This document shows positions 1 to 64,000 of a DNA stretch of 64,000 bases, piece after piece. The stretch's first letter is position 1. Each line of letters begins with the position of its first letter. Location of the stretch: contig NC_012489.1 in NCBI RefSeq assembly GCF_000010305.1, positions 620,001-684,000 on the forward strand, in the 5' to 3' direction. This stretch comes from Gemmatimonas aurantiaca T-27 (GTDB taxonomy: Bacteria; Gemmatimonadota; Gemmatimonadetes; Gemmatimonadales; Gemmatimonadaceae). Made by a program: the position numbers and the translations under genes. Below the pieces are notes generated by a model. The model ran no database searches and had not been told where the DNA came from. It saw only the letters and a list, made by a program, of their open reading frames with translations.

Positions 1-789
1 GATCCGCTTGAGCTCGAGCAAGGTGCGGTCGCGGTCGTTCCGCGCCATGATGATCTGTGCGCGCACATTGGCGAGCTGCGATTCCGCGCGGGTGACGTCG
101 AGGGCGATACCGACCCCCGCCTGCAACTGATCGCGCGCGATGCCCAGCAAGTCTGCGGCGAGCGTCGAATCCGCTCGACGAGCCGACAACTGCGCTTCGG
201 CCCGCGCGGCCCGCACATAGGTCGCGGCGGCGGCCGCCGCTGCGCCCTCGGCCTGGGCGTTCACCTCGGCGCCAGCGGCCGTGGTGCTGGCCTGCGCGGC
301 ACGCCAACTCCCCCATTTGCCCAGATCGAGCAGAGGCGCCTGCACACGGTACCGGAGGTCGATCGTGGGCACGGGGCCAAGCAGTTCACCGTCCGGCCGC
401 ATCATCGGCGCGCCAGTCACCGGATTGACGAACGAAAATCCGAAAGTGGCAGTATTGAGTGTTCTTTCTGACTGAATAATGGCGCCTGCAAGGTCTGGAA
501 ACAGAGCTCCTCTGCGTTGCGTGGCGCGTGCCGCGGCCTGTTCAACACGAGCCTTGGAGATGTCGATGGCCCCGTTTTGCTTGGCGGCCAGGCGCGCGGC
601 GTCTCCCAGCGTGATCCGGGTCTGGGCCTCGGCTTGTGAGCCACCAAGCGCCAGGAACAGGCCCGCGACGGTAGCCGCGACAATCCGGGCTCGTGAGGCA
701 GGGGCACGGCTTGAGCCGCGGCGCGGCCCGCCATGCCCCAATCGATCCGGGCCCGAATCGTCAGATGTTTGTAGAATGCTGTATGTCAT
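1..789 (-). CDS. TolC-family outer-membrane efflux protein (N-terminal part, cut by window edge)
   Basis: Reading the minus strand from the ATG at 789 gives 263 codons with no stop before the window edge, so the C-terminal part is missing. The protein starts with a basic stretch, then a hydrophobic segment (VAATVAGLFLALGGSQAEA) that fits a signal peptide ending near AEAQ. After it comes the pattern of TolC helices: ITLGDAARLA, then alanine-rich heptads and AGVGIALDVTRAESQLANV, a typical TolC coiled-coil segment. TolC-type proteins form the outer-membrane channel of tripartite efflux or type I secretion pumps. The gene starts 22 bases after the TetR gene and runs in the same direction, so the two are probably one operon with pump genes beyond the window. 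The start codon is the only ATG in frame but has no clear ribosome binding site. Confidence 0.85.
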   Translation of the reverse strand, partial: MTYSILQTSDDSGPDRLGHGGPRRGSSRAPASRARIVAATVAGLFLALGGSQAEAQTRITLGDAARLAAKQNGAIDISKARVEQAAARATQRRGALFPDLAGAIIQSERTLNTATFGFSFVNPVTGAPMMRPDGELLGPVPTIDLRYRVQAPLLDLGKWGSWRAAQASTTAAGAEVNAQAEGAAAAAAATYVRAARAEAQLSARRADSTLAADLLGIARDQLQAGVGIALDVTRAESQLANVRAQIIMARNDRDRTLLELKRI

Positions 790-811
790 GGAAGATTGAT
801 GGAATTTCCGC

Positions 812-1444
812 TCAGGGTTTGAGCGCGTGGAGGTAAAATCCGAGTATTTCGTCGAGGACCTGGTCGTCGGTGCCGAGCTGTGGGTGGAACGCCCGGTTGT
901 TGCACCAGGTGCTGTGGGAGATGAGGAGCGCGGAGTACATGCGGGCGGCCATGTGCGGATCGACCGGCCGGAATTCACCACGCGTGATCCCGCGTTCAAC
1001 GATGCTCGCCATCAGGCGTCGGCCACGCGCGATGACTTCGTCGGCGTAGAAGGCCATGAGATCGGGGAAATTCACGAGTTCGTCGTGCACGAGGCGCTTG
1101 AGCACGCGCACCCGGTCCGTCCGATGAAAATTCCACGACCTTGTGGCAAATTCTCGAATTTGTGACGCCGAACTGGCGTCTTTGTGCGCTTCTTGTGACG
1201 CCTCTGCTTCGCTCAATGCCACCACAATCGTGGTGCGCACCATTTCTCGGAATAACGCTTCCTTGTTCGGGAAGTAGAGATAAATGGTGCCTTTGGCGAC
1301 CTGAGCACGCTTGGCAATGTCATCGAGGCGTGTTCCCGCCAAGCCGCGCTCACCAAACTCGTGAAAGGCGGCGTCGATGATCTGTTGTGGTCGCTCTTCC
1401 GGCGCTCGTCGGCGCGTGGAAGGCGAGTCTGGAGCAAGAGTCAC
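812..1444 (-). CDS. TetR/AcrR-family transcriptional regulator
   Basis: The 210-residue product has a classical N-terminal TetR helix-turn-helix: IIDAAFHEFGERGLAGTRLDD, then IAKRAQVAKGTIYLYFPNKEAL at about residues 22-65, including the hallmark KGTIYLYFPNKE. The rest is a variable helical ligand-binding domain. It is probably the local repressor of an efflux operon, since the TolC-like gene follows on the same strand 22 bases downstream. An inverted repeat of operator type lies 20 bases before its start, so autoregulation is likely. The inducer cannot be predicted from sequence. Confidence 0.92.
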   Translation of the reverse strand: MTLAPDSPSTRRRAPEERPQQIIDAAFHEFGERGLAGTRLDDIAKRAQVAKGTIYLYFPNKEALFREMVRTTIVVALSEAEASQEAHKDASSASQIREFATRSWNFHRTDRVRVLKRLVHDELVNFPDLMAFYADEVIARGRRLMASIVERGITRGEFRPVDPHMAARMYSALLISHSTWCNNRAFHPQLGTDDQVLDEILGFYLHALKP

Positions 1445-1463
1445 GATGGTCTCGGCTGTTACT

Positions 1464-1479
1464 GACTGACTGGTCAGTC
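1464..1479. promoter_or_regulatory. Probable TetR operator upstream of the tetR-tolC operon
   Basis: GACTGA-CTGG-TCAGTC is a perfect 6-base inverted repeat with a 4-base spacer, 20 bases upstream of the TetR start. Its TGACTGnnTGGTCA look is common among operators of TetR regulators that control efflux genes. Binding by this regulator is inferred from position. Confidence 0.6.
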
Positions 1480-1570
1480 TGGAGACGAATCAATGCGATT
1501 CAGGTTTCGGACGCAAGTGGGGGATTGGCGGATGGATTTGGGCTTCTGGGAGATCCCGGGGGCCGCCTGC

Positions 1571-1727
1571 GGCGGCGATACCTGCAGGATCAACAGCCGG
1601 ATACCAGCATGATTGATCGTCAATGTTCACATTTTAAAAACACTAACAATACAGTATTAGAACATTCTGGTATATTTCGATTCCAATCATGCTGGTATCC
1701 GGCAGTTCATCCTGCAGGTATCGCGCC
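1571..1727. repeat. Long inverted repeat with AT-rich centre (MITE-like or giant hairpin)
   Basis: The left arm (1571-1615) and right arm (1684-1727) are near-perfect reverse complements over about 44 bases, with about two substitutions and one length difference. Both contain CCGGATACCAGCATGATTG and CCTGCAGGAT in the matching orientation. The 68-base centre is strikingly AT-rich compared with its surroundings. There is no open reading frame in it. It lies between the tetR promoter and the terminator of the downstream gene set. Confidence 0.85.
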
Positions 1728-1756
1728 CCAAAGGGGCGCCCCCCAGCACCACCACC

Positions 1757-1789
1757 AAACAAAACGGGCCCGGCAAACGCCGAGCCCGC
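1757..1789 (-). terminator. Rho-independent terminator of the polX-nth-cyclophilin run
   Basis: On the minus strand CGGGCTCGGC pairs with GCCGGGCCCG (one mismatch) around a GTTT loop and is followed by TTTTGTTT. It starts 24 bases after the stop of the small membrane protein gene. Confidence 0.8.
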
Positions 1790-1812
1790 TCATCACTCCA
1801 GCACGAAGCCGC

Positions 1813-2007
1813 TTAGCCGACCGAGGGAACCTCGATCACCAACGCGCTCGTGTGCTTCGCTTCGGCAGCATGGCCGGCGAACTTCGCGTTCGTCCACACC
1901 ACGATCCCGTACAGGATGGCACCGATGAAAATCGAGCCCCCGATGAGTCCCATGAACGCGGCGCCCATATCACTGCTCTGCGCGGCGTGCTTGTCGTGTC
2001 CAGCCAT
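1813..2007 (-). CDS. Small single-pass membrane protein of unknown function
   Basis: The 64-residue protein has one hydrophobic helix, GLIGGSIFIGAILYGIVVW, at about residues 20-38. It is flanked by a histidine/aspartate-rich N-terminus and an alanine-rich tail. It lies 23 bases after the cyclophilin gene on the same strand and just before a good terminator, which supports it as the last gene of that transcript. I do not recognise a family. No ribosome binding site is obvious, so the start is tentative. Confidence 0.6.
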   Translation of the reverse strand: MAGHDKHAAQSSDMGAAFMGLIGGSIFIGAILYGIVVWTNAKFAGHAAEAKHTSALVIEVPSVG

Positions 2008-2030
2008 GATCGGTGGTGTGAAAGGAAAAG

Positions 2031-2501
2031 TTAGTCGACGTCGGCCACGCGGACCGACACCATGTGGTCATTCTGCACGATCGTCGGCAGGATCTCCAGT
2101 CCCTCGGTCACCTGGCCGTACACCGTGTGCACGCCATTGAGGTGGCGCGTGTTGGACTCGCTCAGCACCAGAAAGAACTGGCTGCCGCCCGTATCGCGAC
2201 CCGCATGGGCCATCGAGAGCGCGCCAACCTTGTGCGTGTGCGGGTTGCCCTTTGTTTCGCACGGAATCTGCCAGCCCGGGCCGCCCGAACCGATACGACG
2301 ATCGCCTTCCGGCAGATCGCGCGACTGCGGGTCACCGCCCTGCACGACAAAGTCGGGGATCACGCGGTGGAACTTCACCCCGTCATAGAAACCCGAGTTG
2401 GCCAGCTTCTCGAAGTTCTCGACGGTCTTCGGCGCTTCTCCGGCGAACAGCTCGGCGGTCAGCGTCCCCTTATTGGTTTCGATCGTAGCGATTTTGGCCA
2501 C
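2031..2501 (-). CDS. Cyclophilin-type peptidyl-prolyl cis-trans isomerase
   Basis: This enzyme interconverts cis and trans prolyl bonds during protein folding. Diagnostic cyclophilin blocks are present: [39 protein letters not shown] and [14 protein letters not shown] place the start at the GTG at 2501 ([15 protein letters not shown], 156 residues). The longer reading frame upstream runs through the end of the nth gene and carries no cyclophilin sequence. There is no signal peptide from this start, so it should be cytoplasmic. It lies 55 bases after nth on the same strand. Confidence 0.9.
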
Positions 2502-2556
2502 GGATTTCTCGACGGTTGAAGGATCAGAACTATCTGTAAACCTATCCAACGACCCG

Positions 2557-3390
2557 TCAGGCGTCGATGCCCGCGCTGGGGCAAACGTCGGCCAGCACAC
2601 AGCGGTCGCAGGCGGGTTTTCTGGCGAAGCAGGTCCGGCGGCCATGCCAGATGAGCAAGTGGCTGAGTTGCGCCCACGCATCACGCGGAAAAAGCGGCAT
2701 GAGTTCCCGCTCGATCCCCACCGGGTCGGGTTCCCGGGTCAGTCCCAGCCGACGGGCCAGTCGTTGCACGTGGGTGTCCACCACAATGCCTTCGTTGATG
2801 CCAAAGGCATTGCCCAGAATGACGTTGGCTGTCTTGCGACCCACACCAGGCAGCGGCACCAATTCGGCGATGCTGCGTGGCACGTCGCCCGCATGGTCAC
2901 GCACGAGCGCCTTGGCCATGCCCACCAGGCTTTTGGCTTTCGCGCGGAAAAACCCCGTGGTCCGCACGATCTCTTCGACTTCTTCCAACGGCGCGTTGGC
3001 CAGCGTCTCCGGGTTCGGAAAACGGGCAAAGAGCGCAGGGGTGACCATGTTCACGCGCACGTCGGTGCACTGCGCCGACAGAATGGTGGCGCTCAACAAC
3101 TCGAACGCATTGCGGTGATCGAGTTCGCAGTGCGCATCAGGATAGGTCGCCTGCAGACGTTCGAGTACCACCGTGGCGATCGCCTGTTTGTCGGCCTTCG
3201 TCTTGGGGCTGCGGGCAACAGGTGCGGCACGCTGCGAGGGTTTCTGGCCCAGCGTCTTCGACGTGCGTCGTGGCTTGGGTGTGCCCGCACTGCGCACAGA
3301 TGTCCCGGACGGCACCGCGCCGCGTTTCGAGGCACCGGGCTTTTTCACCGACAAGGGTTGCCGAGGCCCGCCTCCGGTTGCTCGCGCCAT
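2557..3390 (-). CDS. nth: Endonuclease III (bifunctional DNA N-glycosylase/AP lyase)
   Basis: Nth removes oxidised pyrimidines in base-excision repair. The 277-residue product has the helix-hairpin-helix [10 protein letters not shown] with catalytic Lys186, catalytic Asp205 in VVDTHV, and the [4Fe-4S] cluster cysteines 254, 261, 264 and 270 with the expected C-x6-C-x2-C-x5-C spacing. Before the catalytic fold there is an unusual basic, proline/serine-rich extension of about 65 residues, absent from the roughly 210-residue E. coli enzyme. It may be a disordered DNA-binding tail. I start at the ATG at 3390, eight bases after the polX stop. Upstream in-frame sequence overlaps polX and looks non-coding. 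Confidence 0.93.
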
Positions 3391-3398
3391 GCTGGCGG

Positions 3399-5177
3399 CT
3401 ATGCGATCAGCGACGCCCGTCGCGCACGCGCAAAAGCGAGCACGTCGTCGGCGGAGCGGGCGTTGAGCACGTTGGCTGGCGAAAGCCATCCCTTGCGGGC
3501 CGTGGCCACACCCAGCTCGAGATTCTCGAATCCCTGCGGGGAGTGTGCGTCGGGGCCGATGCTGACCAGTGTTCCATGCTCGCGGGCGACGCGGCAGGCC
3601 CGCCAATCGATATCGAGCCGATGCGGATCCGCATTGAGCTCCACTGCGACGCCCACTTCACCGGCCTTGGCGATGACGGCATCGAGGTCGATGGCATAGG
3701 GTTCACGGGTGAGCAGCAGTCGACCCGTGGGATGACCGAGGATGGTGAGGTGCGGATCGTCGAGCGCCTTGAGCACACGATCGGTCATCTGTCGCTCGTT
3801 CATGCCATAGCGCGAGTGGATCGACCCGATCACGAAGTCGAAACGATCGAGGAAGGCCGCATCATAGTCGACGCGTCCACACGGCAGGATATCGGCTTCG
3901 ATGCCTTTGAGCACCCGGAAGTCGACGCCTTCAGCGGCATACCGGGCATTCAGCACATCGATTTCGTCGTGCTGCTGCAGGATCGCATCGCGCGCCAGAC
4001 CGCCCGCGTACGTGTTGGACTGCGAGTGATCGGACACGCCGAGATAGCGTAGACCACGCGCCCGGGCCGCGGCGGCCATCTGTTCGATGGTGGCACCGCC
4101 ATCGCTGTACTGTGAGTGGCAGTGGAGTGCGCCCACGAGATCCCGCTCGGTGATCAGCTCTGGGAGATGATCGGCTTCGGCAGCGCCAATCTCGCCAGTG
4201 GCTTCACGCAACTCGGGTGGCACGAACGCGAGCCCGAGTCGGGCGTACAGCGCGGCTTCGTCGGCGACGGGGATCACGTCACCATTGGCATCGCGCAGTT
4301 CATCGCCCGTCAGCGAGAACCCACGTTGCGTGGCGAGTGCGATGAGCTCGTTGACGTGCGTGGCACTGCCCGTGGCGCGCCACCAGGCGAGCACGAATTG
4401 TTCGGGGCGCACGCAGTGCAGGTCCACATGAGCACCGTCTTCGAAACGCAGCGCGATGGTTCGTCCACCGCCGCCGAGCACTTCCCGCACGCCACGCAAT
4501 TGCGACAGCGTGGTCGCGACGACACTCGGACTGCCGCGCACGGCCGCCACGAGATCGATATCCCGTACCACTTCCATGCGGCGCCGGATGGAGCCGGCGA
4601 TTTCGAGCTGCAGCACATCCGGGTGTGCGCGCAGAGCCTCGGCGATGCGCGCCGCTTCTGCGCGTCCATGCTGCCACAGCACGGCGGCGCCCGTCGCGCG
4701 CAGGTCCGCGATGCCCTTGAGGATGCGTTCCGCTGTGCGTTCCCCGAAGCGGGGCAAGGCGGCCAGACGGCCATTCCGTGCGACCTCCTCGAGCTCCATG
4801 ACGGAGTCGATATCGAGACCATCGTGGATGGCGCGAATGCGGGCCGGACCAAGCCCCGGGATGCGCAGCATTTCGAGCAGGCCTTCAGGCGTTTCTTCCT
4901 GCAGGCGCTCGAGCAGTTCGGAGCTGTTCGACTCCGTGAGATCCCGCAGCACCACCAGCGCTTCGTCGCTCAGCGACTCGACGAGCGTCCCAGTTGCCGG
5001 CGCCGAACCGGACGCGGCGGACAGTATCGGCAGTATCTCGCCCAACGGCGCATCCGCGAAGCCACCCACGACCCGCGCGGCCGTCTGCATGCCACGCACG
5101 CGCGCCTTGTCGGCGTTGTGCAATTCCAGCAGGGTGGCGATGCTGGTGAGGACGTGGGCGGCGGTCCGGCAGTGCAT
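3399..5177 (-). CDS. polX: DNA polymerase X with C-terminal PHP domain
   Basis: The 592-residue protein matches the bacterial PolX layout. Helix-hairpin-helix segments (IPGLGPARIRAIH, LPRFGERTAERIL) occupy about residues 100-155. The family X nucleotidyltransferase palm is at about 195-260 with GSIRRR and catalytic Asp206, Asp208 and Asp252. A PHP domain starts near 348 with HCHSQYSDG, followed by GVSDHS, GIEADIL, GSIHSR, LNADPHRLD and GPDAHS. The PHP metal ligands look complete, so 3'-5' exonuclease activity is plausible. The family works in gap-filling base-excision repair. It is followed directly by nth, which supports a repair operon. Confidence 0.95.
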   Translation of the reverse strand: MHCRTAAHVLTSIATLLELHNADKARVRGMQTAARVVGGFADAPLGEILPILSAASGSAPATGTLVESLSDEALVVLRDLTESNSSELLERLQEETPEGLLEMLRIPGLGPARIRAIHDGLDIDSVMELEEVARNGRLAALPRFGERTAERILKGIADLRATGAAVLWQHGRAEAARIAEALRAHPDVLQLEIAGSIRRRMEVVRDIDLVAAVRGSPSVVATTLSQLRGVREVLGGGGRTIALRFEDGAHVDLHCVRPEQFVLAWWRATGSATHVNELIALATQRGFSLTGDELRDANGDVIPVADEAALYARLGLAFVPPELREATGEIGAAEADHLPELITERDLVGALHCHSQYSDGGATIEQMAAAARARGLRYLGVSDHSQSNTYAGGLARDAILQQHDEIDVLNARYAAEGVDFRVLKGIEADILPCGRVDYDAAFLDRFDFVIGSIHSRYGMNERQMTDRVLKALDDPHLTILGHPTGRLLLTREPYAIDLDAVIAKAGEVGVAVELNADPHRLDIDWRACRVAREHGTLVSIGPDAHSPQGFENLELGVATARKGWLSPANVLNARSADDVLAFARARRASLIA

Positions 5178-5192
5178 CCCGCAATCTAGCGG

Positions 5193-5254
5193 ACGCCGAC
5201 GCTTCCGGCGTTGCGGTCTTCGGGTACGGCGCTCCGTCTTCGGCGCGCCGTACC
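5193..5254. other. Two tandem hairpins between hydrolase-side genes and polX
   Basis: ACGCCG/CGGCGT (5193-5211) and a perfect ten-base stem GGTACGGCGC/GCGCCGTACC (5223-5254) lie in the 97-base gap before polX. There is no run of T on either strand, so a simple Rho-independent terminator is unlikely. An attenuator or RNA-processing role is possible. Confidence 0.5.
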
Positions 5255-5274
5255 ACCTGGCCTGCGAGGAGCGC

Positions 5275-5730
5275 TCAGCTCTCGATGCCCGCCTGGAACT
5301 TCATCTGGCGGATCAGGGTCATCATCTCGTTTTCCGTGAGATCCAGCTCATGCTGGCCGGCGGCCGGGTCGAGCAGGCCGGTGCGCATGCCCACAGCCAC
5401 GCGATTCTGGTAGCGCACCTTGGCCAGCAATTCCATGGTGAGCTGACGCAATCCGTGGTACTTCCGCTTCTCGGCATTGGCGCGACGATAGCGCTGGGCC
5501 AATTCTTCCAGTTGCAGGTCACGGGCGCGTCGCAACACGTCGTCCGTGGTACGGCCTGGAAGCACACTGCGGTCGGGAATGCCGTTGTTTTCCCAACCAC
5601 TTTCGGCAAAAAACAGACGACCCACGTATTCGACGCCGTCGTGTGACGTGTGGAGCGTGACACGGACTTCCCGGTCATCGACCGGGATGGTGCCAAGTGG
5701 GGTTTGGACGATTGGACTGCGTGACGCCAT
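5275..5730 (-). CDS. Conserved-looking hypothetical protein
   Basis: The 151-residue product begins MASRSPIVQTPLG and has no signal peptide or membrane segment. The N-terminal half looks beta-rich (REVRVTLHTSHDGVEYVGRL). The C-terminal half is charged and helical (LQLEELAQRYRRANAEKRKY). I recognise no family. I prefer the ATG at 5730 because GGAG lies about ten bases upstream. A TTG start at 5748 is possible. It follows the alpha/beta hydrolase gene closely and probably shares its transcript. Confidence 0.7.
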   Translation of the reverse strand: MASRSPIVQTPLGTIPVDDREVRVTLHTSHDGVEYVGRLFFAESGWENNGIPDRSVLPGRTTDDVLRRARDLQLEELAQRYRRANAEKRKYHGLRQLTMELLAKVRYQNRVAVGMRTGLLDPAAGQHELDLTENEMMTLIRQMKFQAGIES

Positions 5731-5763
5731 TGGATGGGCTCCAACCAACGTGATGCGAATCGG

Positions 5764-6612
5764 CTACGGCTCGGTGGTCTCGGCCAGGAATGTTTGCATC
5801 ACCGCAAACAGCTCTTCCGGCTGCTCGACGTAGGGCACATGCCCACATGCGTCGAGGACCACGAACCGAGCACCCAGACACTCTGCGACCGCAGCGGCCG
5901 ATTCGAGTGGGATGGGGTCCGAGTTCCCGTGAAGGACGAGCGCCGGGCAGTCCACGGCACAAATCGCATCCCGAAGATCAAAATCCCCGAGACTGTTCCA
6001 GATGGACTGCTGAACTTTGCCCGTCACTCGGAAGGGCGTCAACGCCGTGGCATTCCGGGGATCATGGAAATAGCCCGCAACGCTGAGCTCGAAGCTCCGC
6101 TGCCGGTAGGCGTCCGGGTCGCGCTCCCGCAGTCCCGATGCGGCGAGTTCGGCACGCATGCCCTGAATGACTTCCCCCCGTCCGCGCGCGGCCAGTGCCT
6201 CTTCGAACTGGGTCCGCCAAGCCCGGGTGATCGGCGCCGGCGAGATCAGCACCATCCGTGCAGGGGCAGGCAGAGACGGGTCCTGTGTACACCTTATGGC
6301 GTACAGCATGGCCAGCATCGCTCCCCACGAGTACCCGATCAGTGTTGGCGGCACGAGCCCGAACTCCCTGATCAGCGTGCCGAGATCAGCGACCTGCGTT
6401 TCCCAGGTGATGGGCGTCGGGTCGTCGGTCTTCGATTGCCCCCCACCGCGCTGGTCGTAGGTGTAGACGCGGTGGTTCTCGGCCAGCGCCAACATCTGCG
6501 GATACAGGTAGTCGTGATGCGCACCCGGACCGCCGTGGAGCAGCAGAACCGGAGGCGCATCGACCGGGCCGTCGATGCGGTAGTACAGCGAGGTGGAGAC
6601 AGAGAAAGGCAT
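5764..6612 (-). CDS. Alpha/beta hydrolase, proline iminopeptidase-like (S33)
   Basis: From the ATG at 6612 the product has 282 residues (MPFSVSTSLYYRIDG). It carries the S33 signature LLLHGGPG (oxyanion region), the nucleophile elbow GYSWGAML, an acid in LHGNSDPI and a terminal histidine in ACGHVPYVEQP, which together make a complete catalytic triad. Proline iminopeptidases cleave N-terminal proline, but many relatives hydrolyse other esters or amides, so the substrate is open. The frame stays open upstream through a tandem repeat that would encode proline/alanine/valine-rich sequence. I regard that as repeat DNA rather than protein. Confidence 0.85.
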   Translation of the reverse strand: MPFSVSTSLYYRIDGPVDAPPVLLLHGGPGAHHDYLYPQMLALAENHRVYTYDQRGGGQSKTDDPTPITWETQVADLGTLIREFGLVPPTLIGYSWGAMLAMLYAIRCTQDPSLPAPARMVLISPAPITRAWRTQFEEALAARGRGEVIQGMRAELAASGLRERDPDAYRQRSFELSVAGYFHDPRNATALTPFRVTGKVQQSIWNSLGDFDLRDAICAVDCPALVLHGNSDPIPLESAAAVAECLGARFVVLDACGHVPYVEQPEELFAVMQTFLAETTEP

Positions 6613-6613
6613 G

Positions 6614-6746
6614 GGAACTGCAGAAGCTGGAGGGACAGGAGCAGGAACTGCAGAAGCGGGAGGGACGGGAGCTGGACCGACGGGAGCTGGGGAAACGGGA
6701 GCTGGGGAAACGGGAGCTGGAGAAACGGGAGCTGGACCCACGGGGC
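6614..6746. repeat. 15-base tandem repeats, cluster A
   Basis: Degenerate 15-base units of the form ACGGGAGCTGGrnnn repeat about eight times (for example GGAAACGGGAGCTGG twice in succession). They abut the start codon of the S33 hydrolase and leave no room for a normal ribosome binding site. Confidence 0.85.
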
Positions 6747-6876
6747 ACAACGGCAGCAGGCTGCACGACCCCGTACCTCTCACCCGTGACTTCCAACATA
6801 CCCGGACGACGTCTTCGGAGCGGCGTGCGCGCACACCGGTGCTAGCTTCCACATAAGGCCCTCCCGCTTGAACGCG

Positions 6877-6986
6877 TAGTTCCAGCTTCCGTAGTCCCAG
6901 CTCCCGTTTCTCCAGCTCCCGTAGGTCCAGCTTCCGTCGTTCCAGCCCCCGTCCCCCCAGCTTCCGTCGGTCCAGCTCCCGCTCCT
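6877..6986. repeat. 15-base tandem repeats, cluster B (inverted relative to cluster A)
   Basis: The same 15-base unit appears here in the opposite orientation, as CCAGCTCCCGTnnnn and variants, about seven times. The two clusters flank about 130 bases of ordinary sequence and lie between the divergent hydrolase and HEAT-repeat genes. Confidence 0.85.
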
Positions 6987-7020
6987 CCGCTCCGCCCCCC
7001 GCCCCCTCGCAGTTCCGTCC

Positions 7021-8646
7021 ATGCCCCCTCTCGGTTACCGCCGCTCCACTCCGTCAGCATCTGCCGCCGAAAGCGGCGCGTTTCGGGCCGTTCCTGATGG
7101 CCGGGCCGCGCGTGGCACGATGCGGGCGCTGGCGTTGCTGGTCGATCGTATCGTCACGCTCGGTACGTCGGGAGCGTCCGATATGCCCGAGCGCGCCGCG
7201 GTGCGGGATGCGTTGCGGTTGCTGGCCGCACGGATCCGCGAGGGAGCCATGCTGTGTCGCATCATCGACGGACAGTTTGTGTTGGCCGGTGAAGCAGTGG
7301 ATCGGGGACTCACGCGCGACGATCCACTGCTGGCCGGACTGTTGCAACGGTGTTTTGTGCATGGAGTGGGCGGTATCACCGTCCGACAGGGTGCCGCGCC
7401 CGGTGAGCTGTTCACGCTCGCCTCGATGTTGGCTTCGGCCCCTCGGGGAGATGACGTCGTGCCGTTTTCCTCGGACACGCCGACGACGTTGAGCAGCATC
7501 GGCGCCGAGCCCTTGCCGCGTGAATTGCTGCGCTCGTGGAGTGTGTTGGTGACGCCGGCGGAGCGTCCCACGGCGCACCTGCTGCTCACGCCCGCTGAAG
7601 GCCTGGCCGCGATCAGTGCCACGATGGCGGACGGCGCGGGTGCGTCACCGACTGTGGTCGCGCTCACTCGGCTCGCGTCATCACACAGCGACGAAGCGGC
7701 CAACGCCGCGGTCGATCAGCTCGTGCAACTGCTCGACGATGCCGAACTGCGTGGTGAGGCACGCGTGGTGGAAGGGATCGCGCGTGCCTGCATGGCACAA
7801 TTGCATGCCGTGGGTTCTGGCAGCACACGGCTTGCCCTCGAACGGCTGCTACGACGTCTGCAGCATCGACGTACGCTGGAGTTGTTGGGCGAACGACTGC
7901 CTGAGGTCCCGGATCGTCTGCAGTTGCTCACGCTGTTCGCACGGGCTGGGGAAATCGCCGTCGAGATTCTGGTGAACCAGCTCATGCGCGTGCAGGATGC
8001 CACCGCGCGCCGTGCCTATTTCGACAGCATCGTCTCCCTCGATCTGGGGGCCACGCTGCTGTTCGAGCTGGTGCGGGATCCGCGGTGGTTCGTGGTGCGC
8101 AATGCGGTGGCGTTGCTGGGGGAGATGGGGGTTGAGCACGCCGACATTGCCATGTTGCCGCTGGTTGCCCATGAGGATGATCGGATCCGCATTGCGGTGT
8201 CGCGATCGCTGTTGCGACTGGGCACCGTGAAAGCGCTGGCGGGTTTGCATGGTCTCATCGACGACCGCAACGCCGAGGTGCGTCGCATTGCGGCCGCGGC
8301 GTACGGTCTGACATCGACCGCCAGTGGCAGTGTCCGCCCGCCCGCGGCGCGGCTCGCCATGGCGCTCGAACGGGAGACGGACGAAGACGTCGCCCTCGAG
8401 ATGTTGGCCTCATTGGGACGACTGGGATCGGCTGACGCCGTTCAGCGGCTGCTGCGCATTGCCCTGCCGCCACAGCAACCGCAGGATGGCACCGAGCGTC
8501 CTGCACCACGAGAATCGTATCTGCGCGTGGCAGCTATCGAGTCCCTGATACGCGCACGAGGGCAGGCGGTGGTGCCTGCCCTCGAAGGCCTGAAAAACGA
8601 TCCCGATCCCGATGTGGCAGCGGCCGCCAAACGCATGGATGCGTAG
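7021..8646 (+). CDS. HEAT-repeat protein
   Basis: The long open frame encodes up to 541 residues. The C-terminal half is built of helical pairs typical of HEAT repeats: FVVRNAVALLGEMGVEHADIAMLPLV, DRIRIAVSRSLLRLGTVKALAGL, AEVRRIAAAAYGL and VALEMLASLGRLGSADAVQRLL. The N-terminal part (about 35-180) has no recognised domain. There is no signal peptide or membrane span, so a cytoplasmic scaffold is the simplest guess. The start is uncertain: the ATG at 7021 follows repeat DNA, and an ATG at 7120 (MRALALLVDRIV) may be the true start. Confidence 0.75.
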   Translation: MPPLGYRRSTPSASAAESGAFRAVPDGRAARGTMRALALLVDRIVTLGTSGASDMPERAAVRDALRLLAARIREGAMLCRIIDGQFVLAGEAVDRGLTRDDPLLAGLLQRCFVHGVGGITVRQGAAPGELFTLASMLASAPRGDDVVPFSSDTPTTLSSIGAEPLPRELLRSWSVLVTPAERPTAHLLLTPAEGLAAISATMADGAGASPTVVALTRLASSHSDEAANAAVDQLVQLLDDAELRGEARVVEGIARACMAQLHAVGSGSTRLALERLLRRLQHRRTLELLGERLPEVPDRLQLLTLFARAGEIAVEILVNQLMRVQDATARRAYFDSIVSLDLGATLLFELVRDPRWFVVRNAVALLGEMGVEHADIAMLPLVAHEDDRIRIAVSRSLLRLGTVKALAGLHGLIDDRNAEVRRIAAAAYGLTSTASGSVRPPAARLAMALERETDEDVALEMLASLGRLGSADAVQRLLRIALPPQQPQDGTERPAPRESYLRVAAIESLIRARGQAVVPALEGLKNDPDPDVAAAAKRMDA

Positions 8647-8674
8647 GCTGACGCGATGAGATCCAGCGTGTGTC

Positions 8675-9754
8675 CTATCGGTCGGTGAAATCGGTGGCGT
8701 CGCTCACCGTGCGGCAGGTTTCCGCGATGAGCGTGGCGGCCCGATCGAGGTCCTCCAGCGAAACCATCTCGTTCGGCGAGTGCATGTAGCGGTTCGGAAT
8801 CGACACCAGGCCCGTCGCCACACCGCTGCGTGCGAGTTGCATCGCGTCGGCGTCGGTGCTCGTGAAACGACCGGCGGCATGGATCGAGAACGGGATCTCC
8901 AGTCGCTGCGCCGTCTCCGACAGCAGGCGATACACCACCGGCGAAATCACCGACCCGCGTGTCAGCACCGGTCCACCGCCGATGTTGTGCTCACCGATTT
9001 CTTCCTTCTTCACACCGGGATGGTCGGTCGCGAATGTCACGTCCACCGCGATCGCCATGGTGGCCTCCTGCGAATGCGCCGCCACCCGTGCGCCGCCACC
9101 CGTGTAGCCGATCTCTTCCTGCGCCGTCGCGGCCGCCACCACGCGGGCATGCCCCGGATTTTCTGCATAGCGCCGCAGCGCCTCGAGCACGACGAACGCC
9201 CCGATGCGGTCGTCGATGCTGCGCGACACGATCCGGTGATTGGGCATGTCCATCGTGCGGGAATCGATCACGCCGGCATCACCCACCTGCAGCAGTTCCT
9301 GCGCCTCGGCCTTGTTCTTCACGCCGATGTCGACCCACAGATCGGTGATCTTGGACGCCTTTTCGCGTTCCTCGGGTTTCATCAGGTGGATGGCCTTCTT
9401 GCCGATCACACCGAACACATCCCCATTTCGACCCAGAAAGCGCATACGCTGGGCCACCAGCACCTGCGGATCCCAGCCGCCGATCGGTTCGAAGTAGATG
9501 TACCCGTTGTCGTCGATGTGGGTGATGATCACACCGATTTCGTCGATATGACCGGCCAGCAGAATCGTCGGCGCGTTCGGGCCACCGGTGCCTTCGACCA
9601 CGGCGTACGAATTGCCGATGACGTCGGCGCGGATGGCCGACGTGAACGTGGCCGCTTCGGTGCGCCAGGCGCGCGCCGGTGCGCCTTCGAAGCCCGACGG
9701 TCCGGGGGTGTCGAGCAGGCGCTTGAGAAATGCGATGGAGGAGTCGGAGAGCAT
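8675..9754 (-). CDS. M42-family metallopeptidase (glutamyl aminopeptidase/endoglucanase-like)
   Basis: The 359-residue product has the co-catalytic metal site of M42 peptidases: His in LAGHIDEIG, Asp in SIDDRIG, Glu-Glu in TAQEEIGYTGG, Asp in AVDVTFATD and His in YMHSPNE. These cytoplasmic, often tetrahedral enzymes trim peptides. The start MLSDSSIAFLKRLL at 9754 matches the family's usual N-terminus. An ATG at 9784 would add ten residues but overlaps the divergent gene's start codon. Confidence 0.92.
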   Translation of the reverse strand: MLSDSSIAFLKRLLDTPGPSGFEGAPARAWRTEAATFTSAIRADVIGNSYAVVEGTGGPNAPTILLAGHIDEIGVIITHIDDNGYIYFEPIGGWDPQVLVAQRMRFLGRNGDVFGVIGKKAIHLMKPEEREKASKITDLWVDIGVKNKAEAQELLQVGDAGVIDSRTMDMPNHRIVSRSIDDRIGAFVVLEALRRYAENPGHARVVAAATAQEEIGYTGGGARVAAHSQEATMAIAVDVTFATDHPGVKKEEIGEHNIGGGPVLTRGSVISPVVYRLLSETAQRLEIPFSIHAAGRFTSTDADAMQLARSGVATGLVSIPNRYMHSPNEMVSLEDLDRAATLIAETCRTVSDATDFTDR

Positions 9755-9782
9755 CCCGGAAATATACGTGGTAGCTTGTGGC

Positions 9783-10139
9783 ATGATTCTCCTCCTCGTG
9801 GCGATCGGGCTCGGCGCTGGTATTCTCTCCGGCGTCTTCGGCATCGGTGGCGGGATCGTGATTGTCCCGGCCCTGATCTACCTCGCGAAGATGCCGCCGC
9901 AGCAGGCCGCCGGCACATCACTCGCCGCGCTCGTGCTGCCCATCGGGGCGGCCATCGGGGCGGCGACGTACTACCGCGCCGGCCATCTGCAGATCAAGGA
10001 CGCCCTCTACATCGCCCTCGGCATGGCCGCCGGCGCGTACCTCGGCGCACTGCTTTCCACGCACCTCGATGCCAACATCCTGCGCAAGGCATTTGCCGTG
10101 CTGCTTGTCCTGATGGCCGTCAAACTCTGGTTGGGCTGA
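9783..10139 (+). CDS. Half-size TSUP (TauE/SafE-type) membrane transporter
   Basis: The 118-residue protein begins MILLLVAIGLGAGILSG, followed by the family motif VFGIGGGIVIVPAL. It has four hydrophobic segments and ends KLWLG. TSUP proteins of about 250 residues move sulphite, sulphoacetate or related anions. This one corresponds to one half, as is known for short family members that may dimerise. The start is set by the family alignment. The gene is divergent from the M42 peptidase, with 28 bases between starts. The substrate is unknown. Confidence 0.85.
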   Translation: MILLLVAIGLGAGILSGVFGIGGGIVIVPALIYLAKMPPQQAAGTSLAALVLPIGAAIGAATYYRAGHLQIKDALYIALGMAAGAYLGALLSTHLDANILRKAFAVLLVLMAVKLWLG

Positions 10140-10186
10140 ACGCGGTACGGTGAGCGGGCCCGCTCGCCGACATGATTCCCCATCGC

Positions 10187-10475
10187 GCCGAGCATTCCCT
10201 TCGTCGCAGCGCTCCTCGGGAACGAGTCGGCGCTCCGGAGATTCGTGCCGACTCGCTCACGGCAGACCGTGCTCCGATCCAACCGTCGTTCGCTGTCAGC
10301 CCTTCAGAACACTTCGGTCCATCGCTCTTCTCACCGATCGCGTCAGTCCAGCCGCTCGCCCTCGTCACCCACGCCGGCCTTGCCCAGCCGGCGTGAGGTC
10401 AGGAGCGCGCCCCCGACGACTCGTTCCCGAGGAGCGGAGCGACGAAGGGAATGCTCGGCGGGGCCGCGCTCCTGA
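10187..10475. repeat. Nested inverted repeats downstream of the cobalamin-binding gene
   Basis: A 46-base arm (10187-10232) is repeated in inverse orientation at 10414-10459 with few differences. Both contain CGAGCATTCCCTTCGTCGC and CTCCTCGGGAACGAGT in the same relative order. The right arm is itself enclosed by an 11-base inverted pair TCAGGAGCGCG (10399-10409) and CGCGCTCCTGA (10465-10475). The 369-base gap 10140-10508 holds no credible gene. Confidence 0.8.
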
Positions 10476-10508
10476 TCGAAGCGCCGAGCGCCGAGCACCG
10501 CCCCGTAG

Positions 10509-11411
10509 TTACGAGACGCGAACCGCGTGACGCCGATCGATCGGGGAGAAGAGCGAAGGGTTGAAGATGCGCGCCATCGCCTCGATGCCATCGACGACAC
10601 GAGGGCCCGGGCGTGTGGTGAGTCCGTTGGCGTCCATGGCCCATACTGCGCGGCCGGCGAGCCACGACCATTCGGGGTTGGACAGGCAGGCGCGCGCTTC
10701 ATCGGCCGCTGCGGATACCCCGTAGCCACACTGCGCAAACACCACGATCTCCGGGTCCGCCTCGCGCAGCGCGTCCATGCCGATCGGCACCGAGTGCGCG
10801 CCCGCCACCCCAAGGACGTCTACACCGCCAGCGCGGCGGATCTGCTCGGGACCCCAGTGGCCGGCCAGATACACCGGTGACGTCCATTCCACGAGCGCCA
10901 CACGCGGACGCGGCGCCTTGGCCGCTTTCAGCGTCTCATGCACATGTCGTACGCGGTCGTGCAGTCCGGCCAGCAACTCTTCTGCCTCATCGAGTGCGTC
11001 CATCACCACCGCGACCGCACGGATGTCGTCGTAGATGCCGTCGAGTGATGTGCCACCCAGGGTGACCACGGTGGGTACTGGTGCCAGACGATCGGCGAGC
11101 GCGCGGACATCGGTTTCCCGCACCGCACATACATCACACAGGGCCTGCGTCAGCAACACATCCGGATGCAGCGCACGAATCTTCGTTTCATCGAGCGTGA
11201 ACAAGGCCAGGCCTTCGGCATTCTGCGATCGCACCGCGTCATCGATGGCCGCGGGATCATGGGTGTCGGGCAGTGCACTTTTGGTCACGCGAGCCCGGGA
11301 TCCCAGAATATCCGGATAGTCGCACTCATGAGTGACACCCACGAGTGAATCGGTGGCCCCGAGCAGGGCGACGATCTCAGTGGCAGCGGGCAGCAGCGAA
11401 ACGAGACGCAC
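10509..11411 (-). CDS. Cobalamin-binding / BtuF-like helical-backbone metal receptor protein
   Basis: The 300-residue protein starts MRLVSLLPAATEIVALLG, the usual opening of periplasmic-binding folds for B12 and siderophores. It carries the LTQALCDVCAV segment seen in the cobalamin-binding subgroup, followed by LVEWTSPVYLAGHW. It has no signal peptide or lipobox, unlike BtuF, so it is either cytoplasmic or exported by another route. No ABC transporter genes adjoin it. A link to B12 is supported by family resemblance and by the B12-dependent MetH in this window, but not by an operon. Confidence 0.8.
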   Translation of the reverse strand: MRLVSLLPAATEIVALLGATDSLVGVTHECDYPDILGSRARVTKSALPDTHDPAAIDDAVRSQNAEGLALFTLDETKIRALHPDVLLTQALCDVCAVRETDVRALADRLAPVPTVVTLGGTSLDGIYDDIRAVAVVMDALDEAEELLAGLHDRVRHVHETLKAAKAPRPRVALVEWTSPVYLAGHWGPEQIRRAGGVDVLGVAGAHSVPIGMDALREADPEIVVFAQCGYGVSAAADEARACLSNPEWSWLAGRAVWAMDANGLTTRPGPRVVDGIEAMARIFNPSLFSPIDRRHAVRVS

Positions 11412-11474
11412 AGTGATCTCCCGGGAAAACGACGCTGGAGTCGCGAAGGGGCTTCACGACCACCACAGGCAGGC

Positions 11475-13154
11475 TCACGGCCTCGGGGAGGCCTCATACA
11501 CAGTCTTGCCACCCACATAGGTGGCGAGGACTTTCGTTTTCAGGACCAACTCCACCGGCACGCGCATGATGTCCTGGTCGAGCACTACAAAATCGGCGTA
11601 TTTGCCGGCGGTGATCGAACCGATCTCCTTCTCCTGGAAGCCGGAGTACGCTGGCCAGATGGTCATGCTGCGGAGTGCATCTTCGCGCGACATCTTCTGC
11701 TCGGGAAACCATCCGCCCGCCGGCCAATCACGTCCGTCCTGGCGGGCGATGGCGGCGTGGAACGAGATGAGTGGATTCACTTCTTCCACTGGGAAGTCGG
11801 ATCCGTTGGGGATGATCACACCAGTCTGTAGCAATGATTGCCACGCATAGGCCCCGTACAGACGCGTGGGGCCCAGGCGCTTGCCGATCCAGTACATGTC
11901 GCTGGTCTGGTGGCTGGCTTGCATGGACGGAATGACGCCGAGCTGCGCAAAACGTGGGATATCGTCGTAGTGCAGGATCTGCGCATGTTCCACGCGGAAC
12001 CGGTGATCGACTCGCGGGACACGACCAATGGCACGCTCGTAGGCGTCCAGCACCACGCGGTTTCCACGATCGCCGATGGCGTGGGTGTTGATCTGGAACC
12101 CCGCCCGCAGACCGGCTTCGGCCACTTCCTGGATGTGAGCCGGCGCAGACAGCAGCAGACCCGTGTTGTTCGGATCGTCGCTGTAGGGTTCGAGCAGCGC
12201 TGCGCCACGGGAACCCATCGCGCCATCCGCGTACAACTTCACCGCACGGACCCACACCTGTCCGTTGTGCAGCCCCGAGCGCGGACCCTGCGCGAAGTAG
12301 TGGCGCAACGCCACGGAGTCGTCGCCGATCATGACATAGAGTCGCAGGTTGAGTTCCTGCTTCTGCGCCATGTCTTCGAACAGATCGATATTGGCGCGCG
12401 AGGCCCCGGCATCGTGCATGCCCACCAGGCCGAAGGAGTGCATGCGGGCGATCGCGTCCTTGAGTGCCGAACGCATTTCATCCCGCGTGAACTCCGGCAC
12501 CTTGGCACCGACGATGCCCTGGGCCCGGTCGATCAGCACGCCGGTGGGATTGCCCTGGGCATCCTTCAGGATCTTGCCGCCGTCCGGATCTTTTGTGGTC
12601 CGGGTGAGGCCGGCGAGCTGCATGGCGGCACTGTTCACAAAGCCCGCATGCCCATCGACTCGCGTCAGGATGACCGGGTGATCAGGAATGGCCGCCGAGA
12701 GTTGGGTGTGGGTGGGAAACTGTGTATTGCCCCAGGCATTCTGATCCCAGCCACGACCCGTGATCCACGTGCCTTTGGGCAGTGTCTTGGCTTTCTCGGC
12801 CACCAGCGCGATCACGTCCTCGAGACTCTTGGTACCCACGAGATCGACCGCCCGCAGCTTCAGCGCGAGACCGGCGAAGTGCGCGTGCGCATCCACCATA
12901 CCCGGGATGATCGTCCGTCCCTGCGCGTCGAGCACCCGGGTCGACGCACCCTTGAGCATGCCCGCTTCCCGCTGCGAGCCCACGAAGATCACGCGGCCAT
13001 CACGAACCGCGAATGCTTCCACGAGCGGACGGGCATCATCCGCCGTGTAGACCCGGGCATTGGTGACGATCAGATCTGCCGGCTGCTGAGACTGCGCGTC
13101 CAGGGAAAACGGGACGGCAAGCAGCGCCGCGAGGGCAAGGCGGAAGGGAGACAT
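11475..13154 (-). CDS. Secreted metal-dependent amidohydrolase (YtcJ/amidohydrolase family 3)
   Basis: The 559-residue protein has a signal peptide (MSPFRLALAALLAVPFSLDAQ) and then an amidohydrolase barrel. The metal-binding MVDAHAHFAG is at about residue 89. Further family segments are TWITGRGWDQNAWG, HAIGDRGNRVVLDAYE and VEHAQILHYDD, and NGSDFPVEEVNP is near the end. The family hydrolyses amide bonds of diverse substrates, often N-substituted ring compounds. The substrate here cannot be told. The gene lies 63 bases upstream of the BtuF-like gene on the same strand. Confidence 0.9.
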   Translation of the reverse strand: MSPFRLALAALLAVPFSLDAQSQQPADLIVTNARVYTADDARPLVEAFAVRDGRVIFVGSQREAGMLKGASTRVLDAQGRTIIPGMVDAHAHFAGLALKLRAVDLVGTKSLEDVIALVAEKAKTLPKGTWITGRGWDQNAWGNTQFPTHTQLSAAIPDHPVILTRVDGHAGFVNSAAMQLAGLTRTTKDPDGGKILKDAQGNPTGVLIDRAQGIVGAKVPEFTRDEMRSALKDAIARMHSFGLVGMHDAGASRANIDLFEDMAQKQELNLRLYVMIGDDSVALRHYFAQGPRSGLHNGQVWVRAVKLYADGAMGSRGAALLEPYSDDPNNTGLLLSAPAHIQEVAEAGLRAGFQINTHAIGDRGNRVVLDAYERAIGRVPRVDHRFRVEHAQILHYDDIPRFAQLGVIPSMQASHQTSDMYWIGKRLGPTRLYGAYAWQSLLQTGVIIPNGSDFPVEEVNPLISFHAAIARQDGRDWPAGGWFPEQKMSREDALRSMTIWPAYSGFQEKEIGSITAGKYADFVVLDQDIMRVPVELVLKTKVLATYVGGKTVYEASPRP

Positions 13155-13268
13155 CCAAATTACATGCCAGAGGATGGGGAGGATTCGGAGAGAGATGACG
13201 CTATTGCGAATATTCCTCTGGGGGCAGAACTGCGACAGCGGGGAGGGGCTCTACTTCACTCAGGGTGG

Positions 13269-13440
13269 GTGAACTACAACCGGTCACAGGTACGAGGGGG
13301 CGGGTACTAGGCGGTAGGTGGTAAGTGATAGGTGGGAACCAGCATCCTCGCGCACGAATGCCAGCTCCCACCTAACACCTAAGACCCACAGCCTCGTACC
13401 CGCCCCCTCATACCTGTGACCGGCATTCCCCGTAGTTCAC
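13269..13440. repeat. Long imperfect inverted repeat (dispersed element, copy 1)
   Basis: The arms run from GTGAACTAC (13269) inward and back out to GTAGTTCAC (13440). The core CCGGTCACAGGTACGAGGGG at 13280 matches the reverse complement of the right arm with one change. The inner arms are degenerate TAGGTGGTAAGTGATAGG-type repeats. The right end overlaps the stop codon of the fasciclin gene. The gap 13155-13436 holds no other gene. Confidence 0.85.
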
Positions 13441-13919
13441 CGGCCAGGCGGAAGCATCACGGCATCAATCCCATGAATCACCCCGTTTTTCGCCACAATA
13501 TCGGCCTTGGTGACATGGGCATTGTTGATCATCGGCGTACTGCCCATGACAGAGATTTTCGCTTCCTGCCCCTCCACCGTTTTCCGGCCTGTGCCGGCCA
13601 GCTTCACGGCATCAGCCGCAGTGATCTTGCCGGCCACCACGTGGTAAAGGAGCACGCTGCGTAGCCGTGAGCGATCCTTGGCCAACGCATCGAGTGCGCC
13701 CGGGGCGAGTTTGGCGAACGCCTCGTCGGTCGGAGCAAAGACGGTAAACGGTCCAGGACCGCGCAGCGTCTCGGTAAGCCCAGCGTCGCCCAGCAGCTTC
13801 GTCAACGTCTTGAACGAGCCGGCAGCCGTGGCCGTCTCGACGATGTCCTTGTCCTGGGCCTTCGCCGCCAACGGGGAAATGGCAATCGCGGCAGCAGTGA
13901 TCACGGTCCAGTGGCGCAT
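13437..13919 (-). CDS. Secreted fasciclin (FAS1) domain protein
   Basis: The 160-residue product has a signal peptide (MRHWTVITAAAIAISPLAAKAQ) and a single FAS1 domain. The H1-like box is GPFTVFAPTDEAFAKL, the middle box LLYHVVAGKITAADA, and the C-terminal box INNAHVTKADIVAKNGVIHGID. FAS1 domains mediate adhesion or bind polysaccharide and sterols, so an envelope role is likely. I start at the ATG at 13919, which has GGAG 11 bases upstream. The longer frame would place 49 residues before a perfect signal peptide. Confidence 0.92.
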   Translation of the reverse strand: MRHWTVITAAAIAISPLAAKAQDKDIVETATAAGSFKTLTKLLGDAGLTETLRGPGPFTVFAPTDEAFAKLAPGALDALAKDRSRLRSVLLYHVVAGKITAADAVKLAGTGRKTVEGQEAKISVMGSTPMINNAHVTKADIVAKNGVIHGIDAVMLPPGR

Positions 13920-14031
13920 GGGATGCACTCCAGGCAAAAAGTCGTACGCATGTTGGTGGGGCGCAGGAGCGCACCACTCCTGATAATACCGACATGTCGT
14001 CGGCAGAGGTCCGGAACAGTTCCCGGAAATG

Positions 14032-14062
14032 AAAAAAGGGCGCCCTATCGGGACGCCCTTTT
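14032..14062 (-). terminator. Rho-independent terminator of the first PEP-CTERM gene
   Basis: On the minus strand AAGGGCGTCCC pairs with GGGCGCCCTT around a GATA loop and is followed by six T. It starts about 70 bases after the stop codon. Confidence 0.85.
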
Positions 14063-14132
14063 CCACTGGTCAACGGCCAGAAACCAACCAAACTGTCGCA
14101 GTCAGACCGAAGCGTGTCCGGTCTGATGCAAA

Positions 14133-14819
14133 TCAGGCCGAGCGGCGACGACGCGCCACAAGAGCCATCGCGGCAAGACCGGCCGCCATCAGCGCGTAGG
14201 TGCTCGGCTCCGGCACGACCGAAGACGCCGCGTTGCCGATGAACAGACCGTCCGTGCTGCCATCGCCTTCGATCACGAAGCGAATGGCCGTGGCGCCGGC
14301 GTACTGACCCAGGTCACCGATGCTGAAGTCGACAATGCAGTTCGGGAAGCTCGCGCTCGGCAGCACACCGTCGTTATCACGGCAGAAGCCGTACTGGTTC
14401 GTGCCCGACGGCACGAGGGTGAGCCACGAAGAGTTGGGCGCGATCAGGCCCGACACGGCGTTGTTGGACGCATCCACAAACTGGTAACCCAGGAGGATGT
14501 TGTCCCAACCGATGGAGCCGGTGATGGGCGCCGAGCCGAGCAGGTTGGTCTGGAAGGAGAACTGGGACGGCGAGCCGTAGCTGCCGGTTTCGTTCACACC
14601 GATCCAGCGCGAGATCGGACCGTTGTTGGGCTGCCAAGGCGCTGACGGCGGATTGGCGATCACCACCGCCTGCTGGAAGCTTGCGCCAATGGCCGACACC
14701 GTCCAGAAGGAATCAGTCGATCCCAATCCGGTACCGGTGTTCATGATCTGAGCCTGCGCCGTGGTGGCACCAGCAACGAGTGAAAGAGCAGCGGCGACGC
14801 GTGAGAAAGACTTGATCAT
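14133..14819 (-). CDS. PEP-CTERM sorting-domain protein A
   Basis: The 228-residue protein has an N-terminal signal peptide (MIKSFSRVAAALSLVAGATT, cleavage near AQAQ). Its C-terminal sorting tail is VVPEPSTYALMAAGLAAMAL followed by VARRRRSA, the exosortase recognition layout of PEP motif, membrane helix and arginine cluster. The mature part is low in charge and rich in N, S and G, typical of surface PEP-CTERM proteins. It is paralogous to the protein at 20988-21689, sharing EGDGsTDGLF and GWDN. I start at the ATG at 14819. An exosortase gene lies at 38070. Confidence 0.95.
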   Translation of the reverse strand: MIKSFSRVAAALSLVAGATTAQAQIMNTGTGLGSTDSFWTVSAIGASFQQAVVIANPPSAPWQPNNGPISRWIGVNETGSYGSPSQFSFQTNLLGSAPITGSIGWDNILLGYQFVDASNNAVSGLIAPNSSWLTLVPSGTNQYGFCRDNDGVLPSASFPNCIVDFSIGDLGQYAGATAIRFVIEGDGSTDGLFIGNAASSVVPEPSTYALMAAGLAAMALVARRRRSA

Positions 14820-14862
14820 GAGATCGTGATAAAAGGGGACAAAACCGGTTTGCCGGTACAAC

Positions 14863-14878
14863 AGCAACTTCCGCCCCT
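14863..14878 (-). promoter_or_regulatory. Candidate sigma-54 (-24/-12) promoter for PEP-CTERM gene A
   Basis: On the minus strand AGGGGCGGAAGTTGCT has GG and TTGCT at exact sigma-54 spacing (GG-N10-GC). The -12 GC is 46 bases before the start codon. The match at -24 is weaker than for gene B. Both upstream regions also share TACnGGCAAACC just downstream of the -12 element. Confidence 0.55.
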
Positions 14879-15050
14879 TGGAAATTCAGCACTCTGGCAA
14901 TGGTTTTTGTGGCAATTATCACTGAATGAGGATATTGCTGTGGTGAGCATCCAACACCAACTAGTGACACCGCCACAAGCCTTTGGTCCTACTCTCCGAC
15001 CTATTCATCCCTCAATGTCCGCTATTGATCCTCGTACTTTGTGACGGTGT

Positions 15051-16388
15051 TCATCGCTTTCTGGTGAGATCCGCGATGACCGGTCGGTGATCTGATCCGA
15101 CATCGTTGCCCACCCATGCTCCCGATGTTTCGAACCATTGCGGAGCAAAGAGCACGTGATCGATACGAATGCGCAGCCAGCGCCCCTCGTGTTTGGTGAA
15201 TCCGAACCCACGACCGCCGGCATCGAAGGCACTGGATAGTGCGCTCCAGTAGGCGCGAAAGATCGAGCTTTCGACCGGCATATTGAAATCACCGACCACG
15301 ACGATCGGGGTCGTATTGGCGTGCCGAGCACTCCAGTACGACGCCCGTTCGGACTCTCGGAGGCGGATATCGGCGTTGATCGCAAATCGATCTGTCTCGA
15401 GCGATGCCGGCACATTGGGCAGGCCCGTATCGTCTCGCAGCAGTCCCTGATCGCCCAGGATTCCCTCCAGTCCCTTGCGCGCCGTTTCGAGGTGGAGATT
15501 CACCAGTTCGAACGGGCCAGCGGGATGGGCAATCGTATAGCGGATGACAATCGCCGCACCGCCGTATCCGAGATCGGAGATGCGGGCAAACGCTGCACGC
15601 GGCATGCTGTCTCGCTGCGTAACCGGCCAACGGCTCAGCAGACAGAGATTGTGGAATTGCTCGAAGTGCCACTCCGCGCGTTTGGCGAGGTTTTGCCCAA
15701 GTTCGCGGCCACATTCCTGAAAGGCCATCACCGACGGGGTATATGCCGCCATCATCTCGTCGAGATGTTGCTGCACCACACCGCCACCCTGGGCATTGAG
15801 CGATAGGATGCGCAGGCCATTCGGAGCCACCTGGAGCGGAGGCGTTCTTCCGGCCATCAGCCCGGCGGGGGAGAGTCGGAATCCCATGATCGGTACCGCC
15901 GCGATCACCGCGCTCAATGCCAGTGGCAGCAAGGCGCGCCATGCAAAGATCAGTGCCACCGGTACCAGTATCGCGAGCGGCAACAGCACCACCCACCGAG
16001 GTCCGTACAGCAGCATGGTGAACGGCAGCGTGCGCTCAGACAGCGTGTAGAGACCGATCCAGATGGCCACCGTCGCCGCCAGCCACCCCCAGCACGTCCA
16101 CGTCACCACCCGAGCCAATCGTGGGAATCGTGATCCAGAGCCGCGGGATCGCATGGTCCGACGTCGTGTCTCGCGCCGGACTTCCGCACGACCTTCAGGA
16201 CGACTTTCCGCGCGTGCCTCCGATCGCACTTCTGATCGTCCGCCACTGCTGCGTGAACCCGCGGTCGACTCGGTGCCTCGCACGATCGTGACCGGCTGAC
16301 CGCAGATGCAGCGCACCGTACGGCCGATGTGCGCGTCTTCCGAATGCAACTCTCGGCCACACGAACACCGGATCGAAAATGTCGCCAT
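15051..16388 (-). CDS. Membrane-anchored endonuclease/exonuclease/phosphatase-family protein with zinc ribbon
   Basis: The 445-residue product begins with CSCGRELHSEDAHIG and RCICGQ, two CxC pairs that suggest a small zinc ribbon. A long arginine/serine/glutamate-rich linker follows. Three membrane helices lie at about residues 95-185 (VVTWTCWGWLAATVAIWIGL and following). The C-terminal EEP domain has LSLNAQGGG, FQECG, NLHLE, VVGDFNMP, IDHVLF and the terminal GSDHRPV. EEP enzymes cleave phosphodiesters in nucleic acids, lipids or sugars. I start at MATFSIRC (16388), which has AAGAGA just upstream. Confidence 0.88.
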   Translation of the reverse strand: MATFSIRCSCGRELHSEDAHIGRTVRCICGQPVTIVRGTESTAGSRSSGGRSEVRSEARAESRPEGRAEVRRETRRRTMRSRGSGSRFPRLARVVTWTCWGWLAATVAIWIGLYTLSERTLPFTMLLYGPRWVVLLPLAILVPVALIFAWRALLPLALSAVIAAVPIMGFRLSPAGLMAGRTPPLQVAPNGLRILSLNAQGGGVVQQHLDEMMAAYTPSVMAFQECGRELGQNLAKRAEWHFEQFHNLCLLSRWPVTQRDSMPRAAFARISDLGYGGAAIVIRYTIAHPAGPFELVNLHLETARKGLEGILGDQGLLRDDTGLPNVPASLETDRFAINADIRLRESERASYWSARHANTTPIVVVGDFNMPVESSIFRAYWSALSSAFDAGGRGFGFTKHEGRWLRIRIDHVLFAPQWFETSGAWVGNDVGSDHRPVIADLTRKR

Positions 16389-16435
16389 GTCTCTTTTTTT
16401 TTGGTCTCGTATTGCCGAAAGCACATACCCAGCCA

Positions 16436-16572
16436 GTCCAACTTCCAACCTACCACGTGCACCCTACGACCAAGCTCCCTACAACCACTGACCTCCACAG
16501 GAAAGCGGGAGGTCAGTGGCCATGGGGGAGCGGGTACTAAGCTGTAGGTGTTAGGGGGCTAAGTGGGAACTG
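16436..16572. repeat. Imperfect inverted repeat (dispersed element, copy 2)
   Basis: A perfect 12-base stem CCACTGACCTCC (16485-16496) / GGAGGTCAGTGG (16508-16519) forms the tip. Outside it the arms pair loosely. The right arm contains GCGGGTACTAAGCTGTAGG and then TGTTAGGGGGCTAAGTGGG, close to the arm at 13299-13340. Confidence 0.75.
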
Positions 16573-16585
16573 ATTTTGGGATGCT

Positions 16586-17185
16586 CTATTTCAGCATCGC
16601 CCCAATCAGTACCGACTCGAGAATGCCGAGTCCGAAGTAGGCCACCAGCACCGAAATGTCGATCATCCCGATGGTGGGGATGACGTTGCGCAAAGGCGCC
16701 AGGAACCACTCGGTGAGCACGTACGACCACCGCCACCACTTGGAGTACGGGCTACCGCCCACCCAACTGGAGATCACGCGGGCAAACAATGCGATACGCA
16801 ACACGCTGAACGTCCACTTCGTCAGCACGGCGATCAGCGAATACCCTGATGTCGTGGCGAACAGCAGCATGACGAACTGGTCGCGCAGGAACTGGATGCC
16901 GGAAATCAGCAACAGTCCTCCCAGCACCACAGCGGCCAATGCCCACCATGGTGCCGAATAGGGCGTGCCACCTGCGCGCAGAATGCGGCGTTCCACGGGG
17001 GCGATCAGCCAGGGATCAACCCTGTCCCGAACGAAACGCGCGGCGCCGGAGAACGGCGAAATGCGTCGTGTGCGCACCGCCCATGACGTCACCGCCCCGA
17101 TGGCGGTCAATGCACCGGCCGCAAAGACCAGCGGACGAAGAAAAATCAGCAAGGCGTCAATGACGCGCACCACGGATTCTAGCAT
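16586..17185 (-). CDS. YggT-family integral membrane protein
   Basis: The 199-residue protein has five or so hydrophobic segments. The C-terminal half is the YGGT domain: LFARVISSWV, YVLTEWFLAPLRNVIP and GMIDISVLVAYFGLGILE. YggT proteins are found across bacteria and linked to osmotic or division phenotypes, but their mechanism is unclear. It is longer than the single-domain form because of an N-terminal helical segment (LLIFLRPLVFAAGALTAIGA). Its first codons overlap the end of the VanZ gene by seven bases, so the two are co-transcribed. Confidence 0.85.
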   Translation of the reverse strand: MLESVVRVIDALLIFLRPLVFAAGALTAIGAVTSWAVRTRRISPFSGAARFVRDRVDPWLIAPVERRILRAGGTPYSAPWWALAAVVLGGLLLISGIQFLRDQFVMLLFATTSGYSLIAVLTKWTFSVLRIALFARVISSWVGGSPYSKWWRWSYVLTEWFLAPLRNVIPTIGMIDISVLVAYFGLGILESVLIGAMLK

Positions 17186-18486
17186 GGCCGAATATTACCC
17201 CGAAGTTGTCGCCAGGCGCCCACGATGCCGGATCCATAGGCGGTCAGCAGCATCAGCCACTCGAGCCCCGTCAATCGCGATACGCCAACTGTCGCCGGCA
17301 GTGCCACCATCGTGCACACCATGGCCGCGAGTGGCCCCAACGCAGTGAACGCGGTGGCCATCGTACTCTGGCTCTCCCCAGCCCACCGACTGCGCACGCT
17401 CCACCACGCTGCCGGCGCCCACAACCACAGCAGCCACGCCATCAACACCACCGGTGCCAGCGGGTGTTGCACACCGACCACCGACTGCAGCATCGCCCAG
17501 CCCATGGTGGCCGAGAGACGGAGCTGCGCGCGAAGGCCTTGAGGGGGCCCCTCTGCGATGAGAGACAGTTCCGCCGGTGACGAATGCGCCCGCAATGCCA
17601 GCACCTGGCCGCCGCCTTCCGCGTGACCGGCAAAGGCATGCTCCAGGCGCAGGCGCGGCATGGCCAACCCCCAATCCCATGCACGTCGTGTCACCGCCAG
17701 CACCGCGTCGTCTCCATGCTGCGCGAGCATGACAATCGCGCTGGTGTCGGCCGCGCGGTGCACAAACACAAAAGACCGCAGACCCGAAGCGGTGTCCCGC
17801 CCCCGCACCTCTGCGGTCACGATGGTGGACACCGGTTCCCGCTCGATTTCGACCACGATCGGGCCCGAGCCGCGGTGCGCAAACGGTTGTCCATTGATCG
17901 TCGCCCCCAGCGGTTCGCCGCCGTACCAGCCGTGGCCGGGCGAATAGGCGATCGCACTGCGGCGATAGTCGGACGGTGTTGGTGGCCGCTCATGGCGCCG
18001 TGGTCCCAGCGCAATCGCTGTGCCGATCATCGCACCCGCTGCTGCTGCCGTCCACGCCACCGCCAGCCATCCGGCCTGCCGTCCTCGAGCCAGCACCACA
18101 CCAGACCAGTGTCTCACGACAAGCAGACCAAGACAGGCGCCCGCCGTATTGGTCAGCACATCGGCCAGGGCCGCTGATCGCTGGGCTGGGATCCCCAGCC
18201 ACTGCAGCGTTTCCACGCCCAGCGACAAGACTGCCCCAGTCAGCAGCACGGTTGGCACACGCCAGCCCAACCAGGCCAGTGCCACGCCTAGGGGCACAAA
18301 CAGCAGCACGTTGCTGACGCCGTCCATCAGCCACAGCCCACCGCAGCGCAGGCACCAGCTCGGCGGCAACTGCTCCACCGGCGTGCCGTTGCCGGGCAGC
18401 AGGGTAGCCGCCACGATGGCCGCCACGCTCAGGGCCAGCAAAAGAAGTGCCCCCAGGCGAGGGTTCTTCAGGTCACGCAGACGCAT
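17179..18486 (-). CDS. VanZ-family membrane protein with large extracytoplasmic domain
   Basis: The N-terminal half is a VanZ domain with four membrane helices. Its family segments are GVSNVLLFVPLGVALAWLG, LSLGVETLQWLG and SAALADVLTNTAGACLGLL. After about residue 155 comes a roughly 170-residue beta-rich region (INGQPFAHRGSGPIVVEIE) that resembles a lectin-like or LamG-type fold. Hydrophobic helices follow at the end. VanZ proteins occur in surface-glycan loci and glycopeptide resistance, but their activity is unknown. I start at MRLRDLKNPRLG (18486). An ATG at 18531 would add 15 residues. Confidence 0.8.
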   Translation of the reverse strand: MRLRDLKNPRLGALLLLALSVAAIVAATLLPGNGTPVEQLPPSWCLRCGGLWLMDGVSNVLLFVPLGVALAWLGWRVPTVLLTGAVLSLGVETLQWLGIPAQRSAALADVLTNTAGACLGLLVVRHWSGVVLARGRQAGWLAVAWTAAAAGAMIGTAIALGPRRHERPPTPSDYRRSAIAYSPGHGWYGGEPLGATINGQPFAHRGSGPIVVEIEREPVSTIVTAEVRGRDTASGLRSFVFVHRAADTSAIVMLAQHGDDAVLAVTRRAWDWGLAMPRLRLEHAFAGHAEGGGQVLALRAHSSPAELSLIAEGPPQGLRAQLRLSATMGWAMLQSVVGVQHPLAPVVLMAWLLWLWAPAAWWSVRSRWAGESQSTMATAFTALGPLAAMVCTMVALPATVGVSRLTGLEWLMLLTAYGSGIVGAWRQLRGNIRPC

Positions 18487-18620
18487 GTGCCGTCGGTGGT
18501 CGAGTTCGGCATGCCGATTGCTCACTCTCATCCATCGTGAGGATACCTGCCAGTCTCGTGACGGTCGGGGCGGAAATCGCAACCGACCACTGCACACCAA
18601 CTTACGCGTCTGCCGCGGAG

Positions 18621-20648
18621 GTGCGCAGCCGCACGCCGCGCCACCGCGTACGCGGGGCGGCCACGGGACTGCTTCTGGCCCTGTTGCAGGCGTGCAGCGG
18701 CGGTGACGCACTGGCGCCAGCGGTTCCGCTGTCTGGCGAGACGGCGCCCAGCGTTGTGGGTGATATCCCGCACATCGCAGGACTGACCTCTGACACCGTT
18801 GAAGCAGGTCACCTGCTCACCCTGAACGGTGAGCACCTCCCGTCGGTCATCGACGCGACACGGATTCTGGTCGACGGGGTGGCCCTCGAAATCCGCATCA
18901 GCTCGGCGACCCGTATCGATGCGTTGCTGCCCGCAGAAGCCTTCGACTGTGCCCCACAGCAGGCCCGCACGCTGACCGTGAGCGTGGGCGGCGCACAGAT
19001 CTTCCGCCAGGCATTGCAGGTGCGTACCGCGCAGCGTGTGGCGCTCGCTGCTGGGGCGACCCATCTGTCGACCACCAGCCAGACATCGCACTGCATCGAG
19101 TTGGTTGCCGCAGACAGCCTTGGTGCTTCGCCGGAGGGTGTCGATACGCGGTTTGTGGTAGCGGTCGTGAACACCAGCAACGACCTCGCCCAACAGGCGC
19201 ACTTTGAGGTGCGGGGCATCGGCTCGGGCGGAACGGGCACGATGGCCACGACCTCGCCGTTCACGAGTCTGCGGCAGCTCTCCGGTCTCAATGGGTTGGC
19301 GGCGACCGAGGCGCTGGCCGACTCGCATGACGACGAGCAGCACGCCAGCCGACTCGCCATGCAGGCGCGCCTGATTGCCACGACCGGCCCGGCACGCAAT
19401 GCCTGGGCATCGGCAGCCCAACCACACGTCGCGTCGCGGGCACTGCGCGCCGAGCGTCGGGTGGGTGATACGGTGACGATGTCCGCGGTGTTCAACAGTT
19501 GCGCCACGGCCTCCACCGTGAAGGCGCGCGTGGTGTATGCGGGAAACAAGGCGCTCGTGCTCGAGGATATTGCGGCACCGCGCGCCGGGCGCATGGACGG
19601 CGTGTATCGTGCGATCGGCACCGAGTTCGATACGCTGGTGTATCCGATGCTCGCGCAGAATGTCGGCGATCCGCTGGCCATGGATGCAAGCATGGGTGGC
19701 GACGGGCGGGTGACGATGTTGTTCACCCGTTTCGTCAACGACTCGGCTGCGGGCACGGCCGGTTATGTGAGCGCGTGCAACTTCTATCCGCGCCGCACGT
19801 TTGCTGCGAGCAACGAAGACGAAGTGTTCTATGCGCGCGTCGCCACGGCAAACGAAACACCGGACGATTGGCGTCGTGTCATGCGGGCCACCATCGTGCA
19901 CGAAGCCAAACACCTGGCGAGCTTCGCCGAACGACTCGTGCGTGGCCAGTCGTTCGAAGACACGTGGCTGGAGGAGGCCACGGCCCGCGTCGCAGAGGAA
20001 CTGTATGCGCGCACGTTCCCGGGTGGTGGACAGTGGCGCGGCAACACCGGCTACGCCGGCAGCCTCGAATGTGAGTTGCTGCAGTGTGATGATCGGCCAC
20101 TGATCATGTGGCGACATTTCTCGCAGTTGTACACATACCTGCGCGGCGCCAATGGACTCTCGCCGTTGGGGCCGACTCACCGCAGCGACAATACGTACTA
20201 TGCCAGCGGCTGGTCATTGGTGCGTCATGTGCTCGATCGGCACGCGCAGGATGAAGCGGCCACCCTCAAGCGCCTCGTTCGTGGCGACGCCGGTCGGGGG
20301 CTTGCCGCCCTTGAGGCCGTTTCTGGCACTCCGTCGGATGCGTTGATGGCCGAGTGGGCATTGGCAAACTCCGGTCAGGCGACCGGCAACACCGGTAGTT
20401 GGGATCTGCGCTCGATGTGGGACGGCCTGGCCCGCACCTTTGCCGGTGCCTACGACGCCACACCCCAGCAGCACCTGCGTCATCAACTCGGCACCTCGTT
20501 CCAGGACACCCAGCGAGCTGCCGCCGGCGGCGTGGTCTATCTGACCCTCGACGGCAATGCTGCGCGCACAACACAGGTGCTGCGGCTCGCACCCGTCAGC
20601 GGCGGAGTTGCAGCCCCACTCCGCCTGGCCATCTCGCGGGTGCCGTAA
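18621..20648 (+). CDS. Lipoprotein with HExxH metallopeptidase-like motif
   Basis: From the GTG at 18621 the product has 675 residues: a basic start, a hydrophobic core and the lipobox LLQAC at about residues 23-27. An IPT/TIG-like segment follows (IAGLTSDTVEAGHLLTLNGE). The central region has IVHEAKHLASF, an HExxH zinc-binding motif, and WLEEATARVAEEL about 25 residues later, which could give the third ligand of a gluzincin-type peptidase. This suggests a secreted, lipid-anchored peptidase of unknown substrate. Upstream in-frame sequence is compositionally poor, so I chose the GTG that gives a clean lipoprotein signal. Confidence 0.75.
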   Translation: MRSRTPRHRVRGAATGLLLALLQACSGGDALAPAVPLSGETAPSVVGDIPHIAGLTSDTVEAGHLLTLNGEHLPSVIDATRILVDGVALEIRISSATRIDALLPAEAFDCAPQQARTLTVSVGGAQIFRQALQVRTAQRVALAAGATHLSTTSQTSHCIELVAADSLGASPEGVDTRFVVAVVNTSNDLAQQAHFEVRGIGSGGTGTMATTSPFTSLRQLSGLNGLAATEALADSHDDEQHASRLAMQARLIATTGPARNAWASAAQPHVASRALRAERRVGDTVTMSAVFNSCATASTVKARVVYAGNKALVLEDIAAPRAGRMDGVYRAIGTEFDTLVYPMLAQNVGDPLAMDASMGGDGRVTMLFTRFVNDSAAGTAGYVSACNFYPRRTFAASNEDEVFYARVATANETPDDWRRVMRATIVHEAKHLASFAERLVRGQSFEDTWLEEATARVAEELYARTFPGGGQWRGNTGYAGSLECELLQCDDRPLIMWRHFSQLYTYLRGANGLSPLGPTHRSDNTYYASGWSLVRHVLDRHAQDEAATLKRLVRGDAGRGLAALEAVSGTPSDALMAEWALANSGQATGNTGSWDLRSMWDGLARTFAGAYDATPQQHLRHQLGTSFQDTQRAAAGGVVYLTLDGNAARTTQVLRLAPVSGGVAAPLRLAISRVP

Positions 20649-20764
20649 AAGCTGGTGCAGTTGGGGGCGGCAGTTAACGCGCCGCCTGCCCTATTTGAAC
20701 TCCCAATGCGCCTCGTCTGGCGGCGTCATCAGGATCCCTCTCCGCGCCCCGACCGCAACACATT

Positions 20765-20845
20765 CTGTAGCTCACAGCCTACAACTCATAGCCTACAACT
20801 CACAGCCTACAGCCTACAGCCCACAACCTACTACTCAGTACTCCC
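20765..20845. repeat. Short tandem repeats (dispersed element, copy 3)
   Basis: On the plus strand CAGCCTACAACTCATAG and CAGCCTACAGCCTACAGC repeat an approximately 7-14 base unit. The minus-strand reading GGGGAGTACTGAGTAGTAGG resembles the core of the elements at 13.3 and 16.5 kb. The 339-base gap 20649-20987 contains this repeat and the adjoining terminator, and no gene. Confidence 0.7.
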
Positions 20846-20881
20846 CACCGGTGGCGGCCCTTGCAGCCCGCCACCGCCATC

Positions 20882-20929
20882 CAAAAAGCAGAAAGGCCAC
20901 CGAGGGGCGAGAACCCCCACGGTGGCCTT
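20882..20929 (-). terminator. Rho-independent terminator of PEP-CTERM gene B
   Basis: AAGGCCACCG pairs perfectly with CGGTGGCCTT, with an inner GGGG/CCCC stem. On the minus strand it is followed by TCTGCTTTTT. It lies about 60 bases after the stop codon. Confidence 0.88.
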
Positions 20930-20987
20930 CAAAAAAACCCTGCCCCTTATCGGAGACCCGGCGCCGAAGCGCCGGGCAGTGAAGAGC

Positions 20988-21689
20988 TCAGCCCTGCTGC
21001 TTGCGACGACGTGCCACAGCAGCCAGACCCGCCAGGCCGGCGGCCATCAGCGCGTAGGTGCTCGGCTCCGGCACCACCTGCGAACCACCGATCGACTGCA
21101 GGAACAGACCGTCCGTCTGGCCGTCGCCTTCCATCACAAACGTCAGCGTCTGACCCGCCGAGGCGGCAAACGTCAGCGACGTCGGGTACACGCAGGGTTC
21201 CATGTTGGCGTTGTTCAAGCTGCCCGCACGGCCGCAGAAGCCGAACGTGTCGGGCGTCGGCAGTCCCGGGGTGAAGGCCAGCGACGTACCGCCGCTCAAC
21301 CAGTTCGCGGCACTTGCATCAGCCGTCCCGCCCAGGAACGCGCCGACCATGTAGTTGTCCCAACCCAGGTTGAACGTGTACTGGGTGGACGGGGCCGCGG
21401 CGCCGAACGTGTACGTGAACAGGTAGCGGTAGCGGCGGACATTGTCGCCCGAGCCGCCCACCGAACCCGACGAGTTGGCGCCAATCCAGTTGGCTGCCGC
21501 CGTATTGTCGGTCCATTCACCGGGGATGCTCGGACCGATGTTCGTGGCCGTGGTCCAGGCGCCCGCGTTGGAGCTGATCTGGCCCCAGAACAGGCTCCAG
21601 CCGGCCGAACCGGTGTTGTCGATCTGAGCAAAGGCCAGCGACGGGGTGAGCAGGGCAGCAGCGGCAACGACGCGAATCAAATTCTTCAC
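20988..21689 (-). CDS. PEP-CTERM sorting-domain protein B
   Basis: The 233-residue protein has a signal peptide (MKNLIRVVAAAALLTPSLAFA) and a C-terminal exosortase tail: VVPEPSTYALMAAGLAGLAA followed by VARRRKQQG. It shares its architecture and blocks with protein A: GWDN in the middle, FGFC before a cysteine-containing loop, and MEGDGQTDGLF just before the tail. The two cysteines near GFCGRAG and EPCVYP match those of protein A and may form a disulphide. The GTG start at 21689 has GAGGAAA about 11 bases upstream. A good sigma-54 promoter candidate lies 33-48 bases upstream. Confidence 0.95.
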   Translation of the reverse strand: MKNLIRVVAAAALLTPSLAFAQIDNTGSAGWSLFWGQISSNAGAWTTATNIGPSIPGEWTDNTAAANWIGANSSGSVGGSGDNVRRYRYLFTYTFGAAAPSTQYTFNLGWDNYMVGAFLGGTADASAANWLSGGTSLAFTPGLPTPDTFGFCGRAGSLNNANMEPCVYPTSLTFAASAGQTLTFVMEGDGQTDGLFLQSIGGSQVVPEPSTYALMAAGLAGLAAVARRRKQQG

Positions 21690-21721
21690 AGGTTTCCTCG
21701 ATAAGGTTTGCCGTATGGAAG

Positions 21722-21737
21722 AGCAATCTGTATGCCA
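21722..21737 (-). promoter_or_regulatory. Sigma-54 (-24/-12) promoter for PEP-CTERM gene B
   Basis: On the minus strand TGGCATACAGATTGCT matches the sigma-54 consensus TGGCAC-N5-TTGCW at nearly every conserved position, with exact GG-N10-GC spacing. The expected start point leaves a leader of about 25 bases. RpoN control of PEP-CTERM genes is known in other exosortase systems. The rest of the gap 21690-21988 shows no other clear feature. Confidence 0.75.
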
Positions 21738-21988
21738 GAGTTTTTGTTATCTTCTGTTTAGCTAGCTTTCCATAAAGTTGGCCCTGTGTGACACAGCGCA
21801 CGGAAAAGGCCGCCAAGAGCTCTCTAGCGCTGTCGCATCGTCGCCTCAGTATTTGTAGCCAGGATCACGCAGAAAGTACTACTCACAGTACTGAGCTACT
21901 CAGATTTTCGGTTGCTGAGTTCAGCCAGCGTCGTCTTCGTAACACTGCTGGCAATACGTCTCACCTTCGTTGCTCCCGTGACCCCCGC

Positions 21989-23614
21989 ATGCCTCTGACG
22001 TCGATCGCTATGTCAAAGCGTCTGCCGTCGCTTGCTCAATTGGTTTCCGACGCAGCCGGACGGTTTCACGACCGCCCGGCGCTGGCTGGGCACGTCGGTG
22101 TGGTGACGTACGGAGAGCTCGACACGAGCGCCAGGCACTGGGCGACGGCGTTGAGGCAACACGGTGTGCCGCAAGGCGGACGTGTGGGCGTGCTCGGCAA
22201 CCGCTCGCGCGTCACTTATATAGGTGCACTTGCCGCGGCTTATGCCGGGGCCGCGTTCGTGCCACTCAACACCAAGCTGCATCTTGACCGAGTGCGTCGC
22301 ATTTCGCGGCTGGCCGAGTTGGATGCGGTGATCGTGGAGCCCGATGCGTTGGGCGTGCTCGACCTGCTGCTCGAGGAAATGCCGTCCCTCAAGCTGATCC
22401 TGGCGCCTGAATCGGTACTCACCGCACGCGTGGGCGGTATCGCCACGTGCGACAGGACCACACTGCCGGTCAACGCCGAGGCACCCTGTCTCGCGCCGGA
22501 CCGCGACGCGCTGGCGTATCTGCTGTTCACCTCTGGTACGACGGGCACCCCCAAGGGCGTCGGGGTCACGCAGGGAAATGTCGCCGCGTATCTGGAGCAG
22601 GCGCGTGCCCGTTTTGCGTTTGCGCCGACCGATCGTTTCTCGCAGATGTTCGAGCAGTCGTTCGACGTGTCGATTTTCGATCTGTTCGTGGCATGGGCCA
22701 GTGGTGCCGCCGTGCATACGCTGGCCGCACGACAACTGGTGGCGCCGGCCAGTTACATCGAGCAGGAAGGCATCACCGTGTTCTCCTGCGTGCCGTCGGT
22801 GCTGTCCCTGATGAAGCAGCGCAACGCGTTGCGGCCCGGTCGGTTTGCCTCGGTGCGCTACAGCATGTTTGCGGGCGAGGCGCTGACCGTGGAAAATGCA
22901 CGGGAGTGGGCGGCTGCTGCCCCGAACAGCGTGATCGAAAACCAATATGGCCCCACGGAAACCACGGTCGTGGTGACGGGGTTTCGTTGGTGCTCCCGTG
23001 ACTGCCGGGAGTATCCCAACGGATACATTCCCATCGGTGCCGCATTCCCGGGGGTCGATGCCCGCATTGTCACGTCGGAGCTGCGCGACGTGGCCCCGGG
23101 CGCGTCCGGCGAATTGTTGATCGGCGGACCGCAGACGGTGCCGGGGTATTGGCGTGACGGAACGCTCACACGCGAACGGTTTGTCGATCTGCCGACCGAC
23201 GGCGGTGAGCGTCAGCGTTACTATCGCACCGGAGATCTCGTGCGCAGTCTCCCCAGCGGGGATATCGCGTATCTCGGGCGCGTGGACCATCAGCTCAAGG
23301 TGCTCGGCCGCCGCGTAGAGCCGGCCGAAGTCGAAGCGATCGCGCGTCAGGTACCGGGGGTGACCGATGCGGTCGCGGTCGGGTGGCCGCTCGAAGACGG
23401 ACGTGCCGTGGCGTTGACGCTGTTTGTGCTGGCCTCATGCGGCGATGAACAGCTCTCTGGCGAAGTCACACAGTCGATTGCGTTGCGCGTGGAGCCGTTT
23501 CTCGTGCCGCGCACCGTCATTCCGTGTCGTGAATTTCCGACCAACGCCAACGGAAAGGTCGATCGCGCCGCATTGTTGGATACATTGCGTGAGTCTGCGC
23601 TCGTCGCCACCTGA
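21989..23614 (+). CDS. AMP-forming adenylation enzyme (amino-acid/acyl activation), module 1
   Basis: This ANL-superfamily enzyme of about 541 residues should activate an acid as an adenylate and load it on the adjoining carrier protein. The core motifs are intact: LLFTSGTTGTPKG (P-loop-like), NQYGPTET, YYRTGDL, GRVDHQLKVLGRRVE and the lysine-bearing ANGKVDR. Its closest style is a stand-alone NRPS or DltA-type adenylation domain without a condensation domain. The start is one of two nearby ATGs (21989 or 22010), both without a clear ribosome site. It is followed 27 bases later by a carrier protein gene and then an acyltransferase, forming a three-gene operon. Confidence 0.88.
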   Translation: MPLTSIAMSKRLPSLAQLVSDAAGRFHDRPALAGHVGVVTYGELDTSARHWATALRQHGVPQGGRVGVLGNRSRVTYIGALAAAYAGAAFVPLNTKLHLDRVRRISRLAELDAVIVEPDALGVLDLLLEEMPSLKLILAPESVLTARVGGIATCDRTTLPVNAEAPCLAPDRDALAYLLFTSGTTGTPKGVGVTQGNVAAYLEQARARFAFAPTDRFSQMFEQSFDVSIFDLFVAWASGAAVHTLAARQLVAPASYIEQEGITVFSCVPSVLSLMKQRNALRPGRFASVRYSMFAGEALTVENAREWAAAAPNSVIENQYGPTETTVVVTGFRWCSRDCREYPNGYIPIGAAFPGVDARIVTSELRDVAPGASGELLIGGPQTVPGYWRDGTLTRERFVDLPTDGGERQRYYRTGDLVRSLPSGDIAYLGRVDHQLKVLGRRVEPAEVEAIARQVPGVTDAVAVGWPLEDGRAVALTLFVLASCGDEQLSGEVTQSIALRVEPFLVPRTVIPCREFPTNANGKVDRAALLDTLRESALVAT

Positions 23615-23641
23615 TCACCCGCCACACCGTCTATCGCCTGC

Positions 23642-23869
23642 ATGCCCGTGCTCGAAGAAGTGCTCGCTCTGGCGCTCCGCCTTCCGCTGGAGCGCATCGA
23701 CGAGACCATTGGTTACCAGCTCATCCCGCAGTGGGATTCCGCGAACCATGTCGCGTTGATCGGTGCGCTCGAGGAAGCGTATGGCATCATGATCGATGAC
23801 GAGGATATCCCGGACCTGAATTCTGTGTCGGCGATTCGCCGCTATGTCGAGCAACGTACCGGCGGTTGA
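23642..23869 (+). CDS. Acyl/peptidyl carrier protein, module 1
   Basis: The 75-residue acidic protein has the phosphopantetheine site WDSANHVALIGALEEAYG with Ser33, and the helix layout of a carrier protein. It is the likely acceptor for the adenylation enzyme encoded just upstream. The sequence around the serine (WDSxxHVxLIGAxEE) is nearly the same as in the carrier protein at 54366, which shows the two modules are related. The gene overlaps the next one by 26 bases. Confidence 0.88.
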   Translation: MPVLEEVLALALRLPLERIDETIGYQLIPQWDSANHVALIGALEEAYGIMIDDEDIPDLNSVSAIRRYVEQRTGG

Positions 23870-24491
23870 TCCGCAGGTTGTGCACGGGAGCAGTGAACCC
23901 ACGGCTGTTCCGAACTGGGCACTGATTTCCCGTGTGTTGCGGGAACCCGGGCACGCGGTGTCGGTGTTCCTGGCGGTCCTGCGGGGGCGCCTCTACACGT
24001 GGTGGGCGCAGGCCTTTCGGCCGCGCGTGCAGATCGGTCAGGGACTGCGGATCTACGGTCGACTGGATATCCGCGGTTCAGGCACGGTGGTACTCGGGGA
24101 TGGTGTGCAGATCTATGGACGGGTGACACCATGGACCAATGCGCCCGACGCCCGCATCGAGGTGGGTGATGACACCAAGCTCGATGGGACGCGCATCAGT
24201 TGTGTGACCCGCGTGCGCATCGGACGCGAGTGCCTGATCGCCAACTGTCGCATTCTCGACACGTCATTTCATGCGGTGCGCCGTGACGCTCATTCGGCGA
24301 CGATGCCGATCCTCGAGGGGCCCGTGGAGGTGGGAGACAACGTATGGATCTCGCCGGATGCCGGGCTGCTACCGGGCACACGTATCGGCAGCAACTCGGT
24401 GGTCGCCATGGCAGCGATCTGCAAGGGTGAGTTCCCCGAGGGTGTGATGATCCTGGGCAATCCGGCGCGGATAGCCGGGCGTATCGGCTGA
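23844..24491 (+). CDS. Left-handed beta-helix (hexapeptide) acyltransferase, module 1
   Basis: The 215-residue protein contains a run of hexapeptide turns: IGQGLRIYGRLDIRG, VVLGDGVQIYG, IEVGDDTKLDG and VRIGRECLIAN. The end is typical of O-acetyltransferases: VEVGDNVWISPDAGLLPGT, RIGSNSVVAMAAICKGEFPE, ILGNPARIAG. Such enzymes transfer acetyl or other acyl groups to sugars. Because it overlaps the carrier protein gene, it may take its acyl group from the carrier rather than from CoA. That is inference. Confidence 0.85.
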   Translation: MSSNVPAVDPQVVHGSSEPTAVPNWALISRVLREPGHAVSVFLAVLRGRLYTWWAQAFRPRVQIGQGLRIYGRLDIRGSGTVVLGDGVQIYGRVTPWTNAPDARIEVGDDTKLDGTRISCVTRVRIGRECLIANCRILDTSFHAVRRDAHSATMPILEGPVEVGDNVWISPDAGLLPGTRIGSNSVVAMAAICKGEFPEGVMILGNPARIAGRIG

Positions 24492-24502
24492 ATAGGAGCC
24501 GG

Positions 24503-25648
24503 TCAGGTCCGGTGCGTGGTGAGGCTCTCGATCACGGCCTTTCCCAGCATCGGACCGTAGCGCAGTAACCAACCTGAGTGACTGCTGCGGGTGCCGGTCA
24601 TTCCCCAGGTGACCCCATGTATAGGGTCATGCCAGGCGAGTGTGCCGCTGATCCCGACATGTCCGAACGACACCGCCGACGCTTCTTTCGGGCTCCAGTG
24701 GGGCGCCTTCTCGCCGCGCAGTTCCACGCCAAGACCCCAGGGACAACGCTCCCATTCCAGCGTTGGGTTGGCGGCAATGCCAAGTTGGCCGTTGGTTGCA
24801 GCGATGCCGCCGGATAGGAGGCCGGCATCGGGGTCAAGAATGGCCGCCTGCTGTATTCGTGCTGACAGTACCGGTGATCCGGCGGCGAAAGCACGCACAA
24901 TGCGCATGCCGTCATCGATGGCGCCGCAGATCGCCGCCCACGGCAACGACAATGCATGCCAGAACTCCGAGTTCAGCGGTGCAATCGCTGAATCGGCGTG
25001 CGGCGAAGGCACACCCGTGACCTGCAGGTATTCGTGCTGCGGCTTGCAACCAAACGTGAGCCTGGTGCCGAGTCGCGTGTTCAGTCTGTCGAGGCAGGCA
25101 CTCAGCGGCGCTTCACGGTGTTGTACCACGACATCGGCCAGCATTCCATACGCGACGTCGCTGTACTGCACATGGCGTGTGCGCGCCGGCCGCAAATCGA
25201 GGCCGCGATAGGCGGCGCGAATGCTGTCCGCGGTGAGAGACGAAGAATACGGGACATCTTCCTCGCGAAGGATGGGCGGAATGCCCGCACGATGCGACAA
25301 CATGTCGCCAATGGTCGCATGCCGCACGCCACCCCAATCACACTGGGCCGCGTGCTCGAGAGTGTCGTCGAGTGAGAGGCGCCCTTCGTCCACGAGTTCC
25401 AACACCAGCAACGCGATAGCAGGCTTTCCGACGGAGGCAAGGCAGGCCGTGCTCGCAGATGTCACGGGCATGCCCCACGCATCTTCCCCACGAAAAACCT
25501 GTACCTGTTGGCCAGCCGAATCTTCTGCGAACAGGGCGATGCCTGGCATGCCGAATGGCGGGGCAGACTTGCTCGTAATACGAGCCGCCAGCGCGTCGAG
25601 GCGCTGGCGGGTGTATTCTGAAAGTAGCCCGACCAAATTGATACCCAA
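24503..25648 (-). CDS. Serine hydrolase of the beta-lactamase (class C/EstB-like) family
   Basis: The 381-residue protein has the serine beta-lactamase-fold motifs: SVGK (SxxK nucleophile) at about residue 72, the tyrosine motif QYSDVAYGML near 170, and GHVGISGT (HxG) near the C-terminus. It has no signal peptide, so a cytoplasmic esterase or amidase of the EstB/6-aminohexanoate type is more likely than a drug-degrading lactamase. Its 3' end is 12 bases from the 3' end of the convergent acyltransferase gene, so it belongs to a different transcript, perhaps with the acyl-CoA dehydrogenase upstream. Confidence 0.88.
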   Translation of the reverse strand: MGINLVGLLSEYTRQRLDALAARITSKSAPPFGMPGIALFAEDSAGQQVQVFRGEDAWGMPVTSASTACLASVGKPAIALLVLELVDEGRLSLDDTLEHAAQCDWGGVRHATIGDMLSHRAGIPPILREEDVPYSSSLTADSIRAAYRGLDLRPARTRHVQYSDVAYGMLADVVVQHREAPLSACLDRLNTRLGTRLTFGCKPQHEYLQVTGVPSPHADSAIAPLNSEFWHALSLPWAAICGAIDDGMRIVRAFAAGSPVLSARIQQAAILDPDAGLLSGGIAATNGQLGIAANPTLEWERCPWGLGVELRGEKAPHWSPKEASAVSFGHVGISGTLAWHDPIHGVTWGMTGTRSSHSGWLLRYGPMLGKAVIESLTTHRT

Positions 25649-25666
25649 TAGGCCCGCGGGCTCTAT

Positions 25667-26824
25667 CTACTTGAGTACAGCCTTGGCGATGGTCTGCAAC
25701 TGCATGTTGCTGGTGCCCTCATAGATCGCGCCGATCTTGGCGTCGCGATAGAACTTCTCGACCGGATACTCCCGCGTGTAGCCGTATCCACCGAACAGTT
25801 CCACGCACAGCGACGTGACACGTTCGCACATCTGCGAGGCATACAGCTTGGCCATCGCGCCTTCGCGCGCAATGTCCTGGCCGGCGTCCTTGAGGCGGGC
25901 GGCGTTGTACACCATGAGACGCGCTGCTTCCAGTTCCGTCGCAGCCTGCGCCACCTGAAACTGAATGCCCTGGAAATCGGCGAGCGCCTTGCCGAACTGC
26001 TTCCGCTCCTTGAGATACGCCGTAGCGGCACTGAGCGCCCCCTGGGCGACGCCGATCATCTGCGCGCCGATACCGATGCGTCCTTCGTTGAGCGTTTCGA
26101 TCGCGATCTTGTAACCCTGGCCAACTTCACCAAGCACGTTGGCATCGGACACGAACACGTTCTCGAAGTGCAACGATGTGGTGCTGGAGGCGCGAATACC
26201 GAGCTTGTCCTCCTTCTTGCCCACCGAGAAGCCTTTTGCGTCACGCTCGACGATGAACGCCGTGATGCCCTTGTAGCCAGCTTCCGGCTTGGTGTTCGCA
26301 AACACCACGAACACTTCCGCTTCGCCGCCGTTGGTGATCCACGCCTTGCTGCCGTTGAGCGTCCAGCCGCCCTCCGCCCGGTCCGCCCGGGTCGCGAGAC
26401 CGAATGCGTCCGACCCCGAACCCGGCTCCGAAAGCGCGTACGCACCCACCGTGTTGGACGTCATCCGGGGCAGCACGCGGGCACGCTGTTCATCCGTGCC
26501 GTATCGGTTGAGCGGGTAGTTGACCAGCGTGTTCTGCACATCCACCTGGATGGCGGCACTCGCATCCACCTTGCTCAGCTCTTCAACGGCGAGGGTGACC
26601 ATCATCAGCGAGCCCCCGGCGCCACCGTACTGCTCTGGCAACTCGATGCCCATGAGGCCCAGCTCGAAAAACTTGGCGGTCAGCGCCGGATCGACCTTGC
26701 CGGCCGCTTCCATATCGTGGACGCGATGGCGAACCTCGGATTCAGCCAGTTCAGCGACGGCAGCGCGAAAAAGCTCTTCTTCTTCAGACAGAAGGGTTAG
26801 GGGAGAGCGTACGAAATCAATCAC
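25667..26824 (-). CDS. Acyl-CoA dehydrogenase
   Basis: This 385-residue flavoenzyme oxidises acyl-CoA thioesters. It has LGLMGIELPEQYGGAGG, the substrate/FAD signature YALSEPGSGSDAF, NGSKAWITNGGEA, GIRASSTTSLHFENVFV, and the C-terminal QLFGGYGYTREY-like block with ELFGGYGYTREYPVEKFYRD. EGTSNMQLQTIAKAVL ends it. The residue usually acting as base in short-chain enzymes is in YEGTSNMQ. I start at the GTG at 26824 (MIDFVRSPLTLLSEE), which gives the normal family length. It lies 18 bases upstream of the serine hydrolase on the same strand. Confidence 0.93.
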   Translation of the reverse strand: MIDFVRSPLTLLSEEEELFRAAVAELAESEVRHRVHDMEAAGKVDPALTAKFFELGLMGIELPEQYGGAGGSLMMVTLAVEELSKVDASAAIQVDVQNTLVNYPLNRYGTDEQRARVLPRMTSNTVGAYALSEPGSGSDAFGLATRADRAEGGWTLNGSKAWITNGGEAEVFVVFANTKPEAGYKGITAFIVERDAKGFSVGKKEDKLGIRASSTTSLHFENVFVSDANVLGEVGQGYKIAIETLNEGRIGIGAQMIGVAQGALSAATAYLKERKQFGKALADFQGIQFQVAQAATELEAARLMVYNAARLKDAGQDIAREGAMAKLYASQMCERVTSLCVELFGGYGYTREYPVEKFYRDAKIGAIYEGTSNMQLQTIAKAVLK

Positions 26825-27888
26825 GAGTTGGTCGGCCGAGTGGCATAGGTATGGATCCAGAGGGTAGTTCAATCCTAGAAGCACGACCTCTGCGGGACTA
26901 GGGTCGAATTGCGGGCGACCAAGTATGAGCGCGATCTACTTTCTCTGTGCTGGCGGCTCGTTTCAGCAAGTTTACCTCTATTATGGTCCTGTCCAATATC
27001 GCTTCTCCGGTTTAATGAATGATCTCAAGTTGTCATTCGCAGCGAATGTTGTCTGGAGTGATGAATCGTTTGGCGGGATGGGTGAGTTGGACTGAAACAG
27101 GTGCAGGATGAGTATCGTCAGTGTAGATGAAGAGCGTGCCAGCGAGGGCCTTGGAGGCACGGATCAGGGCGGATCTAGACCTGGGCAGCAATAGCCGCTG
27201 TTCGGGCAAGAATATGAAGACCGCCAGCGTTAGTGCGCTTGACAGGTGCAAAGGGCGCCCCCTTGTAGATGAGAGGCTGTCTGGATTCTTGATCTTTGAA
27301 TTGTGGGAAACTGGTAAGATCGCAGTAGTGGAGCTAGGCCGCAGGCGGTAGCTCAGTCAGTGCATGGGCTGGCTCCGATAGTGTGCTGTACTGCTGCTCG
27401 CGAAATGCAGAGTTCCCGCGTGCGCTATATCAGGGAGGTAGAAGAGCCCCATACCGCACGTTCAATATCGATAACGGAGCATATTGTGAAGAATCCATAC
27501 ACGAGCCTCGACAGGCCAGCATGCGTCTACGCTACCTGCCTTTGAGACCGGCGCGGGCTTCCGGAGAATCCTTGTGCTCTACAGTTCTTGGGCACGCTAC
27601 TCCGCCGCGCCTTAACCCTTTTCTGGAGTCTCCTCCCGACCCTTAATGCCGCTCGTTAACGTTCCCGCGCACGCCAGTTCTAGATCCAAGTCGGCGAGAT
27701 GCCCCCTCCCAACGCGCGCTGATCCTCAAACTGCGATATCGCTCGTGGAGGGAGAATCCGGTCAGCATTAGCGTGAGGTTTGCCATGTCCTCGGACTACA
27801 CAAAAGCAAACTGCTTTCTGCGGAGTTCTGCTGCGGCAAGCAAGTCTCGATCCGTGGTGGATCGATCCCCTGAATCAGAATCTACAAC
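26825..27888. other. About 1 kb with no credible gene
   Basis: The stretch is visibly less GC-rich than its neighbours. Short open frames here overlap each other on both strands, lack start signals and show no motif I recognise. It separates the metabolic region from the polysaccharide locus. It could be decayed coding DNA or an old insertion boundary. A tRNA-like stretch near 27344 was rejected because it has no T-arm. Confidence 0.6.
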
Positions 27889-28890
27889 GTGAAGATCTGG
27901 TCAAACATGCCCGAGCTCGGTGCATATCTGAGTACTCGAAAGGATATTCAGCACGCCGACCTTCCGAGCTTGCCGACCATCGCCAGCATGGTGAGGTGGG
28001 TGCGAGGGCTGTCGGAAACCGATCTGCTACTGGTAAACACGGACGCCACACTGACGCTTCGCCTCGCTGCAGCTTCTATCATCGCGCAAGCAAAGCTGCC
28101 ACTCGTGTCGCTAGACTGTCTGTTGGGCTTGCCTCCTACTACCGCAATGGCACGCCTCGCAACCTATCTCAAGAAAATATTGCTCGCGAGAGTTGATCAC
28201 TTTCTCTTGCCGCAGAGGGATACCCAAGGCCTAGAACGACTTTTCCATCTCAATGGGCGGACTAGCTACTTTCCGTTCAAGGTCAACGCGTGGCAAGCGC
28301 TTCAAAGCGGAGACTTGACCGTCGTCGATGAAGGCTACGTCATTCATGCGGGCCGCACCATGCGTGATATTCGCACTTTTATTGAAGCAATGCGAATCAC
28401 GAAATTGCCGACAGTATTGTTGTATCAGGACCAAGACACCGGACGGGAACATGGGACCAGCTGGACACTTTCTGCTCTTCCTGAGAACGTCGTGGCTGTT
28501 AAGCACAACGGTGACCCTAGAAGCTACCAAGAGTATCTTGCGCGCGCCCGCGTGATAGTGGTGGCGATAGAATCACATGTTGTAACAAGCGCAGGTATTA
28601 GCACGATTCTGGATGGTATCGGAATGGGAAAGTGTGTAGTAGCTACAGATTGTCCGGCTGTTCGAGGCGTCTTCACCGATGAGATTGCAGTCGTTCCAGC
28701 GAATGATTCAACGGCTCTAGGGGCCACTGTCTTAAAGTTGTTCCAAGATGAGCACGAACGCGACGAGCTAGCAATGCGAGCTCATCGCGCGGCAGGGCAA
28801 TTTGGAGGCACAGAAAGGTATCTCCGGGACATAGTGGATTTCTTGAGTTCTCGCTTCGGTGCTTCGGCTTCGGTCAGCACCGTGGAGTGA
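27889..28890 (+). CDS. Glycosyltransferase-like protein, atypical composition
   Basis: The 333-residue product ends with a pattern seen in GT4-type enzymes: a nucleotide-sugar-binding half with a SAGISTILDGIGMGKCVVATDCPAV segment and a final EHERDELAMRAHRAA helix. The N-terminal half is short and weakly Rossmann-like, so it may be truncated, or the true start may be upstream. Composition is poorer in GC than the neighbouring glycosyltransferases, which hints at acquisition or drift. I call it a probable glycosyltransferase with a tentative start at the GTG at 27889. Confidence 0.6.
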   Translation: MKIWSNMPELGAYLSTRKDIQHADLPSLPTIASMVRWVRGLSETDLLLVNTDATLTLRLAAASIIAQAKLPLVSLDCLLGLPPTTAMARLATYLKKILLARVDHFLLPQRDTQGLERLFHLNGRTSYFPFKVNAWQALQSGDLTVVDEGYVIHAGRTMRDIRTFIEAMRITKLPTVLLYQDQDTGREHGTSWTLSALPENVVAVKHNGDPRSYQEYLARARVIVVAIESHVVTSAGISTILDGIGMGKCVVATDCPAVRGVFTDEIAVVPANDSTALGATVLKLFQDEHERDELAMRAHRAAGQFGGTERYLRDIVDFLSSRFGASASVSTVE

Positions 28891-29139
28891 GGCGCGTCGC
28901 GCCACGGATCGCGCTCGTGTTCATTCCGGTAGATACCTGAGAACCGCCGACAACGCTGAGCCAGATGAGCATGGTGGCGCACAGGTTTCGTCGCCCGGCC
29001 CGCGCGGCACGGGAGTTCAGTGAAGCTCCGCCGCGGGCGTACGAAGCATGCGGACGCACGAACAGCTTTCTTCACGTCGGCAAGAGTCGCAAGGCTAGCG
29101 GATTTGACTTCAAGTTGATGTGCTTAAGGAGATTTGCGT

Positions 29140-30402
29140 GTGCGTAGAGGTTCTCCAGTACGCGCAATTGCTCTGGATCTGTACCGAAATCACTTTAGGA
29201 CGAGTGGTTTCATTTCCTTGGAAGAGTTAGACGCGTTGATTCCCGTGATGGCCGAGACCATTTTCCACTCACTTGTGATCACGCTATTCACTCTCGCTGC
29301 TTTCGGTGTTGGTACCCTAGTGCTGATCTGGCTGGGGTTCCCGATTGGCATGTGGGTGCTTGCCATGATCCGGGGCAGTAGAATGCGGCCGGACGCAGAA
29401 TCGGGGAGTACCACCAGGGTCAGTTTAGTGCTCGCCACTCGGGATAGCCCTGATGCGATTGCCACGCGTGTCCGGAACCTCCTGGATACCGACCACCCAC
29501 TCTCACGCCTGCAGGTGGTCGTGGCGCTTGATCACACCGGATCGCGAGCTACGGAAGACGAGGTGCGGCAGATCCCGGGCGTGAATTCGGTTGTTATCGG
29601 CGCTGCGCCTGGTGGCAAGGCAACGGCCCTCAACGCTGGCGTGCTGGCGTCGACCGGGGATGTGCTCATCATGGCGGACACCGCCCAGGCTTTTGATCGC
29701 CAAACGGTCCCATGCCTGGCTGCCGCGTTGACCGACTCTCGGTTTGGTGCCGTTTCTGGAGCGTTGTTGCTGGGAGAGCGGCGGCGCCTTTCTCCTGTCG
29801 ATCTCTATTGGCGACTGGAGAAGTGGCTCCGCTTCAATGAGTCGCTGGTGCATTCCGCCGTCGGTGTGACGGGGGCCGTGTACGCCACCCGCCGGGCGCT
29901 GTGGCAGCCATTGCCACCGGGCACGCTGTTGGATGACGTGTATGTCCCGATGTCACTCGTGCTGCGGGGGCACCGCGTGGGATTCACGTACGATGCAGTG
30001 GCGCGCGATGTCAGAGTCTTTGATGCTGCGGCCGAAGGAGGACGAAAGGCACGTACGCTCACCGGCGTGCTTCAGCTCCTCGATCTGCTTCCTGGGTTGC
30101 TTTCGAAACGCAATCCGATCCGTTGGACATTCGTGATGCACAAGCTGGCTCGGTTGACGTCACCAGTGTTCGTGCTGTTTGCTGTAGTCGGCAGCATGGG
30201 TGTAGCGACGCTGTTCGTGTTGGCCAACCCCCGACTGGGATTGGCGCTGACCGCTGGCCTGATGGTTCCTCTTTTCGCCGTAGGGCCGCTTCGAAGATTG
30301 CTGTTTGCCACGCTGCGATGGGTGTTCGCCATGCAGTGGTCCATTGTGACAGCGTTGAGGAACGGTCTGTCCAGGCGCTGGTCGGTATGGAACCAGCGCT
30401 GA
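29140..30402 (+). CDS. Membrane glycosyltransferase family 2
   Basis: The 420-residue protein has an N-terminal membrane segment at about residues 45-75. A GT2 catalytic domain follows (VSLVLATRDSP, VVVALDHTGS, GGKATALNAGVLASTGDVLIMAD, then VTGAVYATRRALW and LLDDVYVPMSLVLRG). Two or more helices lie near the end. The LDDV and preceding acidic residues fit the catalytic base and metal-binding positions. Enzymes like this extend polysaccharides at the inner membrane. I start at the GTG at 29140 because AAGGAG lies eight bases before it. Confidence 0.88.
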   Translation: MRRGSPVRAIALDLYRNHFRTSGFISLEELDALIPVMAETIFHSLVITLFTLAAFGVGTLVLIWLGFPIGMWVLAMIRGSRMRPDAESGSTTRVSLVLATRDSPDAIATRVRNLLDTDHPLSRLQVVVALDHTGSRATEDEVRQIPGVNSVVIGAAPGGKATALNAGVLASTGDVLIMADTAQAFDRQTVPCLAAALTDSRFGAVSGALLLGERRRLSPVDLYWRLEKWLRFNESLVHSAVGVTGAVYATRRALWQPLPPGTLLDDVYVPMSLVLRGHRVGFTYDAVARDVRVFDAAAEGGRKARTLTGVLQLLDLLPGLLSKRNPIRWTFVMHKLARLTSPVFVLFAVVGSMGVATLFVLANPRLGLALTAGLMVPLFAVGPLRRLLFATLRWVFAMQWSIVTALRNGLSRRWSVWNQR

Positions 30403-30423
30403 GTGGCACCGACCTACAGCCGC

Positions 30424-32307
30424 CTAGACAACGTCGCTGATACCGTAATGCTGTTCCCAAAGCCTGAGAAATAGCAGCGAATAGAGACGGTCGCCGACAG
30501 CTCGCCCCTCTGTGAGCAAGCGTTGCAGTGACAGGAACGCTTCTGGTGCAATCAGTCCGGCACTGCTGCCGGACGCGGCGGACTCCAGCAATGGCTGCCA
30601 CGCCCCTCGCATCCAGCTTTCCACTGGAATTGAGAAACCCTGTTTGCGCGTCAGGTCGAGTTGTTCCGGCAACAGCTTCGCGCCAATCCGACGCAAGACG
30701 ATCTTTCGATCGTCACGTGTGGCCTTGAGTCGATCAGGGACCGAGCCGAAGGCGTACTCGATGACCGGAATATCCAGGAACGGTGCGCGCACCTCGAGTG
30801 AGGTCAACATGCTGGCGCGGTCCACTTTCACGAGTACATCGTCGACCATGTACGACGTGAAATCGACCGCAGTCCCTCGCTGCAATGGAGACGTGCGGCG
30901 ATGCATGGAGCTCGCACGAATCGCCTCGGGAGCCATCAGCTCGGCGGCCTGCAAGTCCTGCAGGTGTGGGCTGAGTGCGCGCCGTTCATCGCTGCGATAC
31001 AGGCGGCCAGCGTTGGAAATGCTGGTACCGACGTCGCCAGCGAGTGCCTCCAGCAGCCCGCGACCGCGGGCACCCTCCGGAATGAGCATGGCCCCAAGCT
31101 GGGACATCCCCCGCCGTGCGAAAGCCGGCACCTGACGTCGCAATGCCTGCTGACGCAACTGCGAGGGATAGCGATGATAGCCCCCGAAAAGTTCGTCTCC
31201 GCCGTCGCCACCCAGCGCCACGGTGGCATGACGCCGGATCTCTCGCGACACCAGATACGTGGGGATCATCGATGAATCCGAAATGGGATCATCGTATTGC
31301 GCCACCAACGCCTGGAGCAGATCAGCGTCCGCCGGCGGCGTTTCGAGTTCGATGTGCTCGGCACCGATGTGCTCTGCCACCATCCGTGCGAACGGACCTT
31401 CGTCGACCGATCCATGTCCCGGGAAACGGGCTGTGAAAGTCCGGATCCGGCTCCCACTGACCTGCGCCGCGATGGCGGCGATGAGACTCGAATCCACACC
31501 GCCGCTCAGCATCACACCGACGGGCACATCCGCCGCCAGCTGACGGCGGACGGCTTGCCGCAACAAGCTCTCCACCTCATCGCCGATACTGCTGTCGGAC
31601 TGGCTCTCTGCTTTCGGCTGCAGGGTGGGCAACTGCCAGTACAGCTCGTGTCGTCGTGTCCCGTCACGCAGATCGACGATGACCCGTTCACCCGGCAGCA
31701 CACGACTGATGTCGGCGAACATCGTGTGTGATCCGGTGACGTAGCCATACGCGAAGTACTCGTTGAGCGACTGCCGTCGTACGCGTCGCGGACACGAGGG
31801 ATCGGCCAGCAACGCTTTGGCTTCGCTGGCAAACGACAGTTGGGAATCGGTGACGCGATAGAACAGCGGCTTTTCACCGGCCCGGTCCCGGGCCAACAAC
31901 ACCTGCTGGCTGCGCGGATCGTACAAGGCCAGTGCGAACATGCCGTGCAAGCGCTCGAGGCACGCCGGCCCCCACTCCCGGAACGCCACCAGTATGACTT
32001 CGGTGTCTGACTTCGTGTGGAAGTGATGCCCTTTGCTCGACAACTCGCTCTTCAACTCGAGATAGTTGTAGATCTCGCCGTTGAAGGTGATCACGGCACC
32101 CGTCAGGCCATCGATCATGGGCTGGTGGCCGCCAGGCGACAAGTCGACAATCGCCAGACGCCGATGGCCAAACCCGATGCGCCCGTCGTCCGATATCCAC
32201 AGACCGTCAGAATCCGGACCGCGATGCAACATGGTGTCGCGTTGACGCAGGAGCAGGTCCCGGTCAACCGATCCACGAAAACTCAAGGTGCCGACAATGC
32301 CGCACAT
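30424..32307 (-). CDS. asnB: Glutamine-hydrolysing asparagine synthase-type amidotransferase
   Basis: The 627-residue protein begins MCGIVG, so Cys2 is the glutaminase nucleophile. It continues with HRGPDSDG, FNGEIYNY and the class II amidotransferase domain to about residue 190. The synthetase domain follows with the ATP-binding LSGGVDSSLIAA and the C-terminal LDIPVIEYAF. AsnB converts aspartate to asparagine, but members next to exosortase or polysaccharide genes are a distinct group thought to amidate surface-glycan precursors. The latter role is inferred from location. It is convergent with the GT2 gene. Confidence 0.92.
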   Translation of the reverse strand: MCGIVGTLSFRGSVDRDLLLRQRDTMLHRGPDSDGLWISDDGRIGFGHRRLAIVDLSPGGHQPMIDGLTGAVITFNGEIYNYLELKSELSSKGHHFHTKSDTEVILVAFREWGPACLERLHGMFALALYDPRSQQVLLARDRAGEKPLFYRVTDSQLSFASEAKALLADPSCPRRVRRQSLNEYFAYGYVTGSHTMFADISRVLPGERVIVDLRDGTRRHELYWQLPTLQPKAESQSDSSIGDEVESLLRQAVRRQLAADVPVGVMLSGGVDSSLIAAIAAQVSGSRIRTFTARFPGHGSVDEGPFARMVAEHIGAEHIELETPPADADLLQALVAQYDDPISDSSMIPTYLVSREIRRHATVALGGDGGDELFGGYHRYPSQLRQQALRRQVPAFARRGMSQLGAMLIPEGARGRGLLEALAGDVGTSISNAGRLYRSDERRALSPHLQDLQAAELMAPEAIRASSMHRRTSPLQRGTAVDFTSYMVDDVLVKVDRASMLTSLEVRAPFLDIPVIEYAFGSVPDRLKATRDDRKIVLRRIGAKLLPEQLDLTRKQGFSIPVESWMRGAWQPLLESAASGSSAGLIAPEAFLSLQRLLTEGRAVGDRLYSLLFLRLWEQHYGISDVV

Positions 32308-32318
32308 GGATACGTAGG

Positions 32319-34208
32319 CTAGACGGTTCGCGCCGTGAGTACGTCGAGCGCGTATTCCACGCGACCAAACGGTGCGCTGATTTGTACACCTTGCACGGAC
32401 GATTGCACCCGCTCCAGCGCTTCCCGCGCAATCGCAATGCCTTCCGCCAGCGCATGTTCCTTGCTGCGCTCGTTGGCCTTCCGCATGCGCACCAGCACCG
32501 ATTCCGGCACGGTCACTCCCGGCACTTCGTTTGCCAGGAATTCCGCGTTCCGCGCGCTCACCAGCGGCCAGATACCGGCCACCACGGGGATGCGCACATC
32601 GTGAATGGACTCGAGGAATCGCTCGAGCTGCGCCGGGTCGAACACTGGCTGAGTAATCGCATACTCGGCCCCCGCCTCCACCTTCCAGTGGAAACGTCGC
32701 AGCTCCTGCTCGGGGTCGATGGCCGCGGGGTTCACACCCACGCCCACCACAAATCGTGTTGGTTCACCGATCGGGTTGGCGCCGGGATCGAGTCCACGAT
32801 TGAGCTTTGACACCAGATTCGTCAGACCGATCGCGTCGATATCGAAGACCGCCGTGGCATCGGGGTACGGCCCCATCTTCGGCGGGTCACCGGTCACCAG
32901 CAGCAGGTTCCGCAAGCCGAGCGCCGAAGCACCCAACAGGTCACTGAGCATGCCCAGCAGGTTGCGGTCGCGGCAGGCATAGTGCGTGACCGACTCGATA
33001 CCGTGCCGTTCGATGATGAGGCTCGTTGCGATGGCACCCATGCGGCTTTGCGCCCGCGGCCCGTCGGGCACATTGATCGCATCGACGCCGGCCTTGGCGA
33101 GCGCCTGTGCGTCGAGCTCCAGCTTGCTGGTGTCGATGCCCCGAGGCGGCACGATTTCCACGCTGGTGACGAATTGTCCAGCGGCCAGCTTGGCGCCAAA
33201 CCGCGAACGTTCGCCCAGTGGCACCGGCTCGCGTCCCACGGGCGCCGCGTTTTCCACCGCGAACTCCCGCGTGTTCCCCACCTGGACGCGGGTGCGCGGT
33301 GCGAGGGGACGGACACCTTCCACCATGGCCTTGATGTGCTCGGGCGTAGTACCGCAGCACCCGCCGATCACTTTGGCGCCGGCATTCACCAGGTGTCGGG
33401 CATACGAGGCCATGTATTCCGGACTCGCCATGTACATCCGACGCCCCGCCACGTCGCGTGGCATGCCGGCATTGGGCTGCGCCGACAGCTTGCGGTCGGT
33501 GACGGCGGCCATGCGCTCGATGGCTTCCAGGATCGTCTGCGGGCCGATCGAACAATTCAGCCCGATGATATCCACGCCCCACCGATCCAGCGCCACGGCC
33601 ACGTCTTCCGGCGTTGCTCCGAAGGCGGTGCGCAGATCCTGGCCAATTGTCGCCTGCGCGATCACCGGGACGCGGGCATCGACCGCGCGTGCCGCCAGCA
33701 CGGCCTGCTGCAGCTCATCGAGATCGCCAAACGTCTCCAGCACAAAGCAGTCCGCCCCGCCTTCCAGCAGCGCCTGCATCTGCTCGGCGAAGTGACGCCC
33801 CGCCTCTTCGCGACTGGTTGGACCGTAGGGTTCGAGGCGAACGCCCAGCGGACCTACCGCTCCCGCGACCAGACGGTGCTCACCTGCCGCCTCGCGCGCG
33901 AGCTCAGCGGCGCGACGGTTGATCAGCGCCACTTGAGATTCGAGGCCATACTGCGACAGCTTGGGACGATTGGCGCCAAAGGTGTTGGTCTCCACCACCT
34001 CTGCACCGGCCTTCACATAGGCCGCGTGGATGTCGCGCACCAGTTCCGGGCTGCGCAGCGCCAGCTCGTCATAACACAGGTTGATGAACACCCCGCGGGC
34101 ATAGAGCATGGTGCCCATCGCCCCGTCGAACATCACCACCTGTTCCGGATCGAGCAGGCGCGCCAACAAGGCATGGCGAGGGGTCGGGTGCTGCGCAGCA
34201 GTGGTCAT
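32319..34208 (-). CDS. Bifunctional homocysteine S-methyltransferase / methylenetetrahydrofolate reductase
   Basis: The 629-residue protein is a fusion of the YitJ type. Residues about 1-300 are a homocysteine methyltransferase domain ([28 protein letters not shown], zinc cysteines in [12 protein letters not shown]). Residues about 320-620 are a MetF-like reductase with [21 protein letters not shown] and ITQPVFDP. The reductase makes 5-methyl-THF, the methyl donor for MetH. The domains together couple methyl supply and homocysteine methylation. It is divergent from metH with only 16 bases between start codons. Confidence 0.93.
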
Positions 34209-34224
34209 AGATACCTTTCAAGAT

Positions 34225-37962
<3,738 letters not shown>

Positions 37963-38069
37963 CCACGTGATGGTGACAGGCTAGCTTTCAGGCTCAGGGG
38001 TATGCCCCGTGTGTGACAGGTGGTGCCTTCCGGGCGTCATCGCAGTGCCCCCTACTTCCTGAGTCTTTG

Positions 38070-39044
38070 GTGACAATTCCCATATCTACCACGCAGCCTG
38101 CTGGCGGTGTCGCCAGCGGTACCGCCGCGAACGAATCGGTTCTGGACGAGATCAGTCGCGATGCGCGACGGTTCGTGGCGGCGGCACGTGCCCTCCCACC
38201 GGCAGAATTGGCGGCGCATGTTCTGACGGCGCTGATGTTCGTGCTGCTGTTTGCGAAGCCCATGCGATTGTTGGGCGACGCCTGGTGGAATGATCCCAAT
38301 TCCGGTCACGGCCTGCTGCTGGCGCCCCTGTCGCTGTGGTTCGCTTACAAGAGCGGCATCGTGGCTGGCGCCCGTCCGCAGCGCATCCTTGGCATCGCCA
38401 TCATCGTTGCGGCCGTGGTCTTCCGGTATGCGGCTGATCTGGCGGCCGAACTGTTCGTGATGCGCGGCAGCATGGTGATGGCGCTGGGCGGCTTGGTAGT
38501 GTGGCACGCCGGCTTCCGGCAACTGCTGCACTGGTGGCTGCCGTTCACACTGGTATCGCTCAGCATTCCGATCCCGGAAGTCATCCTCAATACCGTCGCG
38601 CTGCCGCTGCAATTCACCGCCAGCAAGATCGGCGCGTCGCTGCTCGAATGGCGTCAGATCCCGGTGCTGATGAACGGTAATGTCATCCGCATTCCGGGGC
38701 AGGAACTGTTCGTGGCCGAAGCCTGCAGTGGACTGCGCTCCCTGACCGCGTTGCTCAGTCTTGGCGTGCTGCTGGGCGCAATGTTCCTGCAGAAATGGCC
38801 GACACGGTTACTGCTCATCCTGATCGCGATTCCCATTGCGATCGTGATCAACGGCGTGCGCGTGTTTTTGACAGGGTTTCTGGTGTTGTTCGTGAGCCCC
38901 GAGATGGGCGAGGGGTTCATGCACACCAGTGAAGGCATGTTGATGTTCGGCGCGGCGTTCCTGTTCACATCGTTGACAGCCTGGGGGCTGGGACATGTGG
39001 AGCGCTTGGTGTTGCGTTCGACTTCCAAGGCGGAGACAGTCTGA
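38070..39044 (+). CDS. Exosortase (PEP-CTERM processing transpeptidase)
   Basis: The 324-residue polytopic membrane protein has the exosortase catalytic set: Cys219 in EACSGLRSL, Arg264 in INGVRVFLTG and His285 in FMHTSEG. About eight hydrophobic segments surround them. Exosortases cut the C-terminal PEP-CTERM tail and probably attach the protein to an envelope acceptor. Its substrates in this window are the two PEP-CTERM proteins. The GTG at 38070 is preferred. A GTG at 38013 would add 19 residues. It overlaps epsI by one base (TGATG). Confidence 0.93.
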   Translation: MTIPISTTQPAGGVASGTAANESVLDEISRDARRFVAAARALPPAELAAHVLTALMFVLLFAKPMRLLGDAWWNDPNSGHGLLLAPLSLWFAYKSGIVAGARPQRILGIAIIVAAVVFRYAADLAAELFVMRGSMVMALGGLVVWHAGFRQLLHWWLPFTLVSLSIPIPEVILNTVALPLQFTASKIGASLLEWRQIPVLMNGNVIRIPGQELFVAEACSGLRSLTALLSLGVLLGAMFLQKWPTRLLLILIAIPIAIVINGVRVFLTGFLVLFVSPEMGEGFMHTSEGMLMFGAAFLFTSLTAWGLGHVERLVLRSTSKAETV

Positions 39045-39706
39045 TGCGGTTTGCAACATTTGCACCGGTAGCGGTGCTGGGTTTGGGTGTGCTGCTGATT
39101 TCGGGGATGCGCGAGCAGCATGCCGTCGAGCCGCGCTCACCCATGAACAGCATTCCGCGCACGATGGCCGGCATCGAGGGACGCGATCTGGTCGTGCCGG
39201 AGGAAGAGCGGAAGGTGGCCGGCATGACGGACTACATGATGCGCGTCTTTGGCTCGGACTCGGCGCCGGCATTCACGACCTACGTCGGTTATTACGATCA
39301 GCAGGTGCAGGGAAAGGCCATCCACTCCCCGAAGAATTGTTTGCCCGGGGCTGGTTGGGAAATCATGGAGTCCACGCCCGTACCATCGCCTGATGGGCGC
39401 GCGGGTGCGACAATCAATCGGGTGATCCTGTCCAACAAGGGCACCAGGGCCTTGGTGTATTACTGGTATCAGGGCCGTGGGCGGGTGCAGTCGAATGAGT
39501 ATCGCGTCAAGTGGGATTTGATGCGTGATGCAGCACGCTATGGACGCACCGAGGAGGCGCTGGTGCGTATCGTGTTGCCCGTCGATCCTGCACAAAATGG
39601 TGCCATTACCCAGATTGGTCGCCTGCCGCAGGACAGCTTGGCGATCGAAGTTGCTCGGGTATTGTTGCGAGAGGTGGATCGGGCACTTCCCCAATCCGCG
39701 AGCTGA
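39044..39706 (+). CDS. epsI: EpsI, exosortase-associated protein
   Basis: The 220-residue protein has an N-terminal membrane anchor (FAPVAVLGLGVLLISGM) and an extracytoplasmic domain with the EpsI signatures YYDQQVQGKAIHSPKNCLPGAGW and VYYWYQGRGR. EpsI is a constant partner of exosortases, and in some genomes the two are fused. Its start codon overlaps the exosortase stop, which supports translational coupling. Confidence 0.92.
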   Translation: MRFATFAPVAVLGLGVLLISGMREQHAVEPRSPMNSIPRTMAGIEGRDLVVPEEERKVAGMTDYMMRVFGSDSAPAFTTYVGYYDQQVQGKAIHSPKNCLPGAGWEIMESTPVPSPDGRAGATINRVILSNKGTRALVYYWYQGRGRVQSNEYRVKWDLMRDAARYGRTEEALVRIVLPVDPAQNGAITQIGRLPQDSLAIEVARVLLREVDRALPQSAS

Positions 39707-39725
39707 GCGAGGCCTATCGCACGTA

Positions 39726-40931
39726 ATGCCAGCTCATATTGCGTTCGTTGCCAACCGCCTGCCGTGGCCGTTGGATGACGGCTGGAAACGCAGAACTTTC
39801 GCGATCGCACAGGCCACGGCGCTGCTTGGGGATTTGACGATCGTTGTGCCACGAGGTACCTGGAGCGACACGATCGAGTTCGAGAACGCTTTTGGGGCTG
39901 ATTGCCGTATCGTGTTCTCCGATGGTCCGAATCCGTTGTCTGTTGGCGAGGCGCTGACAAACGCGGCGAGATTCAATCTCTCTCCTCTGGCTTGCAGGCA
40001 CCTCGATCCTTCCTTGGTGGAGGCGCTTGTCTCGGTGGCGCATCACCGCCGACTGGACGCTGTTGTGTATGCGGGTGCCTTTCTTGCTGAACGACACCAG
40101 CAGGTACCCGCACTGCGCGATGTGCCCTTTTGCATCGATACGCACAACCTCGACTCGCTGGCGCTCGGCCGTCGCGCAAAGTTGAAGGGAGGGTTGATGC
40201 AAGCGCCGCTACGGCTGTCTGCGCGACTCCAGCAGCGTGCGGAACGCCGTGTATTCGGGCAGGCTGCAAAGACGGTGGTATGCTCAGCAACAGAAGTCCC
40301 TCTGGCCAAAGACATCAGTCCGAATGCGAACGTCGGCGTTGTCGCAAACGGGGTGGATCTCTCGGAGTTCGTCGCCGCCCCACTTCCAGAGCGTACTGAC
40401 ATCTGTCGCCTACTGTTCTTCGGCAATCTCGAGTACCCTCCGAATGTTGACGCCGTCCAAATGCTGGTGGACGATCTGATGCCGAGGATTCGATCACGAG
40501 GCTTGCCTGGACATTGTCGCATCGTGGGCGCGGGACGCCCAAGCGCCATCGCCGCAATGGTCGCTGGGCTGGACGATGTGTCGTTGGTCGGTCAGGTGCC
40601 AAAGATCGTGGACGAGATCCATGCGGCCGATATCATCGTCGTTCCGTTGCGCGCTGGCGGCGGGACTCGACTCAAGATCGTTGAAGCACTGGCCTGTGCG
40701 CGGCCGATTGTCACGACGCGCATCGGTGCGGAAGGGCTTGCACTCGACGACGGTGAGACGGCGCTCCTGCGCGATGATGCCGACACATTTGTCGATGCCG
40801 TTGAGGCGCTATGGAACGACGAAAAACTCGCAGGGAAGATCGCGGAGAACGCATCGCGATTTGCGACATCACGCTATGCGTGGCAAGGACTCCAAAAGGA
40901 GTTCGCTCGACAGGTTGGTGAGGTGCTTTGA
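39726..40931 (+). CDS. Glycosyltransferase family 4, exosortase-locus type
   Basis: The 401-residue protein opens with an N-terminal Rossmann half (HIAFVANRLPWPLDDGWKRR) and closes with a GT4 donor domain: FFGNLEYPPNVDAV, IVPLRAGGGTRLKIVEALACARPIV. The N-terminal wording resembles glycosyltransferases linked to PEP-CTERM/EpsH1 systems. The gene sits 20 bases after epsI, which fits that assignment. Start: ATG at 39726. The sugar donor is not predictable. Confidence 0.88.
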   Translation: MPAHIAFVANRLPWPLDDGWKRRTFAIAQATALLGDLTIVVPRGTWSDTIEFENAFGADCRIVFSDGPNPLSVGEALTNAARFNLSPLACRHLDPSLVEALVSVAHHRRLDAVVYAGAFLAERHQQVPALRDVPFCIDTHNLDSLALGRRAKLKGGLMQAPLRLSARLQQRAERRVFGQAAKTVVCSATEVPLAKDISPNANVGVVANGVDLSEFVAAPLPERTDICRLLFFGNLEYPPNVDAVQMLVDDLMPRIRSRGLPGHCRIVGAGRPSAIAAMVAGLDDVSLVGQVPKIVDEIHAADIIVVPLRAGGGTRLKIVEALACARPIVTTRIGAEGLALDDGETALLRDDADTFVDAVEALWNDEKLAGKIAENASRFATSRYAWQGLQKEFARQVGEVL

Positions 40932-40944
40932 TGAACGATCACGC

Positions 40945-42027
40945 ATGAGCGCGGCACGAGTCCTGGCCTTTCTGGATACGGGGATACTCTCAGGGCCCGC
41001 CCGTCAGCTGATCGCTGCGATTCCACTGCTTCGCGAACGGGGCTACGATGTGCGCCCCGTTGTCTATCAGTCTGGGGAGGCTCGGACAGACTTCAGGCGT
41101 GCGTTGGAAGCGGCGGATATCGACTATTCGGTGCTTCACTACGGCACTCGTCGCGACCTGTTGTCGGGCAAGCTTGTTGAAGAGCTGATACGGAAAGAAG
41201 GGCCTCGCATCATTCAAACCCACAACTTCCGTCCGGCTGTGGGGGTGTCCCTGTCACGGCGCGCGACTCGTGACCTTCCGTGGGTGGCGTTTTATCACGG
41301 CCACACGCTCGAAGACTGGAAAGTTCGAGTCTACAACGGCATTGAGCGTATCCTGTTGCAGCGCTCGGACGTGCTGGTCACTGTTGCGGAACGTCAACGT
41401 CGCCGATTCCCTTTCGCGCGTCGACTCGAAACGATCCCCAACGCGGTGTTGCCATCAGCTCGCCAAGGGCCTTCACGGAGGCCGGCAGAGGCAAGAGCGG
41501 GGGCCAATTTTGTTCTTGGTTACATTGGCCGACTCAGCCATGAGAAGGGTGTGGACATTCTCTTGCGTGCACTGGCGCAATTGTCCGACAAGGAGACCTT
41601 CACGCTCCGGCTCGTTGGCGATGGCCCGGACGAACTCATGCTCCGGCAACTCGCAGTAGAGCTTGGTGTTGAGCAGCAGGTGGAATTCGTCGGCCGGTTG
41701 GCATCCGCCGACGCCTTTCTCGAAACGCTCGACGCGCTGGTACTCCCCTCCCGTTCAGAAGGGATGCCAAACGTGCTGCTCGAGGCGGCCGCGAAAGACG
41801 TCCCGATGGTGGCCACAGATGTTGGTGATGTGCGGCGCATTTTGTCGTCGCCTCATGCCGGCACGGTGGTGCCTGCCGGGGATGTGCCAGCTTTGGCGGC
41901 CGCGCTTCTGGGGATTGTCCGCTTGGCCGAGGACCCTCGCGGCATTGCCGACCGGCGCACGATAGTCCAGGAATTTGGCTTGGAGCGACGGATCGATCGT
42001 TTGGTGACGTTGTACGACCAGCTGTGA
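40945..42027 (+). CDS. Glycosyltransferase family 4
   Basis: The 360-residue protein has a typical GT4 fold: VLAFLDTGILSGPARQLIAAI at the N-terminus, and GYIGRLSHEKGVDILLRAL and LPSRSEGMPNVLLEAAAKDVPMVATDVG in the donor domain. The EGMPNVLLEA segment holds the conserved glutamates that bind the nucleotide sugar. It follows the previous glycosyltransferase by 13 bases. The first ATG after the upstream gene (40945) is chosen. Confidence 0.9.
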   Translation: MSAARVLAFLDTGILSGPARQLIAAIPLLRERGYDVRPVVYQSGEARTDFRRALEAADIDYSVLHYGTRRDLLSGKLVEELIRKEGPRIIQTHNFRPAVGVSLSRRATRDLPWVAFYHGHTLEDWKVRVYNGIERILLQRSDVLVTVAERQRRRFPFARRLETIPNAVLPSARQGPSRRPAEARAGANFVLGYIGRLSHEKGVDILLRALAQLSDKETFTLRLVGDGPDELMLRQLAVELGVEQQVEFVGRLASADAFLETLDALVLPSRSEGMPNVLLEAAAKDVPMVATDVGDVRRILSSPHAGTVVPAGDVPALAAALLGIVRLAEDPRGIADRRTIVQEFGLERRIDRLVTLYDQL

Positions 42028-42311
42028 AATGCAGTGGTATCACATTGTGACCCCATTTTGCTGAAACCGCCTTGGACGGATAAGATTTTATGTGGAATGG
42101 CGAAGAGAGGTGCGATGACGCACTCTGCTGGCCCAACTGTCACAAAATCGTAGGTCGAGTAGGTGACGGGCGCCGCGAAGCGTTCGTCCCCTGCATGTGG
42201 ATGCGATGATCAGCATTTCACAAAGCTCGACCGAACGAAGTAGTTTCAGCGGGCTCGTCAACCGTGTGTTTTTATCAGCTCCCAGGCACGTCCTTGTCCT
42301 CGAAGAGCATC

Positions 42312-44108
42312 ATGTTTCTGCCAGCCCTGCTCACGCTTTCGGTTCTCTCCGGATGCGAGACGCCGGCCACCGCGACCCACGAAGTGCGAAGTGTTGTGGC
42401 GGGCTCCGTAGCAGAAACCATCATCGCGTCCGATCGGACGTGCGAAGAGGCTCGTGGTCGAGCCTTCGGACCCAGTGTTGTTGGTGTACAGCTCACTGGT
42501 GTTCCTTCATCAGTCGCATTGGGAGCTTCGTTTACGCCGAACGCGCAAGCGCTCATGTCGGATGGTAGTAGTCTCGACGTGGGTCGCTTTGTCCGGACGT
42601 CGAATACCGGTGTTTTAGGCGTCGCCGGAAGTGCGTTTGTCGCGCTTGGGGGTGGCGTGGCAGAAGTGCGCGTGGCTTGCGGTAGTCATCGCCGAAGTCT
42701 CCAGGTTACGGTCACTGGGGGAAGTGATTCGGGTCAGCTGGTGGCGAATCTCAAGGTGGTACGATTCGATGGTGGTAGTGGGCCAACGGCTATCTCCAAC
42801 GGCATTCCACTTGTGCAAGGCGCCTTTCAGCCTGCCGCGATCGCGAATCTTCGCATGTATGTTTCCGGCGTCGAACAACCCGCCCGTATTCAGGCACTGG
42901 AAGGTCGTTTTCATGATGGATCGGTTCGCGCCGTACTCGTGCAATTCACGACAACGGTGAACGGCGCGCAGACGGCGTCTGCCTCTCTTCGTTTGGTCGG
43001 CGCGCGACCGGCCTTGGCAATGCCGCCGCTTATGGAGACCTCTCTCGCACCGGATGCCGCTGCACTTCCGAGTGACGCCACCTATCTGCGGAGCACGAAC
43101 GCAGCGGGCAAGCTTCCGGCCTATCCGTTGACTAACGTGCCTGCAGTTGTCGCCACTCATGACGCCGAATATGCGCAGCTTCATGAAAAAGACTGGGGAC
43201 GATGTGCGGCTGCATGGGATTGTGGTCGCACCTCCGGCTACGATCGGGCGCAAATGGTGTACGAATTGTGGTTCCGCACAGCTAATCCATTGTACTGGAG
43301 GCGCGCTTCGCTCATGGTGAAAGACTATGTCACCCGCTACGCCGGGCCCAACAATGGCGGGCTGCCGCCCTGGTGGACGCAACCACGTAGTGTGGCGCTC
43401 AACTACCAGTTGACCGGGGAGAGCAAGGCGCGAGTACTCGCGCGTCAGATGGCAGAAGTACATGCATTCCAGACTCGACCCATGCCCAATTGGGGTCAGG
43501 GATGGGCGATCGCCGATGGCGATGATCGACGCGAGGCCCGTGCGATGGTCGCTGGATTGGCTGCTACCAGCGTCGGTGCGGATAGTCCTATTGTTGGTCT
43601 GGTGACTCAGTTTGCCAGTTACTTCAGCCCGTCGACGATGTCTCAGTGGATCGGACTACTGCCGAGCTCACAGAAGGCAAATGGGTGTTTCTGCGCACCG
43701 GTGTACAGCGATGGACAGAAGAACTTCATGGTTGGCATGCTCCTCACGTCATTAATTCGCTACTATGAAGAGGTAAACGCCGACCCACGTATTTTGCCTA
43801 TCGTTCAGCGTGCAGCAGACTACATGTGGGAGAATGAGTGGCTGCTCCTTGATCGAGGATTCAAGTATGTTTCTAACAACCGCATCGAGAATGGAGCCGT
43901 CGCGGAGTCTTCCAAAGCTGCCCCAGACCTGAATGCGTTTACGCTTCCTGCGTATGCTTGGTTGTACAAGCAGACACGGCGTCAGGAGTATTTGGATCGT
44001 TACACAATTATTCTCTCTGGGCTTTGGCGTCCGATGATGGCCACGTCCGGCAAGCACTTCGATCAGGGCTACGCTGACGTGGCTTCTACCTATCTGTGGA
44101 TCCAATAG
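42312..44108 (+). CDS. Lipoprotein with Ig-like and polysaccharide-lyase-like domains
   Basis: The 598-residue protein has a lipobox LSGC at about residue 15 (MFLPALLTLSVLSGC). A BIG2-like Ig segment lies at about 50-140 (VVGVQLTGVPSSVALGASFT, NTGVLGVAGSAFVALGGG). A beta-domain around RVYDGSVRAVLVQF-like sequence follows (FHDGSVRAVLVQF). The remainder is an alpha/alpha-toroid-like domain rich in aromatic residues (WWTQPRSVALNYQL, MPNWGQGWAIADGDDRREARAM). The layout resembles rhamnogalacturonan-lyase-type proteins. In a polysaccharide locus it may trim or release the product. The activity is not shown by sequence alone. The 284-base gap upstream holds no other gene. Confidence 0.65.
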   Translation: MFLPALLTLSVLSGCETPATATHEVRSVVAGSVAETIIASDRTCEEARGRAFGPSVVGVQLTGVPSSVALGASFTPNAQALMSDGSSLDVGRFVRTSNTGVLGVAGSAFVALGGGVAEVRVACGSHRRSLQVTVTGGSDSGQLVANLKVVRFDGGSGPTAISNGIPLVQGAFQPAAIANLRMYVSGVEQPARIQALEGRFHDGSVRAVLVQFTTTVNGAQTASASLRLVGARPALAMPPLMETSLAPDAAALPSDATYLRSTNAAGKLPAYPLTNVPAVVATHDAEYAQLHEKDWGRCAAAWDCGRTSGYDRAQMVYELWFRTANPLYWRRASLMVKDYVTRYAGPNNGGLPPWWTQPRSVALNYQLTGESKARVLARQMAEVHAFQTRPMPNWGQGWAIADGDDRREARAMVAGLAATSVGADSPIVGLVTQFASYFSPSTMSQWIGLLPSSQKANGCFCAPVYSDGQKNFMVGMLLTSLIRYYEEVNADPRILPIVQRAADYMWENEWLLLDRGFKYVSNNRIENGAVAESSKAAPDLNAFTLPAYAWLYKQTRRQEYLDRYTIILSGLWRPMMATSGKHFDQGYADVASTYLWIQ

Positions 44109-45535
44109 CTAGCGGTCCGGTTTTGGAGCCTGCTTCAGGCAGCTACTTGCAGCCCTCACCATCAGAACCGGTATTCTTTCCGGTTTCCTCGGCAGGTATT
44201 GCCGTGGCGCCGCGACGTGCAAAGGTTGCGGTGCGCAATACGGGCCGTGCTGCTATAAGAGGCAGCGCCGGTGTCGCACTCTTCGCTGCGTTGGCAACTA
44301 TCGGTTTCCGACTCCACGAGTTGGTGCCACTGGTAGCCAATGTGCTTCGGCCAGCAATGTTCTTGGGGCCATTGGCGGTGGTGCTCATGCTCCGTCAAGC
44401 CAAAGTCCCATTCTCTGCTGTGGTGAAGCGGAGTTTCTTGTTGAGGGCTCTGCTTGCATTGGCGGTCTTCGCAGCGATTGGTGTACCGTTTGCCCTGTTG
44501 CGTGGTTTCGCATTCGCACGCTTGCAGGGATTGCTCCCGCTCTTTCTGCTGTTTCTTGCATTCTCCCTGGCCAAGCCTTCTTCGGCCGATGTGAAGCGGG
44601 CCATCACCATGTTTGTCATACTTGGTGGTCTGCTGGGTACAGCGGCAATCCTGTTAGGCCATTCGGATTCTTCCGGGCGCGTGAGTGTCACTTACACATT
44701 GGACTCCAATGATCTGGCGGCTGTTCTTGCTATGGTTGTGCCGCTCGCCTGTGGGTTGGTGTTTTCTGGATCGGTCTATCAACGCGTGGGTGCCGTTATA
44801 GCAGTGGCGATTTGCAGTTGGGCGATCGTTCGTACGGGCTCTCGAGGGGGTGTTGTCGGACTTGGGGTTGGGCTTCTGGTTTTTGTCCTTATACAACGCG
44901 GAAGCATGCGCATGATCAGCCTAGCTGTGTTGTCTCTGGCAATGGTCGTAGGTTGGCAATTCGCTCCGCATTCTTTTCGAGAGCGTATGGCGTCTTTGGC
45001 GTCCCTGGAAGCGGACTACAACACCACAAGCTATTTTGGTCGCAAAGAGATCTGGAGTCGAGGAATTGGATACGGACTCTCGAATCCAGTCATGGGAGTT
45101 GGTATCGGCAATTTTGAGGCAGCAGAAGGCTCCACTTTGGAAGAGATGGGGCGGCGTGGTAAATGGTCCGCAGCGCACAATAGCTTCATCCAGGTTTTCT
45201 CGGAAATGGGATTTCCTGGGCTGATTATCTTTTCGCTCATTCTTGGGCGATGCCTATTGGTCGCGTGGCGCTGGCGTTCACCAAGGGTATTCTATCCTAG
45301 TGAGCCTAGTAGCTATCCAGGGCTGCTGGGGGCGGTGACAGCTTTCACGGTTGCGGCGTTCTTCGTGAGCGGGGCATTCTCGTGGGCCTTTTTCGCCCTA
45401 TGCGGCCTCATGAGCGTCGCCGATTTGTCTAGCAATCGTGAGGGGATGACTCCACCTAGGCGAACCGGACGTGCTACCCTCGCACCACTCCTGCGTAAAG
45501 GCGCTCGTATCGGGAAGCACAAGCGTCCATACTGA
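44096..45535 (+). CDS. O-antigen ligase / Wzy-type polymerase family membrane protein
   Basis: The 479-residue polytopic protein has about ten hydrophobic segments. It carries the family periplasmic loop with FGRKEIWSRGIGYGLSNPVMGVG and AAHNSFIQVFSEMGFPG, the Wzy_C/O-antigen ligase core with conserved histidine and arginine residues. It would polymerise repeat units or ligate glycan at the outer face of the inner membrane. The GTG start at 44096 overlaps the lyase-like gene by 13 bases. Its last 62 bases overlap the convergent glycosyltransferase gene. Confidence 0.88.
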   Translation: MDPIASGPVLEPASGSYLQPSPSEPVFFPVSSAGIAVAPRRAKVAVRNTGRAAIRGSAGVALFAALATIGFRLHELVPLVANVLRPAMFLGPLAVVLMLRQAKVPFSAVVKRSFLLRALLALAVFAAIGVPFALLRGFAFARLQGLLPLFLLFLAFSLAKPSSADVKRAITMFVILGGLLGTAAILLGHSDSSGRVSVTYTLDSNDLAAVLAMVVPLACGLVFSGSVYQRVGAVIAVAICSWAIVRTGSRGGVVGLGVGLLVFVLIQRGSMRMISLAVLSLAMVVGWQFAPHSFRERMASLASLEADYNTTSYFGRKEIWSRGIGYGLSNPVMGVGIGNFEAAEGSTLEEMGRRGKWSAAHNSFIQVFSEMGFPGLIIFSLILGRCLLVAWRWRSPRVFYPSEPSSYPGLLGAVTAFTVAAFFVSGAFSWAFFALCGLMSVADLSSNREGMTPPRRTGRATLAPLLRKGARIGKHKRPY

Positions 45536-46559
45536 AGCGCTCTTGTACAACTGTCGGCGCTTTCTTTTTGAACACCGACCGCCATGAATCGTTGTGAAGT
45601 GACTCTCTCAATGCGGCCGTCAGTTGATGTTGATCATGTGGGTCAATGAGCAGGCCTAGGCCACCTAGTACATCGGCGCTGTCTCCGACATCTGATGCTA
45701 CGACCGGCGTGCCACTCAGCAACGACTCGAGGAGCGCAATGGAAGTGCCTTCTGAAAAACTTGGCAGACAAAAGGTATCAAACGCCGCTAAATACTGCCT
45801 AGCGTCTGTGAGGTTGCCCGTCAGAATAGCAGAATCTCCGATACCAAGATTGGCAATGTCGGCCGTGAGTGTATCATGCTCTGCGCCATCACCAATGATT
45901 ACTAGATAGGCGTCGCGGATGTTTTTCTTGATATCGGCAAACGCTCTTATGAGCACGCGATGATTCTTGACCGCGGCGAGTCTGCCGATTGTGCCGATGA
46001 CCTTCGCGTCGTTGGGCACGCCAAGCTGGCGCCGCGCAGCACTACGCTCGAGCGGAGTAAAGCCGAGTACTCCATTGGGGATCACTTCTGCGCGCGACCC
46101 ATTGCGCGGTAACCAGCGCAAGAAATGCGGACGGAGGGCCTCGGAAACGAACGTCACGCGATCTGTGAAGAGGTCCGCGACTCCCTCTAAAATGCGTGCA
46201 GTGGATGCACTGCTTTCGTGTAAGCCATGAATTGTATGAATTCGTGCTGAGACCCCAGAAAGCACCGCTGCGAGGAGCCCTTTGGTCCACGCCCCTGTAT
46301 GTGAGTGGACAACGTCAGGACGCACAGTGCGCAGATGGTCTACGAGCTCCGGCGAGTAGAAAGATCCTCTGCGGCCGGATACAGGGCAGAATCTCGTTTC
46401 GACGCCAAGCCGGTTGGCCAAAGGGGCAAGTGAACCATATTCGTCCGTTGTGGATATGCCAACCCTATGTCCTCGCTCCAGAAGCTTCGCGGACAACTGT
46501 ACAGTGAAAGTTTCCATGCCCCCGGTCTGCAAGGTGGGCAGGATCATCTCAATCCGCAT
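45474..46559 (-). CDS. Glycosyltransferase family 4
   Basis: The 361-residue protein has MILPTLQTGGMETFTVQLSA, VHSHTGAWTKGLLAA, VIPNGV, GTIGRLAAVKNH and PSFSEGTSIALLESLLSGTPVVASDVG, a complete GT4 set including the donor-binding SEGTSIALLE. The 3' end runs 62 bases into the convergent ligase gene. It starts 11 bases inside the end of the next gene upstream, so both are probably co-transcribed. Confidence 0.9.
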   Translation of the reverse strand: MRIEMILPTLQTGGMETFTVQLSAKLLERGHRVGISTTDEYGSLAPLANRLGVETRFCPVSGRRGSFYSPELVDHLRTVRPDVVHSHTGAWTKGLLAAVLSGVSARIHTIHGLHESSASTARILEGVADLFTDRVTFVSEALRPHFLRWLPRNGSRAEVIPNGVLGFTPLERSAARRQLGVPNDAKVIGTIGRLAAVKNHRVLIRAFADIKKNIRDAYLVIIGDGAEHDTLTADIANLGIGDSAILTGNLTDARQYLAAFDTFCLPSFSEGTSIALLESLLSGTPVVASDVGDSADVLGGLGLLIDPHDQHQLTAALRESLHNDSWRSVFKKKAPTVVQERFSMDACASRYERLYAGVVRG

Positions 46560-47940
46560 GATTTGCCGCGTTCATTGGGTTGCGAGCCCTCACTATTGCC
46601 TCGAGTTTAGCGAAAAGAATATCCGCCTGCGTGACAATGCTGACGTCCAATGTGTCGACCACGCGCTTTGGTGTCTCGCCCTTCTGGAATCGACGATATA
46701 GCGAGGCAATGGCTGTGGCAATTGCTGCCACATCTCCCGGCGCGCAGACGACTGCATTTGCTTCCACCAGAAGACGATGACTCGCGGTGCCACGTTCTTC
46801 CAGGGCCAGAATCCAGCTAGGGTGCTCAAAATACTCGTATAGCTTGCTCGGAATGCAGAGGCGGGCACTCTGAGGAAGGTTTACCAGCACGGCAGCCCGT
46901 TGTTGCATCGCACCGAGTTCCTTACGCGCCACTGGTGCTTCGATAGAAACCAGATCTGAAATGCCAAGTGCTTCGGTGTATTGCGTGAGAGAGACATCGC
47001 CAAAGTGCGAAACGTTTCCAACGAAGCGCATCTGAAACTCCTTTGACGTGACGCCTTCGGCTTGAGCAAAATCGCGAATTGCTTGCAGCAGGGGCCTTGG
47101 ATCACGATCGAGGTAGATTGCTCCTGCGAATAGCATTTCGAATCGGTCGCGCCGTGACACCTCACAAGCCGGTGAGGTGGGGGCTGAGCCGTTACGCACT
47201 ACGACGATCTCGGTGCCCGGGTGACGCGGTTGGGTGGCTTCACGTGCCTCTTCGGTATTCATGACAAGCAATGATGCATGCCGCACTGCTCGTTCTTCCA
47301 AAAAATCGGCGAGCCTATAGAAAAACGGAGAGGCGTAGTCTGGCTGCAGCACATCCATTGCTGACCAAGGGTCCCGAAAGTCCAGTATCAAAGGAAGCTT
47401 GCGGCGTTTCGCTACAACCGCCGCAGCGAGCGATGTGAGATGAGGAGGAGAAGAGCAGATTACCGCGTCGTATGCGCGAAACCGGGAGAGCTGCAGGCCT
47501 ACGCGCTGGGCGGCTTGCTTCCAGCGAAGTCCCGGAATGTAGTAGAACAGCGTGTTGAAGCTCCGCTTTAAGCCAATGCGACTTAGGGCTGACGGAAGCT
47601 GATGCTTAAGCACCACTGCCTCGCTTCCAACACTGTCCGCGGCGCCAATATTGCCATTGGAAGAGGTAGGCATGGCCGTACGAAACCGTGCGCGTGCTAC
47701 CTGAAGCAGAGTAAGTAGGGTCTGTCGGGCTCGCTCTAGCCAATGAGCGCGATATGGGACTGAATAGCGTTCTATGCCGGCAACCGAAGCGAAGATGCCA
47801 GGAGTTTCACAGCAAATGACATCGAAATGCCAGCCACGCTTCGCACCTTCATCGCATAGAAGCTTCCAGCGATGCGCTCCAGCCGCATTGGAGGGAGGAA
47901 AATGGTACGAGAAGAGCAATATGTGCCGCTCAGACTGCAT
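46549..47940 (-). CDS. Glycosyltransferase family 4-like
   Basis: The 463-residue protein opens ILLFSYHFPPSNAAGAHRW, a frequent GT4 start. It contains AVICSSPPHL and LILDFRDPW, and in the donor domain NGSAPTS and VNLPQSARLCIPSKLYEYF. The last pattern matches glycosyltransferases in capsular and exopolysaccharide loci. I start at the ATG at 47940. The longer frame runs into the intergenic region without typical sequence. Confidence 0.85.
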   Translation of the reverse strand: MQSERHILLFSYHFPPSNAAGAHRWKLLCDEGAKRGWHFDVICCETPGIFASVAGIERYSVPYRAHWLERARQTLLTLLQVARARFRTAMPTSSNGNIGAADSVGSEAVVLKHQLPSALSRIGLKRSFNTLFYYIPGLRWKQAAQRVGLQLSRFRAYDAVICSSPPHLTSLAAAVVAKRRKLPLILDFRDPWSAMDVLQPDYASPFFYRLADFLEERAVRHASLLVMNTEEAREATQPRHPGTEIVVVRNGSAPTSPACEVSRRDRFEMLFAGAIYLDRDPRPLLQAIRDFAQAEGVTSKEFQMRFVGNVSHFGDVSLTQYTEALGISDLVSIEAPVARKELGAMQQRAAVLVNLPQSARLCIPSKLYEYFEHPSWILALEERGTASHRLLVEANAVVCAPGDVAAIATAIASLYRRFQKGETPKRVVDTLDVSIVTQADILFAKLEAIVRARNPMNAANHAD

Positions 47941-48106
47941 ACGTGCTTTCTGTCTCCAGGCAAGCGTACTGAGAATGGAACTTTCACCGCACTCGCAATC
48001 TATAGGTAGCCATTCATATGCTCTAGCCAACACCTCGCCTCCTATTTTAGGTGGCGCCGTGCAAAGGGGGCGGGTATAGTAGATGGGCGGTGCTCGGTGT
48101 GTGGCC

Positions 48107-48122
48107 GGTTTTTGCGGCGAAT
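48107..48122 (+). promoter_or_regulatory. Shared 16-base motif upstream of the FkbM gene
   Basis: GGTTTTTGCGGCGAAT lies 27 bases before the FkbM start and recurs exactly at 49883, upstream of the flippase gene. Both sit in divergent intergenic regions. Function unknown. Confidence 0.4.
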
Positions 48123-48148
48123 CCCCAGACCAATCGCAGGGTCTCGTC

Positions 48149-48946
48149 ATGCTTAGGCGTGGACTTCGATATGCTCGTCGAATCGCCAGGGATAGCCTCG
48201 CGGCGATGCCCCACTTGGGAGCAAGAGGTGCACTGTACTTCTTCCTGGTCTCACCGTTTCGTGAGCTGCTGTCCGGAATGCTCCGTGCGCCCTATGCGAT
48301 CCCCCTCAAGGATGGGCAACAGGCGTGGCTTCGTCCCGGGACTTCTGATCGGATGGTGTTCGATCAGATCTTTGTGACACGAGAGTACGCTCCATTGCTG
48401 GTACAGGCGGACATTCGGAAAGTGGTCGACCTCGGCGCGAACTGCGGGCTCGCATCATTGTGGTTCCTGATACACTTCCCCGAATGCTCAGTCGTATACG
48501 TCGAACCAGACGGCAGCAATTTCGAGGCGGCTCGCCGAAATACTCACGCGCATGGCACGCGCTCTCGCGGTCTGCGCCGAGCCATCTGGTCAGAATCCCG
48601 ACGCTTGTGCCTCCATGCCGCTTCTGATGAGCACCAAGGGGAGTGGGGGCTTTTTGTGTCAGAAGACAGCACCGGAGCGATCGATGTGGTCGAGGCCTCC
48701 ACGCTGGAGGAGATTTTTGCTTCGGAAGGCCTGCAGTCTGTCGACATCCTGAAGGTCGACATTGAAGGAGCTGAGACAGAGCTATTCAAGACACACAACG
48801 ATTGGCTGCCTGCGGTGCGTTCACTGGCCATCGAAATACATGGTCGGGAGGCCGAGGAACTCATTGGCCGGACGTTGGGTCCCAGCGAGTGGGAAAAGGC
48901 GACATCCGGTGAATTGACACTCTTCCGGAGAATGGGTACTGGGTGA
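48149..48946 (+). CDS. FkbM-family methyltransferase
   Basis: The 265-residue protein has the SAM-binding motif VVDLGANCGLASLWFL, then VVYVEPDGSNFEAARRN and the typical FkbM end DILKVDIEGAETELF. Such enzymes O-methylate sugars or other surface molecules. In this locus a role in methylating the polysaccharide is likely. I start at MLRRGLRYARR (48149). It is convergent with the GT25 gene, with six bases between their ends. Confidence 0.9.
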   Translation: MLRRGLRYARRIARDSLAAMPHLGARGALYFFLVSPFRELLSGMLRAPYAIPLKDGQQAWLRPGTSDRMVFDQIFVTREYAPLLVQADIRKVVDLGANCGLASLWFLIHFPECSVVYVEPDGSNFEAARRNTHAHGTRSRGLRRAIWSESRRLCLHAASDEHQGEWGLFVSEDSTGAIDVVEASTLEEIFASEGLQSVDILKVDIEGAETELFKTHNDWLPAVRSLAIEIHGREAEELIGRTLGPSEWEKATSGELTLFRRMGTG

Positions 48947-48952
48947 GTTCGA

Positions 48953-49756
48953 CTATTTGCCGATGGCCGTCAGATGGTAGTACTCGACCGAGCCATTGTA
49001 GATGACTTCGGGGTGCACGATTGCTGACCGCAGGGCGGGGAAACGCACCGCGCTCCGGTAGCGCTCTGGAATATCATCGGGGCGGTTAGTCACCCGCCCC
49101 AATAGGCCATCGGCTGCGTGAACTACGGGCACGGCAGCATCGGCAAGCAATGCCGCAGCTTCCCGGTTGATCAGATATGCGGCCGTTGATCCCGCATATG
49201 ACTCGCCGCTGTAGACATCGCGCGCGATCTTCTGTTTGGGAGGACGTTCATGGAGAAATGCGCTGAGAAAGACGATCTGGGCATCGGTTGGTAGCTGCTT
49301 CCACGTCAGCTTCGCCAATCGCCTGGCGCGGAAGAGCGCATCATCTTCGATGATCAATGACCATGGTGCTGTGGAGTTCGCGATCATTCGATAGATCCTT
49401 GCGTGCGACAGACTGCAGGCAATCTCGGTAAGGCGAAGGTCGCGCCCGTGAAAATGCTGACAGATCTCCGGCGCGTAGAGGTTCTCGCTGGCGGCCTTTT
49501 CGTGGGTCAGATCGCTCGCCTGAACGGCATCCACGAACTGGAAGTGCTGAATCCCGATTTTCTCCACTTGCGACTGAATCAGCGATCTTCTTTCCGTGGC
49601 TCCCCGCAGGCTCACACAGTACACGGGGATCTCGTTGATCCAGTGTCCTGTGATCCTGCTGACAGGCCATCGCCGGAGCCGGGCCAGCAGGTAGTTGCGT
49701 GCTACCAACGGGCCTCGGCGGAGGATGGCAGCACCCTTTCTGAGAATGGCGTTCAC
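48953..49756 (-). CDS. Glycosyltransferase family 25 (LPS-type)
   Basis: The 267-residue protein has the GT25 layout: PVYCVSLRGATERRSLIQSQ near residue 45, ACSLSHARIYRMI, WSLIIEDDAL with the acidic metal-binding pair, and AYLINREAA. GT25 enzymes add galactose or related sugars to lipooligosaccharide or glycans. A basic N-terminal stretch of about 40 residues precedes the domain. Confidence 0.9.
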   Translation of the reverse strand: MNAILRKGAAILRRGPLVARNYLLARLRRWPVSRITGHWINEIPVYCVSLRGATERRSLIQSQVEKIGIQHFQFVDAVQASDLTHEKAASENLYAPEICQHFHGRDLRLTEIACSLSHARIYRMIANSTAPWSLIIEDDALFRARRLAKLTWKQLPTDAQIVFLSAFLHERPPKQKIARDVYSGESYAGSTAAYLINREAAALLADAAVPVVHAADGLLGRVTNRPDDIPERYRSAVRFPALRSAIVHPEVIYNGSVEYYHLTAIGK

Positions 49757-49882
49757 GTGAGGAGCGGTGCGGAGAGACGCAAAGATTGATGAGGCAGCGC
49801 GTCATCGCCCGTGGGGTTACCCCGTTGGACGATTTCGCCTTCACCCTCTGCAATAGATCGCCAACGACGACCGCTGTCTACT

Positions 49883-49898
49883 GGTTTTTGCGGCGAAT
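49883..49898 (+). promoter_or_regulatory. Second copy of the shared 16-base motif
   Basis: This is an identical GGTTTTTGCGGCGAAT, 79 bases before the flippase start. TATAGG follows a few bases downstream and could be a -10 element. Confidence 0.4.
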
Positions 49899-49976
49899 GC
49901 CTATAGGGCAACCTCTGCAACTCGGCTAAATTTTGTCCTCGCCCCGTCATGCTCTGAACACGAAACCGCGCCCGTC

Positions 49977-51443
49977 ATGTCTGCCGATAGCCGTCGCACA
50001 TTAGCGGGGACCGCTGTTCGCGGGGTGCTGTGGTCGGCGGCGGCAAAGTGGTCGACGCAGATCGTGACGTGGGGAAGTACCATTGTCGTCGCAAAACTGC
50101 TCGACAAGGAAGACTTCGGCGTCATGGCGATGTCCGTGGTGTTCCTGGGCATTGTCTCCATCTTCGTCGACCTGGGTATTGCTTCCACCGCGGTCACGCT
50201 GCGGGAACTGTCGCGAGGGCAGCTGCGACAGTTGAACTCCGTTTCTGGCGTGTTGGGAATCGCGGGAGCGCTGGTTGCGGCCGTGTCGGCGCCTCTTCTG
50301 GTACTCCTGTTCGATGAACCGCGGTTGCGGGGCACCATCACGGTCCTGGGAATCACGATCTTCCTCGGAGGATTGCGGACCGTGCCGACGGCCTGCCTTC
50401 GCAGAGAGCTGGATTGGCGACGATTGGCGACGATTGAATCGATCTCCGGTGTCGCCGGGGCCATCACCAGTATTGCTCTGGCGTGGGCTGGGTTCGGGTA
50501 CTGGAGTCTGGTGCTGAATCAGGTAGTGATTTCCATCGTCAGCCTGATCGCGCTTCCACGACGTGCCTTCATCGGGTATGAAATTCCCGATCGAACATCC
50601 CTGGCTCCTGCGCTCCTGTTTACCCGACGAGCCCTGACGGGACAGTTGAGCTGGTACGTGTATTCCAACTCCGACTTCTTCGTGGCCGGCAAGCGGCTCG
50701 GAGTGGTGGCGCTGGGTGCCTATAGCTTCGCATGGACGCTGGTCACACTGCCACTCGAGAAGGTGGCACAGGTGGTCAACTCCGTGCTCCCGTCCATATT
50801 TGCCGCCATACGCGGCGACATCGATCGTGCACGCAGGGTGCTCTACGCCGCGACGGAGTTGACGGCGCTGGTGGTGTTCCCTATGACGGTCGGGCTGGCG
50901 ATGGTCGCGCCGGATCTGATACGGGTACTCTTCGGCACCAAATGGATCGAGGCCGTCGCCCCCATGCAGGCGCTGTGTGTGTATGGCGCCGTACGAAGCA
51001 TCGCGCCGGCCCTGAACAACGCGCTGCTGGCCAATCATCAGGAGCGTCTGACGATGTGGTTCAGCATCATGTTTGCTGCGGTATTCCCTGCGGCCTTCTG
51101 GTGGGCATCCGCGTACGGCGCCATGGGAATCGCACTCACCTGGTCGATTCTGTACCCACTGTTCCTGCTTCTGCAGATCTATCTGGCATCGAGAACCGGT
51201 GTCATCGAGCTGTGGCCATACCTCCGGTCGGTGGTGCCAGGAACCGTATCCGTGCTGCTGATGACAGCGATTCTGGTGCTTTGGCAGCGAAGTGGTCCTG
51301 ACCTGTCCGGCTGGTCTGCCATCGCTGCGGACATCGCCGTGGGCGTCGTCGCCTACACCGCGACGGTCATTGTGCTGTTCAGATCATCGGTCGAGCGCAT
51401 TCTGGCCATCCTGAAAAGCGCAAAGAGCCCGCCCTCGACCTGA
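49977..51443 (+). CDS. Wzx-like polysaccharide flippase (MOP superfamily)
   Basis: The 488-residue protein has about 12-14 membrane segments. The polysaccharide-exporter opening is AVRGVLWSAAAKWSTQIVTW followed by VVAKLLDKEDFGVMAM, very typical of LPS/EPS flippases. It moves lipid-linked repeat units to the outer face of the inner membrane. The end of the gene overlaps the first arm of a strong bidirectional terminator. Confidence 0.92.
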   Translation: MSADSRRTLAGTAVRGVLWSAAAKWSTQIVTWGSTIVVAKLLDKEDFGVMAMSVVFLGIVSIFVDLGIASTAVTLRELSRGQLRQLNSVSGVLGIAGALVAAVSAPLLVLLFDEPRLRGTITVLGITIFLGGLRTVPTACLRRELDWRRLATIESISGVAGAITSIALAWAGFGYWSLVLNQVVISIVSLIALPRRAFIGYEIPDRTSLAPALLFTRRALTGQLSWYVYSNSDFFVAGKRLGVVALGAYSFAWTLVTLPLEKVAQVVNSVLPSIFAAIRGDIDRARRVLYAATELTALVVFPMTVGLAMVAPDLIRVLFGTKWIEAVAPMQALCVYGAVRSIAPALNNALLANHQERLTMWFSIMFAAVFPAAFWWASAYGAMGIALTWSILYPLFLLLQIYLASRTGVIELWPYLRSVVPGTVSVLLMTAILVLWQRSGPDLSGWSAIAADIAVGVVAYTATVIVLFRSSVERILAILKSAKSPPST

Positions 51444-51456
51444 GGGCGGGCTCTTT
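51422..51456. terminator. Bidirectional Rho-independent terminator
   Basis: AAAGAGCCCGCCCTC pairs perfectly with GAGGGCGGGCTCTTT around a five-base loop. It separates the flippase gene (plus) from citrate synthase (minus). A/T runs on both flanks let it serve both. Confidence 0.92.
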
Positions 51457-51467
51457 GAGAAACGCGA

Positions 51468-52823
51468 CTACTTGCGAATGCTGTCCTTGCGCGCCTTCGG
51501 GAACTTCTCCGAGAGCCCGTCCGCGTACGGACGCTCGCCATGGCCAATGTAGATCTGCCGCGGCCGGGCGATCTTCTGTTCCTTGTCGAGGATCATCTCT
51601 TCCCACTGGGCGAGCCACCCGGACACACGCGCCACGGCAAACAGCACCGTGAAGAAGTCCGTCGGGAACGCCATGGAGCGATAGATCAGCCCCGTGTAGA
51701 AGTCGACGTTCGGATACAGCTTCCGGGACACGAAGTAGTCGTCGGACAGGGCGATCCGCTCGAGCTCCAGCGCGATTTCGAGATCCTTGTCCATGCCGAC
51801 CTGCGCGAAGACTTCATCGGCCAGCTTCTTCACGATACGGGCGCGCGGGTCATAGCTCTTGTAGACGCGGTGCCCGAAGCCCATCAGGCGATCGCCCTTG
51901 CCACTCTTCACGGACTCGATGAAGGCAGGGATGTTCTTCTTGTCGCCGATGTCGGTGATCATGCGCAGCACCGCCTCGTTGGCGCCACCATGCAACGGCC
52001 CGTACAGCGCCGCAATGCCGGCCGCGACCGCCGAGAACGGGTCGACGTGCGATGAGCCCACGGCACGCACCGCGTTGGTGCTGCAGTTCTGCTCATGGTC
52101 GGCGTGCAGGATGAACAACACTTCCAACGCCTTCACGAATACCGGATTGGCCTCGTACTTGGGCTCGGACATCCGGGCGATCATGGAGAGGAAGTTCTCC
52201 GTGTAGCTGAGATCGTTGTCGGGGTAAATGAATGGCAACCCCTTCACGTGCCGATACGCGAACGCCGCGATGGTGGGCAGCTTTGCCATCAGGCGGATGG
52301 TGCTGATGTATCGCTGCTGCGGATCCTGAATGTCGCGCGCATCCGGGTAGAAGCTGGACAGTGCGGCTGTGGCGCTGCACAGCATGCTCATCGGGTGCGC
52401 ATCGTACCGGAAGCCTTCCAGGAACTTCCGGATGTTCTCGTGCACGTACGTATGGTACGTGATGTCATGCACCCACGAGTCGTACTGCGTCTGATTGGGC
52501 AACTCGCCGTTGCGCAGCAGGTAGGCCACTTCGAGGAAGGTAGCGTTTTCCGCGAGCTGCTCGATCGGGTACCCGCGATAGCGGAGAATGCCCTGATCGC
52601 CGTCGATGAACGTGATGGCGCTCCGGCAGGAGGCCGTGTTCATGAACGCCGGGTCGTAGCTCAACAAGCCAAACTCGCTGGCTTCGCGCTTGATCGGGCG
52701 CAGGTCCATGGCGCGCATGTACGTGTCGCCTTCCGGACCCTCCGTGCGGATTGGGGCGCTATACTGGCTGCCGGACCGGCTATCGGTCAGCTCAAGCACA
52801 TCGGCGTTTGCGGCGTTGCTCAT
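51468..52823 (-). CDS. gltA: Citrate synthase
   Basis: The 451-residue protein has the enzyme's catalytic blocks: ILHADHEQNCST, GPLHGGANEAV and MGFGHRVYKSYDPRA, with the catalytic histidines, and the C-terminal DFYTGLIYRSM and arginine-binding segments. It condenses acetyl-CoA and oxaloacetate to start the TCA cycle. Length fits the hexameric bacterial type. I start at MSNAANADVLEL (52823). The longer frame covers the upstream intergenic sequence. Confidence 0.96.
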   Translation of the reverse strand: MSNAANADVLELTDSRSGSQYSAPIRTEGPEGDTYMRAMDLRPIKREASEFGLLSYDPAFMNTASCRSAITFIDGDQGILRYRGYPIEQLAENATFLEVAYLLRNGELPNQTQYDSWVHDITYHTYVHENIRKFLEGFRYDAHPMSMLCSATAALSSFYPDARDIQDPQQRYISTIRLMAKLPTIAAFAYRHVKGLPFIYPDNDLSYTENFLSMIARMSEPKYEANPVFVKALEVLFILHADHEQNCSTNAVRAVGSSHVDPFSAVAAGIAALYGPLHGGANEAVLRMITDIGDKKNIPAFIESVKSGKGDRLMGFGHRVYKSYDPRARIVKKLADEVFAQVGMDKDLEIALELERIALSDDYFVSRKLYPNVDFYTGLIYRSMAFPTDFFTVLFAVARVSGWLAQWEEMILDKEQKIARPRQIYIGHGERPYADGLSEKFPKARKDSIRK

Positions 52824-52905
52824 CGGCTTCGTTGTAGGGCGTGGCGATTGGGAAAGTACCCCTCTCGGGTAGGAGAAATGTACCAACCGCTCACCAGCCT
52901 GTACA

Positions 52906-54312
52906 CTAGAACTGACGGTAGCGGAAGTCGGTGCCCGCGCCGTTGCCCATGAAGACATGCGCCACCACGAACAGCAGCATTGTGACGAGATCCCGACGCA
53001 GCCCAGGCGTCGACGCACTGGCAATTCGATCGCTCGTGGCCTGCCCAAAGGCCAGAATCACGCCAAGCAGCACCGGAGCCGTGATGAGACGAAGGTCTGT
53101 GGTGGGAATGACGCCTCGCAGCACCGCCGTTGACAGGGGGTCGAGTGGGGACACGAGTTGGCTCAGCATCTCGATCGTGATGGCGACACTCGCTGCCTTG
53201 ACCGTGATGAACACCACACTCACAAACAGGAAGGTCGCGACGATGTCCAGTGGCCTGGGGAGGGGGCGTTTCAAGCGCTTCCAGTACTGATAGCCACCCA
53301 ACGCCAATCCGTGGAGCAATCCGAAGATCGCGAAATTCCACGTGAACCCATGCCACACGCCGGCAATGATCATGGCCACCAGCGTTGCCATGGCGGACTT
53401 CCGCAGGGTGACTTTGCCCATGCGTCGAAGCAGTGGCGTGTACAGGTACGTGGTGATGAAATCGCTCAGCGTGATGTGCCACCGTTTCCAGAACTCGCTG
53501 ATCGTGGCACTGCGAAACGGGGCGTCGAAATTTCGCGAGAGCTTCATGCCCAGCAACTGCGCAGACCCGAGTGCAATGTCGGAATATCCGCTGAAGTCGA
53601 AATAGACTTCAAACGTCGCCGATAGCACCGTGATCCATGCCTCCAGTGCGGAGAGCGATTCGACCGCACCGAACCCGGCACCTGAGATCTTCGCGAAGGA
53701 ATCTCCGAAGACGACCTTCTTCACCAGTCCCAGCGCGATGAGGAACAGGGCCTTCCCGGCCAGATCGTGCTCGCTCGCTGGTGATTTCGCCGCGTCCAGC
53801 TGCGAATAGAACAGACGAGTCCGCAGAATCGGACCCGCCGTAATGTTGGGAAAGTAGGATACGAAAGTGGCGTGTTCTGTCAGTCCACGAGCGGGGACCA
53901 GACGTTCGTAACAATCCACCAGGAACATCACCTGGGCGATCGTAAAGAAACTGAGCCCGAGTGGCATGCCGATGCCCCCGAGCCACGACACCGTATCTGG
54001 CAGGGCCATCGCTGGACTGACTTTGAACACAATCAGCGCGGCCACGTTCACCCCAAGTCCCAACTGCAACAGGCGCCGCCGGGCGGTGCCGGGTTCCGTC
54101 GACGCCAGGCGTTGGGCGATGAACCAGTTGAACGTGATCGACGCAAGCAGCACCGGCAGTTGCTGCCAGCCGTTCGAGACGTAAAAGACCACCGAGGCAC
54201 ACAACAGCAGATGTGGCACCCATTGGCCACGTCGGGCACGTCGCAGGCCATAGGCGGCCAACGCCACGGCGGGCAGGAACAGCAGGAGGTATCGGAACTC
54301 GTTGAGCTGCAC
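52906..54312 (-). CDS. MBOAT-family O-acyltransferase (DltB/AlgI-like)
   Basis: The 468-residue polytopic protein has the MBOAT core: PLGLSFFTIAQVMFLVDCYE, YFDFSGYSDIALGSAQLLG, FWKRWHITLSDF and GVWHG with His321, the proposed catalytic histidine. Relatives transfer acyl groups across the membrane: AlgI for alginate acetylation and DltB for D-alanine on teichoic acid. Here it is the last gene of a five-gene run with a carrier protein and adenylation enzyme, so the DltB comparison is the better one. The gap to the carrier protein gene is 53 bases. Confidence 0.9.
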   Translation of the reverse strand: MQLNEFRYLLLFLPAVALAAYGLRRARRGQWVPHLLLCASVVFYVSNGWQQLPVLLASITFNWFIAQRLASTEPGTARRRLLQLGLGVNVAALIVFKVSPAMALPDTVSWLGGIGMPLGLSFFTIAQVMFLVDCYERLVPARGLTEHATFVSYFPNITAGPILRTRLFYSQLDAAKSPASEHDLAGKALFLIALGLVKKVVFGDSFAKISGAGFGAVESLSALEAWITVLSATFEVYFDFSGYSDIALGSAQLLGMKLSRNFDAPFRSATISEFWKRWHITLSDFITTYLYTPLLRRMGKVTLRKSAMATLVAMIIAGVWHGFTWNFAIFGLLHGLALGGYQYWKRLKRPLPRPLDIVATFLFVSVVFITVKAASVAITIEMLSQLVSPLDPLSTAVLRGVIPTTDLRLITAPVLLGVILAFGQATSDRIASASTPGLRRDLVTMLLFVVAHVFMGNGAGTDFRYRQF

Positions 54313-54365
54313 TCAGTGGCTCGTCGTGTATTGGTCGATGTCTGGCCGTGAGCCGCCGCGTCGGC

Positions 54366-54605
54366 TTATGCCTTCTTGGCGATCAAGTCCACCATATCGC
54401 CGACGCACATCAGCTCTTCCAGTTCGCCGAGGGCAAAGCGCACCTTGAAATGCTCTTCCACGGCCCCGATGAGCGTGACATGCATCAGCGAATCCCATCC
54501 GTCGACGGACTGGGCGCTGGTCTCCCGATCAACGGTCAGGTCTGAACGTTCGAACAATTCACGAAAGATCGGCTGCAACTGCTCCAGGATGATGTCACTG
54601 GTCAC
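54366..54605 (-). CDS. Acyl/aminoacyl carrier protein, module 2 (DltC-like)
   Basis: The 79-residue protein has the phosphopantetheine site GWDSLMHVTLIGAVEE with Ser39. I choose the GTG at 54605, which overlaps the GNAT gene by 11 bases. It should carry the group activated by the adenylation enzyme upstream and hand it to the MBOAT protein. The serine region matches the module 1 carrier at 23642. Confidence 0.88.
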   Translation of the reverse strand: MTSDIILEQLQPIFRELFERSDLTVDRETSAQSVDGWDSLMHVTLIGAVEEHFKVRFALGELEELMCVGDMVDLIAKKA

Positions 54606-55293
54606 CGGATGCCTCTGTGTTCGGGGTAAGAGTCTGAATGGTTCGACGAAGCTGAACGAAGCCGGCACTGCCGGTACGTTCGGCAAAAAGAGGATCGTTG
54701 GCCGGCGTGTGCCAGAAACTCTCGAATCCCGCGCTGCGGTAAGCACGTGCTGCAGCGGTGTTTTCAGCGAGCAACGAGATTTCGGCGTGCGTCGTCGTCG
54801 AGCGCGCTGTCGTCTCGCTGATGCAGTACGACGTGAGAGCCGCCGCCAGGCCAGCTCCTCGGAATTCCGGAGCGACAAAGAACGATTCGAGCTGCAGGCT
54901 TCCCGCCGTGCGCTTTGGGGCTACCGCAGCCAGCGCTCGTATGAAGCTCGCACGTGATCGCAGACGACTGATCCCCAGGAATCGGGACATCAGCATGGCC
55001 ACTGTGGTGCCACTGGGGGCGGCTCCTTCGCTCTCCACCCACTGCGTGCAGCATGCCACGGGTTTGTCAGCATCCAGCAGGAGCCGAAATCCGGCCAGCG
55101 ACAGCGGGTTGCCAAAATGCTCTCCGGACAGTGCTTCCACGGCAAAGGCCCGGAACTCCGACGGGTCCAATCCGTAGATCGCCTCGTACATCGTGCCGGC
55201 CCCGGACAACGGAACCTGCTCGGCGGCCGTCACCGCATGCACGACGAAGTCCAGATGCTGCAATGAGGCGGGCGCGAACTGAAGGTGATTCAT
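54595..55293 (-). CDS. GNAT-family N-acyltransferase
   Basis: The 232-residue protein has the GNAT acetyl-CoA core near residues 140-195: LQLESFFVAPEFRGAGLAAAL (pyrophosphate-binding R/Q-x-x-G-x-G/A type) and AEISLLAENTAAARAYRSAGF. GNATs acetylate amines. Within this operon a plausible target is the amino group of an activated amino acid, on the carrier or on the glycan. It overlaps both neighbours by a few bases, so it is an integral part of the operon. Such a gene is not part of standard dlt operons. Confidence 0.85.
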   Translation of the reverse strand: MNHLQFAPASLQHLDFVVHAVTAAEQVPLSGAGTMYEAIYGLDPSEFRAFAVEALSGEHFGNPLSLAGFRLLLDADKPVACCTQWVESEGAAPSGTTVAMLMSRFLGISRLRSRASFIRALAAVAPKRTAGSLQLESFFVAPEFRGAGLAAALTSYCISETTARSTTTHAEISLLAENTAAARAYRSAGFESFWHTPANDPLFAERTGSAGFVQLRRTIQTLTPNTEASGDQ

Positions 55294-56816
55294 GGGCGGG
55301 CAATGTCGGCGGCGAGCGCATTGCGGTCCACCTTCCCATTGCTGTTCAACGGGAACGTGCTGCGCGCATGGACCTTGTGGGGGACCATGTAGGAGGGCAG
55401 GTGCTGGGCCAGCTCCTTGCGGCAGGCACTCGCAAATCCCGCGTCTGGTTGACCGTCGACCAGCACAAAAAGATGGAGTGCCACAATGCGTCCATCGCGG
55501 GATTCGGGTACCAACGCGGCGTCCCGAACAGAGTGGACCTGGCGTGCCCGGTGTTCGATTTCCCCGGACTCGACACGATATCCGTCGATCTTGATCTGAT
55601 GATCGATGCGACCGGCGTAGAAGTACTGTGTCCCCTGACGAAATACCAGATCACCACTGCGGTAACCGGCCGTGCCATCAGGCAGTGTCACGAACGCCGC
55701 TTGAGTCTTTTCCGGGTTTCTCCAGTAGCCATTGGTGAGCTGAGGACCAATGAGGATCAACTCGCCCTTCTCGCCCTCGTCGCGCTCGAGCAGGTCTTCG
55801 CTCACGATACGGAACGCGCTGCCGGAGAGTGGCAGGCCAATCCCTACCACGCCGTTGTAGGCGTCTTCCGCGGTCGGGTGCCCGCCGAGCTCATACGCCG
55901 AAAGGAAGATGGTGGCTTCTGTCGGACCATAGACGTTGAGCAGTCGCGCGTTCGGAGCACAGGCCCACCACTTTCGGGCCAAAGCCACTGGCAGGGCTTC
56001 TCCGCAGAACATCGACAGACGCAGGTCCGGGAGCGAGATCTCGTCGAAGTACCGTTCGAGGAATGTCAGCACCGAGGGCACCATGAGTGCCACTGTGACG
56101 CGCCCTTTCTGCAGGGTGCGTGCGACTCCTACAAATCCCGCACTGCCGTCTGGTACGACCACACAGGTACCGCCGACACACAGCGGCAATGCATACGACA
56201 TGACGGAGAGATCGAACGTCAGGTCGAACATCTGGAGCACACGGTCATTGGCCCCGACGTTCCAGTCGGTGTGGGCCATGATCGCGTCCAGAAAGGCATT
56301 CAGGTTTCGGTGGAAAATTGGCACGCCCTTGGGGACGCCCGTGCTGCCGGAGGTGAACAGCAGGTACGCCATGTCGTTCTCGCCGATGGCATTGGCGGGT
56401 TGCCAGTTGGCGGGTGCCAGGCTGTCCGTTTCCAACGCCGCGACGTTCAGGCTGGAATCCGCGGTCCACCCCTCAACGGCCGCCCCCGACGTGCGACAAA
56501 TGACCGTGCGTGCTTCCGCCTGTTGGAGACACACCGCGTTGCGTTGCGTCGGTGCCTTGGGGTTCAGGGGCAAGTACGCACGCCCTTCGGCCATGATGGC
56601 CACGATAGCCGCGTACGTATCCAGCTCCTGCGTGGCGTACACGGCAACCGGCGTGGCCTTCGTCTCGTCGCGGGCACGCAGCGCCTGTCGAATCGCCTGC
56701 ACGCGTTGCGCGAAATCCCGGTACGATGTTTCCTGGCCCGCGATGCTGAACGCCACCGCATCGGGATGCTCGCTCAGCACACGCTCGAAGCGCGAGATGA
56801 AAAGTGAACCGGTCAT
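55290..56816 (-). CDS. AMP-forming adenylation enzyme, module 2 (DltA-like)
   Basis: The 508-residue protein has the full set of adenylation motifs: LLFTSGSTGVPKG, NVYGPTEATIFLSA, YRSGDLV, GRIDHQIKIDGYRVESGEIE and the lysine in NSNGKVDR. It has no condensation or carrier domain and matches DltA-like single enzymes in size. It should activate an amino acid and load the carrier protein at 54366. I start at MTGSLFISRFERVL (56816), five bases after the preceding gene. Confidence 0.9.
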   Translation of the reverse strand: MTGSLFISRFERVLSEHPDAVAFSIAGQETSYRDFAQRVQAIRQALRARDETKATPVAVYATQELDTYAAIVAIMAEGRAYLPLNPKAPTQRNAVCLQQAEARTVICRTSGAAVEGWTADSSLNVAALETDSLAPANWQPANAIGENDMAYLLFTSGSTGVPKGVPIFHRNLNAFLDAIMAHTDWNVGANDRVLQMFDLTFDLSVMSYALPLCVGGTCVVVPDGSAGFVGVARTLQKGRVTVALMVPSVLTFLERYFDEISLPDLRLSMFCGEALPVALARKWWACAPNARLLNVYGPTEATIFLSAYELGGHPTAEDAYNGVVGIGLPLSGSAFRIVSEDLLERDEGEKGELILIGPQLTNGYWRNPEKTQAAFVTLPDGTAGYRSGDLVFRQGTQYFYAGRIDHQIKIDGYRVESGEIEHRARQVHSVRDAALVPESRDGRIVALHLFVLVDGQPDAGFASACRKELAQHLPSYMVPHKVHARSTFPLNSNGKVDRNALAADIARP

Positions 56817-56821
56817 GCCAC

Positions 56822-57925
56822 TCAACGAAGGTGGAGAGAGCGTGAAGACGCCTGTCGGCATCCAAGAAGGTCGATAGTGACCCGTGCCACACTGTCGGCG
56901 ACGACGGCAGCGCCCGCATCACTGAAATGCACAGGATCTGCGAAGTACTGCGCCCGCTGCCGGGACTGAGGAAAGGCCGCGTCCACGAGCGCAACACCGG
57001 AATCTCTCGCCGCATTGCGGATTCGCGCTACGGCCGAATCAGTGAACTGCATGAGCAGGTGTCCGGAAGCCTTGGGTACCTGTCGTTCCCAGGCATTCAT
57101 CCACTGTCGTTCGTCAACAGACGTCGAGATGGTGTCGCCGAAGCGGTGGTATGGAATGACGAGTGCCAGGGGAATGGCACGGCGTTTGGCATCGGCAATC
57201 AGGGCACCGAGGTGTCGATCCAGCGAATCGAGGCGTTCGCGCGGAAATCCGTCGAATGGCACAGCGCCGCTGCTGCGTGAAGCCTCCGTGTCTCGGCGAC
57301 GCAGCGCATCCAGGAGCCACCCTGGGGTCGCGTCCTTGATTTCCGTTCGTAGCCGGAATGCTACCCGGGAGGCAAAGGCCGGCTGGTCTCCGGCACCTGG
57401 TTTCGCGGGATACCGGACCGTCGGAACCTGATCCCACAAGTACTGCGTCGGCTGGAGATAGTAGACCAACAGCCGCGGATGCAGCGCTGCCAGTCTGTTC
57501 TGCAAGTCCACGGAGACCCAAGGCTGCGACATGCCCGCCGTGGCGGCGTTCAGGACGGTCACCCGCTGATCCGCGCATGACGACGCCAGCAGGCGTTGTG
57601 CAATGCGCGGCCATTCGTGCTCAGGCGACTCATATAGTCCGAATGTTTCGCTCGATCCGGTCGCGATCACCACCGCCGACATCGCCAACGAGTCTGTGCG
57701 CTCCTCGGGCCCCCGGAAGCCGAGGGTGTTGATGCGGAAGTGTCGATACGACGCCCCGGGGCGCCCGTGCACGCCCTGAGAATCGACTACGCTAAGCTCG
57801 CCCACCCCAGAGACCTGACTCGTGATGGGCACGCCGAAACGTACGAAGTCTTCGGCTCTTGCAGAAAGCTCGAGGGCAACTGGCAAAGCCAATCCCACAA
57901 CCACAAGTCGGGCGATAGCTCGCAT
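56822..57925 (-). CDS. SGNH/GDSL-like membrane-anchored protein (DltD/AlgX-like role)
   Basis: The 367-residue protein has an N-terminal membrane helix or signal (LVVVGLALPVALELSA). An SGNH-hydrolase signature follows: ATGSSETFG around residue 92 as the nucleophile block and DPVHFSDAG near the C-terminus as the catalytic Asp-His. SGNH proteins next to MBOATs (DltD, AlgJ/AlgX) act outside the membrane to pass on or remove acyl groups. It is the first gene of the operon. Start: MRAIARL (57925). A GTG/ATG slightly upstream is possible. Confidence 0.82.
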   Translation of the reverse strand: MRAIARLVVVGLALPVALELSARAEDFVRFGVPITSQVSGVGELSVVDSQGVHGRPGASYRHFRINTLGFRGPEERTDSLAMSAVVIATGSSETFGLYESPEHEWPRIAQRLLASSCADQRVTVLNAATAGMSQPWVSVDLQNRLAALHPRLLVYYLQPTQYLWDQVPTVRYPAKPGAGDQPAFASRVAFRLRTEIKDATPGWLLDALRRRDTEASRSSGAVPFDGFPRERLDSLDRHLGALIADAKRRAIPLALVIPYHRFGDTISTSVDERQWMNAWERQVPKASGHLLMQFTDSAVARIRNAARDSGVALVDAAFPQSRQRAQYFADPVHFSDAGAAVVADSVARVTIDLLGCRQASSRSLHLR

Positions 57926-57954
57926 AGAGTGATGTTGGGCAGTCCGTGTGACCA

Positions 57955-57970
57955 AGCGGTCTGTCCGCCA
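57955..57970 (-). promoter_or_regulatory. Weak candidate sigma-54 promoter of the dlt-like operon
   Basis: On the minus strand TGGCGGACAGACCGCT has GG-N10-GC spacing and lies about 33 bases before the SGNH start, the same distance as for PEP-CTERM gene B. TTGC is replaced by CCGC, so the match is partial. Confidence 0.35.
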
Positions 57971-58053
57971 CGGTCGATGAGCTGAAACTAGGGGAGTGGG
58001 GATTGGCCATCGCCAACGCCACGGGTCGCCGCGCAAGACGGCCGACCCGCCTG

Positions 58054-58902
58054 TTACCGCTGAGCGGCGGGCATGCGGAGTGCAAACTGGACGACCAACC
58101 CAGACTCGGAATTGTCGCGGATCTCAAGACGGCTTCCGAGATCACGAAGCAGTGTGAGGCACATCGCAATACCTAGTCCGGCGCTTGTGTTGATGCCAGC
58201 GAAAGCGTCGGGGGCGGTTCGCAGTTGCTCCGCTAGATCGAGGGGGAGGCCACAGCCCGTGTCGGCGACACTGAACTGTATTGTATCGGAGCCCGCTCCA
58301 ACAACGGTAGCAGTGACCGTTACAGAGCCGCTGACCGTGAACTTCAGGGCGTTCGTCACCAAATTCAGCAGGATGCGACGCAGCGCCTCTGGTTCCCCGA
58401 TACGGTGATCATTCCTGGGACCAGCCCAGCGCAGGAGCAATCCACGCTCTTCCGCAATGGGCTGAACCAACGCGCGAACAGACGCCCAAAGATCCGATAG
58501 CGGAAAGACGATATCCCGGCGGCGGCGATGCGAAGTCCCATGTCTTGCCAGGTCCAGAAGATCGCCGGTGAGCGCTGACATGCCGAATATCGATTCGTAT
58601 ATCAGCCCCAGTTGGCGTTCCTGTTGCGCAGTCACTGGTCCGAATTGGCCGGCCCGCAGCCTCTCGGCCAGGAGCAAGGTGGCTCCAATTGGAGAGCGCA
58701 GGTCATGTGCAAAACCAACGAGAAGCGCCAACGAGGGATCATGCTGGTCGAGCCACGTGTCGTTGGCGCTCAGCGAGTGCTCATCAACCACACGTTGCCC
58801 CTCTGCAATCAGGGTGTTGATGCGATCGACACTCGTATCAATGGTCGGAGTGGTGCCCGATTCGCTCTGCTGAAGTGGGGTTGCATCGGTACCAGCGCTC
58901 AT
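58054..58902 (-). CDS. Soluble sensor histidine kinase
   Basis: The 282-residue protein has a HisKA domain with phospho-accepting His66 in FAHDLRSPIG. The catalytic domain has LLNLVTNALKFT (N box), VADTGCGLP (G1) and AGLGIAMCL (G2). There is no membrane segment or PAS domain, and only about 50 residues precede the kinase core. The gene follows the response regulator by six bases on the same strand, so they likely form a pair. Confidence 0.9.
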   Translation of the reverse strand: MSAGTDATPLQQSESGTTPTIDTSVDRINTLIAEGQRVVDEHSLSANDTWLDQHDPSLALLVGFAHDLRSPIGATLLLAERLRAGQFGPVTAQQERQLGLIYESIFGMSALTGDLLDLARHGTSHRRRRDIVFPLSDLWASVRALVQPIAEERGLLLRWAGPRNDHRIGEPEALRRILLNLVTNALKFTVSGSVTVTATVVGAGSDTIQFSVADTGCGLPLDLAEQLRTAPDAFAGINTSAGLGIAMCLTLLRDLGSRLEIRDNSESGLVVQFALRMPAAQR

Positions 58903-58908
58903 GGCCTC

Positions 58909-60399
58909 TTATTCCGAAGAGCCAGAGAGTGCGTCCCGCTTGAATCCATGCTTCTCCATCAGGCGATAGAGCGTGGTGCGGTCGATGCCGGCGAGCCGCG
59001 CGGCCTTCGACATGTTCCCACCCGCGCGCGCGGTCAATCGTGCCAGATACTCTTTTTCGAAGTGCGTGACCAGGCTGTCCTTCGCCGAGTGGAACGCCTC
59101 GTTCATGATCGCGGCCGGGAAGCCCGCATCCCCATCGCCGACAGGGGCCTCGTCATAGATCGGGATGTCGTCCGGCGCGATCGGACGACCACCTTCCGCG
59201 ATCACCGCCACATGCTCGATCACGTTCTGCAACTCACGGACGTTGCCCGGCCACGGACGGGATTGCAGGAACGCAATCGTTTCCGCCGTGAAGGTGGGCG
59301 CCGAGGCCTCATGGCTCCGGTGACGTTCCCACGATCGCTTGAGGAAGTACTCGGCCAGGAGCGGGATGTCCTCCACTCGCTTGCGCAGCGGCGGCAGCTT
59401 GATCGGTACCACGCGCAGGCGGTAGAACAGGTCTTCGCGCAGAATGCCCTGCTGCACCGCTTCCTGCGGGTCGCGATTGGTGGCCGAGATGAAACGCACG
59501 TCTACCACGGCGTCTTGCGTCTCGCTGCCCAGTCGTCGCACCACGCCATCCTGCAACACGCGCAGCAGCTTGGCCTGGAGTGGCATGGCCATTTCCGTCA
59601 GCTCGTCGAGAAACAACGTGCCGCCGTTGGCCATCTCCAGCAGGCCAGCCTTGTCGCGATCGGCGCCGGTGAAGGCGCCCTTGCGATGCCCGAACATTTC
59701 TGATTCGAGCAGATTGTCCGGCAGTGCGGCGCAGTTGATCGGCACCAGCTTCCGCGCCGTGCGTCGGCTGTGTTTGTGGATGAACTGCGCGATCATTTCC
59801 TTGCCGGTGCCGCTTTCGCCGCTGATCATCACCGAGGCGTCCGTTGCGGCCACTTTCTGCGCCAGTTCCACGGCCTTCCGGAACGTCGGGGATACCCCCA
59901 ACAGCGACATGAGCTCGCCGGCTCCGCTCTGGGTGACCAGTCCGGCGGGACGCACAGGTTCCCGCACGTCCTTGGTGGTGGCCACCGCATGGGCGGCACG
60001 ACCGATGAGGACCTGGAGGTGGCTGGCCGAGAACGGCTTGGGGAGATAGTCCCAAGCGCCGGCCCGCAGCGCCTCGATGCTGGACGCCACCGTGGGGTTG
60101 CCCGTCATCACCACCACGATGACCTGTTTGTGCGCCTCAACAGCAGCCTTGAGGACCTCCATGCCCGAGATCGGGGTCATGTAGAGGTCCACCAGGATCA
60201 AGTCGAAGCGCTTGCGACGCACCAGGTCCAGCGCCTCATCACCCCGCCCGGTGGCGGTGACTGCGTGCCCATCCATTTGCAACACAGAAACACACCCTTC
60301 TCGCAGCGTCCGGTCGTCATCGACGACGAGGATGCGCAAGCCGGTGCCCTTGTCGGGTACGGAAGAGCTGGGAGGTTCTGCGAGGAAAGGATCAGTCAT
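58909..60399 (-). CDS. Sigma-54-dependent (NtrC-family) response regulator
   Basis: The 496-residue protein has a receiver domain (LVVDDDR, phospho-acceptor Asp71 in LILVDLYM). Its AAA+ domain carries Walker A GESGTGKE at about 194-201, GAFTGA at 241-246 and FRLR-type blocks. A Fis-like helix-turn-helix closes it (NMSKAARLAGIDRTTLYRLMEKHG). The GAFTGA loop contacts sigma-54, so it should activate -24/-12 promoters such as those before the PEP-CTERM genes. Its position in an exosortase/EPS locus parallels PrsR. Confidence 0.93.
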   Translation of the reverse strand: MTDPFLAEPPSSSVPDKGTGLRILVVDDDRTLREGCVSVLQMDGHAVTATGRGDEALDLVRRKRFDLILVDLYMTPISGMEVLKAAVEAHKQVIVVVMTGNPTVASSIEALRAGAWDYLPKPFSASHLQVLIGRAAHAVATTKDVREPVRPAGLVTQSGAGELMSLLGVSPTFRKAVELAQKVAATDASVMISGESGTGKEMIAQFIHKHSRRTARKLVPINCAALPDNLLESEMFGHRKGAFTGADRDKAGLLEMANGGTLFLDELTEMAMPLQAKLLRVLQDGVVRRLGSETQDAVVDVRFISATNRDPQEAVQQGILREDLFYRLRVVPIKLPPLRKRVEDIPLLAEYFLKRSWERHRSHEASAPTFTAETIAFLQSRPWPGNVRELQNVIEHVAVIAEGGRPIAPDDIPIYDEAPVGDGDAGFPAAIMNEAFHSAKDSLVTHFEKEYLARLTARAGGNMSKAARLAGIDRTTLYRLMEKHGFKRDALSGSSE

Positions 60400-60716
60400 T
60401 GGCAGTACGGTAGGGCTTTGGTGCTAAGGCCTACGTGGGGTGAGGCATGGTTGCCGCTCAAGCGTAGCGGATAAACCATACTCCGGAAGCATGAGCAGGG
60501 CGAAATATCCCAGAACGGGTATCCCGTCAAGGAGAATCGTAGCTTTTTGGCCACAATTGTAGTGTCATGACTGCAACACAGCAGCAAAGGTAACCATTTT
60601 GTTGCGCTGGTGCGGCGTGGTGCGTGCGCTTACGCAGCAGTGTGTTGCGCCACAGATTTGTGAACGTCTTTCATCAAACTATTTCGGTTCGGCAGCCTCA
60701 CCACTCGTCATCACTA
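60400..60716. other. Divergent regulatory region without a gene
   Basis: This region lies between the response regulator and the Wzc-like gene. I see a small hairpin ACGGGTATCCCGT near 60514 and no convincing -24/-12 element on either strand. No coding frame is credible. Confidence 0.5.
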
Positions 60717-63167
60717 ATGTCCGGCCAGCAGATCCAGTCCGTAACCCCACAAGCCGTCGCGCTCGAGCCATATCAGGAAGGGACCCCTCCCGGAGACTGG
60801 GGAGGTGGTACCGCCGAAGGCGCGCCGGAGCCCAAGGGACCGAGTCTACGCCGCTATCTGGCGGCGGTAAACCGGTTCAAGTGGCTGGTGCTTGTGTTCG
60901 CGATTCTGGGTGGGGCCGGCGGCTATGCGGCCACCCGGTTCATCGAACCCGAGTACGAAGTGCAGGCCACCATTCTCCTGGAGCAGGGGACGGGAGTGAA
61001 CAACGGGGCCGGGCGCGGGCCCATCCAGGCCGCTGAGCTGCTACAGGCCTCGGGATGGCAGGACTTGCTGCGCTCCTATGCCATTGCCGATCCGGTGGTC
61101 ATCGGCCTCGGGTTGTTTGTCACGCCTGCGGTGGTCGCCGACAGCGTACTGTTCCGCACGTTCCGGGTGGACCAGAGCCGGCTCCGTCCTGGTGACTACA
61201 AGCTCACCATCGCTGGTGAGCGCTATGTCCTGAACCTCCAACCTGGTGTGGAGGTCGAGAAGGGCGTGGTGGGCGATTCCATCGGGCGGCCGGTGGGCTT
61301 TCAATGGCAGCCGGTGGCTGGCCAGTTTGGTCGTCGCACGGAAGTGGTGTTCAATGTGCAGACGCCCCGAGAAGCGTCACGCGCGCTCATCAAGAAGCTC
61401 GCCTTGTCGCTGCAGGATGGATCGTCGTTCCTGTTTCTGCGCATGAATGGGCCTGATGCCCAGCGTAGCGCCGCCACGTTGAATGCCTGGGTGGAACAGT
61501 TCGTCACGGTGGCCACCCAGTACAAGAAGCAGAACGTGGTGCAGGTGGCCGGTATTCTGGAAGGGCAGCGCGAGTACGCGGCGCAGGAATTGGCCTCGGC
61601 AGAAGCGGCGCTGGAGGGTTTCCGCGTGCGCACGGTGACTGAACCGAGCGAGCGGCAGACGATTCAGCCCGGCATCGAGATGACCAACTCGCCGGTCTTC
61701 GAGAATTACTTCCGCGACAAGATCCTGGCGGACAACTATCGCCGTGATCGTGAGGCACTGGAGCGTATTCTGCAAAGCGGGCGCTCTGGCACGGCCATCA
61801 CGCGTGAGGCGGTGTTGTCCGTACCCGCCGTGAACGCTGATCCGGCAGCAGAGAATCTGCGACGGGCATTGGAAGAGCGAGCGGCGCGTGAGTTGGAGTT
61901 GCGCCGTTTGCGCGAGACCTACACCGATGAGTACCAGCGTGTGAAGGATGCGCAGGCCGCACTGGTGGCCCTGCGCGATACGGTGGTACCGCGGTCGCTC
62001 GATGCGTACCTCGGTGAACTGCGATTGCGTGAGCAGACGCTCAACAGCACCATCGAACAAAGCAGCAAGGACCTCAAAGGCATTCCGTCGCGCACCATCG
62101 AAGAGCAGCGGCTCAAGCGACAGGTGGAAGTGGCGGCTCGTGTCTATGAGAGCCTCAATATGAAGGCGGCTGAGGCTAAGCTTGCCGAAGCCTCTACCAT
62201 CCCCGACGTCAGTATCCTCGACGCGGCCGTTCCTCCGCTGTCTCCCACGCGGAACACGGCCCCGATGATCATCCTCGGCGCGGTTGGTGCCGCGCTGGCG
62301 CTCGGTCTTCTGCTCGCCATTGTGCTCGATCAGCTCGACAAGCGCTTCCGGTATCCCGAGCAGGCCACCGACGATCTTGGGTTGTTCGTGTTGGGTGTGG
62401 TGCCGGTGATCGGAGGAAAGGGTCGTCGTAACGCAGATCAGGCCGCGCAGGTGGTCGAATCATTCCGCACCATTCGGATGAATGTGCGGTATGCGGCCGA
62501 TCCGACCCGTCCGCTGACGATGACCATCACCAGCCCGGGGCCGAATGATGGCAAGAGTCTCATCTCATCCAACCTGGCATTGAGCTTCGCTGAGTCGGGG
62601 CTGCGTACCTTGCTCATCGATGGTGATATCCGACGTGGTGAGCTGGCCAAGACCTTCAAGATTCATTCGCGGCCTGGTTTGGTGGAATATCTGGAAGGAA
62701 GCGCGCTGCTGGCGGAGGTGCTGAATCCGATCGCATCGCATGCAAACCTCACCATCATGCCGGCTGGTGTGCGCCGGAAGCGCGCGCCGGAGTTGTTGGC
62801 TACGCCGAGGCTGACGCAGTTGATCAGCCAGATGGCCGGCGAATACGACGTCGTGGTGGTCGACTCTCCGCCATTGGGCGCGGGATACGACGCGTTCGCT
62901 TTGGCCACGGCCACCGGGAACATGGCGCTGGTGATGCGCGCTGGCGTGACCGATCGCAAGATGGCAGAGGCGAAGATGGCTACGGTGGACACACTGCCGA
63001 TTCGTGTCATGGGCGCCATTCTCAACGGAATCAAGATGACGGGTGCATACCAGTACTACTCGTACTATCAGGACTACGCGGCTGAAGATGAGCAGCCGGA
63101 GCGACTGTCCGCAGGATCGGGGAGTTCCCGTCCAGTTGCACTGTCTGGAGGGGTGAGCGATGCGTAA
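60717..63167 (+). CDS. Wzc-like polysaccharide co-polymerase with tyrosine autokinase
   Basis: The 816-residue protein has an N-terminal Wzz-type chain-length region. Its first membrane helix is near VNRFKWLVLVFAILGG, a long coiled-coil periplasmic part runs to about residue 520, and a second helix is PMIILGAVGAALALGLLLAI. A cytoplasmic BY-kinase domain follows: Walker A SPGPNDGKSLISSNLA, Walker A' LLIDGDIRRG, Walker B DVVVVDSPP. A tyrosine cluster YQYYSYYQDYAAE close to the C-terminus is the likely phosphorylation site. It controls chain length and export with the Wza-like protein. Start: MSGQQIQSV (60717). Confidence 0.93.
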   Translation: MSGQQIQSVTPQAVALEPYQEGTPPGDWGGGTAEGAPEPKGPSLRRYLAAVNRFKWLVLVFAILGGAGGYAATRFIEPEYEVQATILLEQGTGVNNGAGRGPIQAAELLQASGWQDLLRSYAIADPVVIGLGLFVTPAVVADSVLFRTFRVDQSRLRPGDYKLTIAGERYVLNLQPGVEVEKGVVGDSIGRPVGFQWQPVAGQFGRRTEVVFNVQTPREASRALIKKLALSLQDGSSFLFLRMNGPDAQRSAATLNAWVEQFVTVATQYKKQNVVQVAGILEGQREYAAQELASAEAALEGFRVRTVTEPSERQTIQPGIEMTNSPVFENYFRDKILADNYRRDREALERILQSGRSGTAITREAVLSVPAVNADPAAENLRRALEERAARELELRRLRETYTDEYQRVKDAQAALVALRDTVVPRSLDAYLGELRLREQTLNSTIEQSSKDLKGIPSRTIEEQRLKRQVEVAARVYESLNMKAAEAKLAEASTIPDVSILDAAVPPLSPTRNTAPMIILGAVGAALALGLLLAIVLDQLDKRFRYPEQATDDLGLFVLGVVPVIGGKGRRNADQAAQVVESFRTIRMNVRYAADPTRPLTMTITSPGPNDGKSLISSNLALSFAESGLRTLLIDGDIRRGELAKTFKIHSRPGLVEYLEGSALLAEVLNPIASHANLTIMPAGVRRKRAPELLATPRLTQLISQMAGEYDVVVVDSPPLGAGYDAFALATATGNMALVMRAGVTDRKMAEAKMATVDTLPIRVMGAILNGIKMTGAYQYYSYYQDYAAEDEQPERLSAGSGSSRPVALSGGVSDA

Positions 63168-63993
63168 GGGGCGCTCTGCCGTACGTATGCGTCGCCTGGT
63201 GACCACCACGGCCGCAAGCGCGGCCTTGCTGGTTGGAATTCTGCCGGCTGTCGCTGAGGCTCAATCGCCTGTGGCTGGTGTGGGAAGCCTGCAGCGCGCC
63301 ACGCGTGCCGATTTGGCCGCCCGGGTGGCGCAGCTCGAGCAGCAGGTGTCGGGCGGCTCGTTGAAGGGCAAGGATGCTGACCAGGCGAAGAGAGACATTG
63401 CTGCCATCCAGGGGCGGCTCTCCGCTGGTGACTTTCAGGTCGGTGACCGCTTCGTGATTACGGCTCGTATGGATTCGATCCGAGCGGATACGGCGTCGGT
63501 GCGGGATAGCCTGAAGGTCAGCGTGCTCAATTTGCCAGATCTGTCGATCGCGGGCGTGCTGCGCTCGGAGCTTGATGAGCGCCTCAACGCGCATGTCGCT
63601 CGCTACGTGCGCAATGTGACCATCCGAACCAATGTGCTCACGCGTGTGGCGGTCCTGGGTGCGGTGCGCACGCCCGGATTCTACTATGCCTCGCCTGATC
63701 GTCCGGTAAGCGACATGGTGATGCTGGCGGGTGGCCCGGCGCCTCAGGCGAATCTGGATCAGTTCGAGGTGTACCGCGCGCGTACGCGCCTGCTGGGCAC
63801 GAAGGAGTCCCGCAATGCCGTCCGTGGCGGTACGACACTCGAGCAACTGGATATCCGTTCTGGCGACGAGTTCCGGATCCCCCAGAAGCGGAAGATCAAC
63901 TGGCAGATGGTCCTGCAACTGTTCCTTATTCTGAGCTCCCTGTTGTTCGCGCTCGTCAACTTCCTGCGGTGGTATTACGACCGACAGGAATGA
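63160..63993 (+). CDS. Polysaccharide export outer-membrane protein (Wza-like, SLBB domain)
   Basis: The 277-residue protein has a signal peptide (RRLVTTTAASAALLVGILPAVAEAQ), a short coiled coil (LAARVAQLEQQV) and a Poly_export domain (FQVGDRFVITARM onward). An SLBB segment follows with VLGAVRTPGFYYASPDRPVSDMVMLAGG. A C-terminal hydrophobic helix, MVLQLFLILSSLLFALVNFL, is followed by RWYYDRQE. In Wza the C-terminal helix forms the outer-membrane pore, and this helix fits that role. The start overlaps the Wzc-like gene by eight bases, so the two are translationally coupled. Confidence 0.9.
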   Translation: MRKGRSAVRMRRLVTTTAASAALLVGILPAVAEAQSPVAGVGSLQRATRADLAARVAQLEQQVSGGSLKGKDADQAKRDIAAIQGRLSAGDFQVGDRFVITARMDSIRADTASVRDSLKVSVLNLPDLSIAGVLRSELDERLNAHVARYVRNVTIRTNVLTRVAVLGAVRTPGFYYASPDRPVSDMVMLAGGPAPQANLDQFEVYRARTRLLGTKESRNAVRGGTTLEQLDIRSGDEFRIPQKRKINWQMVLQLFLILSSLLFALVNFLRWYYDRQE

Positions 63994-64000
63994 GGATGCT

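Follow-up and report, generated by a model that had tools for sequence, protein, structure and literature searches.

In the lipid A glycylation system of Vibrio cholerae, AlmEFG, an adenylation (A) domain and a carrier protein supply the Gram-negative envelope with an amino acid. The Dlt system (dltXABCD), which D-alanylates teichoic acids, also relies on an A enzyme that loads a carrier; an MBOAT and an SGNH protein then export and transfer the group with acyl-tyrosine shuttle chemistry. The acyl-tyrosine intermediate is borne by an FXYXXF hexapeptide, located in PatA itself and, in Dlt, on DltX, and MBOAT/SGNH pathways other than Dlt work without a carrier protein (PMC12148441). Published systems are split between those that are carrier-fed with a separate shuttle peptide (Dlt) and those that are acyl-CoA-fed with a fused shuttle (PatAB type). 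The reference Latilactobacillus dlt operon has the split arrangement: its DltX ends in FIYNEF and its DltB is devoid of the motif.

We analysed a window of 64,000 nucleotides from Gemmatimonas aurantiaca T-27 (NC_012489.1, positions 620,001 to 684,000), in which the initial annotation had described a set of SGNH, adenylation, GNAT, carrier and MBOAT genes. Pfam and NCBIfam searches, from which the family labels are taken, recovered all five on the minus strand between 52906 and 57925, the adenylation enzyme (A) being a stand-alone protein (Table 1). The A start that we chose fits DltA-type models (the longer open reading frame starts at 56861) and leaves 5 bases after the SGNH stop codon. The overlap is 4 bases between A and GNAT and 11 between GNAT and the carrier; carrier and MBOAT are less closely joined, with 53 bases between them. 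The neighbouring genes form an exopolysaccharide locus encoding an O-antigen-ligase-like protein, glycosyltransferases, a flippase, a Wzz/tyrosine-kinase-like protein and an SLBB protein.

Table 1. Features of the cassette and its surroundings (positions within the window)
Feature	Position	Strand	Remarks
SGNH/GDSL acyltransferase	56822..57925	minus	ATG, 367 aa; N-terminal hydrophobic segment 3-21, membrane anchor
Adenylation enzyme (A), DltA-like/NRPS-A-like, amino-acid type	55290..56816	minus	ATG, 508 aa; TIGR01733 above cut-off
GNAT acyltransferase	54595..55293	minus	Acetyltransf_7; model has the GNAT fold throughout residues 1-221
Carrier protein	54366..54605	minus	GTG start inside GNAT gene, 79 aa; PP-binding
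MBOAT acyltransferase	52906..54312	minus	GTG, 468 aa; MBOAT family match
Acyl-shuttle hexapeptide FRYRQF, MBOAT C-terminus	52909..52926	minus	FXYXXF motif as defined in PMC12148441
Histidine kinase, site-defining flank	58054-58902	minus	kept beside site in other Gemmatimonas
Sigma-54 response regulator, site-defining flank	58909-60399	minus	kept beside site in other Gemmatimonas
Citrate synthase, other flank	51468..52838	minus	family search
Exosortase and EpsI, same window	38013-39706		

The same five genes occur in the same order at a different locus of one other Gemmatimonadaceae genome (G182, MAG SSF37, L031/L032). The T-27 and G182 proteins are 47% (SGNH), 59% (A), 45% (GNAT), 69% (carrier) and 53% (MBOAT) identical, and the G182 cassette is bordered at one end by the gene of an O-antigen-ligase-like protein and at the other by those of a flippase and a further SGNH-like protein. 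Since the order of all five genes is kept at an unrelated locus, the cassette travels as a unit and is not a chance assembly. The GNAT gene had been described as locked into the operon by overlaps on both sides; this holds for T-27 and not for G182, where 93 bases separate GNAT from the carrier. A lack of GNAT or MBOAT in most homologous loci had been named as evidence against the initial reading; both loci of the A clade keep the two genes. This clade was found in 2 of 179 Gemmatimonadaceae genomes by profile search (1082 and 1052 bits, all others at most 293), and a single genuine relative of GNAT turned up among 200 sampled Gemmatimonadota genomes; the rarity of the cassette is stated for the sampled phyla only. 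Among plasmids, GNAT had no match, and A only matches of at most 40% identity, all in other types of module. Scanning contigs with the A alignment (two patterns) returned distant A domains besides the second cassette, and scans of viral contigs with the MBOAT and A alignments returned no relatives. The A-GNAT cassettes found so far are two. A literature search on MBOAT with GNAT, SGNH and adenylation, or on FkbH with MBOAT, retrieved no such system from the sources covered, which included a minority of subscription journals.

The adenylation enzyme matches the Pfam AMP-binding family with 233 bits. That its domain is of the amino-acid type, as the initial annotation proposed, is borne out by a score of 319.0 bits against TIGR01733 (amino-acid adenylation; cut-off 317.4) and by the presence of Asp202 (codon 56213-56211), the residue that binds the alpha-amino group in the adenylation family. 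The ligase of the exosortase A system (TIGR03098) was ruled out, with 204 bits against a cut-off of 592. In the substrate pocket, Asp202, Leu203, Met206, Cys271 (56006-56004) and Lys495 are common to A and the reference DltA; the pocket departs from DltA at Val295, Ile303 and Phe304. Because A shares with DltA both the Asp and the Cys, the latter lining the D-alanine pocket of DltA, its substrate is likely a small alpha-amino acid, in D or L form.

The carrier scores 25.8 bits against PP-binding (cut-off 20.8), with a phosphopantetheine site at Ser39 (54491-54489) in GWDSL. The MBOAT scores 79.6 bits in Pfam (cut-off 27); its catalytic residue is His321 (53352-53350), and it ends in DFRYRQF in both cassettes, the codon of the predicted shuttle Tyr465 being at 52920-52918. 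A C-terminal FxYxxF is present in 67 of the 68 MBOATs compared, the exception coming from a Dlt-like operon without GNAT (L071; carrier, SGNH, A, MBOAT) in the same family. This ending is standard for the type of MBOAT that carries it, and it is hence evidence for the mechanism and not for novelty. The SGNH protein is the weakest profile match of the five (27.9 bits against Lipase_GDSL_2, below the cut-off of 32.9), with its motifs intact: the nucleophile Ser92 (codon 57652-57650) lies in TGSSETFG and is accompanied by D330-P-x-H333. No DltD model matched it at E 0.001, only GDSL models did, below cut-off, and a sequence search of the PDB gave nothing reliable. The two cassettes agree at MBOAT His321, at SGNH Ser92 and D330xxH333, and at carrier Ser39. 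FRYRQF on the MBOAT together with the intact SGNH residues argues for an MBOAT/SGNH relay that is fed by a carrier and has its shuttle fused, and not for a Dlt operon. Indeed, a plain Dlt operon is rejected on four counts: A falls far below the DltA model (TIGR01734, 319 bits against 559.85), the MBOAT falls far below the DltB model (TIGR04091, 188 bits against 375), the SGNH matches no DltD model, and the shuttle sits on the MBOAT itself and not on a separate DltX. The Dlt-like logic of the initial annotation, a membrane relay that decorates a surface polymer, is supported; its description as a Dlt operon plus one gene is not, as the DltA, DltB and DltD results indicate and as the nearest relatives of the MBOAT belong to cassettes in which FkbH loads the carrier.

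Such cassettes came to light at the chromosomal site itself, which we define as the interval between the response regulator/histidine kinase genes and citrate synthase and which we aligned across other Gemmatimonas genomes. Within the genus the site is empty, or holds an MBOAT-SGNH pair alone, an FkbH-carrier-SGNH-MBOAT cassette or the A/GNAT cassette. Nine genomes have no cassette, three of them also being without the kinase. The two-gene MBOAT-SGNH pair follows the regulators in six genomes, at the same site in four of them and with citrate synthase elsewhere in the other two; the T-27 SGNH is 37.7-41.5% identical to the SGNH proteins of the pairs at this site. In one genome the site is occupied by FkbH-carrier-SGNH-MBOAT in inverted orientation (locus L124), the FkbH domain scoring 292 bits against TIGR01686 (cut-off 147); FkbH is absent from the T-27 cassette. 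GNAT alone occupies the site in none of the congeners compared, and exopolysaccharide genes adjoin the site in a congener too. Beyond the genus, FkbH-carrier-MBOAT cassettes are found at two further loci of Gemmatimonadota and three of Acidobacteriota, while a locus from another phylum combines an acetate-CoA-ligase-like enzyme, a carrier, an MBOAT and two SGNH-like proteins. The comparison suggests that bacteria swap the chemical group attached at this site by exchanging the loading enzymes.

We then compared the histories of the two acyltransferases in trees of 60 MBOAT and 12 SGNH proteins, the MBOATs being drawn from outside the Acidobacteriota. The MBOATs of the two A/GNAT cassettes group with those of two FkbH cassettes (100/100) and are joined next by those of a third FkbH cassette and of the ligase cassette (100/99). 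All of these are linked to a carrier, and the MBOATs of the two-gene pairs at this site lie far from them. This carrier-linked group is not absolute: an acidobacterial locus with a close MBOAT relative consists of an MBOAT-SGNH pair with no carrier detected. In the SGNH tree (midpoint root), the A/GNAT proteins group with those of the two-gene pairs, and a branch (99/98) splits them from the FkbH ones. The MBOAT and SGNH histories conflict. Since the MBOAT and the carrier (50-52% identical to FkbH-cassette carriers) side with the FkbH cassettes, whereas the SGNH sides with the pairs, the cassette looks chimeric, with an exchanged acyl-loading front end. The SGNH, which should see the acceptor, would have followed the local lineage, and the donor-handling MBOAT and carrier would have followed the carrier lineage; one acceptor served by exchanged acyl donors would fit the conflict between the trees.

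The best explanation, which we hold with moderate confidence, is a carrier-fed MBOAT/SGNH system that acylates a surface polysaccharide with N-acyl-aminoacyl groups supplied by an A and GNAT front end. A would activate a small alpha-amino acid, most likely alanine or glycine, with ATP and load it onto the 79-residue carrier; GNAT would acylate the amino group from acetyl-CoA or another short acyl-CoA, most likely on the carrier; the MBOAT would transfer the N-acyl-aminoacyl group, bound to the carrier as a thioester, to its own Tyr465 on the periplasmic side; and the anchored SGNH would take the group on Ser92 and esterify with it a hydroxyl on the exopolysaccharide that the neighbouring locus produces. 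These predicted relay steps are well supported by the motifs. In this view carrier and MBOAT are the core, and A and GNAT a front end that loads the donor and can be exchanged; in relatives the core would be fed by FkbH (glyceryl-type) or by an acyl-CoA-ligase-like enzyme. It is unlikely that the target is instead peptidoglycan, lipid A or the glycan of an exosortase-anchored protein. In favour of such a target are the exosortase and EpsI genes of the window, the different locus of the cassette in G182 and the fact that peptidoglycan can be a substrate of MBOAT/SGNH pairs (PatAB, PMC12148441); however, flippase, O-antigen-ligase-like or Wzz-type genes lie beside the cassette in both genomes, and the exopolysaccharide genes next to the site in a congener point the same way.

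The role of GNAT is where the remaining alternatives diverge. The protein scores 30.9 bits against Acetyltransf_7 (cut-off 27) and has an acetyl-CoA loop of the RxxGxA pattern, R145-G-A-G-L-A150 (54861-54844); the loop of the second cassette is RGLGVS, with Ser at the last position. Its model (pLDDT 72, built on an alignment of two sequences) is closest to 4m85 (Z 16.7, rmsd 3.1, 180 residues), below which many amine and N-terminal acetyltransferases are tied. In the simplest and best reading, GNAT would N-acetylate the carrier-bound amino acid. Firstly, operon L071 is complete for plain aminoacylation without GNAT, which in the same family makes GNAT an addition. Secondly, polysaccharides of Gram-negative bacteria are known to bear N-acetyl-D-alanyl, N-acetyl-L-alanyl and N-acetylglycyl groups, there in amide linkage to amino sugars (PMC3210612). 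L071 can also be turned the other way: if A, carrier, MBOAT and SGNH suffice, the cassette may make a free aminoacyl ester as Dlt does, GNAT being merely co-transcribed and acting elsewhere, for instance on a protein or on an amino sugar nucleotide used for this polysaccharide. GNATs are common in polysaccharide loci. We nevertheless judge this rather unlikely, because GNAT sits between A and the carrier in both cassettes, at different loci, because no congener has GNAT alone at the site, and because a Flavobacteriales polysaccharide-type module (L033) has a different GNAT directly after its A and carrier. A donor other than acetyl, such as succinyl, 3-hydroxybutyryl or fatty acyl, would give a different N-acyl-amino acid; GNATs accept many acyl-CoAs and N-[(R)-3-hydroxybutyryl]-L-alanyl groups also exist on polysaccharides (PMC3210612), but no sequence feature indicates a longer acyl chain and we regard this variant as improbable. 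GNAT folds also perform condensation on carriers, as in Ebony, and the structural matches include the Ebony condensation domain (6dym, Z 12.8), whose substrate is an amino acid bound to a carrier; yet it is very improbable that GNAT condenses the carrier's aminoacyl group with an amine while MBOAT/SGNH moves another acyl group, since dozens of ordinary acetyltransferases match as well or better, the loop for acetyl-CoA is retained, the MBOAT falls among carrier-linked MBOATs and a single carrier is encoded.

Taken as an N-acyl-aminoacyl export system, the cassette can be set against the known ones. With Dlt it would share the loading of a carrier by A, a phosphopantetheine Ser on that carrier, export and transfer by MBOAT and SGNH, and the acyl-Tyr chemistry; it differs in its shuttle, fused to the MBOAT and not on a separate DltX, in its additional GNAT, in its gene order and in its position within a Gram-negative exopolysaccharide locus without teichoic acid. 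With MBOAT-SGNH pairs (PatA/PatB, alginate-type) it has in common the C-terminal FxYxxF, the catalytic His and a separate anchored SGNH, but PatA/PatB-type pairs use acyl-CoA without a carrier (PMC12148441), whereas the cassette has a carrier and a dedicated loading module. The FkbH-carrier-MBOAT-SGNH cassettes of Gemmatimonadota and Acidobacteriota, of which we found no description in the literature searched, have the closest MBOAT and carrier and occupy the same site in a congener; there, however, FkbH, with a glyceryl-type donor from 1,3-bisphosphoglycerate, loads the carrier in place of A and GNAT. Polysaccharide-cluster modules (A-carrier-AAC(3)-alanine racemase in Segatella, A-carrier-GNAT-AAC(3) in Flavobacteriales) also pair a stand-alone A with a carrier for aminoacyl decoration, one of them with a GNAT, but they have no MBOAT or SGNH, and their AAC(3)-like enzyme presumably makes the transfer, onto amino sugars, in the cytoplasm. 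AlmEFG differs in that AlmG is not an MBOAT, the acceptor is lipid A and there is no GNAT. We know of no described system in which an N-acetyl-aminoacyl ester decoration is made by such an export route. We tentatively propose, as a possibility somewhat short of an even chance, a modular and horizontally exchanged platform in which a carrier-MBOAT(FxYxxF)-SGNH relay has its front end (A and GNAT, FkbH, acyl-CoA ligase, or none, with direct use of acyl-CoA) swapped at one site like a serotype switch, the A and GNAT form exporting N-acetyl-aminoacyl esters. Should GNAT indeed cap the amino group, the decoration would carry no charge where that of Dlt is positive, and would affect surface charge differently. 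Judging from its predicted proteins, the cassette combines the carrier feeding of Dlt with a fused shuttle as in the acyl-CoA pairs; together with the FkbH cassettes it breaks the published split, and it also suggests that widely differing acyl groups can be accepted by the shuttle.

The window holds a second stand-alone adenylation (A) domain besides that of the main cassette, in an acyl- or aminoacyl-decoration module separate from it. The module's carrier and acyltransferase come after the A domain; the carrier is read in frame from about 23640 and contains IPQWDSANHV. We found its pairing of an A domain with a hexapeptide acyltransferase again in a Gemmatimonas genome (G249, locus L072); locus L070 of G244 carries a related set.

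Coordinates of the modules and genes, in the window or the compared loci
Feature	Location	Coordinates	Strand
Stand-alone A domain, carrier, left-handed beta-helix acyltransferase	window	21998-24491	+
Exosortase and EpsI genes	window	38013-39706	+
FkbH-carrier-MBOAT cassette	L124	7690-12841	
Acetate-CoA-ligase-like enzyme, carrier, MBOAT, two SGNH-like proteins	L127	5605-11090	
A-carrier-GNAT-AAC(3)-like, Bacteroidota	L033	7974-11155	
GNAT-like-A-carrier, adjoining formyltransferase-like gene, Bacteroidota	L069	5007-8750	
A-carrier-AAC(3)-like-alanine racemase, Segatella plasmid, Bacteroidota	L054	6947-10845	
Dlt-like operon (carrier, SGNH, A, DltB-like MBOAT) without GNAT	L071	4448-8687	

For the response regulator at 58909-60399, the match to TIGR02915, a model of PEP-CTERM regulators, reached 377, short of the cut-off of 503.

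FkbH-carrier-MBOAT cassettes (L124, L125, L126, L206, L208, L209) apparently form a recurrent polymer acylation system of glyceryl type, of which we found no description in the literature searched; a VOC/glyoxalase-like gene lies near some of them, and L124 and L125 include a recognisable SGNH partner. The acetate-CoA-ligase-like set of L127, whose MBOAT ends in FLYFQF, is a third kind of loading module. The Bacteroidota modules look like systems giving amino sugars an aminoacyl decoration. The Dlt-like operon of L071 lies in a Gram-negative Gemmatimonadaceae genome, and its MBOAT lacks the C-terminal FxYxxF, which in Dlt is carried by the separate microprotein DltX.
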